The position numbers and the translations under genes are program-made. A model generated the notes under the pieces. It did no database searches and was not told where the DNA came from. It worked only from the letters and a program-made list of their open reading frames with translations. A DNA stretch of 60,565 bases, taken from assembly GCA_003223395.1 (NCBI GenBank), contig QHUZ01000023.1:1-60565 (forward strand). The letters are read 5' to 3'. The first letter of the stretch is position 1. The number at the start of each line of letters is the position of its first letter. This document shows positions 1-60,565 of the stretch, piece after piece. Origin of the DNA: Gemmatimonadota bacterium. GTDB taxonomy: Bacteria; Gemmatimonadota; Gemmatimonadetes; Gemmatimonadales; GWC2-71-9.

Positions 1-4334
<4,334 letters not shown>

Positions 4335-7300
4335 GTGATCGATTTCCGAAGCGGCCACGAGCCGAAGAGCTCGAGCTTTGACTATATCCAGATCCGGATC
4401 GCCTCACCCGAGGAGATCCGGGGGCCCAAGGACTCCAAGGAGCGCGAGCGCCTGGAGCTCCAGGGGCAGCGCACGTGGTGGTCGTGGGGCGAAGTCACGA
4501 AGCCCGAGACGATCAACTACCGGTCGTTCAAGCCGGAACGGGATGGGCTCTTCTGCGAGCGCATCTTCGGGCCGGTCAAGGACTGGGAGTGCCACTGCGG
4601 GAAGTACAAGCGGATCCGCTATCGCGGCGTGATCTGCGATCGATGCGGCGTCGAGGTGACGCTGTCCAAGGTGCGGCGCGAGCGCATGGGCCACATCGAG
4701 CTCGCGGTGCCCGTGGCGCACATCTGGTTCTTCAAGACGCTGCCGTCGCCGATGGGCAACCTGCTCGACATGACGCTGCGCGATCTCGAGCGCGTCATCT
4801 ACTACACGAATTACGTGGTGATCGAGCCGGGCGAGCAGGAAGTGCAGGAGCGCGAGCTGCTGGATGAGGATCGCTTCCTCGAGCTGCGCAACAAGGCGAA
4901 AACCGAAGGCGACACGGCATTCCGTGCCGACATCGGCGCGCCGGCGATCCGCTCGCTGCTGGAGCGGATCAACGTCGACAAGCTCGCCAACGAGTTGCGC
5001 GACACCGTCGCGAACGAGACGAGCCAGCATCGCAAGAAGCAGATGCTGAAGCGGCTCAAGATCGTGGACGCGATGCGCAACTCCAGCAACGCCGGCGAGC
5101 AGCGCAACGATCCGCGCTGGCTGATTCTCGACGTCGTGCCGGTGATTCCGCCCGACCTGCGGCCGCTGGTGCCGCTCGACGGCGGGCGCTTCGCCACGTC
5201 CGACTTGAACGATCTGTACCGGCGCGTGATCAACCGGAACAACCGGCTGCAGAAGCTGATCCTGCACCGCGCGCCGGAGGTCATTCTGCGCAACGAGAAG
5301 CGCATGCTGCAGGAAGCGGTGGACGCGCTGTTCGACAACGGCCGCCGCTCCAAGGCGATCCGGGGACGCGGCAAGCGGCCCCTCAAGTCGCTGTCCGACA
5401 TGCTGAAGGGCAAGCAGGGCCGGTTCCGCCAGAACCTGCTCGGCAAGCGCGTGGACTACTCGGGCCGTTCGGTGATCGTCGTCGGACCAGAGTTGAAGCT
5501 GCATCAGTGCGGTCTGCCCAAGGCGATGGCGGTCGAGCTGTTCAAGCCTTTCATCATCCACAAGCTGGTGGAGAAGGGCATCGCCGAAACGGTGAAGCGC
5601 GCGAAGAAGATCGTGGAGAAGGAGTCACCGGAAGTGTACGAGATCCTCGAGGAGATCATCGAGGACCATCCGGTACTGCTGAACCGCGCGCCCACGCTGC
5701 ACCGGCTGGGCATCCAGGCGTTCGAGCCCGTGCTCGTCGAGGGCAAGGCGATCCGGATTCACCCGCTCGTCTGCGCCGCGTTCAACGCCGACTTCGACGG
5801 TGACCAGATGGCCGTGCACGTGCCCCTGTCGTTCGAGGCACAGCTCGAATCGCGGCTGCTGATGATTTCGTCCAACAACATCCTGAAGCCGTCCGACGGC
5901 CGGCCGGTGGCGGAGCCCAGCCAGGACATGGTGCTGGGGTGTCACTTCCTCACCAAGGAGCCGGCGGACTTCGAGGCGCAGCTCAAGACGGCGCCGCGCA
6001 TCGGCTCGATGGCGGAGCTCGAGATGGGGCTCGCCGTGAAGCGGCTCGAGCACCATTCGCCGGTGCACATGTGGCACGAGCGCCCGGAATTGCCCGGCCG
6101 CTGGGTCGCCACGACGGCGGGACGCGTGATCTTCAACAGCATCGTCCCGGTGGGATTGCTGCGCGATATGGGCTTCCAGAACAAGGTGATGCGGAAGAAG
6201 GATCTCTCCGAGCTGGTGTTCGAGAGCTATCGCCGCGCGGGGCTCACGTCGACGGTGCAGTTCCTGGACCAGCTGAAGGAGTTCGGGTTCCGCTACGCCA
6301 CGATGGGCGGCGTCTCGATCGGCGTGGCCGACCTCGAGATTCCGGGCGAAAAGTCACCGCTGTTGCACGACGCCGAAGCGCGGGTCGAGCGGTTCCAGCG
6401 CGCGTATTCGACCGGCCAGATCACCTTCGGCGAGCGCTACAACAAGGTGATCGACGCCTGGACGCACGCGAACAACGACATCGCCGAGGCGATGGTCGCG
6501 ACCATGAAGAAGTCGAAGGGCGGCTTCAACCCGGTGTTCATGATGTTCGACTCCGGCAGCCGCGGCTCGCGTGACCAGATCCGGCAGCTCGCCGGGATGC
6601 GCGGCCTGATGGCGAAGCCGCAGAAAAAGCTCACGGGCGGCATCGGCGAAATCATCGAGAGCCCGATCAAGTCGAACTTCCGCGAGGGGCTGTCGGTGCT
6701 CGAATACTTCATCTCGACGCACGGCGCGCGGAAGGGTCTCGCCGACACGGCGCTCAAGACGGCCGACGCGGGTTATCTGACGCGCCGGTTGGTCGACGTC
6801 GCGCAAGACGTGACCATTACCGAAGAGGATTGCGGCACGATCCTGGGCCTCGAGATGTCGGCGCTCAAGGAAGGCGAAGACATCATCGAGCCGTTGCGCG
6901 AGCGCATCGTCGGCTGCGTGGCACTCGAAGAGGTGATGGATCCACACGAGCTTGATGAAGACGGCCGGCCCAAGGTGCTGGTCGAAGCCGGCAAGCTCGT
7001 CATCGAGGAGACCTCGCAGGCCATCGAGGATGCGGGCATCGAGACGGTGAAGATCCGGTCGGTCCTGACGTGCGAGGCGAAGCGCGGCGTGTGCCGGATG
7101 TGCTACGGCCGCAACCTCGCCACGATGGACATGGTGGATCTCGGCGAGGCGGTCGGTATTCTGGCCGCGCAGTCGATCGGCGAGCCGGGCACGCAGCTGA
7201 CCCTGCGGACCTTCCACATCGGCGGCACGGCGGCGCGTATCGCCGAGCAGACGGTGCGGAAGACGAAGGTCGAAGGCGTGATCGAGCATGGTGACCGGCT

Positions 7301-8630
7301 GACGTTCGTCGAGACGCCGGAAAAACAGCGCGTCGTCACGAGCTACGAGGGCGAGCTGATCCTCAAGGCGGCGCCGCACGGTGGCACGTCCGGCACGGCG
7401 GCCAGCAAGCTGGCCGTGCACTCGCGGTTCCAGGTGCCGCTCGGCGCCACGCTGATGGTCGACGACGGCCAGCAGGTGGCGAAAGACGGCATCCTGTTCA
7501 CGTGGGATCCGTACACCAACCCGATCATGACGGACGTGGGGGGGCTGGTGCGGTTCGTCGACATCGTCGATGACGAGACGGTGCGCGAGGAGCTGGACGA
7601 AATCACCGGCCGGCGCCAGCGCGTCATCATCGAAGACCGGGAGAAGAAGCTCCACCCGCACATCGAGGTCGTCCAGAAGAAGGGCGACAAAGAGAAGCGG
7701 CTCCGCGACTTCGTGATTCCGGAAGGCGCGCAGCTGATGATCGAGGATGGCCAGGAAGTGTATGCGGGCCAGGTGCTCGCCAAGGTGTCGCGTGAGGCGT
7801 ACAAGACGCGCGACATCACGGGCGGCCTGCCGCGCGTCGCCGAGCTGTTCGAGGCGCGCCGGCCGAAGGACCCCGCCACGATTTCCGAAGTGGACGGCGT
7901 GGTGCGGTTCGGCGAGATCAAGCGCGGCAAGCGCGAGATCTGGGTGCATCCGGAGGAAGGTGAGGCGCAGCTGTACGAGGTGCCCGCCGGCAAGCACTTG
8001 CGCGTGCACGAGGGCGACCGGGTGCGGGCGGGCGACCGTCTCACCGAAGGTCCGGTGAATCCGCACGACATTCTGCGGATCAAGGGTCCGCGCGCCGTGC
8101 AGGAGTATCTGTTGAACGAAGTGCAGGAGGTGTACCGGCTGCAGGGCGTGAAGATCAACGACAAGCACATCGGCGTGATCGTGCGCCAGATGCTGCAGAA
8201 GGTGAAAGTCGTCGAGCCGGGCGACACCGAGTTCCTGGAAGGCGAGAACGTGGACAAGCTGGTGTTCAGCGAGATCAACGAGCGCGCGGTCAAGAAGGGC
8301 GGCAAGCCTTCGACCCGCGAGCCGCTGCTGCTCGGCATCACGAAGGCGAGCTTGACGACGCAGTCGTTCATTTCGGCGGCGTCGTTCCAGGAAACCACCC
8401 GCGTGCTGACCGACGCGGCGATTCGTGGGGCCAAGGATGATCTGCTCGGGTTAAAGGAGAACATCATCATCGGGCATCTGATCCCGGCGGGTACCGGCAT
8501 CTACCGGTATCACGACATCGAGATCGAGCCGCCGGAGGGCTTCACGCCTCCGACGCCGCCGGTCGAGGCAGCGTTGCCTGGTGCGGCGCCCGCGCCGAGT
8601 CCGTTCCCGGAGGAAGTGGAAGCGGAATAA
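4335..8630 (+). CDS. rpoC: DNA-directed RNA polymerase beta' subunit
   Basis: Largest RNA polymerase subunit, 1431 residues. The GTG start abuts the rpoB stop codon, so the two are translationally coupled. The N-terminal zinc site is seen as [20 protein letters not shown] near residues 87-106. The catalytic Mg-binding NADFDGDQM is near residues 484-492. The second zinc site appears as [11 protein letters not shown] and the trigger-loop region as [20 protein letters not shown]. The C-terminal end is Pro/Ala/Glu-rich. Length is close to the E. coli protein (1407). A strong hairpin terminator begins 41 nt after the stop, so transcription of rpoBC probably ends here instead of reading on into other core genes. 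Confidence 0.98.
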
Positions 8631-8670
8631 CGGACGGGCGGACGGATCTGACGGCTGGACTGCAAACGAA

Positions 8671-8705
8671 ACAGCGCCCGGGATTTCTCCCGGGCGCTGT
8701 CTTTT
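8671..8705 (+). terminator. rho-independent terminator after rpoC
   Basis: A perfect 13-bp stem (8671-8683 with 8688-8700, arm ACAGCGCCCGGGA) closes a 4-nt loop and is followed by CTTTT. It lies between the rpoC stop and the convergent SusD gene. The stem would also fold on the other strand, but the T-run is on the plus side, so its main role is to end rpoBC. Confidence 0.88.
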
Positions 8706-8721
8706 GCAGACCTTCCGGCCC

Positions 8722-10194
8722 CTACGGAATCGGGTTGCCCGGGCAGCTCAGCGGAATGCCGCCGGGATTGCCGGCGCGTGCGCGCGAATCGCACTCCTGG
8801 TTCGGGAGCGGGATCACCTTCGCCACCGTAAAGCCGCCGCTGACGTCCTGCGGAAGTCCTCCGAGATCCGCGAGCCGGTTGAAGCGCCTGTGATCCACCC
8901 AACGCTGCCCCTCCTGATACAGCGAGAGCGTGCGTTGTAGCAACAGCTCGCTCACGAATTCCGAATCGACCGCGGGCGTGGGATGCCGCACGGACGGCGT
9001 CGCGCCTCCGGATGCGGTTCGTACCGCGGCCAGGTCCGTGTTTGCCGCAGCGGTCTGAGTGGTAAACCACTCGGCCTCTGCGCGGAGGAGCACCAGCTCC
9101 TCGTTCCGAATGATCGGGATCGGGGTAGTGGTCGACGTGTACGTGCACGGCTGGTGGTCCGACGCCACGCCTGCTTCGGAGCGTGGATCGTTGGGCTGCC
9201 CACACGTTGCAACGGCCAACTTACGAATGTAGCGGCTGTCCGCCGTCACGCCGGGGAGGGAGTCGATGCTCGGGTGGACGAACAAGTCACTCCCAAGCGA
9301 CCCCGCGAGTGAAGCGTTGTTCGAGAAGTCACCCGCGGCCGACGCATAGACCGAGTACACGCCCGCACTGAGATTCCCCGCTGTGGGCGCCGCGATCCAC
9401 GTGCCGGTGAGCGCCGTGAGTGCGGTCGTATAGCACGGTGCTCCGCAACCAAGGGATCCGCGCTTCGTCTCGACGCGGGCCTTGATCGCCCGGTTGAACT
9501 GACGGAATCCCGTTGGTGTTGCGGCACTCGTCGCGAGGCCGGACGAGAAGCCCGTATACATCGGGAAGTAGAACGCGCTCATGGTGTCCGCGGTGAGATG
9601 GACCAGGGCAGAATCGAGCTCGGCCGAGATCCATTTGTAGACGGAGTCTTCGCTGACGATTGGGTGGATCGCGATCGGGTCAGGCGACATATCCACGACC
9701 GCGCCGATCGAGCCGCGGGCCTCGATCGCGTGCAGCAGGTCGAGCGCGATGAATGTTTGCAGAACTCCCCTGGCTCCTTCCTTCTCTTCCGCGAGCAGGG
9801 CGGTGGGCAGCCCCCGCACCGTGGTCGTGGGGACGGAATCGATGAACTGCAGCGCCGCATAGGCATTGCGGTAATTGCCGTACCGGCCAGCCCACTGCGT
9901 CCCCACGTCGAAGGCGTTATTCTGCCTCCAATCGCGCAGCGGACCGGTGATGAATCGGCCGTCGGTGATGAACATGTAATACGTCTCGCGCCCGAAACTG
10001 CCGAGCGCGCGGATCTGGTCCGTGCGGTTGACCCGGTACGTGGCCATCACCCCAACCACCATGCGCGAGCTGCCCGCACGGGGGTTCGCCTTCGCCCCCG
10101 CCGGCGTGGGGCTGTTGGGGTTGGTCAGGTCCAGTTTACAGCCAGCCGCGGTGACGACGACCGCCGTCACCAGGCTTGCGAGAATGCGTTTCAT
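8722..10194 (-). CDS. SusD/RagB-family outer-membrane nutrient-binding lipoprotein
   Basis: Likely surface lipoprotein partner of the SusC-type receptor encoded just upstream in the same operon; such pairs bind a substrate (often glycan or peptide) and deliver it to the TonB-dependent barrel. The start at 10194 is chosen because it gives the lipoprotein signal MKRILASLVTAVVVTAAGC with Cys19 as the lipidation site; GAGAGG lies about 9 nt upstream. The mature part has Asn/Pro-rich LTNPNSPTP after the Cys, typical of this family. The C-terminal region contains LLQRTLSLYQEGQRWVDHRR, like the SusD motif where residues up to the end fold as the conserved helix bundle. About 490 residues, normal for the family. 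The substrate cannot be told: no glycosidase, sulfatase or peptidase sits beside it. Confidence 0.88.
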   Translation of the reverse strand: MKRILASLVTAVVVTAAGCKLDLTNPNSPTPAGAKANPRAGSSRMVVGVMATYRVNRTDQIRALGSFGRETYYMFITDGRFITGPLRDWRQNNAFDVGTQWAGRYGNYRNAYAALQFIDSVPTTTVRGLPTALLAEEKEGARGVLQTFIALDLLHAIEARGSIGAVVDMSPDPIAIHPIVSEDSVYKWISAELDSALVHLTADTMSAFYFPMYTGFSSGLATSAATPTGFRQFNRAIKARVETKRGSLGCGAPCYTTALTALTGTWIAAPTAGNLSAGVYSVYASAAGDFSNNASLAGSLGSDLFVHPSIDSLPGVTADSRYIRKLAVATCGQPNDPRSEAGVASDHQPCTYTSTTTPIPIIRNEELVLLRAEAEWFTTQTAAANTDLAAVRTASGGATPSVRHPTPAVDSEFVSELLLQRTLSLYQEGQRWVDHRRFNRLADLGGLPQDVSGGFTVAKVIPLPNQECDSRARAGNPGGIPLSCPGNPIP

Positions 10195-10250
10195 GGTCAG
10201 TAGCCTCTCGAGGACGTTAGGTTGAGATCCGTTCGTGTCGGGTCGCATGG

Positions 10251-13200
10251 TTACCACCCTACGTCCACGGATAGATAGAACTGGCGATTCGACGGGAACG
10301 GCGCCAGGTCGATGAACCGATTGAGGTTCGTCGCCCCGAAGTTGTTGAACTCCGGATCGAAGCTCCAGTAATCCGTCAGCTTGAAGAGATTCCGGCCCTG
10401 CAGCGTGACCCGCAACGTCCGTGCTCTGAGCGATCGCGCCACGCGTTCCGGCGCTTCATAGCTCAGCGACACGTCGCGCAGCGTCAGGTTGGTCCCATTC
10501 TCCACATAGGCACGAACATCCCCGCCGCCGGCCCAGGAGTTGTACCGGAACGACCCGGCGGTGTAGGGCAGGCTGTCTCCCTGCGGTGTCTCATACTTCG
10601 CGGGAATGTTGGAGATATCCCATCCCGCTCCAAAGTCCTTGCTGGTAATCGGCTTGTCGTAGTCGCGTGCCGTTCCGCCCTCGTCCCACAAGCTCCGCGT
10701 CATGTCGGCAACCTGACCGCCCTTGCGCCAATCAAGCGTGAAGGCCACCGTGGCGCGCTTATACCGGAACGAGCCCGAGAACCCCATCGTGAAGTCGGGG
10801 TTGAAGTCCCAGGCCACCGTATCACGCCCGCCGGCAACCAAGCCCGGATTGGTGACGAACGTGCCAATCGGGAGCACGTTCCCGTTCGCGTCGACCGGGA
10901 CGTTGCCCCAGATCCACGTCGTCTTGCCGCCCGGGCTGATGAAGTTGCGGCCGTACGCGGCGCCGAAGGAGCCGGGTGCCGGGAAGCGCGCAACCGATGA
11001 CGGGAGCTTCTGAATGTCCTGCTTGTTCTTGGTGAACGTGGCCCGGAGATTCAGGTCCATGTCCGCGCGCTGCAGCAGGATTGCGCTCAGCGCGGCCTCG
11101 ACACCTGCTGTCCGCAGCTCACCGCCGTTGATGATCCGGTTTGTCAGACCTCCCGATGGAGGGGTCGCGGGCTGAAGCAGCAGGTCCGTGATCTTCCGAT
11201 GGTAGTACGTGCCCTCGAACTGCATGCGCCGATTGAGGAACGTGACATCGGTACCGGCTTCCAGCTCGTTCAGCGTCTCGGGCTTGATGCCGGCGTTTCC
11301 GAGGATCGCCGCCTGAGTCAGGCTCGCATTCCCGCCGATGTTGGTTCCCGCCGCCAGCACGACATCGCGGTCGGCATACCGCGGGCGGTTGCCCGTGCGC
11401 GCGATGCCGCCCCGTACTTTCACCTCGTTGAAGAAGTTGCCGAGGTCGGTGAACCGGTAGGAGCCCGATGCGCGGGGATAGATGTTGTGCTTGGCCCGGT
11501 CGCCATTGGCGCTTGAGCGGTCGGCCCGAACGCCGGCGACGATCGCCAACTTTTGATCGAGTGCCAGGATCTGCTCGTTGGCAAAGAGCGCATCGTCCCG
11601 GAAGTTGTTGAGGACGTCCGAGCCGTCGAGCGACGTTCCGCTGTTCGACGTCTCGATGCCGGGGATAATGCCACGGGCCCGGGTCCGAATCACACGCAGG
11701 TACTGCGTCTCGAAGTCGTACCCCGCGGTGGTGGTCAGCGACACGGAGCTCGTCGGCTGAAATGACCAATTCGCATCGAAGCGGACATTGTAATTGAAGA
11801 TGTTGCCTTCCGACCGGACCGCGCGGCCAGAAAAGCCGTCGGTGGCGCGCGGGTTCTCGTACTGCAGGAACGGCGGCGAGAACACATCGCCCGAGACTTG
11901 CGCGCGATCGAAGCCCCCCGACGCCTGGAGCGACACCTGGTGACGCTCGTTGCTCACCGCGGACCATGACGTCATGAGATTGCCGATCTGGCGAAACGTC
12001 AGCTCGTTGAGGCGTAAATACTTGAACGTTTCGAACGGATTCGACACGGTATTACCGCCGCCGTTGAACGGATTCCGCACATACAAGCCCGTGGCGTCGA
12101 GCGAGTCGAGATTGATCACGGCGGGCGTGTACGCAAAGCAGTAGATCGGCGACGTGCAGGTGTTGTCGTTGTTCGAAAGACCGCGGTTGTCGCTGTTGCG
12201 CGTAATGTTCAGCCCGACATTGACCTTGATTTTCCCGTTGACGAGGGACTGGTCGATGTTCGTGCGCAAAGCGGTGAGTCGCGCGTTCGTGTTCTGCGCC
12301 GTTCCGTTCTCGTTGCGCGACGTCACGTTGATGAAGTACTGGGTGTTCTGCGTGCCGCCGTTGAGGTTCCCCGTGACTTCATAAGCCGGCGAACGATTGT
12401 CGTAGAACTCCTGCTGATAGTCGTGCGTCCGCCCGATCACCCCGGTGGGGAACAACTGTGCCAGCACGGTGCTGTCGGCACGGCCGTAGGCATTGCCGTA
12501 GGGGAGTGTCCGGACCTGGGCGACCGACGTGAAGGTCCGCGTGCCGAGCAAGCGATACGGGACGCTCTCCCCAAGACGGCCGGTCATGTTGAACTGCGGT
12601 GCGCCACCTATGGCGGTGCCGCGCTTCGTCTTGATGACGACGACGCCATTCGTTGCGCGAGAGCCGTACATGGCGCTGGCGGCTGCCGATTTGATGATTT
12701 CGACCGATTCGATTTCCTGCGGGTTCAAGTCGGCAACGCGATTGACGAGGGCGTCCTGGCTACTCCCGATGCCCGCGGGCGTCGTGCGGCCGGCAGCACC
12801 GGTAATCGAGTTGGCGCCGTCAGAGATCGCATCGTTCGAAATGATGACGCCGTCCACCACGAAGAGTGGCTGGCCCGCGCCGAGAATCGAGGTGACGCCG
12901 CGGATCTGAATCTGCGCGCCGCCACCCGGCGCGCCGCTGTTCATCGAGATCATCGCGCCCGGGACTTTCCCTTGGAGCGCCTGCTCGAGCGCGGCCGCGG
13001 GAGCGCGGTTCAATTCCTCAGTGCCGACTTGCACAGGCGCCGTGGTGGCGTTCCGGCGCTCGAGGGTCGTCGACTGGCCGGTTACCACGACCGCCTCGAG
13101 CTTGAACGGGTCCTCTTCGAGGGCCACGGTCACCGAGGACTGCGATGCGGGCACCGCGACTTCCTTGCGCTGGAACCCGATCGCGCGAACGAGAAGTCTG

Positions 13201-13418
13201 GCGTCACCGGGGCCGACGTTGATCTTGAAACTGCCGTCCCCTGCGGTCTGAGCCACGCCCTGGCCGCCGACTTCGACGACCGTTGCTCCGACGACAGGGA
13301 CGTCACCCAGCGTACGGGTGATTCGTCCCGTGACCTCGCGCGCCTGCGCGTGCGCCACCATGGGCGCCACGGCGAGCGCCAAGCACAGGACTGTCGCAAA
13401 CGAGAAGACTCTGCGCAT
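10251..13418 (-). CDS. SusC/RagA-type TonB-dependent outer-membrane receptor
   Basis: About 1055 residues. The start at 13418 (MRRVFSFATVLCLALAV..AHAQ) gives a clean signal peptide and has AAAGGCAGG just upstream; an in-frame ATG at 13436 is the alternative. Domains in order: signal peptide, carboxypeptidase-regulatory-like beta sandwich (EVTGRITRTLGDVPVVGATV), TonB plug with the SusC signature (LQGKVPGAMI..GAPGGGAQIQIRG..PLFVVDGVII), then a long beta barrel ending in FYLSVDVGW with a terminal aromatic residue, as expected for barrel insertion. It imports a substrate energised by TonB-ExbBD, which are not in this window. The SusD gene starts 56 nt downstream of its stop, so the two form one operon. 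Confidence 0.93.
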   Translation of the reverse strand: MRRVFSFATVLCLALAVAPMVAHAQAREVTGRITRTLGDVPVVGATVVEVGGQGVAQTAGDGSFKINVGPGDARLLVRAIGFQRKEVAVPASQSSVTVALEEDPFKLEAVVVTGQSTTLERRNATTAPVQVGTEELNRAPAAALEQALQGKVPGAMISMNSGAPGGGAQIQIRGVTSILGAGQPLFVVDGVIISNDAISDGANSITGAAGRTTPAGIGSSQDALVNRVADLNPQEIESVEIIKSAAASAMYGSRATNGVVVIKTKRGTAIGGAPQFNMTGRLGESVPYRLLGTRTFTSVAQVRTLPYGNAYGRADSTVLAQLFPTGVIGRTHDYQQEFYDNRSPAYEVTGNLNGGTQNTQYFINVTSRNENGTAQNTNARLTALRTNIDQSLVNGKIKVNVGLNITRNSDNRGLSNNDNTCTSPIYCFAYTPAVINLDSLDATGLYVRNPFNGGGNTVSNPFETFKYLRLNELTFRQIGNLMTSWSAVSNERHQVSLQASGGFDRAQVSGDVFSPPFLQYENPRATDGFSGRAVRSEGNIFNYNVRFDANWSFQPTSSVSLTTTAGYDFETQYLRVIRTRARGIIPGIETSNSGTSLDGSDVLNNFRDDALFANEQILALDQKLAIVAGVRADRSSANGDRAKHNIYPRASGSYRFTDLGNFFNEVKVRGGIARTGNRPRYADRDVVLAAGTNIGGNASLTQAAILGNAGIKPETLNELEAGTDVTFLNRRMQFEGTYYHRKITDLLLQPATPPSGGLTNRIINGGELRTAGVEAALSAILLQRADMDLNLRATFTKNKQDIQKLPSSVARFPAPGSFGAAYGRNFISPGGKTTWIWGNVPVDANGNVLPIGTFVTNPGLVAGGRDTVAWDFNPDFTMGFSGSFRYKRATVAFTLDWRKGGQVADMTRSLWDEGGTARDYDKPITSKDFGAGWDISNIPAKYETPQGDSLPYTAGSFRYNSWAGGGDVRAYVENGTNLTLRDVSLSYEAPERVARSLRARTLRVTLQGRNLFKLTDYWSFDPEFNNFGATNLNRFIDLAPFPSNRQFYLSVDVGW

Positions 13419-13516
13419 GCTTGGCCTGCCTTTCATGGCTGGATGCTGCGGTCGAACCGCTGTGCTGACACGAAAACATGGAGGCCGTTCTGGACCCCCA
13501 CAACCACACCTGTTCT

Positions 13517-14908
13517 TCATTGAGACGCCCCGGTTTTCGGCACCCCACGCTTGGTCCACACCAGAATCACTCCGCAAGCGCCATCACGACGCTGATACTG
13601 GGGCGGCGCGCTAAACACGTTCGAGTACACTTCAATGGCCAGGATCTCCGCCGGAACGATAGGAACGGATGGTGTCTGGGTCGGGGGCAGCCGGAAGCCC
13701 ACCCCGTCAATGAAGTACAGGGGTGGACAGTAATTCCCGAGTGTCGGATTCCAGATCTGTCCCTCGCCGCGTTGTAACTCGATCAAGAACCCCGATCCGT
13801 TCGGCCGCAGCTTGACCCCCGGCACCATCCGGAACACTTCCTCGAAACGCGATGCGCCACTGCGGCGAATGTCGGTCGTATCGAGGAAATGACCAAGCGC
13901 CGTCAGCTTGCGTTGCACGTATCCGACGCGAGCGAGATAGGGCTCGTATTTCCCTTCCACGCTCACCGGAGCGAGCACGGCGACCGAATCTCCGATTACG
14001 ATTTCGACTTGCTGCACGGAGCCGGGACGTACGCTGGTCATCGTGTGGCCGGGCATGTAGCCCATGGCGTGGGCCTCGAGAATGCCCGAGCCCGCCATAA
14101 CGCCCTCCAGGTTAAAACGTCCGAACTCATCGGTCCGGGCCGTGGCGTCGGTCCCCAGTGCCGCGACGGTGGCTCCGGGAACCAGTGATCCGATGCGCGT
14201 CCGGACGACACCTTCTATGGTGCCGGTGTCCGATTGCGCCGCGAGCTGGAGATCCGCACGCGCGAACGGGCGCCCCGCGAGATCGACCATGACCATTCCC
14301 GCCGCTCCGGCGTTCGATCGCCCTCTGACGACCAATGCGACGTCGGTCGGAAGGCCGCAGAGCAGCACATGGCCTGAACTGTCGGACTTCGCCTGCACGG
14401 AGCGCGGTGCGCCGCGGACCCAGCCCTCACTGACGTCGTAGGTCGTCCAATGCACCGTGACGGTGGCGGCGGCGATCGGCTTCCCGCTGGCGGCGTTGCG
14501 AATCATCCCGACAATACTTCCCGTCTGGCGCAGCGGATCGCGGCGACACAACAGTCGATGCGCTTGCTCGGGACTCGGCGTTGCGAGCTTCACGTTCGTG
14601 CTGCTGTCGGATGCGACGTCGACCATCACCGGCGGAACGAACACGCCCGCAGAATCGAGCATCGGATGATAGAACGTCAACCGGTATCGACCGGGTGGGA
14701 CTGCGCCGAGCACGAAGTTGCCGGCGGCATCGCTGCGCGCCATGCGGTTCGTGCTCTCGATCCAGACCTCCGCGCCATCGAGCGGCCTCCCCGTGATCAG
14801 ACTGTCGAACACCACGCCGCGCAGGATGCCGGGAGGGGTCTGGCTTTGCGCCGCAATCGCAGGCGCAGCCACTGCCAAGCTGAAGCTGCCGATGAGGATC
14901 AAACGCAT
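13517..14908 (-). CDS. carboxypeptidase-regulatory-like / TonB-plug domain protein without barrel
   Basis: About 463 residues from the ATG at 14908 (MRLILIGSFSLAVAAPAIAAQ, a clear signal peptide); a TTG at 14938 is a less likely start. Three successive regulatory beta-sandwich repeats can be read: GILRGVVFDSLITGRPLDGA, GSIVGMIRNAASGKPIAAAT and GTIEGVVRTRIGSLVPGATV. A plug-like C-terminal part follows (SRFEEVFRMVPGVKLRP..PPLYFIDGVGF..EILAIEVYSN). No beta-barrel-length region follows, so this is not a transporter by itself. It is the first gene of a minus-strand unit with the SusC and SusD genes (gap of 98 nt). A periplasmic or surface accessory or sensory role for the SusCD pair is an inference from position only. 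Confidence 0.72.
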   Translation of the reverse strand: MRLILIGSFSLAVAAPAIAAQSQTPPGILRGVVFDSLITGRPLDGAEVWIESTNRMARSDAAGNFVLGAVPPGRYRLTFYHPMLDSAGVFVPPVMVDVASDSSTNVKLATPSPEQAHRLLCRRDPLRQTGSIVGMIRNAASGKPIAAATVTVHWTTYDVSEGWVRGAPRSVQAKSDSSGHVLLCGLPTDVALVVRGRSNAGAAGMVMVDLAGRPFARADLQLAAQSDTGTIEGVVRTRIGSLVPGATVAALGTDATARTDEFGRFNLEGVMAGSGILEAHAMGYMPGHTMTSVRPGSVQQVEIVIGDSVAVLAPVSVEGKYEPYLARVGYVQRKLTALGHFLDTTDIRRSGASRFEEVFRMVPGVKLRPNGSGFLIELQRGEGQIWNPTLGNYCPPLYFIDGVGFRLPPTQTPSVPIVPAEILAIEVYSNVFSAPPQYQRRDGACGVILVWTKRGVPKTGASQ

Positions 14909-14974
14909 CGTCCCAGACAATCCTACCGCTCGGGACAAAACGTCTCAAGCGGTAGATAGCCGGCCTGCAGGGGG

Positions 14975-15004
14975 TTGACCTAACTCAAACAATACGCTTA
15001 GTTT
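14975..15004 (+). promoter_or_regulatory. putative sigma70-type promoter of the str operon
   Basis: TTGACC at 14975-14980 is followed after 17-18 nt by TTAGTT/TAGTTT (14998-15004). It is the best promoter-like pair in the 142-bp gap between divergent genes and sits about 45 nt before rpsL. The -10 is imperfect, so the call is tentative. Confidence 0.45.
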
Positions 15005-15050
15005 CGCGGGCTTCGGAGCAGCTTTTTTAAGATTCATCTGCGAGGGGTAT

Positions 15051-15434
15051 TTGCCGACCATCAACCAGCTCGTCCGGCACGGCCGCCGCGACGTGGAGAA
15101 GAAAGAAAAGGCGCCGCACCTGCGTGGCAACCCGCAAAAGCGGGGCGTGTGCACGCGCGTGTACACCACGACGCCGAAGAAACCGAACTCCGCGCTGCGC
15201 AAAGTCGCCCGCGTTCGTCTGACGAATGGCTTTGAAGTCACGGCATACATCCCCGGTGAAGGGCATAACCTGCAGGAGCACTCGATTGTGATGATCCGCG
15301 GCGGCCGCGTGAAGGACTTGCCGGGCGTCCGCTATCACATCATCCGCGGCACGCTGGACGCCGCGGGCGTGAACGAGCGCAAGCAGTCGCGCTCCAAGTA
15401 CGGCGCCAAGCGTCCCAAGGAGGCCGGGAAGTGA
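15051..15434 (+). CDS. rpsL: 30S ribosomal protein S12
   Basis: Decoding-centre protein, 127 residues. It starts with TTG at 15051, which reproduces the conserved N-terminus MPTINQLVR and has GAGGGG 4-9 nt upstream. The loops [13 protein letters not shown] and [13 protein letters not shown] keep the lysines whose substitution usually gives streptomycin resistance. First gene of the str unit; its stop overlaps the rpsG start (GTGA). Confidence 0.97.
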
Positions 15435-15901
15435 GCCGTCGCAAGTCCTCGATCAAGCGCCCGGTGCCGGCCGATCCGCGCTACGATAGCCAGACGGTTT
15501 CGAAGTTCTTGAACAACCTGATGGTGTGCGGCAAGAAGTCGCTGTCGGAGCGGATCTTCTATCAGGCGATGGACATGATCGAGCAACGCACGGGGCAACC
15601 CGGCGTGAACGTGTTCAAGCAGGCGCTGTCGAACGTCAAACCGGCGCTGGAAGTGAAATCCCGGCGCGTCGGCGGCGCGACGTATCAGGTGCCGGTAGAA
15701 GTGCGGCCTGAGCGGCGCACGGCGCTGGGCATGCGCTGGATCATACAGTACAGCCGCGCGCGCAAAGAGAAGACGATGGCCGAGCGCCTCGCCGCCGAGC
15801 TGATCCTGGCGTCGAAGGGCGAAGGCGAGACGATAAAGAAGAAGGAAGACACGCACCGGATGGCGGAAGCCAATAGGGCTTTCGCGCATTACCGGTGGTA
15901 G
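15431..15901 (+). CDS. rpsG: 30S ribosomal protein S7
   Basis: 16S rRNA 3'-major-domain assembly protein, 156 residues, the usual length. The GTG start overlaps the rpsL stop by 4 nt. Family sequence is seen in [20 protein letters not shown] and in the [16 protein letters not shown] segment. A 182-nt gap with a palindromic repeat and a terminator-like structure separates it from fusA, which is unusual inside a str operon. Confidence 0.97.
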
Positions 15902-15908
15902 GCTGAAT

Positions 15909-15936
15909 GTACGGGCGCAGCATGCTGCGCCCCTAC
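15909..15936. repeat. 28-nt dispersed palindrome, copy 1
   Basis: The half-site GTAGGGGCGCAGCA followed by its reverse complement forms a self-complementary 28-mer. This copy has one mismatch (C for G at the fourth base). It lies 8 nt after the rpsG stop. Three further copies are at 19712, 31681 and 57598, all between genes. Confidence 0.9.
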
Positions 15937-15988
15937 TGAACCTTAAACAGACAATCTCGGGACCCTGCCTTAAGGGATCCTGCGTCGA

Positions 15989-16064
15989 GGAGGCGGAAAG
16001 CCTCCCGATGACAGCGGAGCGAGACCGGCCCACTCGATGGGCGTCCTGGTCGCCCCGCGTTTTT
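15989..16064 (+). promoter_or_regulatory. multi-hairpin, terminator-like leader upstream of fusA
   Basis: The rpsG-fusA gap holds a hairpin GGAGGC/GCCTCC with a 5-nt loop (15989-16005). A larger structure follows: GCGG (16014-16017) can pair with CCGC (16055-16058), and GACC (16023-16026) with GGTC (16048-16051), with GC on the far side and a bulge between. It encloses a small hairpin GCCCA/TGGGC (16028-16042) and ends in five T (16060-16064). It has the shape of an intrinsic terminator or attenuator, but no aptamer class is recognised. It could equally be a degenerate intergenic repeat. Confidence 0.5.
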
Positions 16065-16082
16065 GCTGAATAAAGGAAAGCA

Positions 16083-18179
<2,097 letters not shown>

Positions 18180-18182
18180 GCA

Positions 18183-19382
<1,200 letters not shown>

Positions 19383-19392
19383 CGAGGCACGA

Positions 19393-19701
19393 ATGGCCAG
19401 CAAAATTCGGATTCGCTTAAAGGCATTCGATCACGCGCTGATCGATCAAGCTGCCGCGGACATCGTCCGGACGGCCGAGAAGACCGGCGCGCAGGTTTCC
19501 GGCCCGATCCCGTTGCCCACGAAACGGCAGCTGTGGACGGTGCTGCGGAGCCCGCACATCGACAAGAAGAGCCGCGAGCAGTTCGAGCTCAAGACACACA
19601 AGCGGCTGATCGACATCCTCGATTCGCGGTCGCAGACGGTGGACGCGCTGACAAAGCTGGATTTGCCGGCCGGTGTGGACGTGGAGATTAAGGTCGAATA
19701 G
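19393..19701 (+). CDS. rpsJ: 30S ribosomal protein S10
   Basis: 102 residues, normal length. [18 protein letters not shown] at the N-terminus and [20 protein letters not shown] are diagnostic. GAGG lies upstream of the ATG. It heads the S10-type gene order; copy 2 of the palindrome follows its stop before rplC. Confidence 0.97.
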
Positions 19702-19711
19702 GAAACGTGAT

Positions 19712-19739
19712 GTAGGGGCGCAGCATGCTGCGCCCCTAC
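19712..19739. repeat. 28-nt dispersed palindrome, copy 2
   Basis: Exact self-complementary copy with half-site GTAGGGGCGCAGCA, placed in the 64-nt gap between rpsJ and rplC. It interrupts what would otherwise be a continuous operon and leaves little room for any other signal before rplC. Confidence 0.92.
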
Positions 19740-19765
19740 CAAACACGCATAGCGACAGGGTCATT

Positions 19766-20386
19766 ATGAATGGGTTGATCGGACGAAAATTGGGGATGAC
19801 CAGGGTGTTCGACGCCGCCGGCACGCACGTGCCGGTCACGGTGATCGAGGCCGGGCCGTGCCCCGTCATCTCCGTTGCCGAAGGGCGGGCGGAGCTGGGG
19901 TTCGGCGCCAAGAAACCCAAGCGGACGCCGAAGGCGCTCGCCGGCCACGTCAAGAAGGCCGGGATCGAGACGGCGCCGCGCATCATCCGTCGCTTCGATG
20001 TCACGGGTGAAGCGCCCGCCGCGGGCACCGCCGTCACGGTAGCCATTTTCGCCGAAGGCGATCGTGTGAAGGTACGCGGCGTGTCGAAAGGCCGCGGCTT
20101 TCAGGGCGTCGTGCACCGCCATCACTTCCACGGCGGCCCCGAGACCCACGGCAACACGCGGCACCGCAAGCCGGGCTCGATCGCGCCGGGCACCGACCCG
20201 TCGCGCATCATCAAGGGCAAGCGCATGCCCGGGCACATGGGCGCGCGCAACTTTACCGAGATCGGCCTGCGCGTCGTGAGGATCGACGCCGAGCGCAATC
20301 TCCTGTTCGTGCGCGGCTCGGTGCCGGGACCGATGAACGGTCTGGTCACGGTCCGCAAGCAGGGAGGCCCGAGCCGCCATGATTGA
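19766..20386 (+). CDS. rplC: 50S ribosomal protein L3
   Basis: 206 residues from the ATG at 19766 (MNGLIGRKLGMTRVFD), which matches the family start; reading further upstream in frame would translate the palindrome. The extended loop HHFHGGPETHGNTRHRKPGS reaches the peptidyl-transferase centre in known ribosomes. It overlaps rplD by 8 nt. Confidence 0.97.
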   Translation: MNGLIGRKLGMTRVFDAAGTHVPVTVIEAGPCPVISVAEGRAELGFGAKKPKRTPKALAGHVKKAGIETAPRIIRRFDVTGEAPAAGTAVTVAIFAEGDRVKVRGVSKGRGFQGVVHRHHFHGGPETHGNTRHRKPGSIAPGTDPSRIIKGKRMPGHMGARNFTEIGLRVVRIDAERNLLFVRGSVPGPMNGLVTVRKQGGPSRHD

Positions 20387-21041
20387 GGCTCCGCACTACT
20401 CCGCGGCCGGCGCCAGCAAGAAGGCGGTCGCGCTGCCCGAAGCGCTGTTCGACGGCACGGTGAACCAGGACGTCCTGCACCGCGCGGTCATCACATTCCT
20501 GTCCAACCAGCGGCAGGGCACGAGCAACACGTTGACCCGCAGCGAGGTGTCAGGCGGCAATCAGAAGCCGTGGCGCCAGAAGGGCACCGGCCGGGCGCGG
20601 CAGGGTTCGACGCGCGCCCCGCATTGGCGGCATGGCGGCATCGCGCACGGCCCGCATCCGCGCAGCTACCGCCTCGGCATCCCGAAGAAGATGCGGCAGC
20701 TGGCCAAGAAGTCGGCGCTCAACGCGCGCGCGCGGGAAGGCTCACTCGTCGTCGTCGACGCACTCGAGTACGAGAAACCGAAGACGAAAGACTTAGCGGC
20801 ATTATTGGGCAAACTGGGTGGAAAAGAGAAAAAAGTCTTGGTGCTCACGGCCAGCGACGCGCACAACGTCTACCTGTCGGGCCGCAACATCCCCGACGTG
20901 CAGGTGATGCGCTTCGCCGACGCGACGGCGTACGAGATCCTGTGGGCGCAGACGGTGGTCGTAGAGATCGGCGCGCTGGAACAGGGATCAGGGGTGGGGA
21001 CTGGGGCCAAGCAGGAATCGACGGAGGCCAGCGATGCCTGA
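20379..21041 (+). CDS. rplD: 50S ribosomal protein L4
   Basis: 220 residues. The exit-tunnel loop is seen as [20 protein letters not shown]. The start overlaps rplC and the end overlaps rplW, each by 8 nt. A short Gly/Ser/Glu-rich tail (about 18 residues) extends beyond the usual C-terminus. Confidence 0.96.
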
Positions 21042-21321
21042 GCTGCACGATCTGATCGTCCGGCCGGTGGTCACGGAGAAGTCGTCCGCGGCCTACGGCG
21101 CGCGCAAGGAGTACGCGTTCCGCGTCCACTCCGAAGCGACCAAGCCGCAGATCAAGGCGGCCATTGAAACGCTGTTCAAGGTGTCGGTCACCGGCGTCCG
21201 CACGATGATCATGCGGGCCAAGCGGCGCACGTACGGCCGCTACGCCGGCCGCCGGCCGTCCTGGAAGAAGGCAATCGTCACCCTCAAAGAGGGCGACGCT
21301 ATTGAGGTGTTCGAGGGCTAA
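21034..21321 (+). CDS. rplW: 50S ribosomal protein L23
   Basis: 95 residues. DLIVRPVVTEKSS at the N-terminus and the basic loop MRAKRRTYGRYAGRRPSWKK are diagnostic. In known ribosomes L23 sits at the tunnel exit where trigger factor and SRP dock. The stop is directly followed by the rplB start. Confidence 0.96.
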   Translation: MPELHDLIVRPVVTEKSSAAYGARKEYAFRVHSEATKPQIKAAIETLFKVSVTGVRTMIMRAKRRTYGRYAGRRPSWKKAIVTLKEGDAIEVFEG

Positions 21322-22161
21322 ATGGGCATCCGACAGTTTCGGCCGATGACGCCGGCCACGCGGTTTCGCTCGGTCTCCGACTTCTCCGAAATTACCAAGA
21401 CGGAGCCGGAGAAGACGTTGCTCGAGCCGCTGCGGCGGACCGGTGGGCGCAACAATAAGGGCCACATCACGAGCCGGTATATGAGCGGCGGCCACAAGCG
21501 GCAGTACCGGCGCATCGATTTCCGGCGCGACAAGTTTGCGATTCCGGCGCGCGTGGCCGCGGTGGAATACGACCCGAACCGCACGGCGCGCATCGCGCTA
21601 CTGCACTTCGCGGACGGCGAGAAGCGCTACATCCTGGCGCCGAAGGGCCTGAACGTCGGTGACACCGTCGTGTCCGGTCCGGGCTCGGACATCCGCATCG
21701 GCAACGCGATGCCGCTGTTCGAGATTCCGCTGGGCACCGCGGTGCACAACGTCGAGCTGAAGATCGGCCGCGGCGGCCAGCTGTGCCGCGGCGCCGGGAC
21801 CAGCGCGCAGGTCGTCGCGAAAGAGGGCAATTACGTCACGCTCCGGCTCCGCTCGACCGAAATGCGGATGGTGCGCGGCGAGTGTCTTGCGACGATCGGC
21901 GAAGTCGGCAACGCCGAGCACGAGCTGTTGTCGATCGGCAAGGCGGGGAAGTCGCGCTGGCTGGGCCGCAGCCCCCGCGTCCGCGGCGTGGCGATGAACC
22001 CCGTCGATCACCCGCTTGGCGGTGGCGAAGGCAAGAGCTCGGGTGGCCGGCCGCCCACGAATCCGTGGGGCAAGGTCGAGGGCAAGAAGACGCGGCACAA
22101 GAAGAAGCATTCGACGAAACTCATCGTGCGCGGCCGCAAGCGCGGGAAGGCGACGACGTAA
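21322..22161 (+). CDS. rplB: 50S ribosomal protein L2
   Basis: 279 residues, usual length. The C-terminal [19 protein letters not shown] carries the conserved His near the peptidyl-transferase centre. The Arg/Lys-rich end ([18 protein letters not shown]) is typical. The stop and the rpsS start share one base. Confidence 0.97.
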
Positions 22162-22499
22162 TGGGACGCAGCGTCAAGAAGGGCCCGTATGTCGAAGAAT
22201 CACTGATGGTGAAGATCCGGGCCCTGAACGAGCGCAACGAGAAGAAAGTGTTCAAGACGTGGTCGCGCCGCAGCACGATCACGCCCGACTTCGTGGGCCA
22301 CACCCTCGCGGTGCACAACGGGAACAAGTTCATCCCGGTCTACATCACCGAGAACATGGTGGGCCACAAGCTGGGCGAGTTCGCCGCGACGCGGCTGTTC
22401 CGCGGCCACGGCGCCAAGGGCTCGGCGGCGGAGCGTGAGGCCGAGGCGGCGGCGGCTGAAGCCGGTGCCGAGGGCGGCGCCGAGAAGAAGAAGGAGTAG
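22161..22499 (+). CDS. rpsS: 30S ribosomal protein S19 with C-terminal Ala/Glu tail
   Basis: 112 residues from the ATG at 22161 ([15 protein letters not shown]), the canonical start. The core ends near GHGAKG; about 25 further residues are Ala/Glu-rich and end in Lys, longer than the usual protein of about 92. Part of the S10-type gene order between L2 and L22. Confidence 0.96.
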
Positions 22500-22502
22500 G
22501 CG

Positions 22503-22988
22503 ATGGAAGCTCGAGCGATTCAACGCGGCGTGCGGCAGTCGGCGCGCAAGATGCGCCTTGTGATCGATTTGATCCGCGGCCACGCGGTTCCGGAAGCCGA
22601 CGCGATCCTGCGTTTTTCCAAGAAGCGGGCGGCGCGGCAGATCCATAAGGTCCTGAAGTCGGCGGTTGCGAATGCCCAACAGGCGGCACAGCGGCAGAAC
22701 ACGCCGTTCGATGCCGACGCGCTGCGCGTCAGCTACGCCGTGGTGAACGAAGGCCAGACGCTGAAGCGGTTCACGGCGGCGGCCATGGGCCGCGGCACGC
22801 CGATCCTGAAGCGCACGAGTCACGTGGAGATCCGTGTGGCGGGTGTCGAGGCTCCGGTCGCGCCGGCGCCGGCGGCAAAGCCGGCAGCCGTGAAGGCAGA
22901 GGCGAAAGCCGAGAAGAAGCCGCGTGCCAAGGCAAAAAAGAAAGCGCCAGCGAAGAAAAAGAAGTCGACCAAGAAAGCGAGTAGATAG
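22503..22988 (+). CDS. rplV: 50S ribosomal protein L22 with Lys/Ala-rich C-terminal tail
   Basis: 161 residues against about 110 in the standard protein. The core is clear ([31 protein letters not shown]). About 45 residues of Pro/Ala/Lys repeats follow, looking like a flexible basic tail. One-base overlap with rpsC. Confidence 0.96.
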
Positions 22989-23647
22989 TGGGACAGAAAA
23001 CACATCCGTACGGCTTCCGGCTGGGCATCGTCAAACAGTGGCGCTCCCGGTATTTCGCGCGCCACAACTTCCCGGAGCTGCTCAAGGAAGACGAGCTGAT
23101 CCGGAAGTACCTGAAGACGCGTCTGAGCCACGCCGCCATCGCCGACGTGCACATCGAGCGCAAGCCGGGCAAAGTGACCGTCACGGTGCATACCGGCCGT
23201 CCCGGTGTCGTGATCGGCAAGCGCGGCGCGGAAGTGGACAAGCTGCGTGACGAGCTCGCGCAGCTGACCGGGAAAGAAGTCGGGATCAACGTCGAGGAGA
23301 TCAAGCGTCCCGAGCTCGACGCGCAGCTGGTGGGTGACAGCGTGGCGCATCAGCTGACGCAGCGCATCTCGTTCCGCCGCGCGATGAAGCGCGCGGTGCA
23401 GAGCGCAATGCGGATGGGCGCGCAGGGGATCAAGATCAAGACGGCGGGCCGGCTGGGCGGCGCGGAAATCGCGCGCACCGAAGGCTATCACGAGGGGCGC
23501 GTGCCGCTGCACACGCTGCGCGCGGACATCGACTATGCGACCTCGACGGCGAAGACGACGTTCGGCACGATTGGCGTGAAGGTCTGGATCTTCAAGGGCG
23601 AGCGGACCGAGGATCTCCACGGCCGCACCTATTCCACGGGCGTCTAG
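22988..23647 (+). CDS. rpsC: 30S ribosomal protein S3
   Basis: 219 residues, GTG start ([14 protein letters not shown]). The KH domain carries the GxxG loop in [13 protein letters not shown]. The C-terminal domain ends with [10 protein letters not shown], as usual. It belongs to the mRNA-entry-channel helicase surface in known ribosomes. Confidence 0.97.
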
Positions 23648-23650
23648 ACC

Positions 23651-24064
23651 ATGCTTGCACCGAAGCGCGTCAAGTATCGCAAGCGGTTCAAGGGCCGCAC
23701 CAACGGGATGGCCACGCGCGGCAACACCGTCGCGTTCGGCCATTACGGGCTGATGTCGCTCGAGCCCGGCTGGGTCACGAACCGGCAGATCGAGGCCGCG
23801 CGCGTCGCGCTCACGCGCGAGATGAAGCGCGGCGGCAAGGTGTGGATCCGGCTGTTCCCCGACAAGCCGATCACCAAGAAGCCCGCCGAAACGCGGATGG
23901 GAAAAGGCAAGGGGAATCCGGAAGGCTGGGTGGCGGTGGTGAAGCCGGGACGGATCATGTTCGAGCTCGAGGGCATCGAGGAAGCGTCGGCCCGCGCCGC
24001 CCTGGCGCTCGCGTCCGCCAAGCTCCCCGTGCGCTCGAAGTTCGTGAAGCGGGAGGAGCGGTAG
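23651..24064 (+). CDS. rplP: 50S ribosomal protein L16
   Basis: 137 residues. [16 protein letters not shown] at the N-terminus and [19 protein letters not shown] are diagnostic. It follows rpsC by 3 nt and precedes rpmC by 1 nt, the standard S3-L16-L29 order. Confidence 0.97.
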
Positions 24065-24065
24065 G

Positions 24066-24275
24066 ATGCCGGCGAAACGGGAAAACCGGTCCGAGGGGCT
24101 GCGCGAGCTCAAGACCGACGAGCTGGCCCAGAAACTGGTGGTGCTGACCGAGGAGAAGTTCCGGCTCGAGTTCCGCCGGGCGACGGAGTCGCTCACGAAT
24201 CCGCTGCAGCTGCGGACGATTCGCCGCGACATCGCACGGATCAAGACCATTTTGAAGGAAAGGGCGTCGGCATGA
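24066..24275 (+). CDS. rpmC: 50S ribosomal protein L29
   Basis: 69 residues, two-helix protein. [20 protein letters not shown] and the terminal [14 protein letters not shown] are family features. Its end overlaps rpsQ (ATGA). Confidence 0.95.
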
Positions 24276-24526
24276 CGGAGCGCGGCCGCAGGAAGGTTCG
24301 TACGGGAACCGTCGTCAGCGACAAGATGCAGAAGACGGTCACGGTCTCGATGATCCGTCGTTTCGCCCACGGCTTTTACGGCAAGCAGATCACCCGGACC
24401 AAGACGGTGGCGGCGCACGACGACCACGGCGCCAAGCTGGGCGACACCGTGCGCATCGTGGAGACGCGGCCCTTGTCGAAACGGAAGCGCTGGCGGGTTG
24501 TCGAGATCATCGAGAAGGCGAAATAG
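24272..24526 (+). CDS. rpsQ: 30S ribosomal protein S17
   Basis: 84 residues. The OB-fold start [14 protein letters not shown] and the later [20 protein letters not shown] are diagnostic. The start overlaps rpmC by 4 nt. Confidence 0.96.
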
Positions 24527-24528
24527 CC

Positions 24529-24897
24529 ATGGTGCAGCAAGAATCGCAGGTCAAGATCGCGGACAACTCCGGCGCGCGCCGCGCGCTGGTGATCCGCGTG
24601 CTGGGCGGGTCCAAGCGCCGCTACGCGGGACTCGGCGACGTCGTCGTGGTCACGATCAAAGACGCCATCCCGACCGGCCAGGTGAAAAAGGGCGAGGTGG
24701 TCAAGGCGGTGATCGTGCGGACGGCCAAGGAGACCAAGCGCAAGGACGGCTCCTACATCCGCTTCGACGAAAACGCGGCGGTGTTGATCAACGACGAAGG
24801 CGAGCCGCGCGCCACCCGCATTTTCGGCCCCGTGGGGCGCGAGCTGCGCGAGAAGAAGTTCATGAAGATCGTGTCGCTGGCGCCGGAGGTCATCTGA
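24529..24897 (+). CDS. rplN: 50S ribosomal protein L14
   Basis: 122 residues, standard length. [20 protein letters not shown] at the N-terminus and [20 protein letters not shown] at the C-terminus are nearly invariant family features. It follows rpsQ by 2 nt. Confidence 0.97.
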
Positions 24898-24898
24898 C

Positions 24899-25282
24899 AT
24901 GAAGCCGCTCGTTTACAAGAAGTCGCGGCGCGTGCGCGGCACGGAGCCCAAGCGGCACAAGATGCATGTCGCCAAAGGCGACACCGTGCGCGTGATCAGC
25001 GGCGAGCACCGCGGCAAGGAAGGACGCGTGCTCCACGCCTATCCCAAGAAGTTCACGATCGTCGTGGAGGGCGTGAACGTCGTGAAGAAGCACAAGCGCG
25101 CCACGACCCCAGGGGGCGAGAGCGGGATCATCGAATTTCCCGCACCCGTAGCGGCCTCGAACGTGATGCTGCTCGACCCGAAGTCGGGCGAGCCGACGCG
25201 GGTGCGCCGGCGTCATGACAAAGAAGGGAAGCTCGAACGGATCGCGGTGAAATCGGGTCAACCGATTCCGAGAGTGAGATAG
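24899..25282 (+). CDS. rplX: 50S ribosomal protein L24
   Basis: 127 residues. The KOW motif is in [19 protein letters not shown]. About 20 residues of basic N-terminal sequence precede it, slightly longer than usual. One of the early assembly proteins of the large subunit. Placed between L14 and L5 as in the spc operon. Confidence 0.95.
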
Positions 25283-25284
25283 CG

Positions 25285-25986
25285 ATGGCGGACGAAAAAG
25301 AGAAGCAAGAAAAACAGCCGAAGCAGGACAAGCCACCGAAGCAGGAGAAGCAGGCCAAGAAAGCGAAGCCTGCGGCCGAAGCGGCAGCTCCTGCTCCCGA
25401 GTCGAATGAGCCGGTCGAGCCCGCGCCACGGGCCCGGTTGTGGGACTTCTACGAGCAGCAGGTGCGGGGCAAGCTGCAGCAGCAGTTTGCCTTCAAGAAC
25501 CCGCATCAGATTCCGCGGCTCAAGAAGATCGTGCTCAACGTCGGCATGGGCGACGCGTCCAAGACCCCGAAGGGGTTGGAGGCGGCGGTCGCGGAGCTGG
25601 CGGCGATCACCGGCCAGCATCCGGTGGTGACGCGCGCCAAGAAGGCGATTGCGAACTTCAACCTGCGCGAAGGGCAGCCGATTGGCTGTGCCGTGACGCT
25701 GCGCGGCGGCCGGATGTACGAGTTCCTCGATCGCTTCATCTCGATCGCAGTGCCGCGCATGCGCGACTTCCGTGGGCTGCCGACGAAAAGCTTCGACGGG
25801 CGCGGCAATTACTCGTTGGGTATCAAGGAGCAGATGATTTTCCCCGAGATCGACTACGACAAGGTCGAGCGGATTCATGGGATGGATATCACGTTCGTGA
25901 CGAGTGCCGGGCGCGACGACACCGCGCTGGCCCTCCTGCGCGAGTTGGGCATGCCGTTCCGGGTGGAAACCCCGGCAGCGGCCTAG
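25285..25986 (+). CDS. rplE: 50S ribosomal protein L5 with N-terminal Lys/Gln/Pro extension
   Basis: 233 residues against about 180 in the standard protein. The core runs from [20 protein letters not shown] to the C-terminus and includes [13 protein letters not shown] and [18 protein letters not shown]. About 50 residues before it are low-complexity Lys/Gln/Pro then Ala/Pro/Glu. The upstream ATG is well placed 2 nt after rplX and no nearer start precedes the core, so the extension looks real. Confidence 0.94.
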
Positions 25987-25994
25987 GAGACTTC

Positions 25995-26180
25995 ATGGCG
26001 AAGAAGGCGTGGTTGGAGCGGGTGAAGCGCGGCCCGAAGTTCAAGGTGCGGGGCTACTACCGCTGCCAGCGTTGCGGCCGCAGCCGCGGCACGCTGCGCA
26101 AGTTCAAGTTGTGCCGCATCTGTTTCCGTGAGCTTGCGCTGCGCGGGGAAATTCCCGGCGTGCGCAAAGCCAGCTGGTAA
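25995..26180 (+). CDS. rpsN: 30S ribosomal protein S14, zinc-binding short type
   Basis: 61 residues. The zinc ribbon is intact: CQRC followed by CRIC fifteen residues later, ending [11 protein letters not shown]. This is the zinc-dependent (C+) paralogue type, not the longer zinc-free form. It lies between L5 and S8, the standard position. Confidence 0.96.
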
Positions 26181-26190
26181 AGGACACGAG

Positions 26191-26586
26191 ATGAGCGTCA
26201 TTGATCCCGTCGCCGATATGCTGACTCGGGTGCGCAACGCGTGCCTCGCGGGCCACCGCCGGGTCGACATGCCGGTGTCGAAGCTGAAGGTCGCGATCGC
26301 CACGATTCTCCGTGACAACCATTACGTCCAGGACTTCAAGGTGCTGGACGATGGGCAGCACGGACTGCTGCGGCTCTACTTGAAGTATCACAACGACGCG
26401 CCGGTCATCCGCGAGCTACATCGCGTGTCGTCGCCCGGGCTCCGGCGCTACGTCAAGGCGCGCGAGATCCCGCGCATCAAGAACGGTCTCGGCATGGCGA
26501 TCCTGAGCACGCCGCAGGGACTCATGACCGACCGCGAAGCGCGCACCGCCCGGGTGGGTGGCGAAGTGCTCGCGGTGGTCTGGTAG
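26191..26586 (+). CDS. rpsH: 30S ribosomal protein S8
   Basis: 131 residues from the ATG at 26191 ([17 protein letters not shown]), the canonical start. The C-terminal half has [19 protein letters not shown]. In many bacteria S8 represses its own operon by binding the mRNA; no such site is identified here. Confidence 0.96.
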
Positions 26587-26596
26587 GAGACGAGCG

Positions 26597-27142
26597 ATGT
26601 CACGTATCGGCAGGAAGCCCGTGCCGTTGCCCAAGGGCGTCACCGCGCAGATCGACGGGCACAAGATCACGGTCAAGGGGCCGAAAGGCGAAATCAGCCG
26701 CACGCTCCACGAGGACATGAACATCGCCCTCGAGGACACCACGGTCGTGGTGAAGCGCCCCTCCGACGAGGCGCAGCACAAGGCGCTGCACGGCCTCACG
26801 CGCACGCTCATCGCCAACATGGTCGAGGGCGTGACGGCGGGATTCGCGAAGTCGCTCGAGATCCAGGGCGTCGGCTACAAGGCCGAACCGAAGCCGTTCG
26901 GCGTGCAGCTGGTGGTCGGATACTCGCATCCCGTGCCGTATCACGCGCCCCAAGGCATCAAGATCACGGTGACTAACAACGTCCTCGTGAAGGTCGAGGG
27001 CATCGACAAGGAACTCGTGGGTCAGGTGGCCGCGGAGTTGCGCAACGTACGGCCGCCCGAGCCCTACAAGGGCAAAGGCATCCGCTATGCGGGCGAGCAG
27101 GTCCGCCGCAAAGCGGGCAAGACCGCCCAGGCGGCGAAATAA
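26597..27142 (+). CDS. rplF: 50S ribosomal protein L6
   Basis: 181 residues from the ATG at 26597 (MSRIGRKPVPLPKGV). The duplicated L6 fold is visible, with EIQGVGYKAEPK in the middle and RPPEPYKGKGIRYAGEQVR at the end. It lies 10 nt after rpsH and 3 nt before rplR. Confidence 0.97.
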   Translation: MSRIGRKPVPLPKGVTAQIDGHKITVKGPKGEISRTLHEDMNIALEDTTVVVKRPSDEAQHKALHGLTRTLIANMVEGVTAGFAKSLEIQGVGYKAEPKPFGVQLVVGYSHPVPYHAPQGIKITVTNNVLVKVEGIDKELVGQVAAELRNVRPPEPYKGKGIRYAGEQVRRKAGKTAQAAK

Positions 27143-27145
27143 GCC

Positions 27146-27517
27146 ATGCGCTCCGTCCGCAAGATCAAAACGTCGGCTGATCGCCGCTACCGCCGGCACC
27201 TCCGCGTCCGCAAGAAGGTCGAAGGGACACCGGAGCGGCCGCGGCTCGTCGTGTTCCGGTCGTCGAAGCACATCTATGCCCAGCTCGTCGATGACGAGCG
27301 CGGCCTCACGCTCGCAGGAGCGACGGACACCTCCGAGGGCGTGCAGGTCGAGGGCAAGGGCAAGGTGGCGCGCAGCTTCGCGGTCGGGAAGCTCATTGCC
27401 GCCAAGGCCAAGGAGAAGGGCATCGCCAAGGTCGTGTTCGACCGCGGCGGCTATCAGTATCACGGGCGCGTGAAGGCCGTCGCGGACGGCGCACGCAAAG
27501 GGGGCCTGGAGTTCTAA
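27146..27517 (+). CDS. rplR: 50S ribosomal protein L18
   Basis: 123 residues. The 5S-rRNA-binding protein is recognised by [19 protein letters not shown] and the terminal [20 protein letters not shown]. The stop shares one base with the rpsE start. Confidence 0.96.
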
Positions 27518-28242
27518 TGGAAGACCAAAAAGACAGTACGGAAACTCCGGCGACCGCTCCGGCGACCGCTCCGGCGACCGCTCCAGCGACCGCTCCGGCG
27601 GTGGCGGAAGTGGAGCAGAGGCCCTCCCGCGGCCCGCGTCAGGGTGGTGGCGGTGGTGGTCGCGGCGGCAGAGGCAGAGGCCGCGGCGGTGAGCGGCGCG
27701 ATGGCGATCGCGGCCAGGGCGGGCGCGAGAGCGACGGGATGGTTGAAAACGTCGTCGCGATCAATCGCGTCGCGAAAGTCGTGAAGGGTGGTCGCCGTTT
27801 CTCCTTCAACGCATTGGTTGCGGTGGGGGATGGAAAGGGTCAGGTCGGGATTGCCACCGGCAAGGCGAACGAGGTCAGCGAAGCCGTCCGGAAGGCCGTC
27901 GAGGCCGCGCGTCGCCGCATGAACGAAGTCCCGCTCACCGGCGGCACGATCCCGCACGAGATCATCGGCAAGCACGGCGCGGGCCGGGTACTGCTCAAGC
28001 CGGCGGCGTCAGGAACGGGCGTGATTGCGGGTGGGCCGGTCCGCGCGGTGCTCGAATGCGCCGGCATCCGGGACATCCTGACCAAGAGCCTGGGCTCGAC
28101 CAATCCGCACAACATGGTGCGGGCGACGATGGACGGCCTGAAGCGTCTGACGACGGCGCGGCGTGTCGCGCGCGAGCGCGGCGTGGAACCCGACGCCATC
28201 CCTTACCGCGCCCGCCAGGAAAGCGCGGTCACGCATGGGTAG
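27517..28242 (+). CDS. rpsE: 30S ribosomal protein S5 with ATAP-repeat and RGG-rich N-terminal extension
   Basis: 241 residues against about 165 in E. coli. The core begins near [20 protein letters not shown] and ends normally ([16 protein letters not shown]). The first 70 residues or so are low complexity: an ATAP tetrapeptide repeat encoded by a 12-bp tandem repeat, then a Gly/Arg tract resembling an RGG box ([18 protein letters not shown]). The ATG is coupled to the rplR stop and no later start gives the complete core, so the extension is probably translated. Confidence 0.95.
27547..27600 (+). repeat. 12-bp tandem repeat inside rpsE
   Basis: About 4.5 copies of the unit CCGGCGACCGCT, in frame, encoding (ATAP)n at the N-terminus of S5. 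One copy has A for G. In-frame 12-bp units can change copy number without a frameshift. Confidence 0.9.
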
Positions 28243-28504
28243 GCTGCCGCCGACGCGGAAATACCGCAAGCGTAAGACGGGCCGCGACCCGATCCTGCCA
28301 CCCGCAGGGAAGGGGAAGCTGCGGATCAAGCAGGTGCGGTCGGGCAGCGGCCACTCCTATCGGATGAAGCGGACGCTCGAGGCGCTGGGCCTCAAGCATC
28401 ACCAGGATGAAGTCGTGCACGCGGATCATCCCGCGCTGCGCGGTATGTTGCAACAGGTGCGCCACCTCGTGGAGGTGACGCCGGAGAAGGAAGGAAAGAA
28501 GTAG
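28235..28504 (+). CDS. rpmD: 50S ribosomal protein L30 with N-terminal extension
   Basis: 89 residues from the ATG at 28235, overlapping rpsE by 8 nt. The L30 core is [20 protein letters not shown] through [10 protein letters not shown]. About 27 basic residues precede it, longer than the usual protein of about 60. It lies between S5 and L15, the standard order. Confidence 0.92.
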
Positions 28505-29029
28505 ATGCCAAAGGCAAAGGCAAAGGCGACGCGGAAGCCTCGGGCGCGGGCCAAGCCCCGAGTCCCTAACCCCGAAGCCCAATTTCCGCGCCTCGCGTTG
28601 CATGATCTGCAACCACCGCGCGGCTCGCATCGCGCGCGCATTCGCAAAGGCAGGGGTCCGGGATCGGGGATTGGAAAAACCGCAGGTCGAGGCGGAAAGG
28701 GTCAGACCGCGCGTCAGGGCGGCAAGGTGCGTCCGGGATTCGAGGGCGGGCAGATGCCGCTCATCCGGCGCATTCCCAAGCGCGGGTTCACGAATCCGTT
28801 CAAGCAGCCGGCGCAGGTGGTGAACGTGCGCCACCTCATCCTGCTCGCCGAGGGGGTCGAGGTGACGCCGGAGACGCTGTTCGGCGCCGGGCTCGTGCGC
28901 CGTCCCGACCATCCGATCAAGCTGCTCGGCACCGGTGAGGTCGCGGGGCGGAAATTCATCATCAAGGGCGTCGCGGTGTCGGCGAGCGCCAAGGCCAAGA
29001 TCGAACAGGCGGGCGGAACGATCGCGTGA
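28505..29029 (+). CDS. rplO: 50S ribosomal protein L15
   Basis: 174 residues. GKGRGPGSGIGKTAGRGGKG-type sequence and GFEGGQMPLIRRIPKRGF are diagnostic. A basic N-terminal extension of about 30 residues (KAKAKATRKPRARAKPR) precedes the LHDLQPPRGSHR start of the core. Overlaps secY by 4 nt. Confidence 0.95.
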   Translation: MPKAKAKATRKPRARAKPRVPNPEAQFPRLALHDLQPPRGSHRARIRKGRGPGSGIGKTAGRGGKGQTARQGGKVRPGFEGGQMPLIRRIPKRGFTNPFKQPAQVVNVRHLILLAEGVEVTPETLFGAGLVRRPDHPIKLLGTGEVAGRKFIIKGVAVSASAKAKIEQAGGTIA

Positions 29030-30348
29030 GTAACCCGGTTCAGAATCTTTTCAAGGTCCCGGAGCTCAAGGAAAAGCTCCTCTTCACCTTCCTGTGCCTC
29101 GTGATTTACCGGATCGGGGCGCACATCGCGACGCCGGGCGTCAACGTGGACGCCCTCGCCAACTTCCTGGGCACCCGCGGCAGCGGCACGCTCTTCGGGC
29201 TCTACGATCTGTTCTCGGGGGGCGCGCTCCGGCGGGCCACGGTCTTCGCACTCGGGATCATGCCGTACATCTCCGCGAGCATCGTGTTCCAGCTGGCGGG
29301 CCCGGTGTTCCCCATCATCGAGAAGATGCAGCGCGATGAAGAGGGCAAGAAGACGCTGACACAGTGGACGCGCTACGTGACCGTCGTGCTGTGCATTTTC
29401 CAGGCGTACGGGTTCGGCGTGTTCACGGAGTCGCTGCCCGGCGCCGTCGCGAGTCCCGGCTTCGCGTTCCGAATGACGACCGTCCTGACGCTGACGACCG
29501 GCGGCATCTTCGTCATGTGGCTGGGCGAGCAGATCACCGAGCGCGGAATCGGGAACGGGATGAGCTTGCTCATCTTCTTCTCGATCGTCGAGCGGATTCT
29601 GCCGGAGACGGTGAACACCTTCGAAGCCCTGAAGGCCGGCACCTTGAGCTTCCCCGTGCTGCTCATCGTGCTGATCATGTGTGTGCTCGTGGTCGCGGGC
29701 ACCGTCGCGATCACGGTGGCGGCGCGGCGGATCCCCGTCCAGATCCCCCGCAAGGTGATGGGGCGCGGCCGGATTCGCGAGGGCCAGAAGACGTTCATCC
29801 CGCTGCGCATCAACAGCGCCGGTGTGATGCCGATCATCTTCGCCCAGTCGCTCATCATCGTGCCGGGCACCGTCGCGACGTTCAGCGGCGTCCCGTGGCT
29901 CAAGACCTTCGCCGAGTACTTCAATACGACGTCGGTGTGGTATATCGTCGCGAGCGCCGTGTTGATCGTGTTCTTCGCCTACTTCTACACGTCCATCATT
30001 TTCAACCCCGTGGATCTGGCGGAGAACCTCAAGAAGCAGGGCGCGTTCATCCCGGGCGTGAAGCCCGGCGCGGCCACCGCCGATTACATCGACGAAGTGC
30101 TGACCCGCATCACGTTGCCGGGCGCGCTCTTCCTGACGTTCGTCGCCCTGTTGCCGATCGTCGTCCAGAACACGCTCAACATGCCGTTCGGGTTCGGCGG
30201 CACGGCGCTGCTCATCGTCGTCGGCGTGGCGCTCGATACGGTGCAACAGGTGCAGCAGCATCTGCTGCTGCGCCAGTATGACGGCTTCATGAAGGGTGGT
30301 GGCTCGGGCGGCGGGGGGGGCACCTCGCGGGTTCGCTTCCGCCGCTAG
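29026..30348 (+). CDS. secY: preprotein translocase subunit SecY
   Basis: Central channel of the Sec translocon, 440 residues with about ten hydrophobic segments. The plug region (YDLFSGGALRRATVFALGIMPYIS) and the cytoplasmic loop (GNGMSLLIFF) are clear. The tail ends in a Gly stretch and RVRFRR. The GTG start overlaps the rplO stop. Confidence 0.97.
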   Translation: MSNPVQNLFKVPELKEKLLFTFLCLVIYRIGAHIATPGVNVDALANFLGTRGSGTLFGLYDLFSGGALRRATVFALGIMPYISASIVFQLAGPVFPIIEKMQRDEEGKKTLTQWTRYVTVVLCIFQAYGFGVFTESLPGAVASPGFAFRMTTVLTLTTGGIFVMWLGEQITERGIGNGMSLLIFFSIVERILPETVNTFEALKAGTLSFPVLLIVLIMCVLVVAGTVAITVAARRIPVQIPRKVMGRGRIREGQKTFIPLRINSAGVMPIIFAQSLIIVPGTVATFSGVPWLKTFAEYFNTTSVWYIVASAVLIVFFAYFYTSIIFNPVDLAENLKKQGAFIPGVKPGAATADYIDEVLTRITLPGALFLTFVALLPIVVQNTLNMPFGFGGTALLIVVGVALDTVQQVQQHLLLRQYDGFMKGGGSGGGGGTSRVRFRR

Positions 30349-30362
30349 TGCCTGTCCTGTAA

Positions 30363-30926
30363 GTGTTCATCCTCATCCTGGGAGCGCCAGGGTCGGGCAA
30401 GGGGACGCAAGGGAAAATCCTCGCCGAGCGGCTCGGGCTTCCCAAGATCACCACCGGCGACCTGCTCCGGGCCGCGATGAAAGACGGCACGCCGTTGGGC
30501 CTCGACGCGAAGAAGTTCTACGATGAAGGCAAGCTGGTCCCCGACAGTATCATCCTCGGCATGATCAAGGAGCAGCTGGACCGCCCGGAAGCGACAACCG
30601 GCGCGATCCTCGACGGTTTCCCGCGCACCGCGGCGCAGGCGGAGCTGGTCGACAGGACCCTGGCGCAGCGCGGCCAGCGCTTGAACCACATCCTGCTGCT
30701 CGACGTGACGGAGGATGAGCTCGTCCGTCGCATGAGCGCGCGGTCGCAGGTGGAGGGCCGCAGCGACGACGCCCCCGAAGCCATCGCGAACCGCCTCCAG
30801 ATCTATCAGCGCGACACCGCCCCGCTCATCGCGCATTATGCCCAGCGGGGCATCGTGCACCGTGTCCCCGGCACCGGGACAGTCGATCAGATTGCCGGGG
30901 AGATCAAGCGGATCATCGGACGATGA
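30363..30926 (+). CDS. adk: adenylate kinase, short-LID form
   Basis: Interconverts ATP + AMP and 2 ADP. 187 residues. The P-loop GAPGSGKGTQ is at residues 7-16, the AMP-binding DGFPRT is present, and the LID is short (no zinc cysteines), as in compact bacterial enzymes. GTG start 15 nt after secY; no strong Shine-Dalgarno. Its stop overlaps the map start (ATGA). Confidence 0.95.
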   Translation: MFILILGAPGSGKGTQGKILAERLGLPKITTGDLLRAAMKDGTPLGLDAKKFYDEGKLVPDSIILGMIKEQLDRPEATTGAILDGFPRTAAQAELVDRTLAQRGQRLNHILLLDVTEDELVRRMSARSQVEGRSDDAPEAIANRLQIYQRDTAPLIAHYAQRGIVHRVPGTGTVDQIAGEIKRIIGR

Positions 30927-31675
30927 TCACCATCAAGTCGCCGCGTGAGATCGAGACGATGGCCGCCGCCGGCCGGATCGTCGCCGAAACGCTGGCGTTG
31001 GTGGGGAAGCACGTCCGGCCCGATATCACGACCGAAGAGCTCGACCACCTCGCCGAGTCGTTCATTCGCAGCCATCCGGGCGCGCAGCCGTCGTTCAAGG
31101 GGCTGTACGACTTTCCCGCCACGCTCTGCACGTCCATCAATCAGGAAATCGTGCACGGCATTCCGTCGCACAAGCGCGTGCTGCACGACGGCGATATCGT
31201 CAGCATCGATGTGGGCGTGTGGCTCGAGGGCCTGCACGCCGATTCCGCGGCGACCTTCCCGGTGGGCGACATCAAGGCAGAGACGGCCCGGCTCCTGGCG
31301 GTGACGCAACAGGCGCTCGCGGCGGGCGTGGCGCAGGCGCGGGCTGGCAATCACGTCGGTGACATCGGGCATGCCGTACAGCAGGTCGCGGAGGGGGCGG
31401 GATATTCGGTCGTGCGGGAGCTGGTCGGCCACGGAATCGGCGCCTCCTTTCACGAGGAGCCGCAGGTCCCGAACTACGGCAAGCCCAAACGCGGCCCGCG
31501 TCTCGCGCCCGGCATGACGATCGCGATCGAGCCGATGATCAATATCGGCGGCTCGGCGATTCGCACGCTGGATGACAAGTGGACGGTGGTGACGCAGGAC
31601 GGATCGCTGTCGGCGCACTTCGAGCATACCGTCGCGGTGACGGACAACGGCCCCAGGATTCTGACGACGACCTGA
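30923..31675 (+). CDS. map: methionine aminopeptidase, type I
   Basis: Removes N-terminal Met from nascent chains; 250 residues. Metal ligands are in DIVSIDVGVWLEGLHADSAATF, the GHGIGASFHEEP block and IAIEPMINIG, and near the end SAHFEHTVAV. Last gene of the str-S10-spc series here; infA and the rest of the alpha operon do not follow. Confidence 0.96.
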   Translation: MITIKSPREIETMAAAGRIVAETLALVGKHVRPDITTEELDHLAESFIRSHPGAQPSFKGLYDFPATLCTSINQEIVHGIPSHKRVLHDGDIVSIDVGVWLEGLHADSAATFPVGDIKAETARLLAVTQQALAAGVAQARAGNHVGDIGHAVQQVAEGAGYSVVRELVGHGIGASFHEEPQVPNYGKPKRGPRLAPGMTIAIEPMINIGGSAIRTLDDKWTVVTQDGSLSAHFEHTVAVTDNGPRILTTT

Positions 31676-31680
31676 ACGTG

Positions 31681-31708
31681 GTAGGGGCGCAGCATGCTGC
31701 GCCCCTAC
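31681..31708. repeat. 28-nt dispersed palindrome, copy 3
   Basis: Exact self-complementary copy (half-site GTAGGGGCGCAGCA) in the 53-nt gap between the convergent map and ftcD genes. As RNA it would fold into a stable hairpin on either strand; no T-run follows. Confidence 0.92.
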
Positions 31709-31728
31709 TCCAAACCGCGGTTAGGTCC

Positions 31729-33165
31729 TCACCCAGCGCCCGACTGCTTTGCCCTGGCCTGGTCCGATACCCCCGCCAGATTCGCGTTCACGTTTTCCGT
31801 CGCCCCGTCGATCGCGGTTCTGGCCAGCATCCCGGCCACGCGTGCGTCGCTCACGGCGTTCTTGTTTCCGATGTGCTCGATTGTTTGGGCAAGGGCGAGG
31901 AGGCGTCGGCCGTGCTTGACGACGTCAGCGGGCGGCCGGGCCGCCGCGAGCAGCGCGTCGTCGATCGCTTGAGCGCGGCGAGGATCGGCTTTCGGGATCT
32001 TGTACGCCTGGCTGACTCCTGCGTAGGCCGCGGCATCCTCGTCCACCAGCCGCCGCAGCTCGGCGCGCAATTGCTCGGCTTCCGCGAGGATGTCGCGGGC
32101 CTGCGCGTCGACTCCCGCGTAGGCTTTCTTGCCGATTGTCAGCCGCGCCACCATGGCCACGAGCGCGGCGGCGAGCGTCCCGGCCAGCGCCGCGGCGCTG
32201 CCGCCCCCCGGCGTCGGGGCGCCGCCCGCGAGTTCATCAATCCATCCGTCCAGGGACGCTGCCGCGGCCGGCGTGGCGGAGGGCATGGCCGCACGGATCT
32301 TCGTTTCCAGGATGTGATCGCCGGCGTTTGACAGCCGCAGCAACGATTCCGCGGCGCCGACGAGCGCGCGCTCCGGAACGAGACCGACGATCTCGCTGTA
32401 CTGCACCCCCACACCCTGCTTTTCGGCGCGCGCCTTGATCGCATTGAAGACCACGGCGGGCGACGTGATGTCGATGTCCAGGAGGTTCATCGACACCTGC
32501 GCGAGACCGTCGACGATGAAGCCGCTGGCCTGCACGCCCGGCAACCCGCCGCTCGACGTGCGGATCTGTTTCGCGATCTCTTTTGCGACGGCGATCTCCT
32601 GTGTATCCAGATACACATTGAATGCCACGAGGAACGGCCGGGCTCCGATTGCCGTGGCGCCGGCCGTCGGATGAACCTTGGGGGGACCGAAGTCGGGTGC
32701 CAACGCTCGCGCGCGCAACGCCTCGAACTCACCCTTGCGAATGTCGGGCAGACGCTCGTGGTCGGGACGCGTCGCAGCCCTGGCGTACAGGAACACCGGG
32801 ATCGCCAGCTCTTTGCCCACTCGCTCACCAAGTTGCCGGGCCAGGCCGACGCATTCTGGCATCGTAACTCCGGTGACCGGCACGAACGGCACGACGTCGG
32901 TCGCGCCCATGCGCGGATGCTCGCCGCTGTGTTTGGTGAGGTCGATCCGGTCGGTCGCGACGCGCGTCGCTGCGAATGCCGCTTCCACCACGGCAGCCGG
33001 GTTACCGACGAACGTGAACACGGAGCGGTTATGCGCCGTGTCACTTTGGACGTCGAGCAACTGCACACCGGCGACCGCGGTGATGGCCGACCGCAACGCA
33101 TCGATCGTGGCGGCATCGCGGCCTTCGGAGAAGTTTGGCACGCATTCGACCAGTGGTGCGGTCAT
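31729..33165 (-). CDS. ftcD: fused glutamate formimidoyltransferase / formimidoyl-THF cyclodeaminase
   Basis: Bifunctional enzyme of histidine degradation and one-carbon supply, 478 residues. It transfers the formimino group from formiminoglutamate to tetrahydrofolate, then deaminates it to methenyl-THF. The N-terminal transferase half (about 1-290) has VPNFSEGRD and EHPRMGATDVVPFVPV with the likely catalytic His. The C-terminal cyclodeaminase part (about 300-478) has GGGSAAALAGTLAAALVAMV. The fusion matches the animal enzyme and many bacterial ones. No other hut gene is nearby. It shares one base with the upstream phosphatase gene. Confidence 0.93.
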   Translation of the reverse strand: MTAPLVECVPNFSEGRDAATIDALRSAITAVAGVQLLDVQSDTAHNRSVFTFVGNPAAVVEAAFAATRVATDRIDLTKHSGEHPRMGATDVVPFVPVTGVTMPECVGLARQLGERVGKELAIPVFLYARAATRPDHERLPDIRKGEFEALRARALAPDFGPPKVHPTAGATAIGARPFLVAFNVYLDTQEIAVAKEIAKQIRTSSGGLPGVQASGFIVDGLAQVSMNLLDIDITSPAVVFNAIKARAEKQGVGVQYSEIVGLVPERALVGAAESLLRLSNAGDHILETKIRAAMPSATPAAAASLDGWIDELAGGAPTPGGGSAAALAGTLAAALVAMVARLTIGKKAYAGVDAQARDILAEAEQLRAELRRLVDEDAAAYAGVSQAYKIPKADPRRAQAIDDALLAAARPPADVVKHGRRLLALAQTIEHIGNKNAVSDARVAGMLARTAIDGATENVNANLAGVSDQARAKQSGAG

Positions 33166-33962
33166 CAGCTCTTCCTCAAGAGATCGATGAGCCAGCGATG
33201 GATCGCGGCATTACCCGCCACGATGGAACCGTTCCCCTGGGTGCTGAGCACATCGGCGGCGCCGTCGGGTTGCGTGACGATGCCGCCTGCTTCGCGAATC
33301 AGCAACGTGCCCGCCGCAATGTCCCACGGCGCCAGCTGGAGCTCCCAGAAGCCATCGAGCCGGCCCGCGGCGACATCCGCCAGATCGAGCGCGGCAGCGC
33401 CGGCCCGGCGGATGCCGCTCGCCGCACCGATCACGGCGGCGAACTGGGAGAGATAGATGTGCAACAGATTCAGCGCCTTGAACGGGAAGCCGGTCCCGAT
33501 GAGAGCGCGTCGGGGATCGGTCACGGCCGAAACGCCCAGGCGCGCCTCTTCCTCGAACGCGCCACCGCCGCGAATGGCTCGGTACGTGCGCTTGCGACAC
33601 ACATCATGGATGACGCCGGCTGCCAGTTTCCCGTCAACCAGACACCCGATACTGACGGCGTATTGTGGATAGCCATGCAGGAAGTTGGTCGTCCCGTCGA
33701 GCGGATCGACGATCCAGACGAGCTCGCCGCGTGGCGGCCGCTTCGGAGACAGCTCTTCCCCGACGATGACCGAGTCCGGTTCCTCGAGCATGATCACTTC
33801 GGCGATGAGCCCTTCGGCGGCGCGGTCGACTTCGGTAACGAAGTCGTGCTGGGATTTTTCGGTCCACGTATGGACGGCGGGCCGCATCGCGCTGCGGAGA
33901 TAATCGGCGGCACGAAGCGCCGCGCGCTCGGCGAGCTTGACTAAGTCGTTGTATTCACGCAC
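33165..33962 (-). CDS. inositol monophosphatase family protein
   Basis: 265 residues, GTG start. Metal- and phosphate-binding motifs are intact: GEELSP (68-73), WIVDPLDGTTNFLHG (83-97) and WDIAAGTLLIREAGG near residue 212. The family removes phosphate from inositol phosphates, histidinol phosphate or PAP; which one cannot be decided from sequence by eye. It is coupled to ftcD, so a histidinol-phosphatase role is thinkable but unproven. Its start lies only 20 bp from the divergent trpS start. Confidence 0.88.
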   Translation of the reverse strand: MREYNDLVKLAERAALRAADYLRSAMRPAVHTWTEKSQHDFVTEVDRAAEGLIAEVIMLEEPDSVIVGEELSPKRPPRGELVWIVDPLDGTTNFLHGYPQYAVSIGCLVDGKLAAGVIHDVCRKRTYRAIRGGGAFEEEARLGVSAVTDPRRALIGTGFPFKALNLLHIYLSQFAAVIGAASGIRRAGAAALDLADVAAGRLDGFWELQLAPWDIAAGTLLIREAGGIVTQPDGAADVLSTQGNGSIVAGNAAIHRWLIDLLRKS

Positions 33963-33982
33963 CTTGTGGCCCCGTGGCCCCC

Positions 33983-34972
33983 ATGACCTCGAAACGCGTA
34001 TTCAGCGGCATCCAGCCCTCCGGCGAGCTGCACATCGGCAACTACCTCGGCGCCGTGCAGAACTGGGTCCGGTTGCAGGCCCAGTACGAATGCCTGTTTT
34101 GCGTCGTCGACCTGCATGCGATCACGCAGCCGTATGACCCCGCCACGCTCCCGTCTTTGACGCTCGATATGGCGGTGAGTCTGTTTGCGGCCGGCCTCGA
34201 CCCGGATAAGTGCATCGTATTCGTGCAATCGCACGTCGCCGAGCATACCGAGCTCAATTGGCTGCTGACGAGCGTGGCACCGCTCGGTGAGCTCGAGCGC
34301 CAGACGCAGTTCAAGGACAAGTCGCAACGCCAGGAAAGCGTCACGATGGGGTTGCTGGCGTACCCGGTCCTGCAGGCGGCCGACGTGCTGCTTTATAAAG
34401 CTAGCCTCGTCCCGGTCGGTGAGGATCAGGTGCAGCATCTCGAGCTGATGCGGGAAATTGCGCGGCGGTGGAACGCCCGCTATGGCGAGGGCTTCTTTCC
34501 CGAGCCTCAACCGTTGTTGACCGGCACGAAACGGGTGCTCGGGCTCGACGGGAAAGCCAAGATGTCCAAGAGCTTGGGGAACACGATCGGGCTCTTCGAG
34601 TCCCCCGAGTCGATTTGGGAGAAACTGCGTCCCGCGGCCACCGATCCGGCCCGCAAGACCCGCAAGGATCCCGGGACGCCGGAGATCTGCAACATCTTCA
34701 CCCTGCATCAGGGATTCTCACCGCCCGACACCGTCGCGGAGGTCGCGCAGCAGTGCCGGACGGCGGGGTGGGGCTGTCTGGATTGCAAGCGCGTGCTGGC
34801 GGACAACATGATCAAGACGCTGGCGCCGATGCGCGAGCGCGCCGCAGAATTGAAGCGCGAACCCGCGCGCGTGCTCGATCGGCTGCGCGATTGCGCGAAT
34901 CGCGCGCGCGCGCTCGGGCAGCGGACGATGGCGGAGGTGCGCGAGAAGATGGGATTGCTCAAGAGTGTTTAG
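33983..34972 (+). CDS. trpS: tryptophanyl-tRNA synthetase
   Basis: Class Ic synthetase, 329 residues from the ATG at 33983 (MTSKRVFSGIQPSGELHIGN), which matches the family start; a GTG at 33974 is possible. The HIGH-like motif is HIGN and the KMSKS motif is KMSKS in DGKAKMSKSLGN. No Shine-Dalgarno sequence is visible before either start. It heads a plus-strand unit of overlapping genes to 39619. Confidence 0.96.
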   Translation: MTSKRVFSGIQPSGELHIGNYLGAVQNWVRLQAQYECLFCVVDLHAITQPYDPATLPSLTLDMAVSLFAAGLDPDKCIVFVQSHVAEHTELNWLLTSVAPLGELERQTQFKDKSQRQESVTMGLLAYPVLQAADVLLYKASLVPVGEDQVQHLELMREIARRWNARYGEGFFPEPQPLLTGTKRVLGLDGKAKMSKSLGNTIGLFESPESIWEKLRPAATDPARKTRKDPGTPEICNIFTLHQGFSPPDTVAEVAQQCRTAGWGCLDCKRVLADNMIKTLAPMRERAAELKREPARVLDRLRDCANRARALGQRTMAEVREKMGLLKSV

Positions 34973-35648
34973 ACAGGTGGTGGATATCTTCCGTCTCGAG
35001 CTGATGCTGCAGCTCGGTCTCGCCACGCTGCTCGGCGGCGCGATCGGGCTCGAGCGCGAGCTGGGCGGCAAGCCGGCCGGCCTGCGCACCAACATTCTCA
35101 TCTGCATCGGATCGGTACTCTACACGCACCTCTCGCTCGCGATGCTGGCCGCGGCAAACGGCGGAATTCCGCCCGGGACGGACACGACGCGCGTGGCGGC
35201 GCAGATCGTCACCGGCGTCGGGTTCATCGGCGCCGGCACGATTCTCCACGCGCGCGGCGCGGTCGTCGGCTTGACGAGCGCCGCCACGATCTGGGTCGTC
35301 GCCGCCATCGGCGTCGCACTCGGCAGCGGTTACTACCTCGAGGGCGTCGGCACCACACTCGTCGTGCTCGTCGTGCTCGCCGGCCTGGGCCGCGTCGAGA
35401 AAATCGTGCAGAGTCACTCGACACGTGCGACCCTTACGATCCACGCGCGCCAGGGACCGACGGTGGTGGAAGACCTCGAAACGCTGGTGCGGCGCACCGG
35501 CCTCGACGTGGTGACCATCTCGAATCGGCAGGAAAATGTCGATCTCGTCATCGAGCTCGAGCTGCGCGGGTCGAAGCGGCTGTACGATCAGGCAATTGTC
35601 ACGCTCCTCCACCACGACCACGTGCGCACGGTCTCCACGGGAGAGTGA
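34965..35648 (+). CDS. MgtC/SapB family inner-membrane protein
   Basis: 227 residues, GTG start overlapping trpS by 8 nt. Four to five hydrophobic segments with the family signatures GAIGLERELGGKPAGLRTN and VTGVGFIGAGTI are followed by a soluble C-terminal domain of about 80 residues, probably ACT-like. MgtC proteins act in Mg2+ limitation and virulence through effects on ATP synthase or transporters; the role here is unknown. Confidence 0.87.
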   Translation: MFRQVVDIFRLELMLQLGLATLLGGAIGLERELGGKPAGLRTNILICIGSVLYTHLSLAMLAAANGGIPPGTDTTRVAAQIVTGVGFIGAGTILHARGAVVGLTSAATIWVVAAIGVALGSGYYLEGVGTTLVVLVVLAGLGRVEKIVQSHSTRATLTIHARQGPTVVEDLETLVRRTGLDVVTISNRQENVDLVIELELRGSKRLYDQAIVTLLHHDHVRTVSTGE

Positions 35649-36688
35649 GCACTCCTCCGGTGCGCCGTCTCGTCGTCGACCTGGCTTCGCCGCGCGCCGC
35701 GTGGAGAATCCCGAAGTCGAGCGTGGCCGCCATCAAGAACGCGGTCGGGACCGACTGGGACGTCATCGAAATCAAGGCGCCCGCCGTGTCGGACGGCGAC
35801 GGCGCTTATGGCAGCGGCTCGCCCGAATCGATTGCCGCGGTGCGCGGCGTCGAGGTCTACCTCGGCTTCGGAGTTCCGGAAGGCGTCGCGAGCGCGGCGA
35901 AGGACACCCTGCGCTGGGCCCACACCGCCACCGCCGGCGTCGGCTCGAGCCTCGGGCACGTGGGCAAGGACGTCTTGCTCACGAATTCCGCCGGCGTGCA
36001 CGCCGAACCGATGGCCGACTGGGTCGTCGCGGCGATCGCCTACTTCACGCGGGGTCTCGACCGCATGGTCTCCGCGCAACGCCAGGGCCGTTGGGCCAAG
36101 GAGGACTTCACCGATGGCGCCATTCCGATGCGCGAGTTCCGGGAGCTGCGCCTCGGCGTGTACGGACTTGGCGGAATCGGGACGGCGGTTGCGCGCCGCG
36201 GCCTCGCGCTCGGCATGAAGGTGTCGGGCGTGCGGCGCCGGCCGGAGCGGGGTGGCCCCAAGGGCCTGGAGTGGGTCGGCGGCTTGTCCGACCTGGCGCG
36301 CCTGGCCGGCGGCAGCGACGTGTTCGTCATCGCCGCGCCGCACACCGCCGAAACGGTGGGCACGGTCGACCGGCGGGTGCTCGAGCGGCTGCCGCACCAG
36401 GCGCTCGTCGTGAACGTCTCGCGCGGCTCGCTGCTCGATGAGGCTGCGTTGCTCGAGCTGCTGGAGCTGCGGCGACTGCGGGGCGCGGCGCTCGACGTCT
36501 TCGCGACCGAGCCGCTACCCGCCGGACATCCCTTCTGGAGCCATCAACGCGTGCTCATGGCGCCGCATGTGAGCGCGGTGTCCGGCCGCTTCTGGGAGCG
36601 GGAGACGGCTTTGATCGTGGAGAACATCCGGAGCTATCTTGCAGGTGCGCCCCTCACGAACCTCGTCGACCGGGAAGCCGGGTACTGA
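35645..36688 (+). CDS. D-isomer-specific 2-hydroxyacid dehydrogenase
   Basis: 347 residues, GTG start overlapping the upstream stop (GTGA). The NAD-binding Gly motif is GVYGLGGIGTAVARR, the catalytic Arg lies in NVSRGSLLDE, Glu in ATEPLPAGHPFW, and His in APHVSAVSG. The class reduces 2-oxoacids or oxidises D-2-hydroxyacids with NAD(P). It is more divergent than SerA and lacks an ACT domain. Substrate not decidable here. Confidence 0.87.
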   Translation: MSTPPVRRLVVDLASPRAAWRIPKSSVAAIKNAVGTDWDVIEIKAPAVSDGDGAYGSGSPESIAAVRGVEVYLGFGVPEGVASAAKDTLRWAHTATAGVGSSLGHVGKDVLLTNSAGVHAEPMADWVVAAIAYFTRGLDRMVSAQRQGRWAKEDFTDGAIPMREFRELRLGVYGLGGIGTAVARRGLALGMKVSGVRRRPERGGPKGLEWVGGLSDLARLAGGSDVFVIAAPHTAETVGTVDRRVLERLPHQALVVNVSRGSLLDEAALLELLELRRLRGAALDVFATEPLPAGHPFWSHQRVLMAPHVSAVSGRFWERETALIVENIRSYLAGAPLTNLVDREAGY

Positions 36689-37861
36689 ATGGAAAAAATC
36701 ATCAAGGCCGCGGTGGATCGCGGGGCGTCCGATCTGCACATCAAGGCGGGTGACGTGTTCCGCGCCCGGATCGACGGGAAGCTGGTACCGCTCACGAAGC
36801 AGCGGCTGACCCCCGATCAGACCAAGGCCATCGCCCAGCGCCTCATCGCCAACGAGGACGACCGGGCCCGCCTCGACAAGCTCCGCGACTACGACTGCTC
36901 GTGGGGCATGCCCGGTATCGGCCGCTTCCGTGTCAACATCCTGCGGCAGCGCTCGTCGTTCATGATCGTGATGCGGGTCATCCCGTTCGACGTCCCGACG
37001 TTCGAATCGCTGAAGCTGCCCGCCGTGCTGGCCGAAGTCGGCAACGCCGAGCGTGGGATGATCCTCGTGACCGGCGTGACGGGCTCGGGCAAGAGCTCGA
37101 CGATGGCCGCCATCATCAATCACATCAACCAGAACCAGCATCGGCACATCCTCACGCTCGAGAACCCGATCGAATTCCTGCACCGCGACATCAACTGCTC
37201 GGTAACGCAGCGGGAAATCGGCGTGGACACCGATGACTTCCGCACCGGATTGCGGGCGGCGCTGCGCCAGGATCCCGACGTGATCCTGATCGGGGAGATG
37301 CGTGATTCGGAAACCATCGATACCGCGTTGAAAGCGGCCGAGACGGGCCACCTCCTCGTCTCCACGCTGCATACGCCCGACGCCGTCACGACGGTGAGCC
37401 GGGTCGTCTCGATGTTCCCGCCGGAGGAGCAGGAAATCGCCCGGTTGCGGCTGTCGGAGGCGCTGCATGCGGTCGTGTCGCAGCGGCTGCTGCCGCGGGC
37501 TGACGGTAATGGTCGCGCGGCGGCGCTGGAGGTCATGATTTGTACCGACATCGCTCGAGACATGATCAAAGACGAGAAGCGGACCTCCGAGCTGCCTGAC
37601 TACATCTTGGACTCGCGCGAGAAGTACGGGATGCAGACGTTCGATCAGCATCTCATGGACCTGGTGGCCAACGAAATCGTGACGCCCGAGACCGCGCTCG
37701 CCGCTTCGTCCAATCCGTCGGACTTCCAGCGCCAGGTCAAGACGCTACGCCGGCGGTCGCGCGCGGCGTCTTCCCCGACGGCTCCCGCAGGCGCAGCGTC
37801 CGCTGCCTCCGACAAGCCCGAAGGCCTGACCGACGATCTTTCGAGCATGCTCCCGCAGTGA
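36689..37861 (+). CDS. PilT/PilU-family pilus retraction ATPase
   Basis: 390 residues, ATG immediately after the dehydrogenase stop. Walker A is GVTGSGKSST, the Asp box is ILTLENPIEFLH, Walker B region DPDVILIGEMRD, His box TGHLLVSTLHTPDAV. The C-terminal region KYGMQTFDQHLMDLVANEIV resembles PilU, and a clear PilT AIRNLI motif is not seen. No other pilus gene is adjacent. It hexamerises at the base of type IV pili in known systems. Confidence 0.92.
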   Translation: MEKIIKAAVDRGASDLHIKAGDVFRARIDGKLVPLTKQRLTPDQTKAIAQRLIANEDDRARLDKLRDYDCSWGMPGIGRFRVNILRQRSSFMIVMRVIPFDVPTFESLKLPAVLAEVGNAERGMILVTGVTGSGKSSTMAAIINHINQNQHRHILTLENPIEFLHRDINCSVTQREIGVDTDDFRTGLRAALRQDPDVILIGEMRDSETIDTALKAAETGHLLVSTLHTPDAVTTVSRVVSMFPPEEQEIARLRLSEALHAVVSQRLLPRADGNGRAAALEVMICTDIARDMIKDEKRTSELPDYILDSREKYGMQTFDQHLMDLVANEIVTPETALAASSNPSDFQRQVKTLRRRSRAASSPTAPAGAASAASDKPEGLTDDLSSMLPQ

Positions 37862-38745
37862 GCGACAAGATCCCGCCGGCAGGAATCTTTCCACCGGTCA
37901 CGACGCCGTTCGATCCGACGACGGGCGATATCGCGCCGGTGCAATTCCGGCAGAACCTCGAGCGGCTGTGCGCCGAGGGCGTGGATGGCGTGGTCGTATC
38001 GGGGTCCACGGGTGAGGCGCCGCTCCTCGAGGCCGAGGAACAGCGACAGCTCGTTGGCCTCGCGCGCGAAACACTGACCGACGGTACATGGATCATCGCG
38101 GGAACAGGCGCGGAATCGACGCGTCAAACCATTGCGTTGTCCAAGGCCGCCGGCGCCGAGGGTGCGAATGCCGTGCTGGTGCGCGCGCCGTCCTATTTCT
38201 CGGCGGCCATGACACCCGAGACACTCGCGCTGCACTTCCGCGCGGTGGCAGACGCGAGTCCGGTGCCGGTGCTGATTTACAATATTCCGAAGTACACCCA
38301 CCTGCCGCTCACTCCCGCGCTGCTGCAGGAGCTCACGCGTCACGAGCGAATCATCGGCGTCAAGGATTCGTCCGGCGATCTCAAAAACCTGGCGGCATAC
38401 CGCGCCGCAGTCCCGCAATGGTCGGTCCTCGTGGGATCGGCGTCGCTGCTGTTCGCGGCAATGGAGCTGGGATGTCAGGGCGGCGTCGTCGGCGTCGCGT
38501 GCTACGCGCCGAGCCTGTGCGTACAGCTCGTGCGCGAGTTCGCGCAGGGCCACCGCGCGGCCGCCGGCCAGCTGCAGGAGCGAATCACGCCGCTCGACAA
38601 GGAAATCGTCGGCAAGCTCGGTCCCGCCGGTGTGAAGGCCGCGATGGACGTGGTCGGATTGTACGGGGGGCCGGTGCGGCCACCGCTGGCGCCGCTCACG
38701 CCCGCCGACCGCGAGCGCGTGAGCGCGCTCGTGCGCGGTGACTGA
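37858..38745 (+). CDS. DapA-family aldolase, closest by eye to 4-hydroxy-2-oxoglutarate aldolase
   Basis: 295 residues, GTG start overlapping pilT (GTGA). The (beta/alpha)8 aldolase signature is present: GSTGEAPLL, Tyr in LIYNIPKY, Schiff-base Lys in IIGVKDSSGD. The stretches GTGAESTRQTI and VGLYGGPVRPPL look more like HOGA1-type 4-hydroxy-2-oxoglutarate aldolase than E. coli DapA, so a dihydrodipicolinate synthase label is not safe. The neighbouring 2-hydroxyacid dehydrogenase could handle a 2-oxoacid product, which is only an inference. Confidence 0.85.
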   Translation: MSDKIPPAGIFPPVTTPFDPTTGDIAPVQFRQNLERLCAEGVDGVVVSGSTGEAPLLEAEEQRQLVGLARETLTDGTWIIAGTGAESTRQTIALSKAAGAEGANAVLVRAPSYFSAAMTPETLALHFRAVADASPVPVLIYNIPKYTHLPLTPALLQELTRHERIIGVKDSSGDLKNLAAYRAAVPQWSVLVGSASLLFAAMELGCQGGVVGVACYAPSLCVQLVREFAQGHRAAAGQLQERITPLDKEIVGKLGPAGVKAAMDVVGLYGGPVRPPLAPLTPADRERVSALVRGD

Positions 38746-39619
38746 CTATGGGTTGTTGTTCCGGGAGCTGGCGGTACCGCGGCTCGTCGGGACGGCCAAT
38801 CATCAGAGCGTTCGTGAGATCCTGAAGCGCGAGCTCGCGGCGCGCGGATTTGCGATCGACGAACATCGGTTCACCGGGCGGCCGGCGCGCGCGCTGTTGG
38901 GTACGCCGCGCGTGGTCGAGGGAATCAATCTCATTGCTGAACGGTCCGACGGCCCGACGGCCGGACGGCCGTCCGTCTGGCTGGTCGCGCATTACGACTC
39001 GAAGGGCCAGCCCATCTCCATGGCCGTGCGATTAGTCGGGTTCTTCACGCTCCTCGCGGGCTTACTTGGCATCTTCATCAGTACGGTACCAGCCGTGGCG
39101 CTGCTGCTCGTCGGCTTGTCAATCGTTCTCCTGAATCGCGTCAACAACAACTCCCCGGGCGCCGTGGACAACGCGACCGCGCTCGTCGCGGTGTTCATGA
39201 CCCTCGATCAGTTGTCACCCACCACGACCGTTGGCGTGATACTTCCCGACGCCGAGGAGTTCGGCCTCGTGGGAGCGCGGAGCCTCGCCACAGATCACAC
39301 CGATCTGTTCGCGGATTCTGCGCTGATCAATCTCGACGGCCTGGATGACACAGGCAGGGTGACGGCGTTTCTTCATCGACCTGGACCCGTCGGTCTCGCC
39401 GTGGCAGCGGCGCTGAACGCGTGGCGGTGGCGCTGGTTGCCGGTGGTGGTAGACGGCATCGCGCTGGCACCCGTCGCGCGCGAGTGCGTCACGATTCTCA
39501 AGGGAAACTGGCGCACGATGCGGATCGTGCATCGACCCGAGGACACCGCGAGCCGTGTGCGGCTGGATGGCGCCGCGATCGTCGCCGCGGGACTGGCGCG
39601 GGTGCTGCGGCAGGCATAG
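38738..39619 (+). CDS. M28-family metallopeptidase with two embedded transmembrane segments
   Basis: 293 residues, GTG start overlapping the aldolase gene by 8 nt. All five M28 zinc-ligand blocks are recognisable: AHYDSK, GAVDNATA, DAEEFGLVGA, NLDGLDD and a late His in IVHRPEDT. Between the first and second blocks lie about 45 hydrophobic residues (FFTLLAGLLGIFIS, VALLLVGLSIVLL) that look like a membrane hairpin, absent from typical soluble M28 aminopeptidases. No signal peptide. Substrate unknown. A GC-rich double hairpin follows. Confidence 0.82.
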   Translation: MTDYGLLFRELAVPRLVGTANHQSVREILKRELAARGFAIDEHRFTGRPARALLGTPRVVEGINLIAERSDGPTAGRPSVWLVAHYDSKGQPISMAVRLVGFFTLLAGLLGIFISTVPAVALLLVGLSIVLLNRVNNNSPGAVDNATALVAVFMTLDQLSPTTTVGVILPDAEEFGLVGARSLATDHTDLFADSALINLDGLDDTGRVTAFLHRPGPVGLAVAAALNAWRWRWLPVVVDGIALAPVARECVTILKGNWRTMRIVHRPEDTASRVRLDGAAIVAAGLARVLRQA

Positions 39620-39633
39620 CTTCCCACAGAGGA

Positions 39634-39682
39634 CCCCGGGGCGTGGCCCCGGGGCTTGGGCCCCCACCGCGGGGCCCTTTTT
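39634..39682 (+). terminator. double GC hairpin with T-run, between M28 peptidase gene and purA
   Basis: The first hairpin has a 9-bp stem CCCCGGGGC (39634-39642) with its complement at 39646-39654. The second, GGGCCCC (39658-39664) with GGGGCCC (39671-39677), is followed by TTTTT. This reads as a rho-independent terminator of the trpS-to-peptidase unit. It lies only 21 nt before purA, so it could also attenuate purA. Confidence 0.85.
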
Positions 39683-39702
39683 GCTGCCGGGAGGGCACGT
39701 TT

Positions 39703-40989
39703 GTGTTTGGACCGAAAACCCAGTGTGTGGTCGTGGTCGGCGCCCAGTGGGGCGACGAAGGTAAGGGCAAGATCGTCGACGTGCTCGCCGAGCGAGCCGA
39801 TCTCGTGGTGCGCTATCAGGGCGGGGCCAATGCCGGGCACACGGTCGACACGGGAGAGGGTAAGTCGTTCGTGCTACATCAGATCCCGTCCGGAATTCTC
39901 CAGGGTGCCGTGTGCGTCGTCGGCAACGGCGTGGTGCTCGATCCGGAGCAGATGTTTGCCGAGCTGGATGCGCTGGAAGGACGGGGCGTGCGGACTGAGA
40001 ACAAGCTCCACGTGTCCGACCGGGCCCATCTGACCTTGCCGTATCACAAGCTCCTGGACCGCGCCCGCGAGAAACAGGAGAAAATTGGCACGACAGGGCG
40101 GGGGATCGGTCCGACCTACGAGGACAAGTACGGTCGCCGCGGCGTGCGCGTCGGAGACCTGCGCAATCTTGCCCACGCGAAGGAGTTGGTGCGGACGCGG
40201 GTCGCCGCGGCAAACCAAATGCTCGGAATGCTGGGCGCAGGGAGTGGGGAGCAGGCGAACCCCGAAGAGCACGTGCGGTTGCTCGAGCGTCTGGCACCCC
40301 GGCTCTTACCGCTCGCCGTCGACGCGGGACGGGTCGTCTGGGACGCGCTGCAGCGGGGTGAGTCGGTGCTGCTCGAGGGCGCACAGGGCGCGCTGCTCGA
40401 CGTCGATCACGGAACGTACCCGTACGTCACCTCATCGAACACGACGGCCGGTGGGGCCGCCGTCGGCGTCGGCATTGGACCCACGGCGATCGACGCGGTC
40501 CTCGGCGTCGTGAAGGCGTACACGACGCGGGTGGGCAATGGACCGCTGCCGACCGAAGCGGAGCCGGCCGTGGCGGAACGCATTCGGGAATTGGGAGGCG
40601 AATTCGGCGCGACGACGGGACGACCGAGACGGTGTGGATGGTTCGACGCGGTAGTAGTCAGATATGCGGTCCGTGTAAATGGCTTGACGGGACTGGCGGT
40701 GACGAAGCTGGACGTCTTGGATACGTTCGCGGAAATACCGGTTGGAGTTGGGTACACGCTCGACGGAGAGATCATTGACAGCATGCCGGCTGATGTCGAA
40801 ACGATCGGACGCGTGCAGCCGATTTACGAGACGGTACCCGGTTGGCAAAAGCCGCTGAGTGGGGTTCGGCGGCTCGCGGACTTGCCGCCCGCCGCACGGG
40901 CCTATGTCGATCGACTACAGGACTTGGCCGGAGCGCCGGTACGCTACGTAAGCGTCGGGACCCGTCGGGATCAGATCATAGAGGTCTGA
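39703..40989 (+). CDS. purA: adenylosuccinate synthetase
   Basis: First committed step from IMP to AMP (GTP-dependent). 428 residues from the GTG at 39703 (FGPKTQCVVVVGAQWGDEG); GGGAGG lies about 8 nt upstream, which decides this start. GDEGKGK is at 17-23, the catalytic His region is GGANAGHT, then the GRGIGPTYEDK switch and TTGRPRRCGWFD. It stands alone: a terminator precedes it and a non-coding stretch of nearly 0.9 kb follows. Confidence 0.96.
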   Translation: MFGPKTQCVVVVGAQWGDEGKGKIVDVLAERADLVVRYQGGANAGHTVDTGEGKSFVLHQIPSGILQGAVCVVGNGVVLDPEQMFAELDALEGRGVRTENKLHVSDRAHLTLPYHKLLDRAREKQEKIGTTGRGIGPTYEDKYGRRGVRVGDLRNLAHAKELVRTRVAAANQMLGMLGAGSGEQANPEEHVRLLERLAPRLLPLAVDAGRVVWDALQRGESVLLEGAQGALLDVDHGTYPYVTSSNTTAGGAAVGVGIGPTAIDAVLGVVKAYTTRVGNGPLPTEAEPAVAERIRELGGEFGATTGRPRRCGWFDAVVVRYAVRVNGLTGLAVTKLDVLDTFAEIPVGVGYTLDGEIIDSMPADVETIGRVQPIYETVPGWQKPLSGVRRLADLPPAARAYVDRLQDLAGAPVRYVSVGTRRDQIIEV

Positions 40990-41002
40990 CGACAGAGCAC
41001 CC

Positions 41003-41047
41003 CGTCGATAGAAGGCGCCAAGACGCCAAGACGCCAAGACACCTGAG
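41003..41047. repeat. left terminal inverted repeat with three GCCAAGAC units
   Basis: The outer end CGTCGATAGAAG is followed by three tandem GCCAAGAC units and then ACCTGAG. The reverse complement of this block matches 41505-41541 with one unit fewer on the right side. Nothing else codes in this stretch. Confidence 0.82.
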
Positions 41048-41133
41048 TGGCGAACCGTCGTTAGCGGTCAGAAAAAGCTCCTGCCTGCGTTGTTTCGGTT
41101 ATCGCCTGCCACGTCGCATCGGTATCCTCGGAC

Positions 41134-41491
41134 ATGCTCTTTCGAGACCTGAAAGCCTATCAACACGCGCTGCGCGTTGCCGCGCTGTCGCGTCCACTCA
41201 TCAAGCGACTGCCAACGGTCGAGCATGACCTCGCCGACCAATGGCGGCGTGCCTCCAATAGCATCGCGTTGAATCTGGCCGAAGGCATCACGCGGCTCGA
41301 AGGAGTTCCGGCGGTTCGCCGATATGGCTCGCGGATCGCTGCATGAAGTGGAAGCGATCATCGATCTTGTTCAGCACCTCGGGCTCCTTCAGCCAACCGA
41401 TCTAGAAGAACTGATTGCGGCGCGGGATGAATGTGCCCGAACGGTTTATGGTCTCCTGCGGAAGCTCTCTACGGCCGCGACTACTAGCTAA
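41134..41491 (+). pseudogene. four-helix-bundle protein (S23/23S rRNA IVS family), frameshifted
   Basis: The first frame reads LFRDLKAYQHALRVAALSRP through RRASNSIALNLAEGIT and runs off frame to a stop at 41344-41346. Reading in the next frame from about 41294 gives GSKEFRRFADMARGSLHEVE, then DLVQHLGLLQPTDLEELIAA, and stops at 41489-41491. The two halves join into a normal S23 protein of about 119 residues, including the conserved AEG..GSKEF..GSL.E motif. One extra or two missing bases near 41288-41296 explain it. It may be a true pseudogene or a sequencing error. Function of free-standing S23 proteins is unknown. Confidence 0.85.
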
Positions 41492-41504
41492 TCGCTATCG
41501 ACCG

Positions 41505-41541
41505 CTCAGGCGTCTTGGCGTCTTAGCGTCTTCTATCGACG
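41505..41541. repeat. right terminal inverted repeat with about two units
   Basis: Reads CTCAGG, then GTCTTGGC-type units (one with A for G), and ends CTTCTATCGACG. It is the inverted partner of 41003-41047 and lies 13 nt after the S23 stop codon. Confidence 0.82.
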
Positions 41542-41669
41542 TAGTTCTGTGCCGTGTTTTGCAGTTTTCAGTGCAGAATACAGTACAGTAGTTCACCTAG
41601 GTCGCATCACTCACAGTTGCTGTGACAGCGGTTACAACTGGGCATTGTTTTTGCTTTCGGAATAGACAG

Positions 41670-41756
41670 AACTCTCGAAAAGGGCAAACCGCCGGCGACG
41701 GCGGGGCGCAAAGCAAGGGGTCTCGCGCAAGCGAGATTGCCCAGCTGCCGAGTCCG
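41670..41756 (+). ncRNA. cyclic di-GMP-I (GEMM-I) riboswitch aptamer
   Basis: The segment contains AGGGCAAACC, a 6-bp stem CCGCCG/CGGCGG closed by a GCGA tetraloop, then CGCAAAGC: the core GEMM-I arrangement. A second hairpin TCTCGC-GCAA-GCGAGA follows, flanked by GGGG and TGCCC, and the 3' strand GCTGCCGAG closes the first stem region (ACTC at 41671-41674 can pair with GAGT at 41750-41753). The conserved G that distinguishes c-di-GMP from cGAMP variants is kept as G by eye. Downstream are a large hairpin and a terminator-like stem before glycerate kinase. Ligand specificity is inferred from the family. Confidence 0.85.
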
Positions 41757-41835
41757 TAGCGCCGCCCGATTTGCGAGAAGGAGTTCGCTTCGCTCACATC
41801 GGGTTCTAGGGCGCACGGTGTGCGGCAAGCGATCA

Positions 41836-41867
41836 CCCCCTGGGGAAACTCAGGGGGTTTCTCGTTT
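41836..41867 (+). terminator. terminator-like hairpin in the riboswitch expression platform
   Basis: Stem CCCCCTG (41836-41842) with CAGGGGG (41851-41857), 8-nt loop, followed by TTTCTCGTTT. It ends 17 nt before the glycerate kinase start. Upstream, a bigger hairpin (CCCGAT near 41764 with ATCGGG near 41804) sits between aptamer and terminator. CGGCA at 41823-41827 could pair with TGCCG of the aptamer 3' strand (41746-41750), a possible switching helix. Confidence 0.6.
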
Positions 41868-41871
41868 CCAC

Positions 41872-41877
41872 TATCTT
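41872..41877 (+). promoter_or_regulatory. TATCTT hexamer 7 nt before glycerate kinase start (possible leaderless promoter)
   Basis: TATCTT lies at -13 to -8 relative to the GTG at 41885, where a -10 box would sit if transcription began at or next to the start codon. No Shine-Dalgarno sequence is visible. If real, this promoter would bypass the riboswitch terminator just upstream. No good -35 is seen. Confidence 0.35.
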
Positions 41878-41884
41878 GCCGTCA

Positions 41885-42964
41885 GTGGCCCCCGTCATCC
41901 TCATTGCGCCGGCAGCCTTCAAGGGCACGCTCGGTCCACGCCAAGTGGCCGAAGCGCTCGCGACCGGCGTGCGCCGCGCCGTCCCCGGCGCGTCGGTCCT
42001 CGAATGCCCGGTCGCCGACGGTGGTAACGGTCTGCTCGATGTGGTCCTGCCGGCGGGCGCGTTGCGGGAGCGGCTCGCGGTCACCGGCCCGATCGGCGAT
42101 TCGGTGTCAGCCGAAATGGGCTGGATCGACGGCGAGACGGCCATCATCGAGAGCGCATCGGCCTGCGGCCTGGCGCTGGTCGAGCCGGAAGACCGCGATC
42201 CGATGCGCACCACGACGCGCGGCGTTGGCGAACTGATCTGGACCGCGGCCGACCGTGGCGCCAAGACGATTGTCGTCGGCCTCGGCGGCACCGCGACGGT
42301 GGATGGGGGCACGGGCGCCGCGCGCGGGTTCGGCTGGACGTTCGAGAACGCGACCGGCGAACAGCTGCCGGATGGCGGCGGGTCGCTGACCGATCTGGCC
42401 TCCTTCAGATCAGGGTGGGGCCTCGGCGCGCGTGTCGTGGCACTGGCCGACGTCGCGACGCCGTTGCTTGGGCTCAATGGGGCCGCGCCCGTATTCGGGC
42501 CGCAAAAGGGGGCTCGTCCCGAGGAAATTCCACAGCTCGCGGCCGGCCTCGCGCGCCTGGCGGAGCTGTGGGCCCAGGCCGGCCGGGCCGAGCTCGGGAC
42601 GATGCCGATGGGCGGTGCCGCGGGCGGGTTGGGCGCGGGTCTCGTGTTTTTCGCCAAAGCGGAACTGACGGGCGGTGCCAACTGGGTGCTCGAGCGCGCC
42701 GGTTTCGACGCGGCCCTGGCGAAGGCGGACCTCGTCATCACCGCCGAGGGAATCTTCGACAAGACGTCGCTGGTCGGCAAAGCGCCGGGAGAAGTCGTCC
42801 GGCGGGCCCAGGTTGCGAGGAAGAAGGTCGCCGTCATCGCTGGAAAGGTAGAGGGGCTGATCGGCGTCCATACAGTGGGCGGAGATAGTGACGGGCGGAT
42901 GCTGGATGGGACTGCGCTCGCCCGGATGGCGGAGCAGGTCGCGCGTGAGGCCCTGCGTTTGTAA
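41885..42964 (+). CDS. glycerate kinase (GarK/GlxK family)
   Basis: Phosphorylates D-glycerate with ATP, feeding glyoxylate, serine or sugar-acid breakdown into glycolysis. 359 residues from the GTG at 41885; a TTG at 41876 is an alternative. Family features are ILIAPAAFKGTLGPRQVAEA, CPVADGGNGLLDVV, VGLGGTATVDGGTGAARGFG and GGAAGGLGAGL, with AEGIFDKTSLVGKAPGEV near the C-terminus. It follows a c-di-GMP riboswitch, which is unusual for this gene, and is 13 nt upstream of glyS. Confidence 0.93.
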   Translation: MAPVILIAPAAFKGTLGPRQVAEALATGVRRAVPGASVLECPVADGGNGLLDVVLPAGALRERLAVTGPIGDSVSAEMGWIDGETAIIESASACGLALVEPEDRDPMRTTTRGVGELIWTAADRGAKTIVVGLGGTATVDGGTGAARGFGWTFENATGEQLPDGGGSLTDLASFRSGWGLGARVVALADVATPLLGLNGAAPVFGPQKGARPEEIPQLAAGLARLAELWAQAGRAELGTMPMGGAAGGLGAGLVFFAKAELTGGANWVLERAGFDAALAKADLVITAEGIFDKTSLVGKAPGEVVRRAQVARKKVAVIAGKVEGLIGVHTVGGDSDGRMLDGTALARMAEQVAREALRL

Positions 42965-42977
42965 CTTCCGGCTCCCT

Positions 42978-44342
42978 ATGCCTCCCGCAACTGCTGACAA
43001 AACGATGGAGAAGCTCGTGTCGCTCGCAAAGCGCCGCGGCTTCGTGTTTCAGTCCTCCGAGATCTACGGCGGCCTTGGGTCCGTGTGGGATTACGGGCCG
43101 CTCGGGGTGGAGCTCAAAAAGAACATCAAAGAGCGCTGGTGGCGGTCGATGGTGCACGAACGCCACGACATCGAAGGCCTCGACGCCGCCATCCTGATGC
43201 ATCCGAAAGTCTGGGAGGCGTCGGGGCATGTGGCCGGGTTCACCGATCCCCTGGTGGACTGCAAGCAGTGCAAAAACCGCTTCCGCGCCGACGATCCCAA
43301 GATCAAGGGCACCCCGGGCCAGCCCGATGCCCAATGCCCCGTGTGCGGCAGCAAGGGCACCCTCACCGCGCCGCGCCAGTTCAATCTGATGTTCAAGACG
43401 TTCATGGGGCCGGTCGAGGACCAGGCGGCCGTGATTTACATGCGGCCCGAAACGGCGCAGGGGATCTACGTCAACTATCTGAATGTGCTGCAGTCCTCCC
43501 GCCAGAAGATTCCCTTCGGGATCGCACAGGTCGGGAAGGCATTCCGCAACGAGATCACGCCCGGGAACTTCATTTTCCGGACGCGCGAATTCGAGCAGAT
43601 GGAAATGCAGTTTTTCGTGAAGCCGGGGAGTGAGACCGAGTGGTTCGAGTTCTGGCGCGCGGAACGGATGAATTGGGTCAAGGGGCTCGGGATTCGGGAC
43701 GAGAAACTGCGTTGGCATCAGCACGGTCCGGATGAGCTGGCGCATTACGCCAAGGACGCCTACGACATCCAGTACGAGTTCCCGTTCGGCTGGAACGAGT
43801 TCGAGGGAATTCACAACCGGACCGACTTCGATCTGTCGAACCACCAGAAGCATGCCGGGAAGAAGCTCGAGTACCTCGATCCGAAGACCAACGAGAAATT
43901 CATCCCCTACGTGGTCGAGACCTCGGCGGGGGCCGACCGCACGACGCTGGTCGTGCTGTGCGACGCCTATCGAGAGGAAGAGGTGCGCGGCGCCGAGGCG
44001 GCCGAAGGCGGCGAGCAGCGCGTCGTGCTGAAGCTCAAGCCCTCGCTGGCGCCGCTCAAGGCCGCAGTGTTCCCGCTGGTGAACAAGGACGGGATGCCGG
44101 AGCTGGCGCATCGGATTCACGACGATCTGCGGCGTCACTTCAACGTCTTCTACGACGATGGCGGATCGATCGGCCGGCGCTACCGCCGCCAAGATGAAGC
44201 GGGCACGCCGTACGGGATCACGATCGACGGCCAGTCCACCCAGGATCAAACGGTGACCGTGCGTGACCGCGACACCCTCAAGCAGGACCGCGTGGCCACG
44301 GGGAAGCTCGTCGAGTACCTGACGCAAAAGCTGGCGGGGTGA
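42978..44342 (+). CDS. glyS: glycyl-tRNA synthetase, homodimeric type
   Basis: Class II synthetase of the eukaryote/archaea-like alpha2 form, 454 residues from the ATG at 42978 (MPPATADKTMEKLVSLAKRR). IYGGLGSVWDYGPLGVELKK and HPKVWEASGHVAGFTDP are characteristic, and a cysteine pair set (CKQCK..CPVC) marks the insertion seen in this type. Motif 2 is GIAQVGKAFRNEITPGNFIFRTREFEQMEMQ. The anticodon-binding domain is at the C-terminus. The stop overlaps the next GTG start. Confidence 0.96.
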   Translation: MPPATADKTMEKLVSLAKRRGFVFQSSEIYGGLGSVWDYGPLGVELKKNIKERWWRSMVHERHDIEGLDAAILMHPKVWEASGHVAGFTDPLVDCKQCKNRFRADDPKIKGTPGQPDAQCPVCGSKGTLTAPRQFNLMFKTFMGPVEDQAAVIYMRPETAQGIYVNYLNVLQSSRQKIPFGIAQVGKAFRNEITPGNFIFRTREFEQMEMQFFVKPGSETEWFEFWRAERMNWVKGLGIRDEKLRWHQHGPDELAHYAKDAYDIQYEFPFGWNEFEGIHNRTDFDLSNHQKHAGKKLEYLDPKTNEKFIPYVVETSAGADRTTLVVLCDAYREEEVRGAEAAEGGEQRVVLKLKPSLAPLKAAVFPLVNKDGMPELAHRIHDDLRRHFNVFYDDGGSIGRRYRRQDEAGTPYGITIDGQSTQDQTVTVRDRDTLKQDRVATGKLVEYLTQKLAG

Positions 44343-44629
44343 AGCGGGTGCTCATCGAATGCCGCGATCTGTTCTTTCGCGGCAAGCTGCGAGCAATTCT
44401 GACGGCGTCGGGCGCGGCGCTGGCTCGCGAAGAGCCGTACGACCTCGCCGTGATCGAGCTCGGGCAACCCGCCAGCTCCCAGCGGATCACCGATCTCGTG
44501 GCGCACGGAATCCCCGTGCTCGCGTTCGGCTCGCACGTGGATGCCGCCGCGCTGCGGGCCGCGCGAGAGCTGGGCGCGCGCGCCGTGCCGAACTCAGAGG
44601 TGGAGACCGTCCTGCGCGCGCTGGTGTAG
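44339..44629 (+). CDS. small receiver-like (degenerate CheY-fold) protein
   Basis: 96 residues, GTG start overlapping the glyS stop (GTGA). The alternating hydrophobic pattern KRVLIECRDLFFRGKLRAIL..YDLAVIELG..GIPVLAFGSHVDAAALRAARELGARAVPNSEVETVLRAL resembles the latter part of a response-regulator receiver domain. The usual acidic pocket and phosphorylated Asp are not evident and the region is short, so phosphotransfer is unlikely. Function unknown. Confidence 0.6.
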   Translation: MKRVLIECRDLFFRGKLRAILTASGAALAREEPYDLAVIELGQPASSQRITDLVAHGIPVLAFGSHVDAAALRAARELGARAVPNSEVETVLRALV

Positions 44630-44639
44630 GTTTTAGGTC

Positions 44640-46001
44640 ATGCCACGAGATCGTAAACGCGTCGATGTCCTGATTCTCGGCGCGGGAGCCGCCGGGCTCG
44701 CCGCGGCCCGTGTTCTCTCGCACGCCGCGCTGCGTGTCACGGTCATCGAGGCACGGCCGCGCGTCGGCGGCCGCATTCTCACGCTGCACGATCCGCGCTC
44801 TCCCGTCCCGCTCGAGCTCGGCGCCGAGTTCATTCACGGCGCATCGGCCGACACGCTGCCGCTCGCGCAGGCGGCGGGTCTCGCCGTCATCGAGCTGCCC
44901 GGCTCGCACGAGCTTGCCTCCGCCGGCCGGTTCAAGCCGATGGAAGATTTCTGGGACCTCGTCGATCGGATGAATCACGATCTCGCGCGGCGCCTCGCCA
45001 GCCGCGGGAAAGACTTCCCAGTCAGTGCGTACCTCGACTCCGCACGCGTGCCGGCGGCACGCCGCGGCTTGTTGCGAGACTTCGTCCAGGGATTCTATGC
45101 CGCGCACCCGGACCGGCTGAGCGCCAAGTCGCTCGCGGTCGAGACGGAGGGCGGCGGTGACGAAGCGGACGAGGTCGCAGGCAAACAGTTCCGGATCGCC
45201 AACGGTGGTGACGCCCTGATGAAATGGCTGCGCGACGGGTTGGACCCCGATCGCACCGAAGTGCGTCTCAGCACCGTTGCGGTGTCGGTGCAGTGGAAGC
45301 GGGGAGGCGTCAGCGTCGTCTGTCGCGGCAGCAGCGACCGTGCCCCGTTGCTCACGCTCAGCGCTCGCACCGCGCTGATTACGCTGCCGCTCGCCGTGCT
45401 CAAGGCCGGTGACGTGCGGTTCGATCCGGCGGTCCCCGGCAAGCAGCGCGCCCTTGCAGGTATCGAAACGGGGCAGGTGTTCAAGATCGTGCTGCGATTC
45501 CGGGAGGCGTTCTGGGAGCGCGCAGAATTCCTGAAAGAGCGACGCGAGCAGACAGGCTCGAACGGCCGCGGGTTGAACTTCCTCCACGCGCACGGCGCCG
45601 AGGTGCCGACGTGGTGGACGTCGCTCCCCGTGCGTTCGCCGGTACTCACCGGCTACGTGGGTGGGGTCGCGGCAGAGCAGCTGCTCGCGGAGGACCCGCC
45701 ATCGCGACTCGAGCGCAGTCTGGTGGCACTGTCGGACGTCCTCGCGGTGCCACGGCGGGAGCTGGAGGAACTGCTCGACGCATCGGCCAGTCACGACTGG
45801 CGCGCGGATCTGTTCGCGCGCGGCGCGTATAGCTATATCGGCGTCGGTGGCAACGGTGCCCCGCGCGCGCTGGGCCGGCCGGTGGATGGCACGCTGTTCT
45901 TTGCCGGCGAAGCGACGGACGGCGCCCAGATCGGGACCGTGTCCGGCGCGCTGGCGAGCGGGCGGCGTGCCGCCCGCGAAGTGCTGCGCGCGCTAGAATA
46001 G
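44640..46001 (+). CDS. FAD-dependent amine oxidase family protein
   Basis: 453 residues. The dinucleotide-binding motif is VLILGAGAAGLAAARVL (residues 9-25), followed by EARPRVGGRI and the C-terminal FAD motif FFAGEATDGAQIGTVSGALASGRRAA. Overall layout matches monoamine/polyamine oxidases. The substrate is not clear; the polyamine-related genes 9 kb downstream make polyamines a thought but not evidence. ATG start without Shine-Dalgarno; TAGGTT lies 7 nt upstream. Confidence 0.87.
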   Translation: MPRDRKRVDVLILGAGAAGLAAARVLSHAALRVTVIEARPRVGGRILTLHDPRSPVPLELGAEFIHGASADTLPLAQAAGLAVIELPGSHELASAGRFKPMEDFWDLVDRMNHDLARRLASRGKDFPVSAYLDSARVPAARRGLLRDFVQGFYAAHPDRLSAKSLAVETEGGGDEADEVAGKQFRIANGGDALMKWLRDGLDPDRTEVRLSTVAVSVQWKRGGVSVVCRGSSDRAPLLTLSARTALITLPLAVLKAGDVRFDPAVPGKQRALAGIETGQVFKIVLRFREAFWERAEFLKERREQTGSNGRGLNFLHAHGAEVPTWWTSLPVRSPVLTGYVGGVAAEQLLAEDPPSRLERSLVALSDVLAVPRRELEELLDASASHDWRADLFARGAYSYIGVGGNGAPRALGRPVDGTLFFAGEATDGAQIGTVSGALASGRRAAREVLRALE

Positions 46002-46016
46002 TCCCACTCCTCCTAT

Positions 46017-46097
46017 ATGAAGGAACCGGTGCGGCTCAATTATCTGTGGGCGGCGCTGTGCATGTGCGGGGCGGTATTCTTCATGTTCCGGCGCTAG
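46017..46097 (+). pseudogene. 26-codon remnant resembling the C-terminus of a DUF486/DMT membrane protein
   Basis: A short frame reads MKEPVRLNYLWAALCMCGAV and ends FFMFRR. The pattern (K/G)EPLR.NYLWA.LC..GAVFF.FR is like the last helix of small DMT-family proteins of the DUF486 group, whose complete form is about 110 residues. No matching upstream part is present between 46001 and 46017. It may be a remnant or a small membrane peptide. Recognition is by eye only. Confidence 0.45.
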
Positions 46098-46110
46098 CAT
46101 ACCTTCCATC

Positions 46111-46611
46111 GTGGACCGTGACCGCGAGCTGCTCAGCCACTTCCTTGCTGCCATCGCCTACCGCACCCAAAAGGCGCTGCGCGGCGCCCCGGAGCACTAC
46201 GCGACCTACAGCGCCGGCAACCGCGTCCGCACTCCCGCGGAGCTGATCCGTCACATGACGTCGTTGATGGGGTACGTGCGCACCTACTTTCAGGGCGGCT
46301 CGTATCCGGTGAAGCCCGATCCCTTGCCCACATTTGAAGCGGAAGTCGAGCGCTTCCACGAGATGCTCGAAGCGGTGGGCGCGCTGCTCGCGACCGGCGC
46401 CAAAGGCTCGATCACGACCGAGCAGTTGTTGCAAGGGCCGTTCGCGGACACGATGACGCATGTCGGCCAGCTGGCGATGCTGCGCCGGCTCGCCGATTCG
46501 CCCGTCGCCCCCGAGAACTTCATCTACGCGGACATCCGCGCCGATCGTCTGGACGCGGATCAGCCACCGCCGGCCCGTCCCGACAAAGTGTGGCCCGAGG
46601 CTCCGGAATAA
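46111..46611 (+). CDS. DinB-family four-helix protein
   Basis: 166 residues, GTG start. The first helix DRELLSHFLAAIAYRTQKAL, TPAELIRHMTSLMGYV and TMTHVGQLAMLRRLADSP match DinB-like metal-binding proteins, with His residues in the expected places. The tail NFIYADIRADRLDADQPPPA is typical of one DinB subgroup. Some members are thiol transferases; function here unknown. TACCTT lies 5 nt before the start and no Shine-Dalgarno is seen. Confidence 0.78.
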   Translation: MDRDRELLSHFLAAIAYRTQKALRGAPEHYATYSAGNRVRTPAELIRHMTSLMGYVRTYFQGGSYPVKPDPLPTFEAEVERFHEMLEAVGALLATGAKGSITTEQLLQGPFADTMTHVGQLAMLRRLADSPVAPENFIYADIRADRLDADQPPPARPDKVWPEAPE

Positions 46612-46644
46612 TCGCGCCATTGCCCGGTGACCGCCGTTCGGCAC

Positions 46645-46650
46645 TATCTT
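46645..46650 (+). promoter_or_regulatory. TATCTT hexamer 6 nt before a 14-codon leader ORF
   Basis: TATCTT (46645-46650) precedes the ATG at 46657 by exactly 6 nt, the spacing expected if transcription starts at the A of the ATG. TTGCCC at 46620-46625 is a weak -35 at 19-nt spacing. It would drive the overlapping series that runs to priA. Confidence 0.4.
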
Positions 46651-46656
46651 TTTGCA

Positions 46657-46701
46657 ATGCGCCTCTGCGCCGTGGGCATCACGATTCTCCCGACACCATG
46701 A
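46657..46701 (+). CDS. possible 14-residue leader peptide
   Basis: MRLCAVGITILPTP, then a TGA that overlaps the next ATG (ATGA at 46698-46701). The frame sits directly behind a possible leaderless promoter. It could couple translation into the next gene, which has no Shine-Dalgarno of its own. It is too short for statistical support. Confidence 0.35.
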   Translation: MRLCAVGITILPTP

Positions 46702-46973
46702 TCCATACGACGACGGTCTCACTCCCGCCCGCCGACGTGGTGGCGCGCGCACAGCGCTTCTTCGCCGAACGGGTCCCGAACTCGGCGGCGTTCCTCGAGA
46801 AATCGGGCCCGAACTTCGTAACCCTGCGCGGGCAGGGCGGCGAGGAGGTCGTGATCAGCGCCTGGGAAGACAACGCTGTCACACGCGTCCGTGGATCCAC
46901 GCTGTTTTTCGACCAGGCGCTCGACCGATTCTTCTCCACGCTGCCACTCGCGTCACCGGTGGAGGTCGCGTGA
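46698..46973 (+). CDS. hypothetical protein, 91 residues
   Basis: Not recognised. MIHTTTVSLPPADVVARAQR, then about 20 residues to NFVTLRGQGGEEVVISAWED and a final amphipathic stretch RGSTLFFDQALDRFFSTLP. No signal peptide, membrane segment or cysteines. The alternation of helix and beta-strand patterns suggests a small alpha/beta domain. It overlaps the following ubiquitin-fold gene by 4 nt. Confidence 0.65.
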   Translation: MIHTTTVSLPPADVVARAQRFFAERVPNSAAFLEKSGPNFVTLRGQGGEEVVISAWEDNAVTRVRGSTLFFDQALDRFFSTLPLASPVEVA

Positions 46974-47251
46974 CGGCGGGAGCCGGCGTCGGCGAGCGCT
47001 ATGGGGTGCGTGTGATGGTCACGCCCGTCTGGGAGCAGGTCCCGGTGCAGGTGGATGACAACACCACCGTCGCGCAGCTGAAGCACGAAGCGCTGCGCGC
47101 GGCGCTGAAGACGACAGCCGGTGAGGACCGGTTCGTGGTGAAGTTCCGTGGCGCTCAGGTCTTGGACGAGGCGATCACGCTGGGCCAGCTGGGCGCGGTC
47201 CCGAACGCCCCCTTTATCGTGCTGCCGGCGCGGCGGCAACCGGTCCGGTGA
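46970..47251 (+). CDS. small ubiquitin-fold-like protein
   Basis: 93 residues, GTG start overlapping the upstream stop. The order of elements follows a beta-grasp: strand VRVMVTPVWEQ, strand VPVQVDDN, helix TTVAQLKHEALRAAL, then FVVKFRGAQVLDEAITLGQL and a last strand PFIVLPARR. The middle segment recalls ubiquitin's LIFAGKQLEDGRTLSDY. There is no C-terminal di-Gly, so conjugation is not expected. No E1/E2-like gene is nearby. Fold call is by eye. Confidence 0.55.
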   Translation: MTAGAGVGERYGVRVMVTPVWEQVPVQVDDNTTVAQLKHEALRAALKTTAGEDRFVVKFRGAQVLDEAITLGQLGAVPNAPFIVLPARRQPVR

Positions 47252-47496
47252 GCACCTACGCGTTCACCCGCGCGGTCACGATTTTCGCAGTCGGGTTTCT
47301 GCTGCTCAACGCCGTGTTGTTAATGATGATCGACCGTATCGTCTGGGCCGCCGTGTTTGCCGTTGTCGCGCTGCTCGCCGTCATCGGATGGTTCTGGTTC
47401 CGGCGGGCCATGGCAGAGCTCGTCGATGCGCGAAAAGAGATGAAACGCGAAGTCGAATCGCTCCGCGATCTGCTGCACACGCACCGCAAAGAATAG
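47248..47496 (+). CDS. small membrane protein with cytoplasmic helix
   Basis: 82 residues, GTG start overlapping the upstream stop. Two hydrophobic segments (FTRAVTIFAVGFLLLNAVLL and VWAAVFAVVALLAVIGWFWF) are followed by a charged helix (ELVDARKEMKREVESLRDLL) that could form a coiled coil. Not recognised as a named family. It shares one base with the deacetylase-family gene. Confidence 0.65.
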   Translation: MSTYAFTRAVTIFAVGFLLLNAVLLMMIDRIVWAAVFAVVALLAVIGWFWFRRAMAELVDARKEMKREVESLRDLLHTHRKE

Positions 47497-48398
47497 TGTC
47501 CGTCGCAGTCGTCTGGAATCCGGCGTGCCGGCACCATTACGGCGGCGCGGGACATCCCGAACGACCGCAACGATTCGAAGCGGTGCTCGAGGCTCTGCGG
47601 CGCCCCGAGCTCGCGCCGCTCATCTCGTGGGTCGAAGCCCCTGCGGCGACGCGGAAGGCAATCGAGCGCGTTCACCCCGCGGAATACCTCGGTATGCTTG
47701 AGACACTCGCCGAGCGCGGCGGTGGAGCGCTCGACGCCGACACGTTCCTCGGCCCGCGGAGTCTGGAGAGCGTGCTGGCGTCGGCCGGCGTGGCGCTGGC
47801 GGCGGTCGAGCAGGGGATCCAGACCGGCCGGGCTTTCGGTGTCACCCGTCCTCCGGGGCACCATGCACTCGCCGCGCGCGCGATGGGGTTTTGTTTTGTG
47901 AACAATGTCGTGGTCGCCGCGCGGCACGCGCAGGCGCTTGGATGCGGCCGCGTGCTCATCGTCGATTGGGACGTCCATCACGGCAACGGCACGCAGGCGC
48001 TGGTCGAGCACGACCCGTCGATCCGGTTCGTGTCCATGCACCAGTACCCGTGGTATCCGGGGACCGGGGCGGAAGACGAGCGCGGCGTCGGCAACGTGTT
48101 CAATGTCCCGCTACCAGGCGGGCTGCCCCGCGCCGTGTACGTACGCGATTTCCTCGCCGGCGTTGATGCCGCGCTCGCCCAGTGGACCCCCGACATCCTC
48201 CTCGTCTCCGCGGGGTTCGACTCGCTCGCGGGCGATCCCCTTGGCGAGTTCACCCTGGAGCCCGACGACATCATCCAGTGGACCGAGGCGTTGCGCGGGC
48301 GGATGGGAACGCGACCCGTCGTCGGTGTGCTCGAGGGCGGCTATCGGCTCGATCTACTGGCTGCCGGTGTCGTCGCATTCGTGCGAGCGCTATCTTGA
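47496..48398 (+). CDS. histone deacetylase / acetylpolyamine amidohydrolase family hydrolase
   Basis: 300 residues, GTG start. Zinc-hydrolase motifs are complete: HPERPQRF, TRPPGHHALAARAMGFCF with the His pair, IVDWDVHHGNGTQ, SAGFDSLAGDPLG and VLEGGYR. Bacterial members deacetylate polyamines, acetoin-linked proteins or other small acetyl amides. Polyamine synthesis genes lie about 4-6 kb downstream, which makes acetylpolyamines plausible but unproven. Confidence 0.92.
   Translation: MSVAVVWNPACRHHYGGAGHPERPQRFEAVLEALRRPELAPLISWVEAPAATRKAIERVHPAEYLGMLETLAERGGGALDADTFLGPRSLESVLASAGVALAAVEQGIQTGRAFGVTRPPGHHALAARAMGFCFVNNVVVAARHAQALGCGRVLIVDWDVHHGNGTQALVEHDPSIRFVSMHQYPWYPGTGAEDERGVGNVFNVPLPGGLPRAVYVRDFLAGVDAALAQWTPDILLVSAGFDSLAGDPLGEFTLEPDDIIQWTEALRGRMGTRPVVGVLEGGYRLDLLAAGVVAFVRALS
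48391..48396 (+). promoter_or_regulatory. TATCTT hexamer 6 nt before corA (possible leaderless promoter)
   Basis: TATCTT at 48391-48396 overlaps the end of the deacetylase gene and is 6 nt from the corA GTG (48403). A GAGG lies only 2 nt from the start, too close to act as a Shine-Dalgarno. No clear -35. Confidence 0.35.
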
Positions 48399-48402
48399 GG
48401 AC

Positions 48403-49428
48403 GTGACCGCTACCACCGCTCCCGCCCAGCAGCCGCAGGCATCGAAGAACTGGCCGGCCAGCCTCTACCGGCGCCCCGACGGTGTCCTCGAGCAGGACAT
48501 CTCCCCGGCGCGGATCCGGGAGATTCTCCAGGCGGGTGAAGGCGAGCTGTGGGTCGATATCGACAGCACGAACATGCACCAGCTCGCGCTGCTCGAAAAA
48601 GTGTTCGCGTTCCATCCCCTGTCCATCGAGGACACGCTTTCGCCGGGCACGCGTGTCAAGTTCGAGGAGTACGAGCGCTACGTCTTCGTCGTGATGGCGG
48701 TCATCCGCTTCGACGAAGGCACGCCGGAGCCGTATGACCTGGCGACGTCCAACCTGTATTTCTTCCTGGGCAAGAACTTCCTGGTGACGGTGCACGCCCT
48801 GCCGCAGCAGAGCTGCGAGCTCGTCCGCGAGCGGCTGATTCGCAATCCCGAGCTGCTCGCGCGCGGGGTCGAGATGGCGATGCACAACATCATCGACCAG
48901 TCCGTGGACGCCTACTTCCCGATGGTCGAAGAGCTGAACACCATGGTGGATGGGCTGGAAGAGCGGCTGTTCGAGCGGTTCAACCCCGGGCTGATTCATG
49001 AGATCTTCAAGGCGAAGCGCGCGGCATTTTCGCTGCGCCGCCATGTCGGCCCGTTGCGCGAAGTGCTCAACATCCTCACCAACCGGCCGTGCGGCTTCAT
49101 TCGCCAGGAAACCCAGCTCTACTATCGCGATGTCTACGACCACACGATTCGCATCGTGGAGTCGATGGACACCGTGCGCGACCTGCTGGCAGGCGTGCTC
49201 GAGACGTATCTGTCGCAGACGTCGAACCGTCTGAACACCGTGATGAAGCAGCTCTCGATCGTTGCCACGATCGCACTGCCGCTGATCGTCATCGGGGGAG
49301 TTTTCGGCATGAACTTCAGCCAGATGCCCTTCACCCATAACCCGTACGGCTTCTACGGCGCCCTCGTCGTGATGGCAGTGACCTCCGGCGTGATCATGTG
49401 GTGGCTCAAGAAGAATCGCTGGCTGTGA
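48403..49428 (+). CDS. corA: CorA-type magnesium/cobalt channel
   Basis: 341 residues, GTG start at 48403. Large cytoplasmic N-terminal domain, long helix (FFPMVEELNT-like segment through DTVRDLLAGVLETYLSQTSN), then two membrane helices. The pore signature GMN is in VFGMNFSQMPFTHNPYGF, followed by the last helix and the basic end KKNRWL. The stop overlaps the epimerase start. Confidence 0.93.
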   Translation: MTATTAPAQQPQASKNWPASLYRRPDGVLEQDISPARIREILQAGEGELWVDIDSTNMHQLALLEKVFAFHPLSIEDTLSPGTRVKFEEYERYVFVVMAVIRFDEGTPEPYDLATSNLYFFLGKNFLVTVHALPQQSCELVRERLIRNPELLARGVEMAMHNIIDQSVDAYFPMVEELNTMVDGLEERLFERFNPGLIHEIFKAKRAAFSLRRHVGPLREVLNILTNRPCGFIRQETQLYYRDVYDHTIRIVESMDTVRDLLAGVLETYLSQTSNRLNTVMKQLSIVATIALPLIVIGGVFGMNFSQMPFTHNPYGFYGALVVMAVTSGVIMWWLKKNRWL

Positions 49429-50447
49429 AGCTGCACGTCGAGCAGTGCTCCATCACCACGCGTCATCCGTTTGCCATCGCCCGCGGCTCGACGAACGGGT
49501 ACAAACGCGCCTGGGTCCGGCTCGTCGATGGCGACGGGCAGGAAGGCTGGGGCGAGGCCGACCCGTCGTCGTTTTACGGTGAGACGCTCGAGACGGTGCT
49601 CGCCGCGTTCGAGCGGCTCAGCGGGCACATGCCCCGCGATCCGTTCGACCTGGAAGGGGCGGAGGATCGCTGGGAGCACGCAGTGCCGAAGAACTGGGCG
49701 GCGCGTGCCGCCCTGTCGGCCGCCTTGCATGACCTCGTCGGGAAAAAGCTGGGCCAGCCGTTGTGGCGGCTGTGGGGGCTCGATCCGAAGCGGGCCCCGC
49801 TCTCGTCCTTCACGATCGGGCTCGATTCGCCCGAGAAGATGCGTGCCAAAGTGCGCGAAGCGGACGATTACCCCATTCTGAAAGTGAAGCTCGGCACCGA
49901 CCGCGACGAAGACATCCTGCGTACGGTGCGCGAGGCGACCAAAAAGCCCCTCCGCGTGGACGCGAACGCGGGATGGACGGTCGCCCGGGCCAAACAGATG
50001 ATCCCCGTCTTGAAGGAGTACGGCGTCGAATTCCTCGAACAGCCACTCGTGTCGGATGATCTCGAGGGACTTGGAGCCGTGCGCACGGTCGCGGCCAAGC
50101 ACCAGTTGCCGGTGGTCGTGGACGAAGGCTGTCTCGTCGCCGCCGACATTCCGCGGCTTGCCGGGCGCGCGGACGGGATCAACATCAAGCTCGCCAAGTG
50201 CGGCTCGTTGCGCGAAGCGCTGCGCATGATCGCCACGGCCCGCGCCCACGGCATGCTCGTCATGGTCGGCTGTATGATCGAGAGCTCCCTCGGCATCACT
50301 GCCGCCGCGCATTTTACGCCGCTGGTCGACGCCGCCGATCTGGATGGCGCGGCCCTCACCGTGGACGATCCATTCACCGGCGCGACCATCGAGCAAGGCC
50401 AGATTCGGCTGCCGACGGCGCCAGGACTCGGTGTCCGGCGGCGATGA
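49425..50447 (+). CDS. enolase-superfamily dipeptide epimerase (L-Ala-D/L-Glu type)
   Basis: 340 residues, GTG start overlapping corA. The muconate-lactonizing-type catalytic set is visible: ILKVKLG (KxK), RVDANAGW, FLEQPL, VVVDEG and INIKLAKCGS with the opposite-face Lys. Members epimerise L-Ala-D-Glu from murein recycling or other dipeptides. The exact dipeptide is not decidable. It overlaps priA (ATGA). Confidence 0.87.
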   Translation: MKLHVEQCSITTRHPFAIARGSTNGYKRAWVRLVDGDGQEGWGEADPSSFYGETLETVLAAFERLSGHMPRDPFDLEGAEDRWEHAVPKNWAARAALSAALHDLVGKKLGQPLWRLWGLDPKRAPLSSFTIGLDSPEKMRAKVREADDYPILKVKLGTDRDEDILRTVREATKKPLRVDANAGWTVARAKQMIPVLKEYGVEFLEQPLVSDDLEGLGAVRTVAAKHQLPVVVDEGCLVAADIPRLAGRADGINIKLAKCGSLREALRMIATARAHGMLVMVGCMIESSLGITAAAHFTPLVDAADLDGAALTVDDPFTGATIEQGQIRLPTAPGLGVRRR

Positions 50448-52654
50448 CATATGCGGCGGTCGTCCTCCCAGTCCCATTAAGCCGCTCCTACATCTACGAA
50501 GTCCCTGAATCGCTGGCGGCGCGCGTCGTCCCCGGTGCGCGCGTGGTGGTGCCGCTGCGGCGGCGCAGCGTCGTGGGAATCGTCACGGAAGCCGTCGGCC
50601 ATCTGCCGTCCGCAGGCATCGACGTCAAGCCAATCATTGCTGCACCCGACGATGAGCCTGCGATCTCCGCGCCGCTGCTCGAGCTGGGCCGTTGGATGTC
50701 GGACTACTACGGCGCGCCGCTCGGCCTCTCCCTGCGGGCGATCTTGCCGGGACCGCTGTGGAGCGTGGCGCGACCCGCTGGGCCGGCGCCCGCCGCGGAG
50801 CGTGTGCTCGTGCTGACCGGCAACGGCATGGATTCGCTGCTCGAGCGGGAGCGGCGCTTCAAGCGGGCGCCCCAACGTCGCGTCGTGTACGAGACGGTGG
50901 AGGCGTTAGGAGGAAGCGCGCCCGTGTCCCACCTGGTGGAGCAGCTGCGATTGTCGCGGAATTCCATTGACGGGCTGGTGCGGGAGGGGCTCGCGCGTAT
51001 CGAGCACGTGCCCGAGATCCGCGATCCCTTCGCGGGCCTTTCGACACCTCCACCACCTTCACTCACGGAGGACCAGCGGCGCGTGGTGGAGGGGATTCGT
51101 GGCACCGACCTCCACCAACCTGCCTTAATTCATGGGGTGACGGGCTCCGGCAAGACACTCGTCTATCTCGACCTGCTGCGTGCCGTGGTGCAGTCGGGAA
51201 ATGGGGCAATCCTGCTCGTGCCCGAGATCGCCCTGACGCCGCAGACCGTGGCGCGGGTGCGCGGCGTCTTTGGAGACAGCGTGGCGGTGCTCCACTCGGG
51301 CCTGTCGGACGGGGAGCGCGCCGATGCCTGGCGCGCGCTGCGCCGCGGCGAACGACTCGTCGCGGTAGGCCCGCGCTCGGCGGTGTTCGCGCCGGTCCAG
51401 CGCCTCGGCGCGATCGTGGTGGACGAGGAACACGAGCCCAGCTACAAGCAGGGCTCGGCGCCGCGCTACCATGCCCGCGACGCCGCCGCGATGCGCGCGC
51501 AGCTCGAGGGGGCGCGTCTTATTCTCGGGAGCGCGACGCCGTCCCTGGAGACGCTCAGTGATGAGCGGATCGTCACGTTCACGCTGCCCGATCGCGTGGA
51601 GGCGCGACCGTTGCCGCCGGTGGAAGTGGTGGATCTGCGGAGCGCGCCGCGCATCGCGGCACCAGAAACTCCACCCGGCGCAATTCCCTGGAGCGAGGCG
51701 CTCGATATCGCGATCTCCGGGGCGCTGGAGCGTGGCGAGCAGGTGATCCTCCTGCTCAATCGCCGCGGCTTCGCGACGTTCGTGCAATGTCCTGCCTGCG
51801 GCAACGTGCCGGGGTGCCCGCAATGCGCGATCGCGCTCACCGTGCACCAGACGCCGCCGGTCATGCGCTGTCATTACTGCGGTCACGAAGAGCCAATTCC
51901 GGAGACCTGCGTCGTGTGCGGGCACGCGACCCAGCGGCTGCGGGGCCTGGGTACGCAGCAGCTCGAGCACTTTCTGGGACTGCGCTACCCGCGCGCCCGC
52001 ATCGCGCGGATGGATCTCGATACGACCTCGAGCAAATGGGCCCACCATCATATCCTGGACCGGGTCGCCCGCGGCGAGATCGACATCCTGCTGGGGACGC
52101 AGATGATTGCGAAAGGGCTCGACTTTCCGAATGTCACGGTCGTCGGCGTGGTGGATGCCGATACGGGCCTGCACTTCCCGGACTTTCGCGCCGGCGAGCG
52201 CACATTCCAGCTGGTGGCGCAGGTGGCAGGCAGGGCTGGGCGGGGGGCGCGCGGCGGCCGAGTATTCGTGCAGACGCGCGCGCCCGATCACCACGCGATT
52301 CGGGCCGCGGCGGCGCACTCCGTCTCGCAGTTTGCGGCGGCGGAGCTGCCGCTGCGCTCCCCGCCCAATCCTCCCTATCCCCCACGCACCGGTCTCGTCC
52401 GGTTCGTGATCTCGCACGAGGACAACGCGCGAGCCGCGGAGCTTGCCGAAAAGGTGGCTTCCTGGCTGCGCCGCGCCGTTCCGAGCGTGCTTGGCCCCGC
52501 GCCGTGCCCGTTGATGCGGCTCAAGGGGAAATGGCGCTGGCACGTGTTGGCGAAGTCCGCCGAGCCGCGCGTGCTCGGCCGCGTGGTGCGCGCGTGGCGG
52601 GCGAAGCCGCATCGCGACGTGACGGTCGATCGGGATCCGGTTTCACTCTTGTGA
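50444..52654 (+). CDS. priA: primosomal protein N' (replication restart helicase PriA)
   Basis: 736 residues from the ATG at 50444. Walker A is GVTGSGKTLVYL, Walker B region VVDEEHEPSYKQ, followed by the GSATPSLET block. Zinc-binding cysteines lie in CPACGNVPGCPQC and CHYCGHEEPIPETCVVC. The helicase end has GTQMIAKGLDFPNVT and AQVAGRAGRG. PriA reloads the replisome at stalled forks. Confidence 0.95.
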   Translation: MTYAAVVLPVPLSRSYIYEVPESLAARVVPGARVVVPLRRRSVVGIVTEAVGHLPSAGIDVKPIIAAPDDEPAISAPLLELGRWMSDYYGAPLGLSLRAILPGPLWSVARPAGPAPAAERVLVLTGNGMDSLLERERRFKRAPQRRVVYETVEALGGSAPVSHLVEQLRLSRNSIDGLVREGLARIEHVPEIRDPFAGLSTPPPPSLTEDQRRVVEGIRGTDLHQPALIHGVTGSGKTLVYLDLLRAVVQSGNGAILLVPEIALTPQTVARVRGVFGDSVAVLHSGLSDGERADAWRALRRGERLVAVGPRSAVFAPVQRLGAIVVDEEHEPSYKQGSAPRYHARDAAAMRAQLEGARLILGSATPSLETLSDERIVTFTLPDRVEARPLPPVEVVDLRSAPRIAAPETPPGAIPWSEALDIAISGALERGEQVILLLNRRGFATFVQCPACGNVPGCPQCAIALTVHQTPPVMRCHYCGHEEPIPETCVVCGHATQRLRGLGTQQLEHFLGLRYPRARIARMDLDTTSSKWAHHHILDRVARGEIDILLGTQMIAKGLDFPNVTVVGVVDADTGLHFPDFRAGERTFQLVAQVAGRAGRGARGGRVFVQTRAPDHHAIRAAAAHSVSQFAAAELPLRSPPNPPYPPRTGLVRFVISHEDNARAAELAEKVASWLRRAVPSVLGPAPCPLMRLKGKWRWHVLAKSAEPRVLGRVVRAWRAKPHRDVTVDRDPVSLL

Positions 52655-52678
52655 AAGCCGTTTCTCTTCGGGTATTTT
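52649..52678 (+). promoter_or_regulatory. putative promoter of the arginine/polyamine module
   Basis: TTGTGA (52649-52654) and TATTTT (52673-52678) are 18 nt apart. The GTG of the next gene is at 52688, only 9 nt further, so the mRNA would have almost no leader. No Shine-Dalgarno is seen. Confidence 0.45.
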
Positions 52679-52687
52679 GACCGGCCT

Positions 52688-53812
52688 GTGAGTCGTCCTC
52701 GGTTTCAGTACCGACCACCCAACTTTGCCGCGCCCCCGTTATCGGGCGCGCCCGACGCGCGATTCACTCCCGCACCGGCCGACGGGGTTCTTCCCGACGG
52801 TTTTTTTTCGACCACGAACCTTCCGACCTATGTGAAGCTGCCCGCCGGCTGGCGCCGCCCCCGGCTCCCGCGCATGGACTGCGTGATCGTGCAGCTCGCC
52901 GCCAACGATCTCGTCGCCACCGAACCGCGGCGCGTGCGGCGGGGCGACAACGTCGCGGTCGGGGCGGCCGAGGACGGCAGCGAGGGGATCTTCGTTCACG
53001 TCGAAGGTTTTTTGGGCGGCACGCACAGCCCCAACGAGTTTCGTTTCATGGCGACCGAAGTGTCGCGCGAACGGCCGGTGGACTACAGCGTCCTCGCGGA
53101 GCTGCTCGGCGAAGAAAAAGTGCGCGGCGGCAGGATCCTCTGGGTAATCGGGCCCGCGCTCGTGCATGCCCGCGCGCGCGAGGACATGATCTGGTTCATT
53201 GAAAACGGCTATTGTCATACGCTGCTGGGCGGCAATGCCGTTGCGGTGCACGATCTGGAGGCCGCGATCTTCGGCACGACGCTCGGAATGTCCAGCTCCG
53301 GAGAGAGCGTGGAGGGCGGGCACGGCTTGCACATGCGCGCCATCAACGCGATCCGCCGCGCCGGTTCGATCGAGAAGGCTGTGACCCAGGGGACCGTGAA
53401 GAGCGGCATCATGCACGCGCTGGTGCAAAACCGGATCCCCTACGTGCTCGCAGGTTCGATTCGCGACGACGGCCCGTTGCCGGACGTCATTCCCGATACG
53501 CTGGCGGCGCAGGACGCGATGCGTTCCCACACGTCGGTTGCCACCTTCGCGATCTTCGTGGCCACCGCACTCCACGCAATCGCGGTCGGGAACATGCTCC
53601 CCGCATTCGTGGACACCGGCGTGACCGAAGACATCCGGCCGCTCACCACGATCTGTGTGGACCAAACCGAATTTGTGGTCACGAAACTGCGGGATCGCGG
53701 CACGCATCAGGCCTACGGTGTCGTCACCAACGCGCAGGATTTCATGCACGTCCTGCGGTTCTACGTGGAGCGATGGCAGCAAGCCTCGACGCCGGCGCTT
53801 TCCCGCCGTTAA
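52688..53812 (+). CDS. LOR/SDH-type (TIGR00300) protein, probable ornithine cyclodeaminase-like enzyme
   Basis: 374 residues, GTG start. The family blocks are clear: LPDGFFSTTNLPTYVK, VEGFLGGTHSPNEFRFMATE, LLGGNAVAVHDLEAAIFGT, RAINAIRRAGSIEKAV, VLAGSIRDDGPLPDVIPDT and the late HAIAVGNMLP. Related archaeal and cyanobacterial proteins (C-terminal part of AgrE/ArgZ) convert ornithine to proline or carry that domain. The N-terminal guanidine-group hydrolase of AgrE is absent. With the arginine decarboxylase gene just downstream, a role in arginine/ornithine use is likely. Confidence 0.82.
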   Translation: MSRPRFQYRPPNFAAPPLSGAPDARFTPAPADGVLPDGFFSTTNLPTYVKLPAGWRRPRLPRMDCVIVQLAANDLVATEPRRVRRGDNVAVGAAEDGSEGIFVHVEGFLGGTHSPNEFRFMATEVSRERPVDYSVLAELLGEEKVRGGRILWVIGPALVHARAREDMIWFIENGYCHTLLGGNAVAVHDLEAAIFGTTLGMSSSGESVEGGHGLHMRAINAIRRAGSIEKAVTQGTVKSGIMHALVQNRIPYVLAGSIRDDGPLPDVIPDTLAAQDAMRSHTSVATFAIFVATALHAIAVGNMLPAFVDTGVTEDIRPLTTICVDQTEFVVTKLRDRGTHQAYGVVTNAQDFMHVLRFYVERWQQASTPALSRR

Positions 53813-54165
53813 CTCCCGGCCAGGGGCCGGGGTGGGCGAAGCTGGCCGCGGCGGTGGAAGCGCAGGTGCCGCCGGGCGAAATCGAGACGATCTATGTCTT
53901 TCGCCCGATCAAGCGCGAGGGCAAGGAGTGGGGGACGGCCGTCGTGACTCGCAAAGCGGCGGCCGGCCGGTTGCGCGTGTACACGGCGAAATACATGCTC
54001 GTCGTGCGCGGCAAGGAGCGCGGACTGTCGAAGGTCGCAGTCGAGGAAGTCGCGCTTACTACGGCCGAGGTGCTGGCGCAGGTAATGCAGGCGACGGTGG
54101 ACCGGGGCGGCGACACCGAGCCTCCGGTCGAGTTGGGTCCCGCGGTGTGGTACGAAGGGAGGTAG
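53773..54165 (+). CDS. hypothetical protein, 130 residues, between LOR/SDH and arginine decarboxylase genes
   Basis: Not recognised. The ATG at 53773 lies inside the end of the LOR/SDH gene (40-nt overlap). Sequence has WAKLAAAVEAQVPPGEIETI, YVFRPIKREGKEWGTAVVTR and VYTAKYMLVVRGKERGLSKV, suggesting a compact beta-rich domain. No signal peptide or membrane segment. The tight overlap and same strand suggest a function with its neighbours. Confidence 0.7.
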   Translation: MAASLDAGAFPPLTPGQGPGWAKLAAAVEAQVPPGEIETIYVFRPIKREGKEWGTAVVTRKAAAGRLRVYTAKYMLVVRGKERGLSKVAVEEVALTTAEVLAQVMQATVDRGGDTEPPVELGPAVWYEGR

Positions 54166-54172
54166 GCACGCG

Positions 54173-54733
54173 TTGATTGACGCCAGAATGTTCATCCCGA
54201 CCAAAGCCTTTCTCACCAAGGGCGTCGGCCGGCACAAGGAAAAGCTCACCAGTTTCGAGATGGCGTTGCGCGACGCCCATCTCGCCAATTTCAACCTCGT
54301 GCGGGTGAGCTCAATTTTTCCCCCGCATTGCGAGCTTGTCGATCGTGAGGAGGGGCTGAGCATGTTGCGGCCCGGACAAGTGCTGTTCACCGTCGTCGCC
54401 GAGTCCGCGACCAACGAGCCAAGCCGGCTCGTGGCGGCGTCGATCGGACTCGCGCTGCCCGCCGATCCTTCTCATCACGGATACATCTCCGAGCACCACA
54501 GCTACGGGCAGAACGAGGTCGCGGCCGGGGAATACGCCGAAGATCTTGCCGCGTCGATGCTGGGCACGGTGCTGGGCGTTCCCTTCGATCCGGAGAAGGC
54601 CTGGGATGAGCGCCGCGAGCAGTGGCTGCTCTCGGGCGAAATCGTCCGCACGATGAACGTGACTTCGACGGCCGAATGCGGTGCCGACGCCCGGTGGACC
54701 ACGGTCGTCTCCGCGGTCGCGTTTTGCGGCTAG
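54173..54733 (+). CDS. pyruvoyl-dependent arginine decarboxylase
   Basis: Decarboxylates arginine to agmatine. 186 residues from a TTG at 54173, chosen because AGGGAGGT lies 10 nt upstream; an ATG at 54188 (MFIPTKAF) is the alternative. The self-cleavage site is in NLVRVSSIFPPHCELV, where the second Ser becomes the pyruvoyl group in the archaeal enzyme. GQVLFTVVAESATNEPSRLV and GYISEHHSYGQNE are also family features. No agmatinase or agmatine deiminase is seen nearby. Confidence 0.92.
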   Translation: MIDARMFIPTKAFLTKGVGRHKEKLTSFEMALRDAHLANFNLVRVSSIFPPHCELVDREEGLSMLRPGQVLFTVVAESATNEPSRLVAASIGLALPADPSHHGYISEHHSYGQNEVAAGEYAEDLAASMLGTVLGVPFDPEKAWDERREQWLLSGEIVRTMNVTSTAECGADARWTTVVSAVAFCG

Positions 54734-54734
54734 C

Positions 54735-55451
54735 GTGGCAGTCGGCGTTGCGGTTGCGTTCGCAGCCGGTCTCCTGAGTTTCCTGTCTCCGTGCGTGCTG
54801 CCGCTCATCCCGAGTTACGTCGGCTATCTGACGGGAATGACGGTGGAGGAAGTGGAGCGGCGGCGCGGAACGGCGCTGCTCCACGCGCTCTGGTTCGTGG
54901 CGGGGTTCTCGCTCGTGTTCGTGCTGCTGGGCGCCGGGGCCTCCGCCGTCGGCGGGCTGTTGCGCAGCTCCCAGGTATGGTTGGGACGCATTGGCGGTGT
55001 GCTCCTGATTCTGTTCGGGATTTATCTGCTGGGCGTCCTGCGGCCAGGCTTCCTGATGCGCGAATGGCGCATCGAGCTGGCACATAAGCCGCTCGGCTAT
55101 TTCGGCTCTGGCGTCGTCGGATTCACGTTCGGGGCGGCGTGGACGCCCTGCATCGGTCCAATCCTGGGTGGCATTCTGACACTCGCGGCAACGCAAGCGG
55201 GGCTCGGACGGGGCGTCGCGCTGTTGGCCGTCTACGCGCTGGGGCTCGCGATCCCGTTCCTGCTCACGGCGTTGGCGTTGGACCGGTTTTTGGTCTGGTT
55301 TCAGCGCTTCCGACCATACATAGTATGGGTCGATCGGATCGCGGGTGCGATGCTGATCGTGCTGGGTATCCTGCTTGTCACCGATAGTTTTACCCTGCTC
55401 GCCGGCTATTTGCGGAGCCTGACGCCGCAATTCTTACGGGAACGACTGTAG
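54735..55451 (+). CDS. CcdA-type cytochrome c biogenesis / thiol-disulfide transmembrane protein
   Basis: 238 residues with six hydrophobic helices; GTG at 54735 right after the decarboxylase stop. The redox cysteines are in LSFLSPCVLPLIPSYVGYLT and GAAWTPCIGPILGG. CcdA/DsbD-type proteins carry electrons across the membrane to periplasmic thioredoxin-like proteins for cytochrome c maturation. No partner gene is adjacent. Confidence 0.88.
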   Translation: MAVGVAVAFAAGLLSFLSPCVLPLIPSYVGYLTGMTVEEVERRRGTALLHALWFVAGFSLVFVLLGAGASAVGGLLRSSQVWLGRIGGVLLILFGIYLLGVLRPGFLMREWRIELAHKPLGYFGSGVVGFTFGAAWTPCIGPILGGILTLAATQAGLGRGVALLAVYALGLAIPFLLTALALDRFLVWFQRFRPYIVWVDRIAGAMLIVLGILLVTDSFTLLAGYLRSLTPQFLRERL

Positions 55452-55507
55452 AAACCTGCTGCACACCTGCGGGTACCCATTGCCAACGCTGTTACAGAGA
55501 GGATTCC

Positions 55508-56287
55508 ATGAATCGGTTAGCGATTTTGGCGACTATCGCCGTGCTCGGCTTGAGCGCCTGCCAGAAAGCGCAGGACCAGAGCCAGGCCGCTGACTCCACG
55601 GCTCGCAATCTGACCTTGGCTCCCGCGGAGTCGACCGCGGCGCTGCGCGACGTCCCGGACCAGAATCAGAAGACGACGCCTCCTCCGGCGACTCGGCCGC
55701 CCGCGCAGCGCAATACCACGCGTACCAACCCGCCGGCGCCGCCACCGGCTCCGAGGATGGCGCGGCTCGGCGCCGGCACGAAGCTGGACATCGCGGCGAC
55801 CGATACGATCTCGTCGCGGACCGCGAAGGTCGGTGATGGCTTCACCGCGCGTGTCGTGGAGGACGTGAAGAATGCGGCCGGGCACGTCGTCATCCCCGCC
55901 GGCTCGGTCGTCAATGGCAAGATCGCTGACGTCAAACCGGCGCCCAATCCCAGCACGCCGGGGACCTTGACGTTGAGCGTGGCGAGCATCACTGTACGCG
56001 GCACCTCGTACGCGATCGAAGCGGTGGTCGACTCGCTCGAGACGATTCACAAGGGCCGCGGCGTGACGTCTGGGGATGCGGCCAAGGTGGGAGCCGGGGC
56101 GGTCGCCGGCGCGGTACTGGGTCGCATCCTGGGTGGGAATAAGAAAGGCACGATCGTCGGCGGCGTCGTGGGCGGCGCCGCGGGCGCGGCTGTGGCGAAT
56201 CGGACCAAGGATTCGGACATCGTCTTGCCAGCGGGGGCGCATATCATCATCCGGTTGACGAAGGAACTCGCGGTCGCGGCATCCTGA
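55508..56287 (+). CDS. glycine-zipper lipoprotein
   Basis: 259 residues. The lipobox is in MNRLAILATIAVLGLSACQK (Cys18), followed by a Pro/Thr-rich linker to about residue 80. A beta-rich middle domain (GTKLDIAATDTISSRTAKVG; PAGSVVNGKIADVKP) precedes a Gly-zipper segment [29 protein letters not shown] near 195-235. Such proteins sit in the outer membrane envelope; function unknown. GAGAGG lies 6-8 nt before the ATG. Confidence 0.82.
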   Translation: MNRLAILATIAVLGLSACQKAQDQSQAADSTARNLTLAPAESTAALRDVPDQNQKTTPPPATRPPAQRNTTRTNPPAPPPAPRMARLGAGTKLDIAATDTISSRTAKVGDGFTARVVEDVKNAAGHVVIPAGSVVNGKIADVKPAPNPSTPGTLTLSVASITVRGTSYAIEAVVDSLETIHKGRGVTSGDAAKVGAGAVAGAVLGRILGGNKKGTIVGGVVGGAAGAAVANRTKDSDIVLPAGAHIIIRLTKELAVAAS

Positions 56288-56291
56288 CGCG

Positions 56292-57566
56292 GTGATCCGC
56301 ACCAAGCTGTCAACGATGATGTTCCTCCAGTTCTTCATCTGGGGGGCGTGGTACACGACGATCGGGAACTACATGTCGGCTCACGGCATGTCGTCCGACG
56401 CGTATTTGCCATACACGGTGAACCCCATCGCCGCGATTGTAGCGCCGTTCTTCCTTGGCCTGGTCGCGGATCGCTATTTCGCGACGCAAAGAGTGTTGGG
56501 CGTCCTGCACCTGCTGGGTGGGGTGCTGATGCTCTTGGTCCCGGGAGCCACTGGCTCCCCGGGACTCTTCGTTTTCCTGATCCTGCTCTATAACCTCTGT
56601 TACATGCCCACGCTGGGGCTCGCCAATTCCCTCGCGTTCCACAACATCACCGATCAGGAAAAGCAGTTCCCGATGATCCGGGTGTTTGGAACTATCGGCT
56701 GGATCGTGGCAGGGTTGTTCATCGGGTTTGTCCTGAGTCGCTTCTCTGGCGCGCAGCTGCCGGATACTACGCCGCTTCCCTTGTACACGACCGGCGTCGC
56801 CAGCCTGCTGCTTGGTCTGTACAGCTTCGCGCTGCCGCACACGCCGCCGCCGGGAGCCGGGCGACCGGTCTCGATTCGCAGCATCATCGGTATCGATGCG
56901 CTCCGTGATCTCGGCAGTAAGTCGTTCTACGTCTTCATCGCGAGCTCGTTGCTTATTTGCATTCCGTTGGCGGCGTACTATGCGTATGCGCCGATTTTCG
57001 CGAAGGTCGGCGTCTACGATGCGGGGACGAGCAACATCGTTACCCGCGTGTTCCCCAATCCCTCGTCCCTGATGACCCTCGGTCAGATCTCCGAGACCGG
57101 CTTCATGCTGCTGATGCCGCTGATGTTCATTCGGCTGGGAGTGAAGAAGATGTTGCTTGTCGGGATGGGCGCCTGGGTGCTTCGGTACGCGCTCTTTGCG
57201 ATGGCCGCGCCCAGCGCCGTGTTCTGGCTCATCGTCCTCGGAATCCTGCTTCACGGCGTCTGTTACGACTTCTTCTTTGTCACCGGGCAGATTTACGTCG
57301 ACAAGAAGTCGTCACCGGCCATCCGTGGCCAGGCGCAGGGATTTCTCGTGCTGGTGACTTACGGCGTGGGGATGCTGATTGGTGGCCTGATCGCTGGCAA
57401 GGTGTACAACGGATTCAAGGGCGCAGCGACGGATCTGACCCTGGCTCAATGGGCGAAGTTCTGGCCGTTGCCAGCCGCGTTTGCCGGCGTGGTCATGGTG
57501 CTATTCGCGATATTCTTCCGGCCGCAGACCCAGGAAAGCCCGGTCGCACAGCAATCCGTACGATAG
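56292..57566 (+). CDS. MFS transporter, nucleoside:H+ symporter (NupG/XapB-like) family
   Basis: 424 residues, about twelve membrane helices, GTG start 4 nt after the lipoprotein stop. Family features are FLQFFIWGAWYTTIGNYMS at the N-terminus, VRVFGTIGWIVAG-like GTIGW, and FVTGQIYVDKKSSPAIRGQA. Members of this family occur beside GMC oxidoreductase/DUF1080/Gfo-Idh clusters, as here, so a sugar or glycoside substrate is as likely as a nucleoside. Confidence 0.87.
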   Translation: MIRTKLSTMMFLQFFIWGAWYTTIGNYMSAHGMSSDAYLPYTVNPIAAIVAPFFLGLVADRYFATQRVLGVLHLLGGVLMLLVPGATGSPGLFVFLILLYNLCYMPTLGLANSLAFHNITDQEKQFPMIRVFGTIGWIVAGLFIGFVLSRFSGAQLPDTTPLPLYTTGVASLLLGLYSFALPHTPPPGAGRPVSIRSIIGIDALRDLGSKSFYVFIASSLLICIPLAAYYAYAPIFAKVGVYDAGTSNIVTRVFPNPSSLMTLGQISETGFMLLMPLMFIRLGVKKMLLVGMGAWVLRYALFAMAAPSAVFWLIVLGILLHGVCYDFFFVTGQIYVDKKSSPAIRGQAQGFLVLVTYGVGMLIGGLIAGKVYNGFKGAATDLTLAQWAKFWPLPAAFAGVVMVLFAIFFRPQTQESPVAQQSVR

Positions 57567-57597
57567 AAGACGCTACATCGTGACTGGAGGTGGTGAT

Positions 57598-57625
57598 GTA
57601 GGGGCGCAGCATGCTGCGCCCCTAC
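57598..57625. repeat. 28-nt dispersed palindrome, copy 4
   Basis: Exact self-complementary copy (half-site GTAGGGGCGCAGCA) between the convergent symporter and DUF1080 genes. Here it is followed by ATTTTTTG on the plus strand, so it could serve as an intrinsic terminator for the symporter gene. Confidence 0.92.
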
Positions 57626-57639
57626 ATTTTTTGTTGCGG

Positions 57640-58368
57640 CTATGATCCTTCTGGCAACTCCCGAATCCAGATGTTGCGATAGCGTATCGGATTCCCGTGA
57701 TCCTGTAACTTCAGCGGCAGTTTATCCGCATGCGCCTTGTACGGCGGCCGCGCTTGATTCGCGGTAGGCCCGACCAACTCATAATTGTCCTGAATCAAAA
57801 CGCCATTCAGAAATACCGTCATCCGCGCCGGACTCTCGAGCGTCCCGTCGGCCTTGAAATGCGGTCTCCGAAACACGACGTCGTACGTCTGCCACTGGCC
57901 CGGCGGCCGTGTCGCATTGACGAGTGGCGGATTCTCCCCGTAGATAGCGCCCGCCTGGCCGTCAGGGTACGTGTCGTTCTGGTAGGAATCGAGCACTTGG
58001 AGCTCGTAGATCCCCATAAGGAAGACGCCGCTGTTGCCGCGCTCCTGGCTTTCACCCTGCGGAGGAGTCGGGGTGCGCCACTCGATGTGCAGCTGGACGT
58101 CGCCGAACCCGCGCGCGGACGCCATGGTGCCCGTGCCCGGCTTCACCTCGACGTAACCATCCCGCACGATCCACTTGGCGGCGGTGCCGTCATCGGCGCG
58201 CCACTGCGAAAGATTCGAGCCGTCGAACAACACGATCGCGTCGCTCGGCGCCGGTACGGGGGGACGCTCCGGCCCGGGATTCACGACGGGAGGGCGAGGA
58301 CGATCCATCGAATGCTGTGGCCACTGTTGCGTCTGTGCCATTACCAACAAAGCTAGCGTGCCAATCAT
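57640..58368 (-). CDS. DUF1080 (3-keto-disaccharide hydrolase-like) protein
   Basis: 242 residues. A short hydrophobic N-terminus (MIGTLALLVMAQ) looks like a signal peptide. The lectin-like fold is shown by IVLFDGSNLSQWRADDG, GDVQLHIEWRTP, ERGNSGVFLMGIYELQVLDS and PLKLQDHGNPIRYRNIWIRE. Characterised members hydrolyse 3-keto-glycosides after oxidation of the sugar by a partner oxidoreductase. It overlaps the Gfo/Idh gene by 4 nt, in line with that pathway. Confidence 0.9.
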   Translation of the reverse strand: MIGTLALLVMAQTQQWPQHSMDRPRPPVVNPGPERPPVPAPSDAIVLFDGSNLSQWRADDGTAAKWIVRDGYVEVKPGTGTMASARGFGDVQLHIEWRTPTPPQGESQERGNSGVFLMGIYELQVLDSYQNDTYPDGQAGAIYGENPPLVNATRPPGQWQTYDVVFRRPHFKADGTLESPARMTVFLNGVLIQDNYELVGPTANQARPPYKAHADKLPLKLQDHGNPIRYRNIWIRELPEGS

Positions 58369-59603
58369 GGCTTCCAGGTCCCTTTCGCGACCGCCGGGAC
58401 GAAGCTGTCGATGTCCGGCCCGGGGAAATCGAGTGTTTTGCCCTGCTCGGCGCTCATGTACGCCGTCATCAAGACCTTCACAACGCGCAGTCCGTCATCG
58501 AAGGTGAGCCACGGCTTCTTCTTGTTGAGGAAGCAGTGCACGAAGTAGCGATCCTCGGCCTCATAGCCGTACGCCCCCGCCTCGCCCGCGACCACCGGCA
58601 TCTGGCCCATCTCGGCGTTCTGCTTTTCGACGAGATCTTCCCCCGATTTGCCCTGGACTTCGCGGCTGAAGAACAGCTTCAGCCCAGAGTCGAGCGAATT
58701 CCACTGCAGCGAGTATTCGGGTCCGAGCAGCTCGGCAGACAGCCTGAGGCCGGCACCCACGAAGCTCCACGACGTCGTGGCTTCACCCAGAACCTTGTGC
58801 CCGTCGTCGGTCTCGAATTCGATCATCACGCTGGCAAAGTCTTCGGATGGCGATTTGTCATAGTTCACGTCCTTGCCCATCGTCGCCGCCAGCTTCTTGC
58901 TGTAGTTGGGCCGCGTCCACTTGAGACTCGCGATGTGCGCGGTGATGCGCGCCGGGCGGACCGACGACGTGGGTTTGGTGGGATCGGTGAGGAGATGCTG
59001 CACCAGCAGCGACGAGTGACACATCATGTCGTTGAGGACGCCCCCACCCTGCAGCGCGCCCTGCCAGAACCAGGGGCCGTGCGGGCCGCTGTGCTCTTCG
59101 GCGGCGCGAGCGAGATAGGGCCGTCCGGTCAGCTTGGCGCCGCGCGCCCAGAGCAACGTGCGGCCGACCTCGATCTGGGGCGAGAACACCTGGTTCTCGA
59201 GATAGCCATGGGGCAGCCCAACCTTATTTACCAACTCCAGGACTTTTTTTGCCTCACTCACATTTCTGGCTAACGGCTTTTCACACGCGATGCCAAGCAA
59301 TGAGCCGTTGCCGCGCTCGACCGTGCTCACGATCTCTTCGACGTTCTCGATGCGGGCGAAGTTCGGGCCGCAGAGCCAGAGCGCGTCGATCGCGGGATCC
59401 TCGACCATGGCGGCGATCGAAGGGTACGCCTTGGCGTCGCCCACGCCGAGTTTCTTCGCGATGCCGGCTGTCTCGGCGGCGTTGTTCTGGTTCGGGCTCC
59501 AGACGCCCAGCACGTCGGCGTCGCGTACGCCCACAAATCCCAGCAGGTGGAATTTCGCGTTGAACCCGCTCCCCACCATTCCAATTCCAAGTCGTTTCGT
59601 CAT
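58365..59603 (-). CDS. Gfo/Idh/MocA-family oxidoreductase
   Basis: 412 residues. The NAD-binding motif is GIGMVGSGFNAKFH near residues 6-19, and the active-site EKP is in IACEKPLARN. The C-terminal beta-sheet domain contains GGVLNDMMCHSSLLVQHL with the expected His. No Tat signal is seen. Such enzymes oxidise or epimerise sugars; here it is coupled to DUF1080 and to the small dehydrogenase subunit gene with no gap. Confidence 0.92.
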   Translation of the reverse strand: MTKRLGIGMVGSGFNAKFHLLGFVGVRDADVLGVWSPNQNNAAETAGIAKKLGVGDAKAYPSIAAMVEDPAIDALWLCGPNFARIENVEEIVSTVERGNGSLLGIACEKPLARNVSEAKKVLELVNKVGLPHGYLENQVFSPQIEVGRTLLWARGAKLTGRPYLARAAEEHSGPHGPWFWQGALQGGGVLNDMMCHSSLLVQHLLTDPTKPTSSVRPARITAHIASLKWTRPNYSKKLAATMGKDVNYDKSPSEDFASVMIEFETDDGHKVLGEATTSWSFVGAGLRLSAELLGPEYSLQWNSLDSGLKLFFSREVQGKSGEDLVEKQNAEMGQMPVVAGEAGAYGYEAEDRYFVHCFLNKKKPWLTFDDGLRVVKVLMTAYMSAEQGKTLDFPGPDIDSFVPAVAKGTWKP

Positions 59604-60194
59604 TCAATCCCCGTAACGGACGCCGAGTTTCTGCAGCGCTTCCGGTGGGCAGCCTTTCCACTCCGCCACGAACGTGTTCCCCTGATAATTGAGATCGGTG
59701 ATGCCCATCTTGCTGGTCCAGAACCCCGACGCCGTCATGTCGCGAAACATGTTGAAGAACGCGACGCCCTGGCTCATCTCCGGCTTCGCTTTCTTCGGCC
59801 ATGCGATCTCGTCGAGAATCGTCGTCTGTTCTTGCGGGGTCGCTGCAACGAAGGTCTTGCCAAGCCGTTCATAGACTTCGTTGTCCAGCCAGGCGAGGCC
59901 GCCGCGCATCGGGACCTGGCCGTCGGGCCGATCGGTCATCATGAAGTCCATGTATTCCGGGACGCCCGCCTCGGTCGCGCTGCCCGAGCGCTCGTCTTTC
60001 GGGATGACGAGATCCGCGAGAACCCGCACCGTGTCCCATTCGTGCGGCGTGAAGAACGCCGGCGCGAACGGGGTCGTCGCCGTGAGGGCCTCGCGTGCCA
60101 GAGTCGCGGCCCGTTGCGCCTCGGCCGGCGTCCATTTGAACGCCGCCGTCAGCGCGGCCATCGCCATTGCGCCTACCGCTTCGCGCCGTTTCAT
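59604..60194 (-). CDS. gluconate 2-dehydrogenase subunit 3 family protein
   Basis: 196 residues from the ATG at 60194. The N-terminus MKRREAVGAMAMAALTAAFK carries a Tat-like RR and hydrophobic stretch. FFTPHEWDTVRVLADLVIPK and EAGVPEYMDFMMTDRPD are typical of the small subunit that accompanies membrane/periplasmic GMC dehydrogenases. Its start overlaps the GMC oxidoreductase stop (ATGA), so the two are translated together. Confidence 0.9.
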   Translation of the reverse strand: MKRREAVGAMAMAALTAAFKWTPAEAQRAATLAREALTATTPFAPAFFTPHEWDTVRVLADLVIPKDERSGSATEAGVPEYMDFMMTDRPDGQVPMRGGLAWLDNEVYERLGKTFVAATPQEQTTILDEIAWPKKAKPEMSQGVAFFNMFRDMTASGFWTSKMGITDLNYQGNTFVAEWKGCPPEALQKLGVRYGD

Positions 60195-60565
60195 AGCGTC
60201 CTCGCTTTCAGCTGCGCCGCGATGTATTCGGACGTCCGCATCGACAGCGCCATGATCGTCCAGGTGGGATTCTTGTCGGCCTGCGAAGTGAACGGTGAGC
60301 CATCGGCGACGAAGAGATTCTTGACCTCGTGGGTCTGGCAATTCGAGTTCACGACCGAGGTCTTGGGATCGGCGCCCATGCGCGCGCCGCCCAGCTCGTG
60401 GATGATCACGCCGCCCGCTGCGATGCCATAGCCATCCTCCTTGCTCGGCATGTTCCCCCATGGCGTGCCGCCCATCTCCGTGATGAGCGCGCGGAACGTC
60501 TCCTGCATGTGCTTGACCTGGAGGTATTCGTGATCGGTGAACTTCCAGTGGAAGCGGAGCACGGG
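60191..60565 (-). CDS. GMC-family oxidoreductase, C-terminal part (cut by window end)
   Basis: About 124 residues are visible; the frame runs off the window, so the FAD-binding N-terminal part is missing. The C-terminal GMC domain shows IIHELGGARMGADPKTSVVN with the catalytic His, then NLFVADGSPF and NPTWTIMALSMRTSEYIA. It is probably the catalytic subunit of a sugar or glycoside 3-dehydrogenase with the small subunit encoded downstream. Confidence 0.9.
   Translation of the reverse strand, partial: PVLRFHWKFTDHEYLQVKHMQETFRALITEMGGTPWGNMPSKEDGYGIAAGGVIIHELGGARMGADPKTSVVNSNCQTHEVKNLFVADGSPFTSQADKNPTWTIMALSMRTSEYIAAQLKARTL

Follow-up and report, generated by a model that had tools for sequence, protein, structure and literature searches.

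A c-di-GMP-I riboswitch beside glycerate kinase in a Gemmatimonadota genome is probably part of a free-standing small-RNA gene

Results

Organization of the locus

The window analysed in this study is a stretch of 60,565 nucleotides of a Gemmatimonadota bacterium (contig QHUZ01000023.1). The features relevant to the riboswitch and its neighbours are the following.

41560-41575, + strand: inverted repeat TGCA-N8-TGCA, lying 81 bp upstream of the -24 GG; candidate site of an enhancer protein
41622-41635, + strand: GTGAC-N5-TTAC box, just upstream of the promoter
41641-41654, + strand: sigma54-like -24/-12 promoter GGCATTGTTTTTGC, predicted transcription start near 41667
41672-41685, + strand: 5' strand of P1 together with the core GGGC of the aptamer; may pair alternatively with 41764-41778
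41674-41753, + strand: c-di-GMP-I riboswitch aptamer (G20 = 41683, A47 = 41710, C92 = 41748)
41681-41685, 41707-41714 and 41744-41749, + strand: aptamer pocket segments AGGGC, CGCAAAGC and GCUGCC
41750-41784, + strand: linker, with the anti-core strand CCGUAGCGCCGCCCGAU (41754-41770) and the antisequestor GCCCGAUUUGCGAGA (41764-41778)
41785-41832, + strand: conserved core hairpin; its apical loop of 14 nt (41802-41815), GGUUCUAGGGCGCA, is invariant
41836-41867, + strand: intrinsic terminator of the small RNA, with compensating stem changes and a T-rich tail at all loci
41885-42961, + strand: glycerate kinase (GK) gene (PF02595, E 7.7e-99; also TIGR00045), probably not the regulated gene
42978: glyS (glycyl-tRNA synthetase), after GK

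The terminator-like stem which the initial annotation had placed shortly before GK was recovered: it reads CCCCCUGGGGAAACUCAGGGGG (41836-41857) and is followed by a U-rich tail (41858-41867). About 18 nt separate the end of the stem from the first TTG in the GK frame (41876), and 27 nt separate it from the GTG (41885) that is the likely start. The S23 element reported upstream is also real, being a four-helix-bundle fragment (TIGR02436, 8.8e-7), and it is a local neighbour lying outside the conserved cassette. This fragment, at 41134-41490, looks frameshifted, and on its two sides a sequence of the GACGCCAAGACGCC type stands in inverted copies (about 41012-41044 and 41504-41536); the fragment may be a small insertion lying between the cassette and purA.

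Identity of the aptamer and its binding pocket

The aptamer was found to match two Rfam families, RF03167 (c-di-GMP-I-GGC) with 64.6 bits against a gathering score of 59 (E 5.5e-13 over the whole window) and RF01051 (c-di-GMP-I) with 68.4 bits against a cut-off of 35. The covariance-model search, which had been proposed as a check on the GEMM-I aptamer claimed at this place, was significant and above both gathering cut-offs, and the GNRA-capped stem and the CGCAAAGC segment were both found. The fold of the leader also beats 200 of 200 dinucleotide shuffles (z -4.0).

RF03167 ranks first by E-value, yet RF01051 gives more bits for this aptamer. In Vc2, the ligand contacts of the c-di-GMP-I riboswitch are G20, A47 and C92 (PMC4744006), and with the numbering set by comparison with Vc2 all three canonical contacts were found in the window aptamer. 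At the A47 position the RF03167 consensus, CGCGAAgC, has G by our own reading of the model, whereas the window has CGCAAAGC in the alignment to it. Because the pocket contacts are canonical, and A47 stands where the RF03167 consensus has G, the RF03167 label looks like a matter of scoring. Judged by its sequence, the aptamer is a genuine canonical c-di-GMP-I riboswitch with predicted ligand binding.

Synteny and orientation of the cassette

The relatives nearest to the window genome are uncultured soil Gemmatimonadetes, and among the genomes compared there are several metagenome bins that are incomplete. Genera and families are labelled as in the search tool (g1, f1 and so on), g1 being the genus of the window. 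The aptamer adjoins GK in all eight genomes of this genus that have a GK orthologue, and the intergenic alignment of the genus has shown that conservation continues past the aptamer for about 100 nt, up to the terminator. The cassette lies on the GK strand in seven of these eight congeners. The exception is G004, in which the intergenic alignment shows the block turned around as a whole, together with its promoter, between the same pair of genes.

When the block was used as a query, 18 further genomes were recovered at the first pass, each with a single copy, which always stands beside purA if that gene is in view. In all genera except that of the window, the cassette opposes the strand of purA and GK. 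Orientation relative to purA and GK is thereby opposite in 21 of 28 loci and the same in seven, all seven of one genus. The 21 opposite-pointing cassettes have no sense gene downstream, and in the longer loci (L131-L139) all the identified genes for about 6 kb downstream of the block are on the opposite strand. On this comparison, GK has evidently come to stand downstream of the cassette through a local inversion, since the same-strand loci are confined to one genus and the other 21 are opposite.

The initial annotation had described an aptamer and terminator in front of GK, had taken GK as the regulated gene and had suggested synteny as a check. The adjacency holds in 8/8 congeners with GK; the regulatory assignment is not supported, since in G004 and in all other genera the cassette is on the opposite strand. 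The cassette does not keep a fixed place ahead of one gene on that gene's strand, as a metabolic cis-riboswitch would, and both GK and glyS were rejected as targets on the orientation of the cassette across genera. The suggested control of glycerate metabolism was likewise not supported, as aptamer and terminator are separated by a structured RNA that is conserved, not by a plain leader.

Where any gene lies between, it is ypdA (TIGR04018, 1.4e-122), which is convergent and whose last codons overlap the terminator; five other genera have it beside the cassette, and the window lacks it. It was considered as a former target and rejected, being on the opposite strand and convergent, not downstream. 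In L131, L134 and L136-L140 the 3' end of ypdA overlaps the small-RNA terminator hairpin, and hence one hairpin may be shared as terminator by convergent ypdA and the small RNA.

Conservation of the core hairpin and terminator

A model of the 3' domain (R1) was built from 18 sequences and searched in 395 genomes of the phylum. Positive results were obtained in 28 of them, comprising 27 in the family of the window and one marginal match outside it (E 7.8e-4, 29 bits); G001 had not been drawn in this sample, and its addition gives 28 family members. Over 26 distinct sequences, 99.2% of the pair cells of core and terminator are standard in an alignment fitted to the structure, which favours pairing figures, as compared to 41-50% in slid controls. 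Changes on both sides were observed in 14 of the 23 pairs, and none of 500 shuffles reached either the observed fraction of standard pairs or the number of both-side changes. Helices almost identical to these were predicted by RNAalifold from alignment A2, which had not been fitted.

The apical loop GGUUCUAGGGCGCA has no variation in any locus. This invariance is to be read as selection, because the four-fold sites of purA are only 39-55% identical to the window, even within the genus. Beyond the aptamer, the Rfam search for the core family returned only chance-level matches (E 2.9 and above), and the core was found neither at the other c-di-GMP-I riboswitch loci examined nor in viral contigs. 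In ten genomes of the genus, an 11-nt complement of the loop was found at just two places outside the cassettes, less often than the reversed control pattern. This scarcity outside the cassettes speaks against long antisense pairing of the loop with one conserved mRNA, and that candidate was rejected; short-seed pairing or protein binding remain as the modes for the core.

In G034 and G259 the aptamer has been lost, and the repeat, promoter, core and terminator are kept. Rfam finds no aptamer before the core in genus g6 (G014 and G074), and the coupling of the core to c-di-GMP is therefore not universal. At locus L169 (G074), AAGGGCAGACCGTCC stands directly before the aptamer-less core and looks like the scar of a deleted aptamer.

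Promoter and upstream elements

The GG-N10-GC pattern at -24/-12 is kept in 22 of the 23 aptamer loci and in two aptamer-less loci of g26, and RpoN is encoded in the genome (E 3.1e-63), the two features looked for in a sigma54 promoter. A start placed 12 nt after the pattern falls 13-18 nt before A18 in 22 of the 23 aptamer loci; the remaining locus (g46) has a poor sigma54-like match (GGGACTTAAGTTGC). Further upstream, [CT]GC[AG]-N8-[CT]GC[AG] was observed at 78-81 bp from the -24 GG in 19 of 25 loci, including two without aptamer, and the same pattern occurs anywhere in only 4% of shuffled upstream regions. The enhancer-binding proteins of sigma54 usually sit at about such a distance, and the repeat at its fixed spacing is suggestive of a site for such a protein. 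At many loci, though not at all of them, the GTGAC-N5-TTAC box is found again, 19-28 bp ahead of the -24 GG.

Linker and predicted switching

Two kinds of expression platform were found in the linker. Eleven of the 23 loci (g16, g26, g56, g57 and g46) carry a premature terminator, T1, which consists of a GC-rich hairpin of -16 to -25 kcal/mol and a T-rich tail. In g1, g11 and g20 there is no T1, and the linker has complementarity to the core hairpin, loop included (-21 to -30 kcal/mol). An intrinsic terminator was searched for in the window linker and not found; it has the anti-core strand instead, CCGUAGCGCCGCCCGAU being complementary to the invariant loop region. The linker-core duplex of the window reaches -26.5 kcal/mol (shuffle p 0.07); the corresponding p is 0.002-0.006 in G019, G028, G004 and G006 and 0.06-0.26 in the other members of g1.

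In both kinds of platform, the 5' strand of the aptamer, including the GGGC which bears G20, is predicted to be able to pair with the linker; this duplex has -14.5 kcal/mol in the window. Cognate 5'-strand and linker pairs were compared with swapped ones by permutation, giving p 5e-5 for all loci (a value inflated by their relatedness), 0.023 with one locus per genus and 0.033 within g1. The test was not significant within the T1 genera alone (p 0.28), and mostly not significant for single members of g1.

When transcripts ending at the linker end were folded, the probability that G20 pairs with the linker was at least 0.84 in 21 of the 23 loci and 1.00 in the window. With the aptamer forced, T1 formed with probability 1.00 at each of the eleven T1 loci (0.00-1.00 with the aptamer left free), and the probability of the core was lowered or unchanged in all loci and never raised. 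This effect arises partly by construction, since a forced aptamer leaves no strand to compete; what is not trivial is the existence and retention of such a strand. In the window copy, the core is masked at equilibrium with the aptamer forced or free. Owing to this, the window switch would have to be kinetic, and the off-switch claim for this copy rests on the relatives and on co-transcriptional folding. The folding models and the pairing comparison, both of them predictions, point in the same direction, and with the relatives taken into account c-di-GMP most likely turns the core RNA off.

Discussion

Proposed mechanism

Our study, which consists of sequence comparison and folding, suggests that the locus is probably a free-standing, sigma54-dependent and c-di-GMP-repressed small-RNA gene of about 200 nt (41667-41867), and not a leader of GK. 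The unit itself, its independence from GK, the structure of the core and the promoter pattern are supported by comparison among the genomes. A noncoding domain after the aptamer, with its own terminator and no gene in cis, is the arrangement of the Rli55/EutX kind, and it was found here.

The direction of the switch, the action in trans and the use of sigma54 are predictions, and the mechanism would run as follows. Transcription from the sigma54 promoter would begin just before the aptamer, and its activator would probably be an enhancer-binding protein bound to the repeat that lies about 80 bp further upstream. After the aptamer would come the linker, the conserved hairpin whose invariant 14-nt loop is the putative working part, and the intrinsic terminator. 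When c-di-GMP is absent, the 5' strand of the aptamer would pair with the linker, blocking the premature terminator in g16, g26, g56, g57 and g46 and preventing the masking of the core loop in g1 (the genus of the window), g11 and g20; with the linker held in this manner, the core RNA would be made and active. When c-di-GMP is bound, the aptamer would retain its 5' strand and the freed linker would cause the core to be terminated or masked. The core may then act in trans, most likely through binding of a protein or an RNA by its apical loop.

Alternative explanations

The same small-RNA gene might instead be switched on by c-di-GMP, which we consider unlikely. The equilibrium folds are crowded with alternatives, and by inspection a short anti-aptamer hairpin can be drawn after the aptamer (for example GCUGC/GUAGC in the window), and these leave some room for an on-switch. 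Against it speak the folding, in which the forced aptamer never raised the probability of the core and brought T1 to 1.00 in eleven of eleven T1 loci, and the use of the ligand-contacting GGGC segment in the alternative helix.

Regulation of GK, and with it glyS, in cis through the terminator at 41836-41867 is an improbable reading. The opposite strand of the cassette in G004 and in all other genera argues against it, and it gives no role to the conserved core, which persists where GK is not downstream. In its favour are the shared strand and proximity to GK in seven of the eight GK-holding genomes of the genus, the short distance of 18-27 nt from the window terminator, which may allow readthrough into GK, and the possibility that after the inversion GK may lack another promoter nearby.

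A highly expressed RNA which buffers the messenger, with the core not an effector, would agree with the stand-alone c-di-GMP-I aptamer RNA without downstream gene that is the merRNA of Bdellovibrio (PMC3627812). Such a sink is quite improbable here: the 3' hairpin is the most conserved part, the core occurs without detectable aptamer in G034, G259, G014 and G074, and a conserved linker with a terminator or masking strand would be needless for a sink.

Regulation of a short open reading frame within the core region is very improbable. An AUG or GUG after an AGGG stretch can be seen inside the core in most genera; the frame however continues into the terminator, lacks a stop codon that is conserved, and in G074 ends after a few codons, and the sequence changes follow base pairing. 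A peptide from the core was rejected on the missing conserved stop and because pairing accounts for the changes. The orphan remnant which the initial annotation had offered as its alternative, a decaying aptamer left after loss of a target gene, is hardly credible: ypdA does adjoin the cassette in five other genera and is missing in the window, but conservation is strong throughout, in the aptamer, promoter, 3' hairpin and terminator, and exceeds neutral expectation in the promoter, aptamer and core.

Comparison with known systems

The window RNA shares with the c-di-GMP-I riboswitches (RF01051/RF03167) the aptamer fold and the contacts G20, A47 and C92, and, in several of the genera studied here, a terminator expression platform. 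It differs in that the regulated unit would be a noncoding RNA and not an mRNA. The Bdellovibrio merRNA is a free-standing c-di-GMP riboswitch RNA of 445 nt, confined to Bdellovibrio and proposed as a store of c-di-GMP (PMC3627812). Both are stand-alone c-di-GMP riboswitch RNAs with no conserved downstream gene, whereas a separate conserved 3' domain, a sigma54 promoter or an expression platform is not described for merRNA in the accessible part of the source (PMC3627812).

Rli55 of Listeria and EutX of Enterococcus are vitamin B12 sensors that sequester the protein EutV (PMC8383071). In these a riboswitch decides the availability of a trans-acting noncoding RNA domain (PMC8383071), as is predicted here, whereas the window RNA has a c-di-GMP aptamer and another core. 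The SAM riboswitch RNAs SreA and SreB of Listeria likewise combine a riboswitch with a role in trans (PMC8383071), which is again a prediction for the window RNA; there, however, the terminated riboswitch itself is the small RNA and also serves its downstream gene (PMC8383071). By analogy, the window RNA resembles Rli55/EutX in design and merRNA in ligand.

In the literature search, no published c-di-GMP riboswitch controlling a noncoding RNA with a separate effector domain was found. The cassettes could well represent a new family of trans-acting small RNAs of Gemmatimonadota, in which a c-di-GMP riboswitch gates a sigma54-transcribed effector hairpin by termination or by masking, depending on the genus, and which would be the first small RNA gated by c-di-GMP to have a separate effector domain. 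If true, the lifestyle messenger c-di-GMP would be linked to a sigma54-dependent small RNA in a little-studied phylum, and one more case would join the few known in which riboswitches control noncoding RNAs. The family also offers natural experiments in its two kinds of expression platform, the loss of the aptamer with the core kept, and the local inversion, which shows which neighbour is not the target. The next gene alone can mislead on the target of a riboswitch, and the appearance of this aptamer as a GK leader would be due solely to the inversion.

Other c-di-GMP riboswitches of the group

The genome of the window (G000, 3.4 Mb) has three c-di-GMP-I aptamers. The other two precede lipoprotein-like genes with Ig-like repeats, which are a usual kind of c-di-GMP target. 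Most of the other aptamers examined across the order lie 5-65 nt before a start codon, often that of a secreted Ig-like protein, a subtilase or a STAS protein (families assigned mostly by inspection). The window aptamer differs from these other aptamers of the order.

In the other two aptamers of the same genome (L002 on C104 and L003 on C60), CGCAGAGC replaces CGCAAAGC beside the ligand site. Tandem c-di-GMP-I aptamers, two or three in a row, were observed in G002 (C36 at 1984-2386 and C3 at 4760-5162; L085 and L086) and in G028 (C176, C246 and C1). In related genomes, c-di-GMP-I aptamers at L031, L032 and L014 stand directly before genes that by inspection are STAS-like (anti-sigma antagonist-like).
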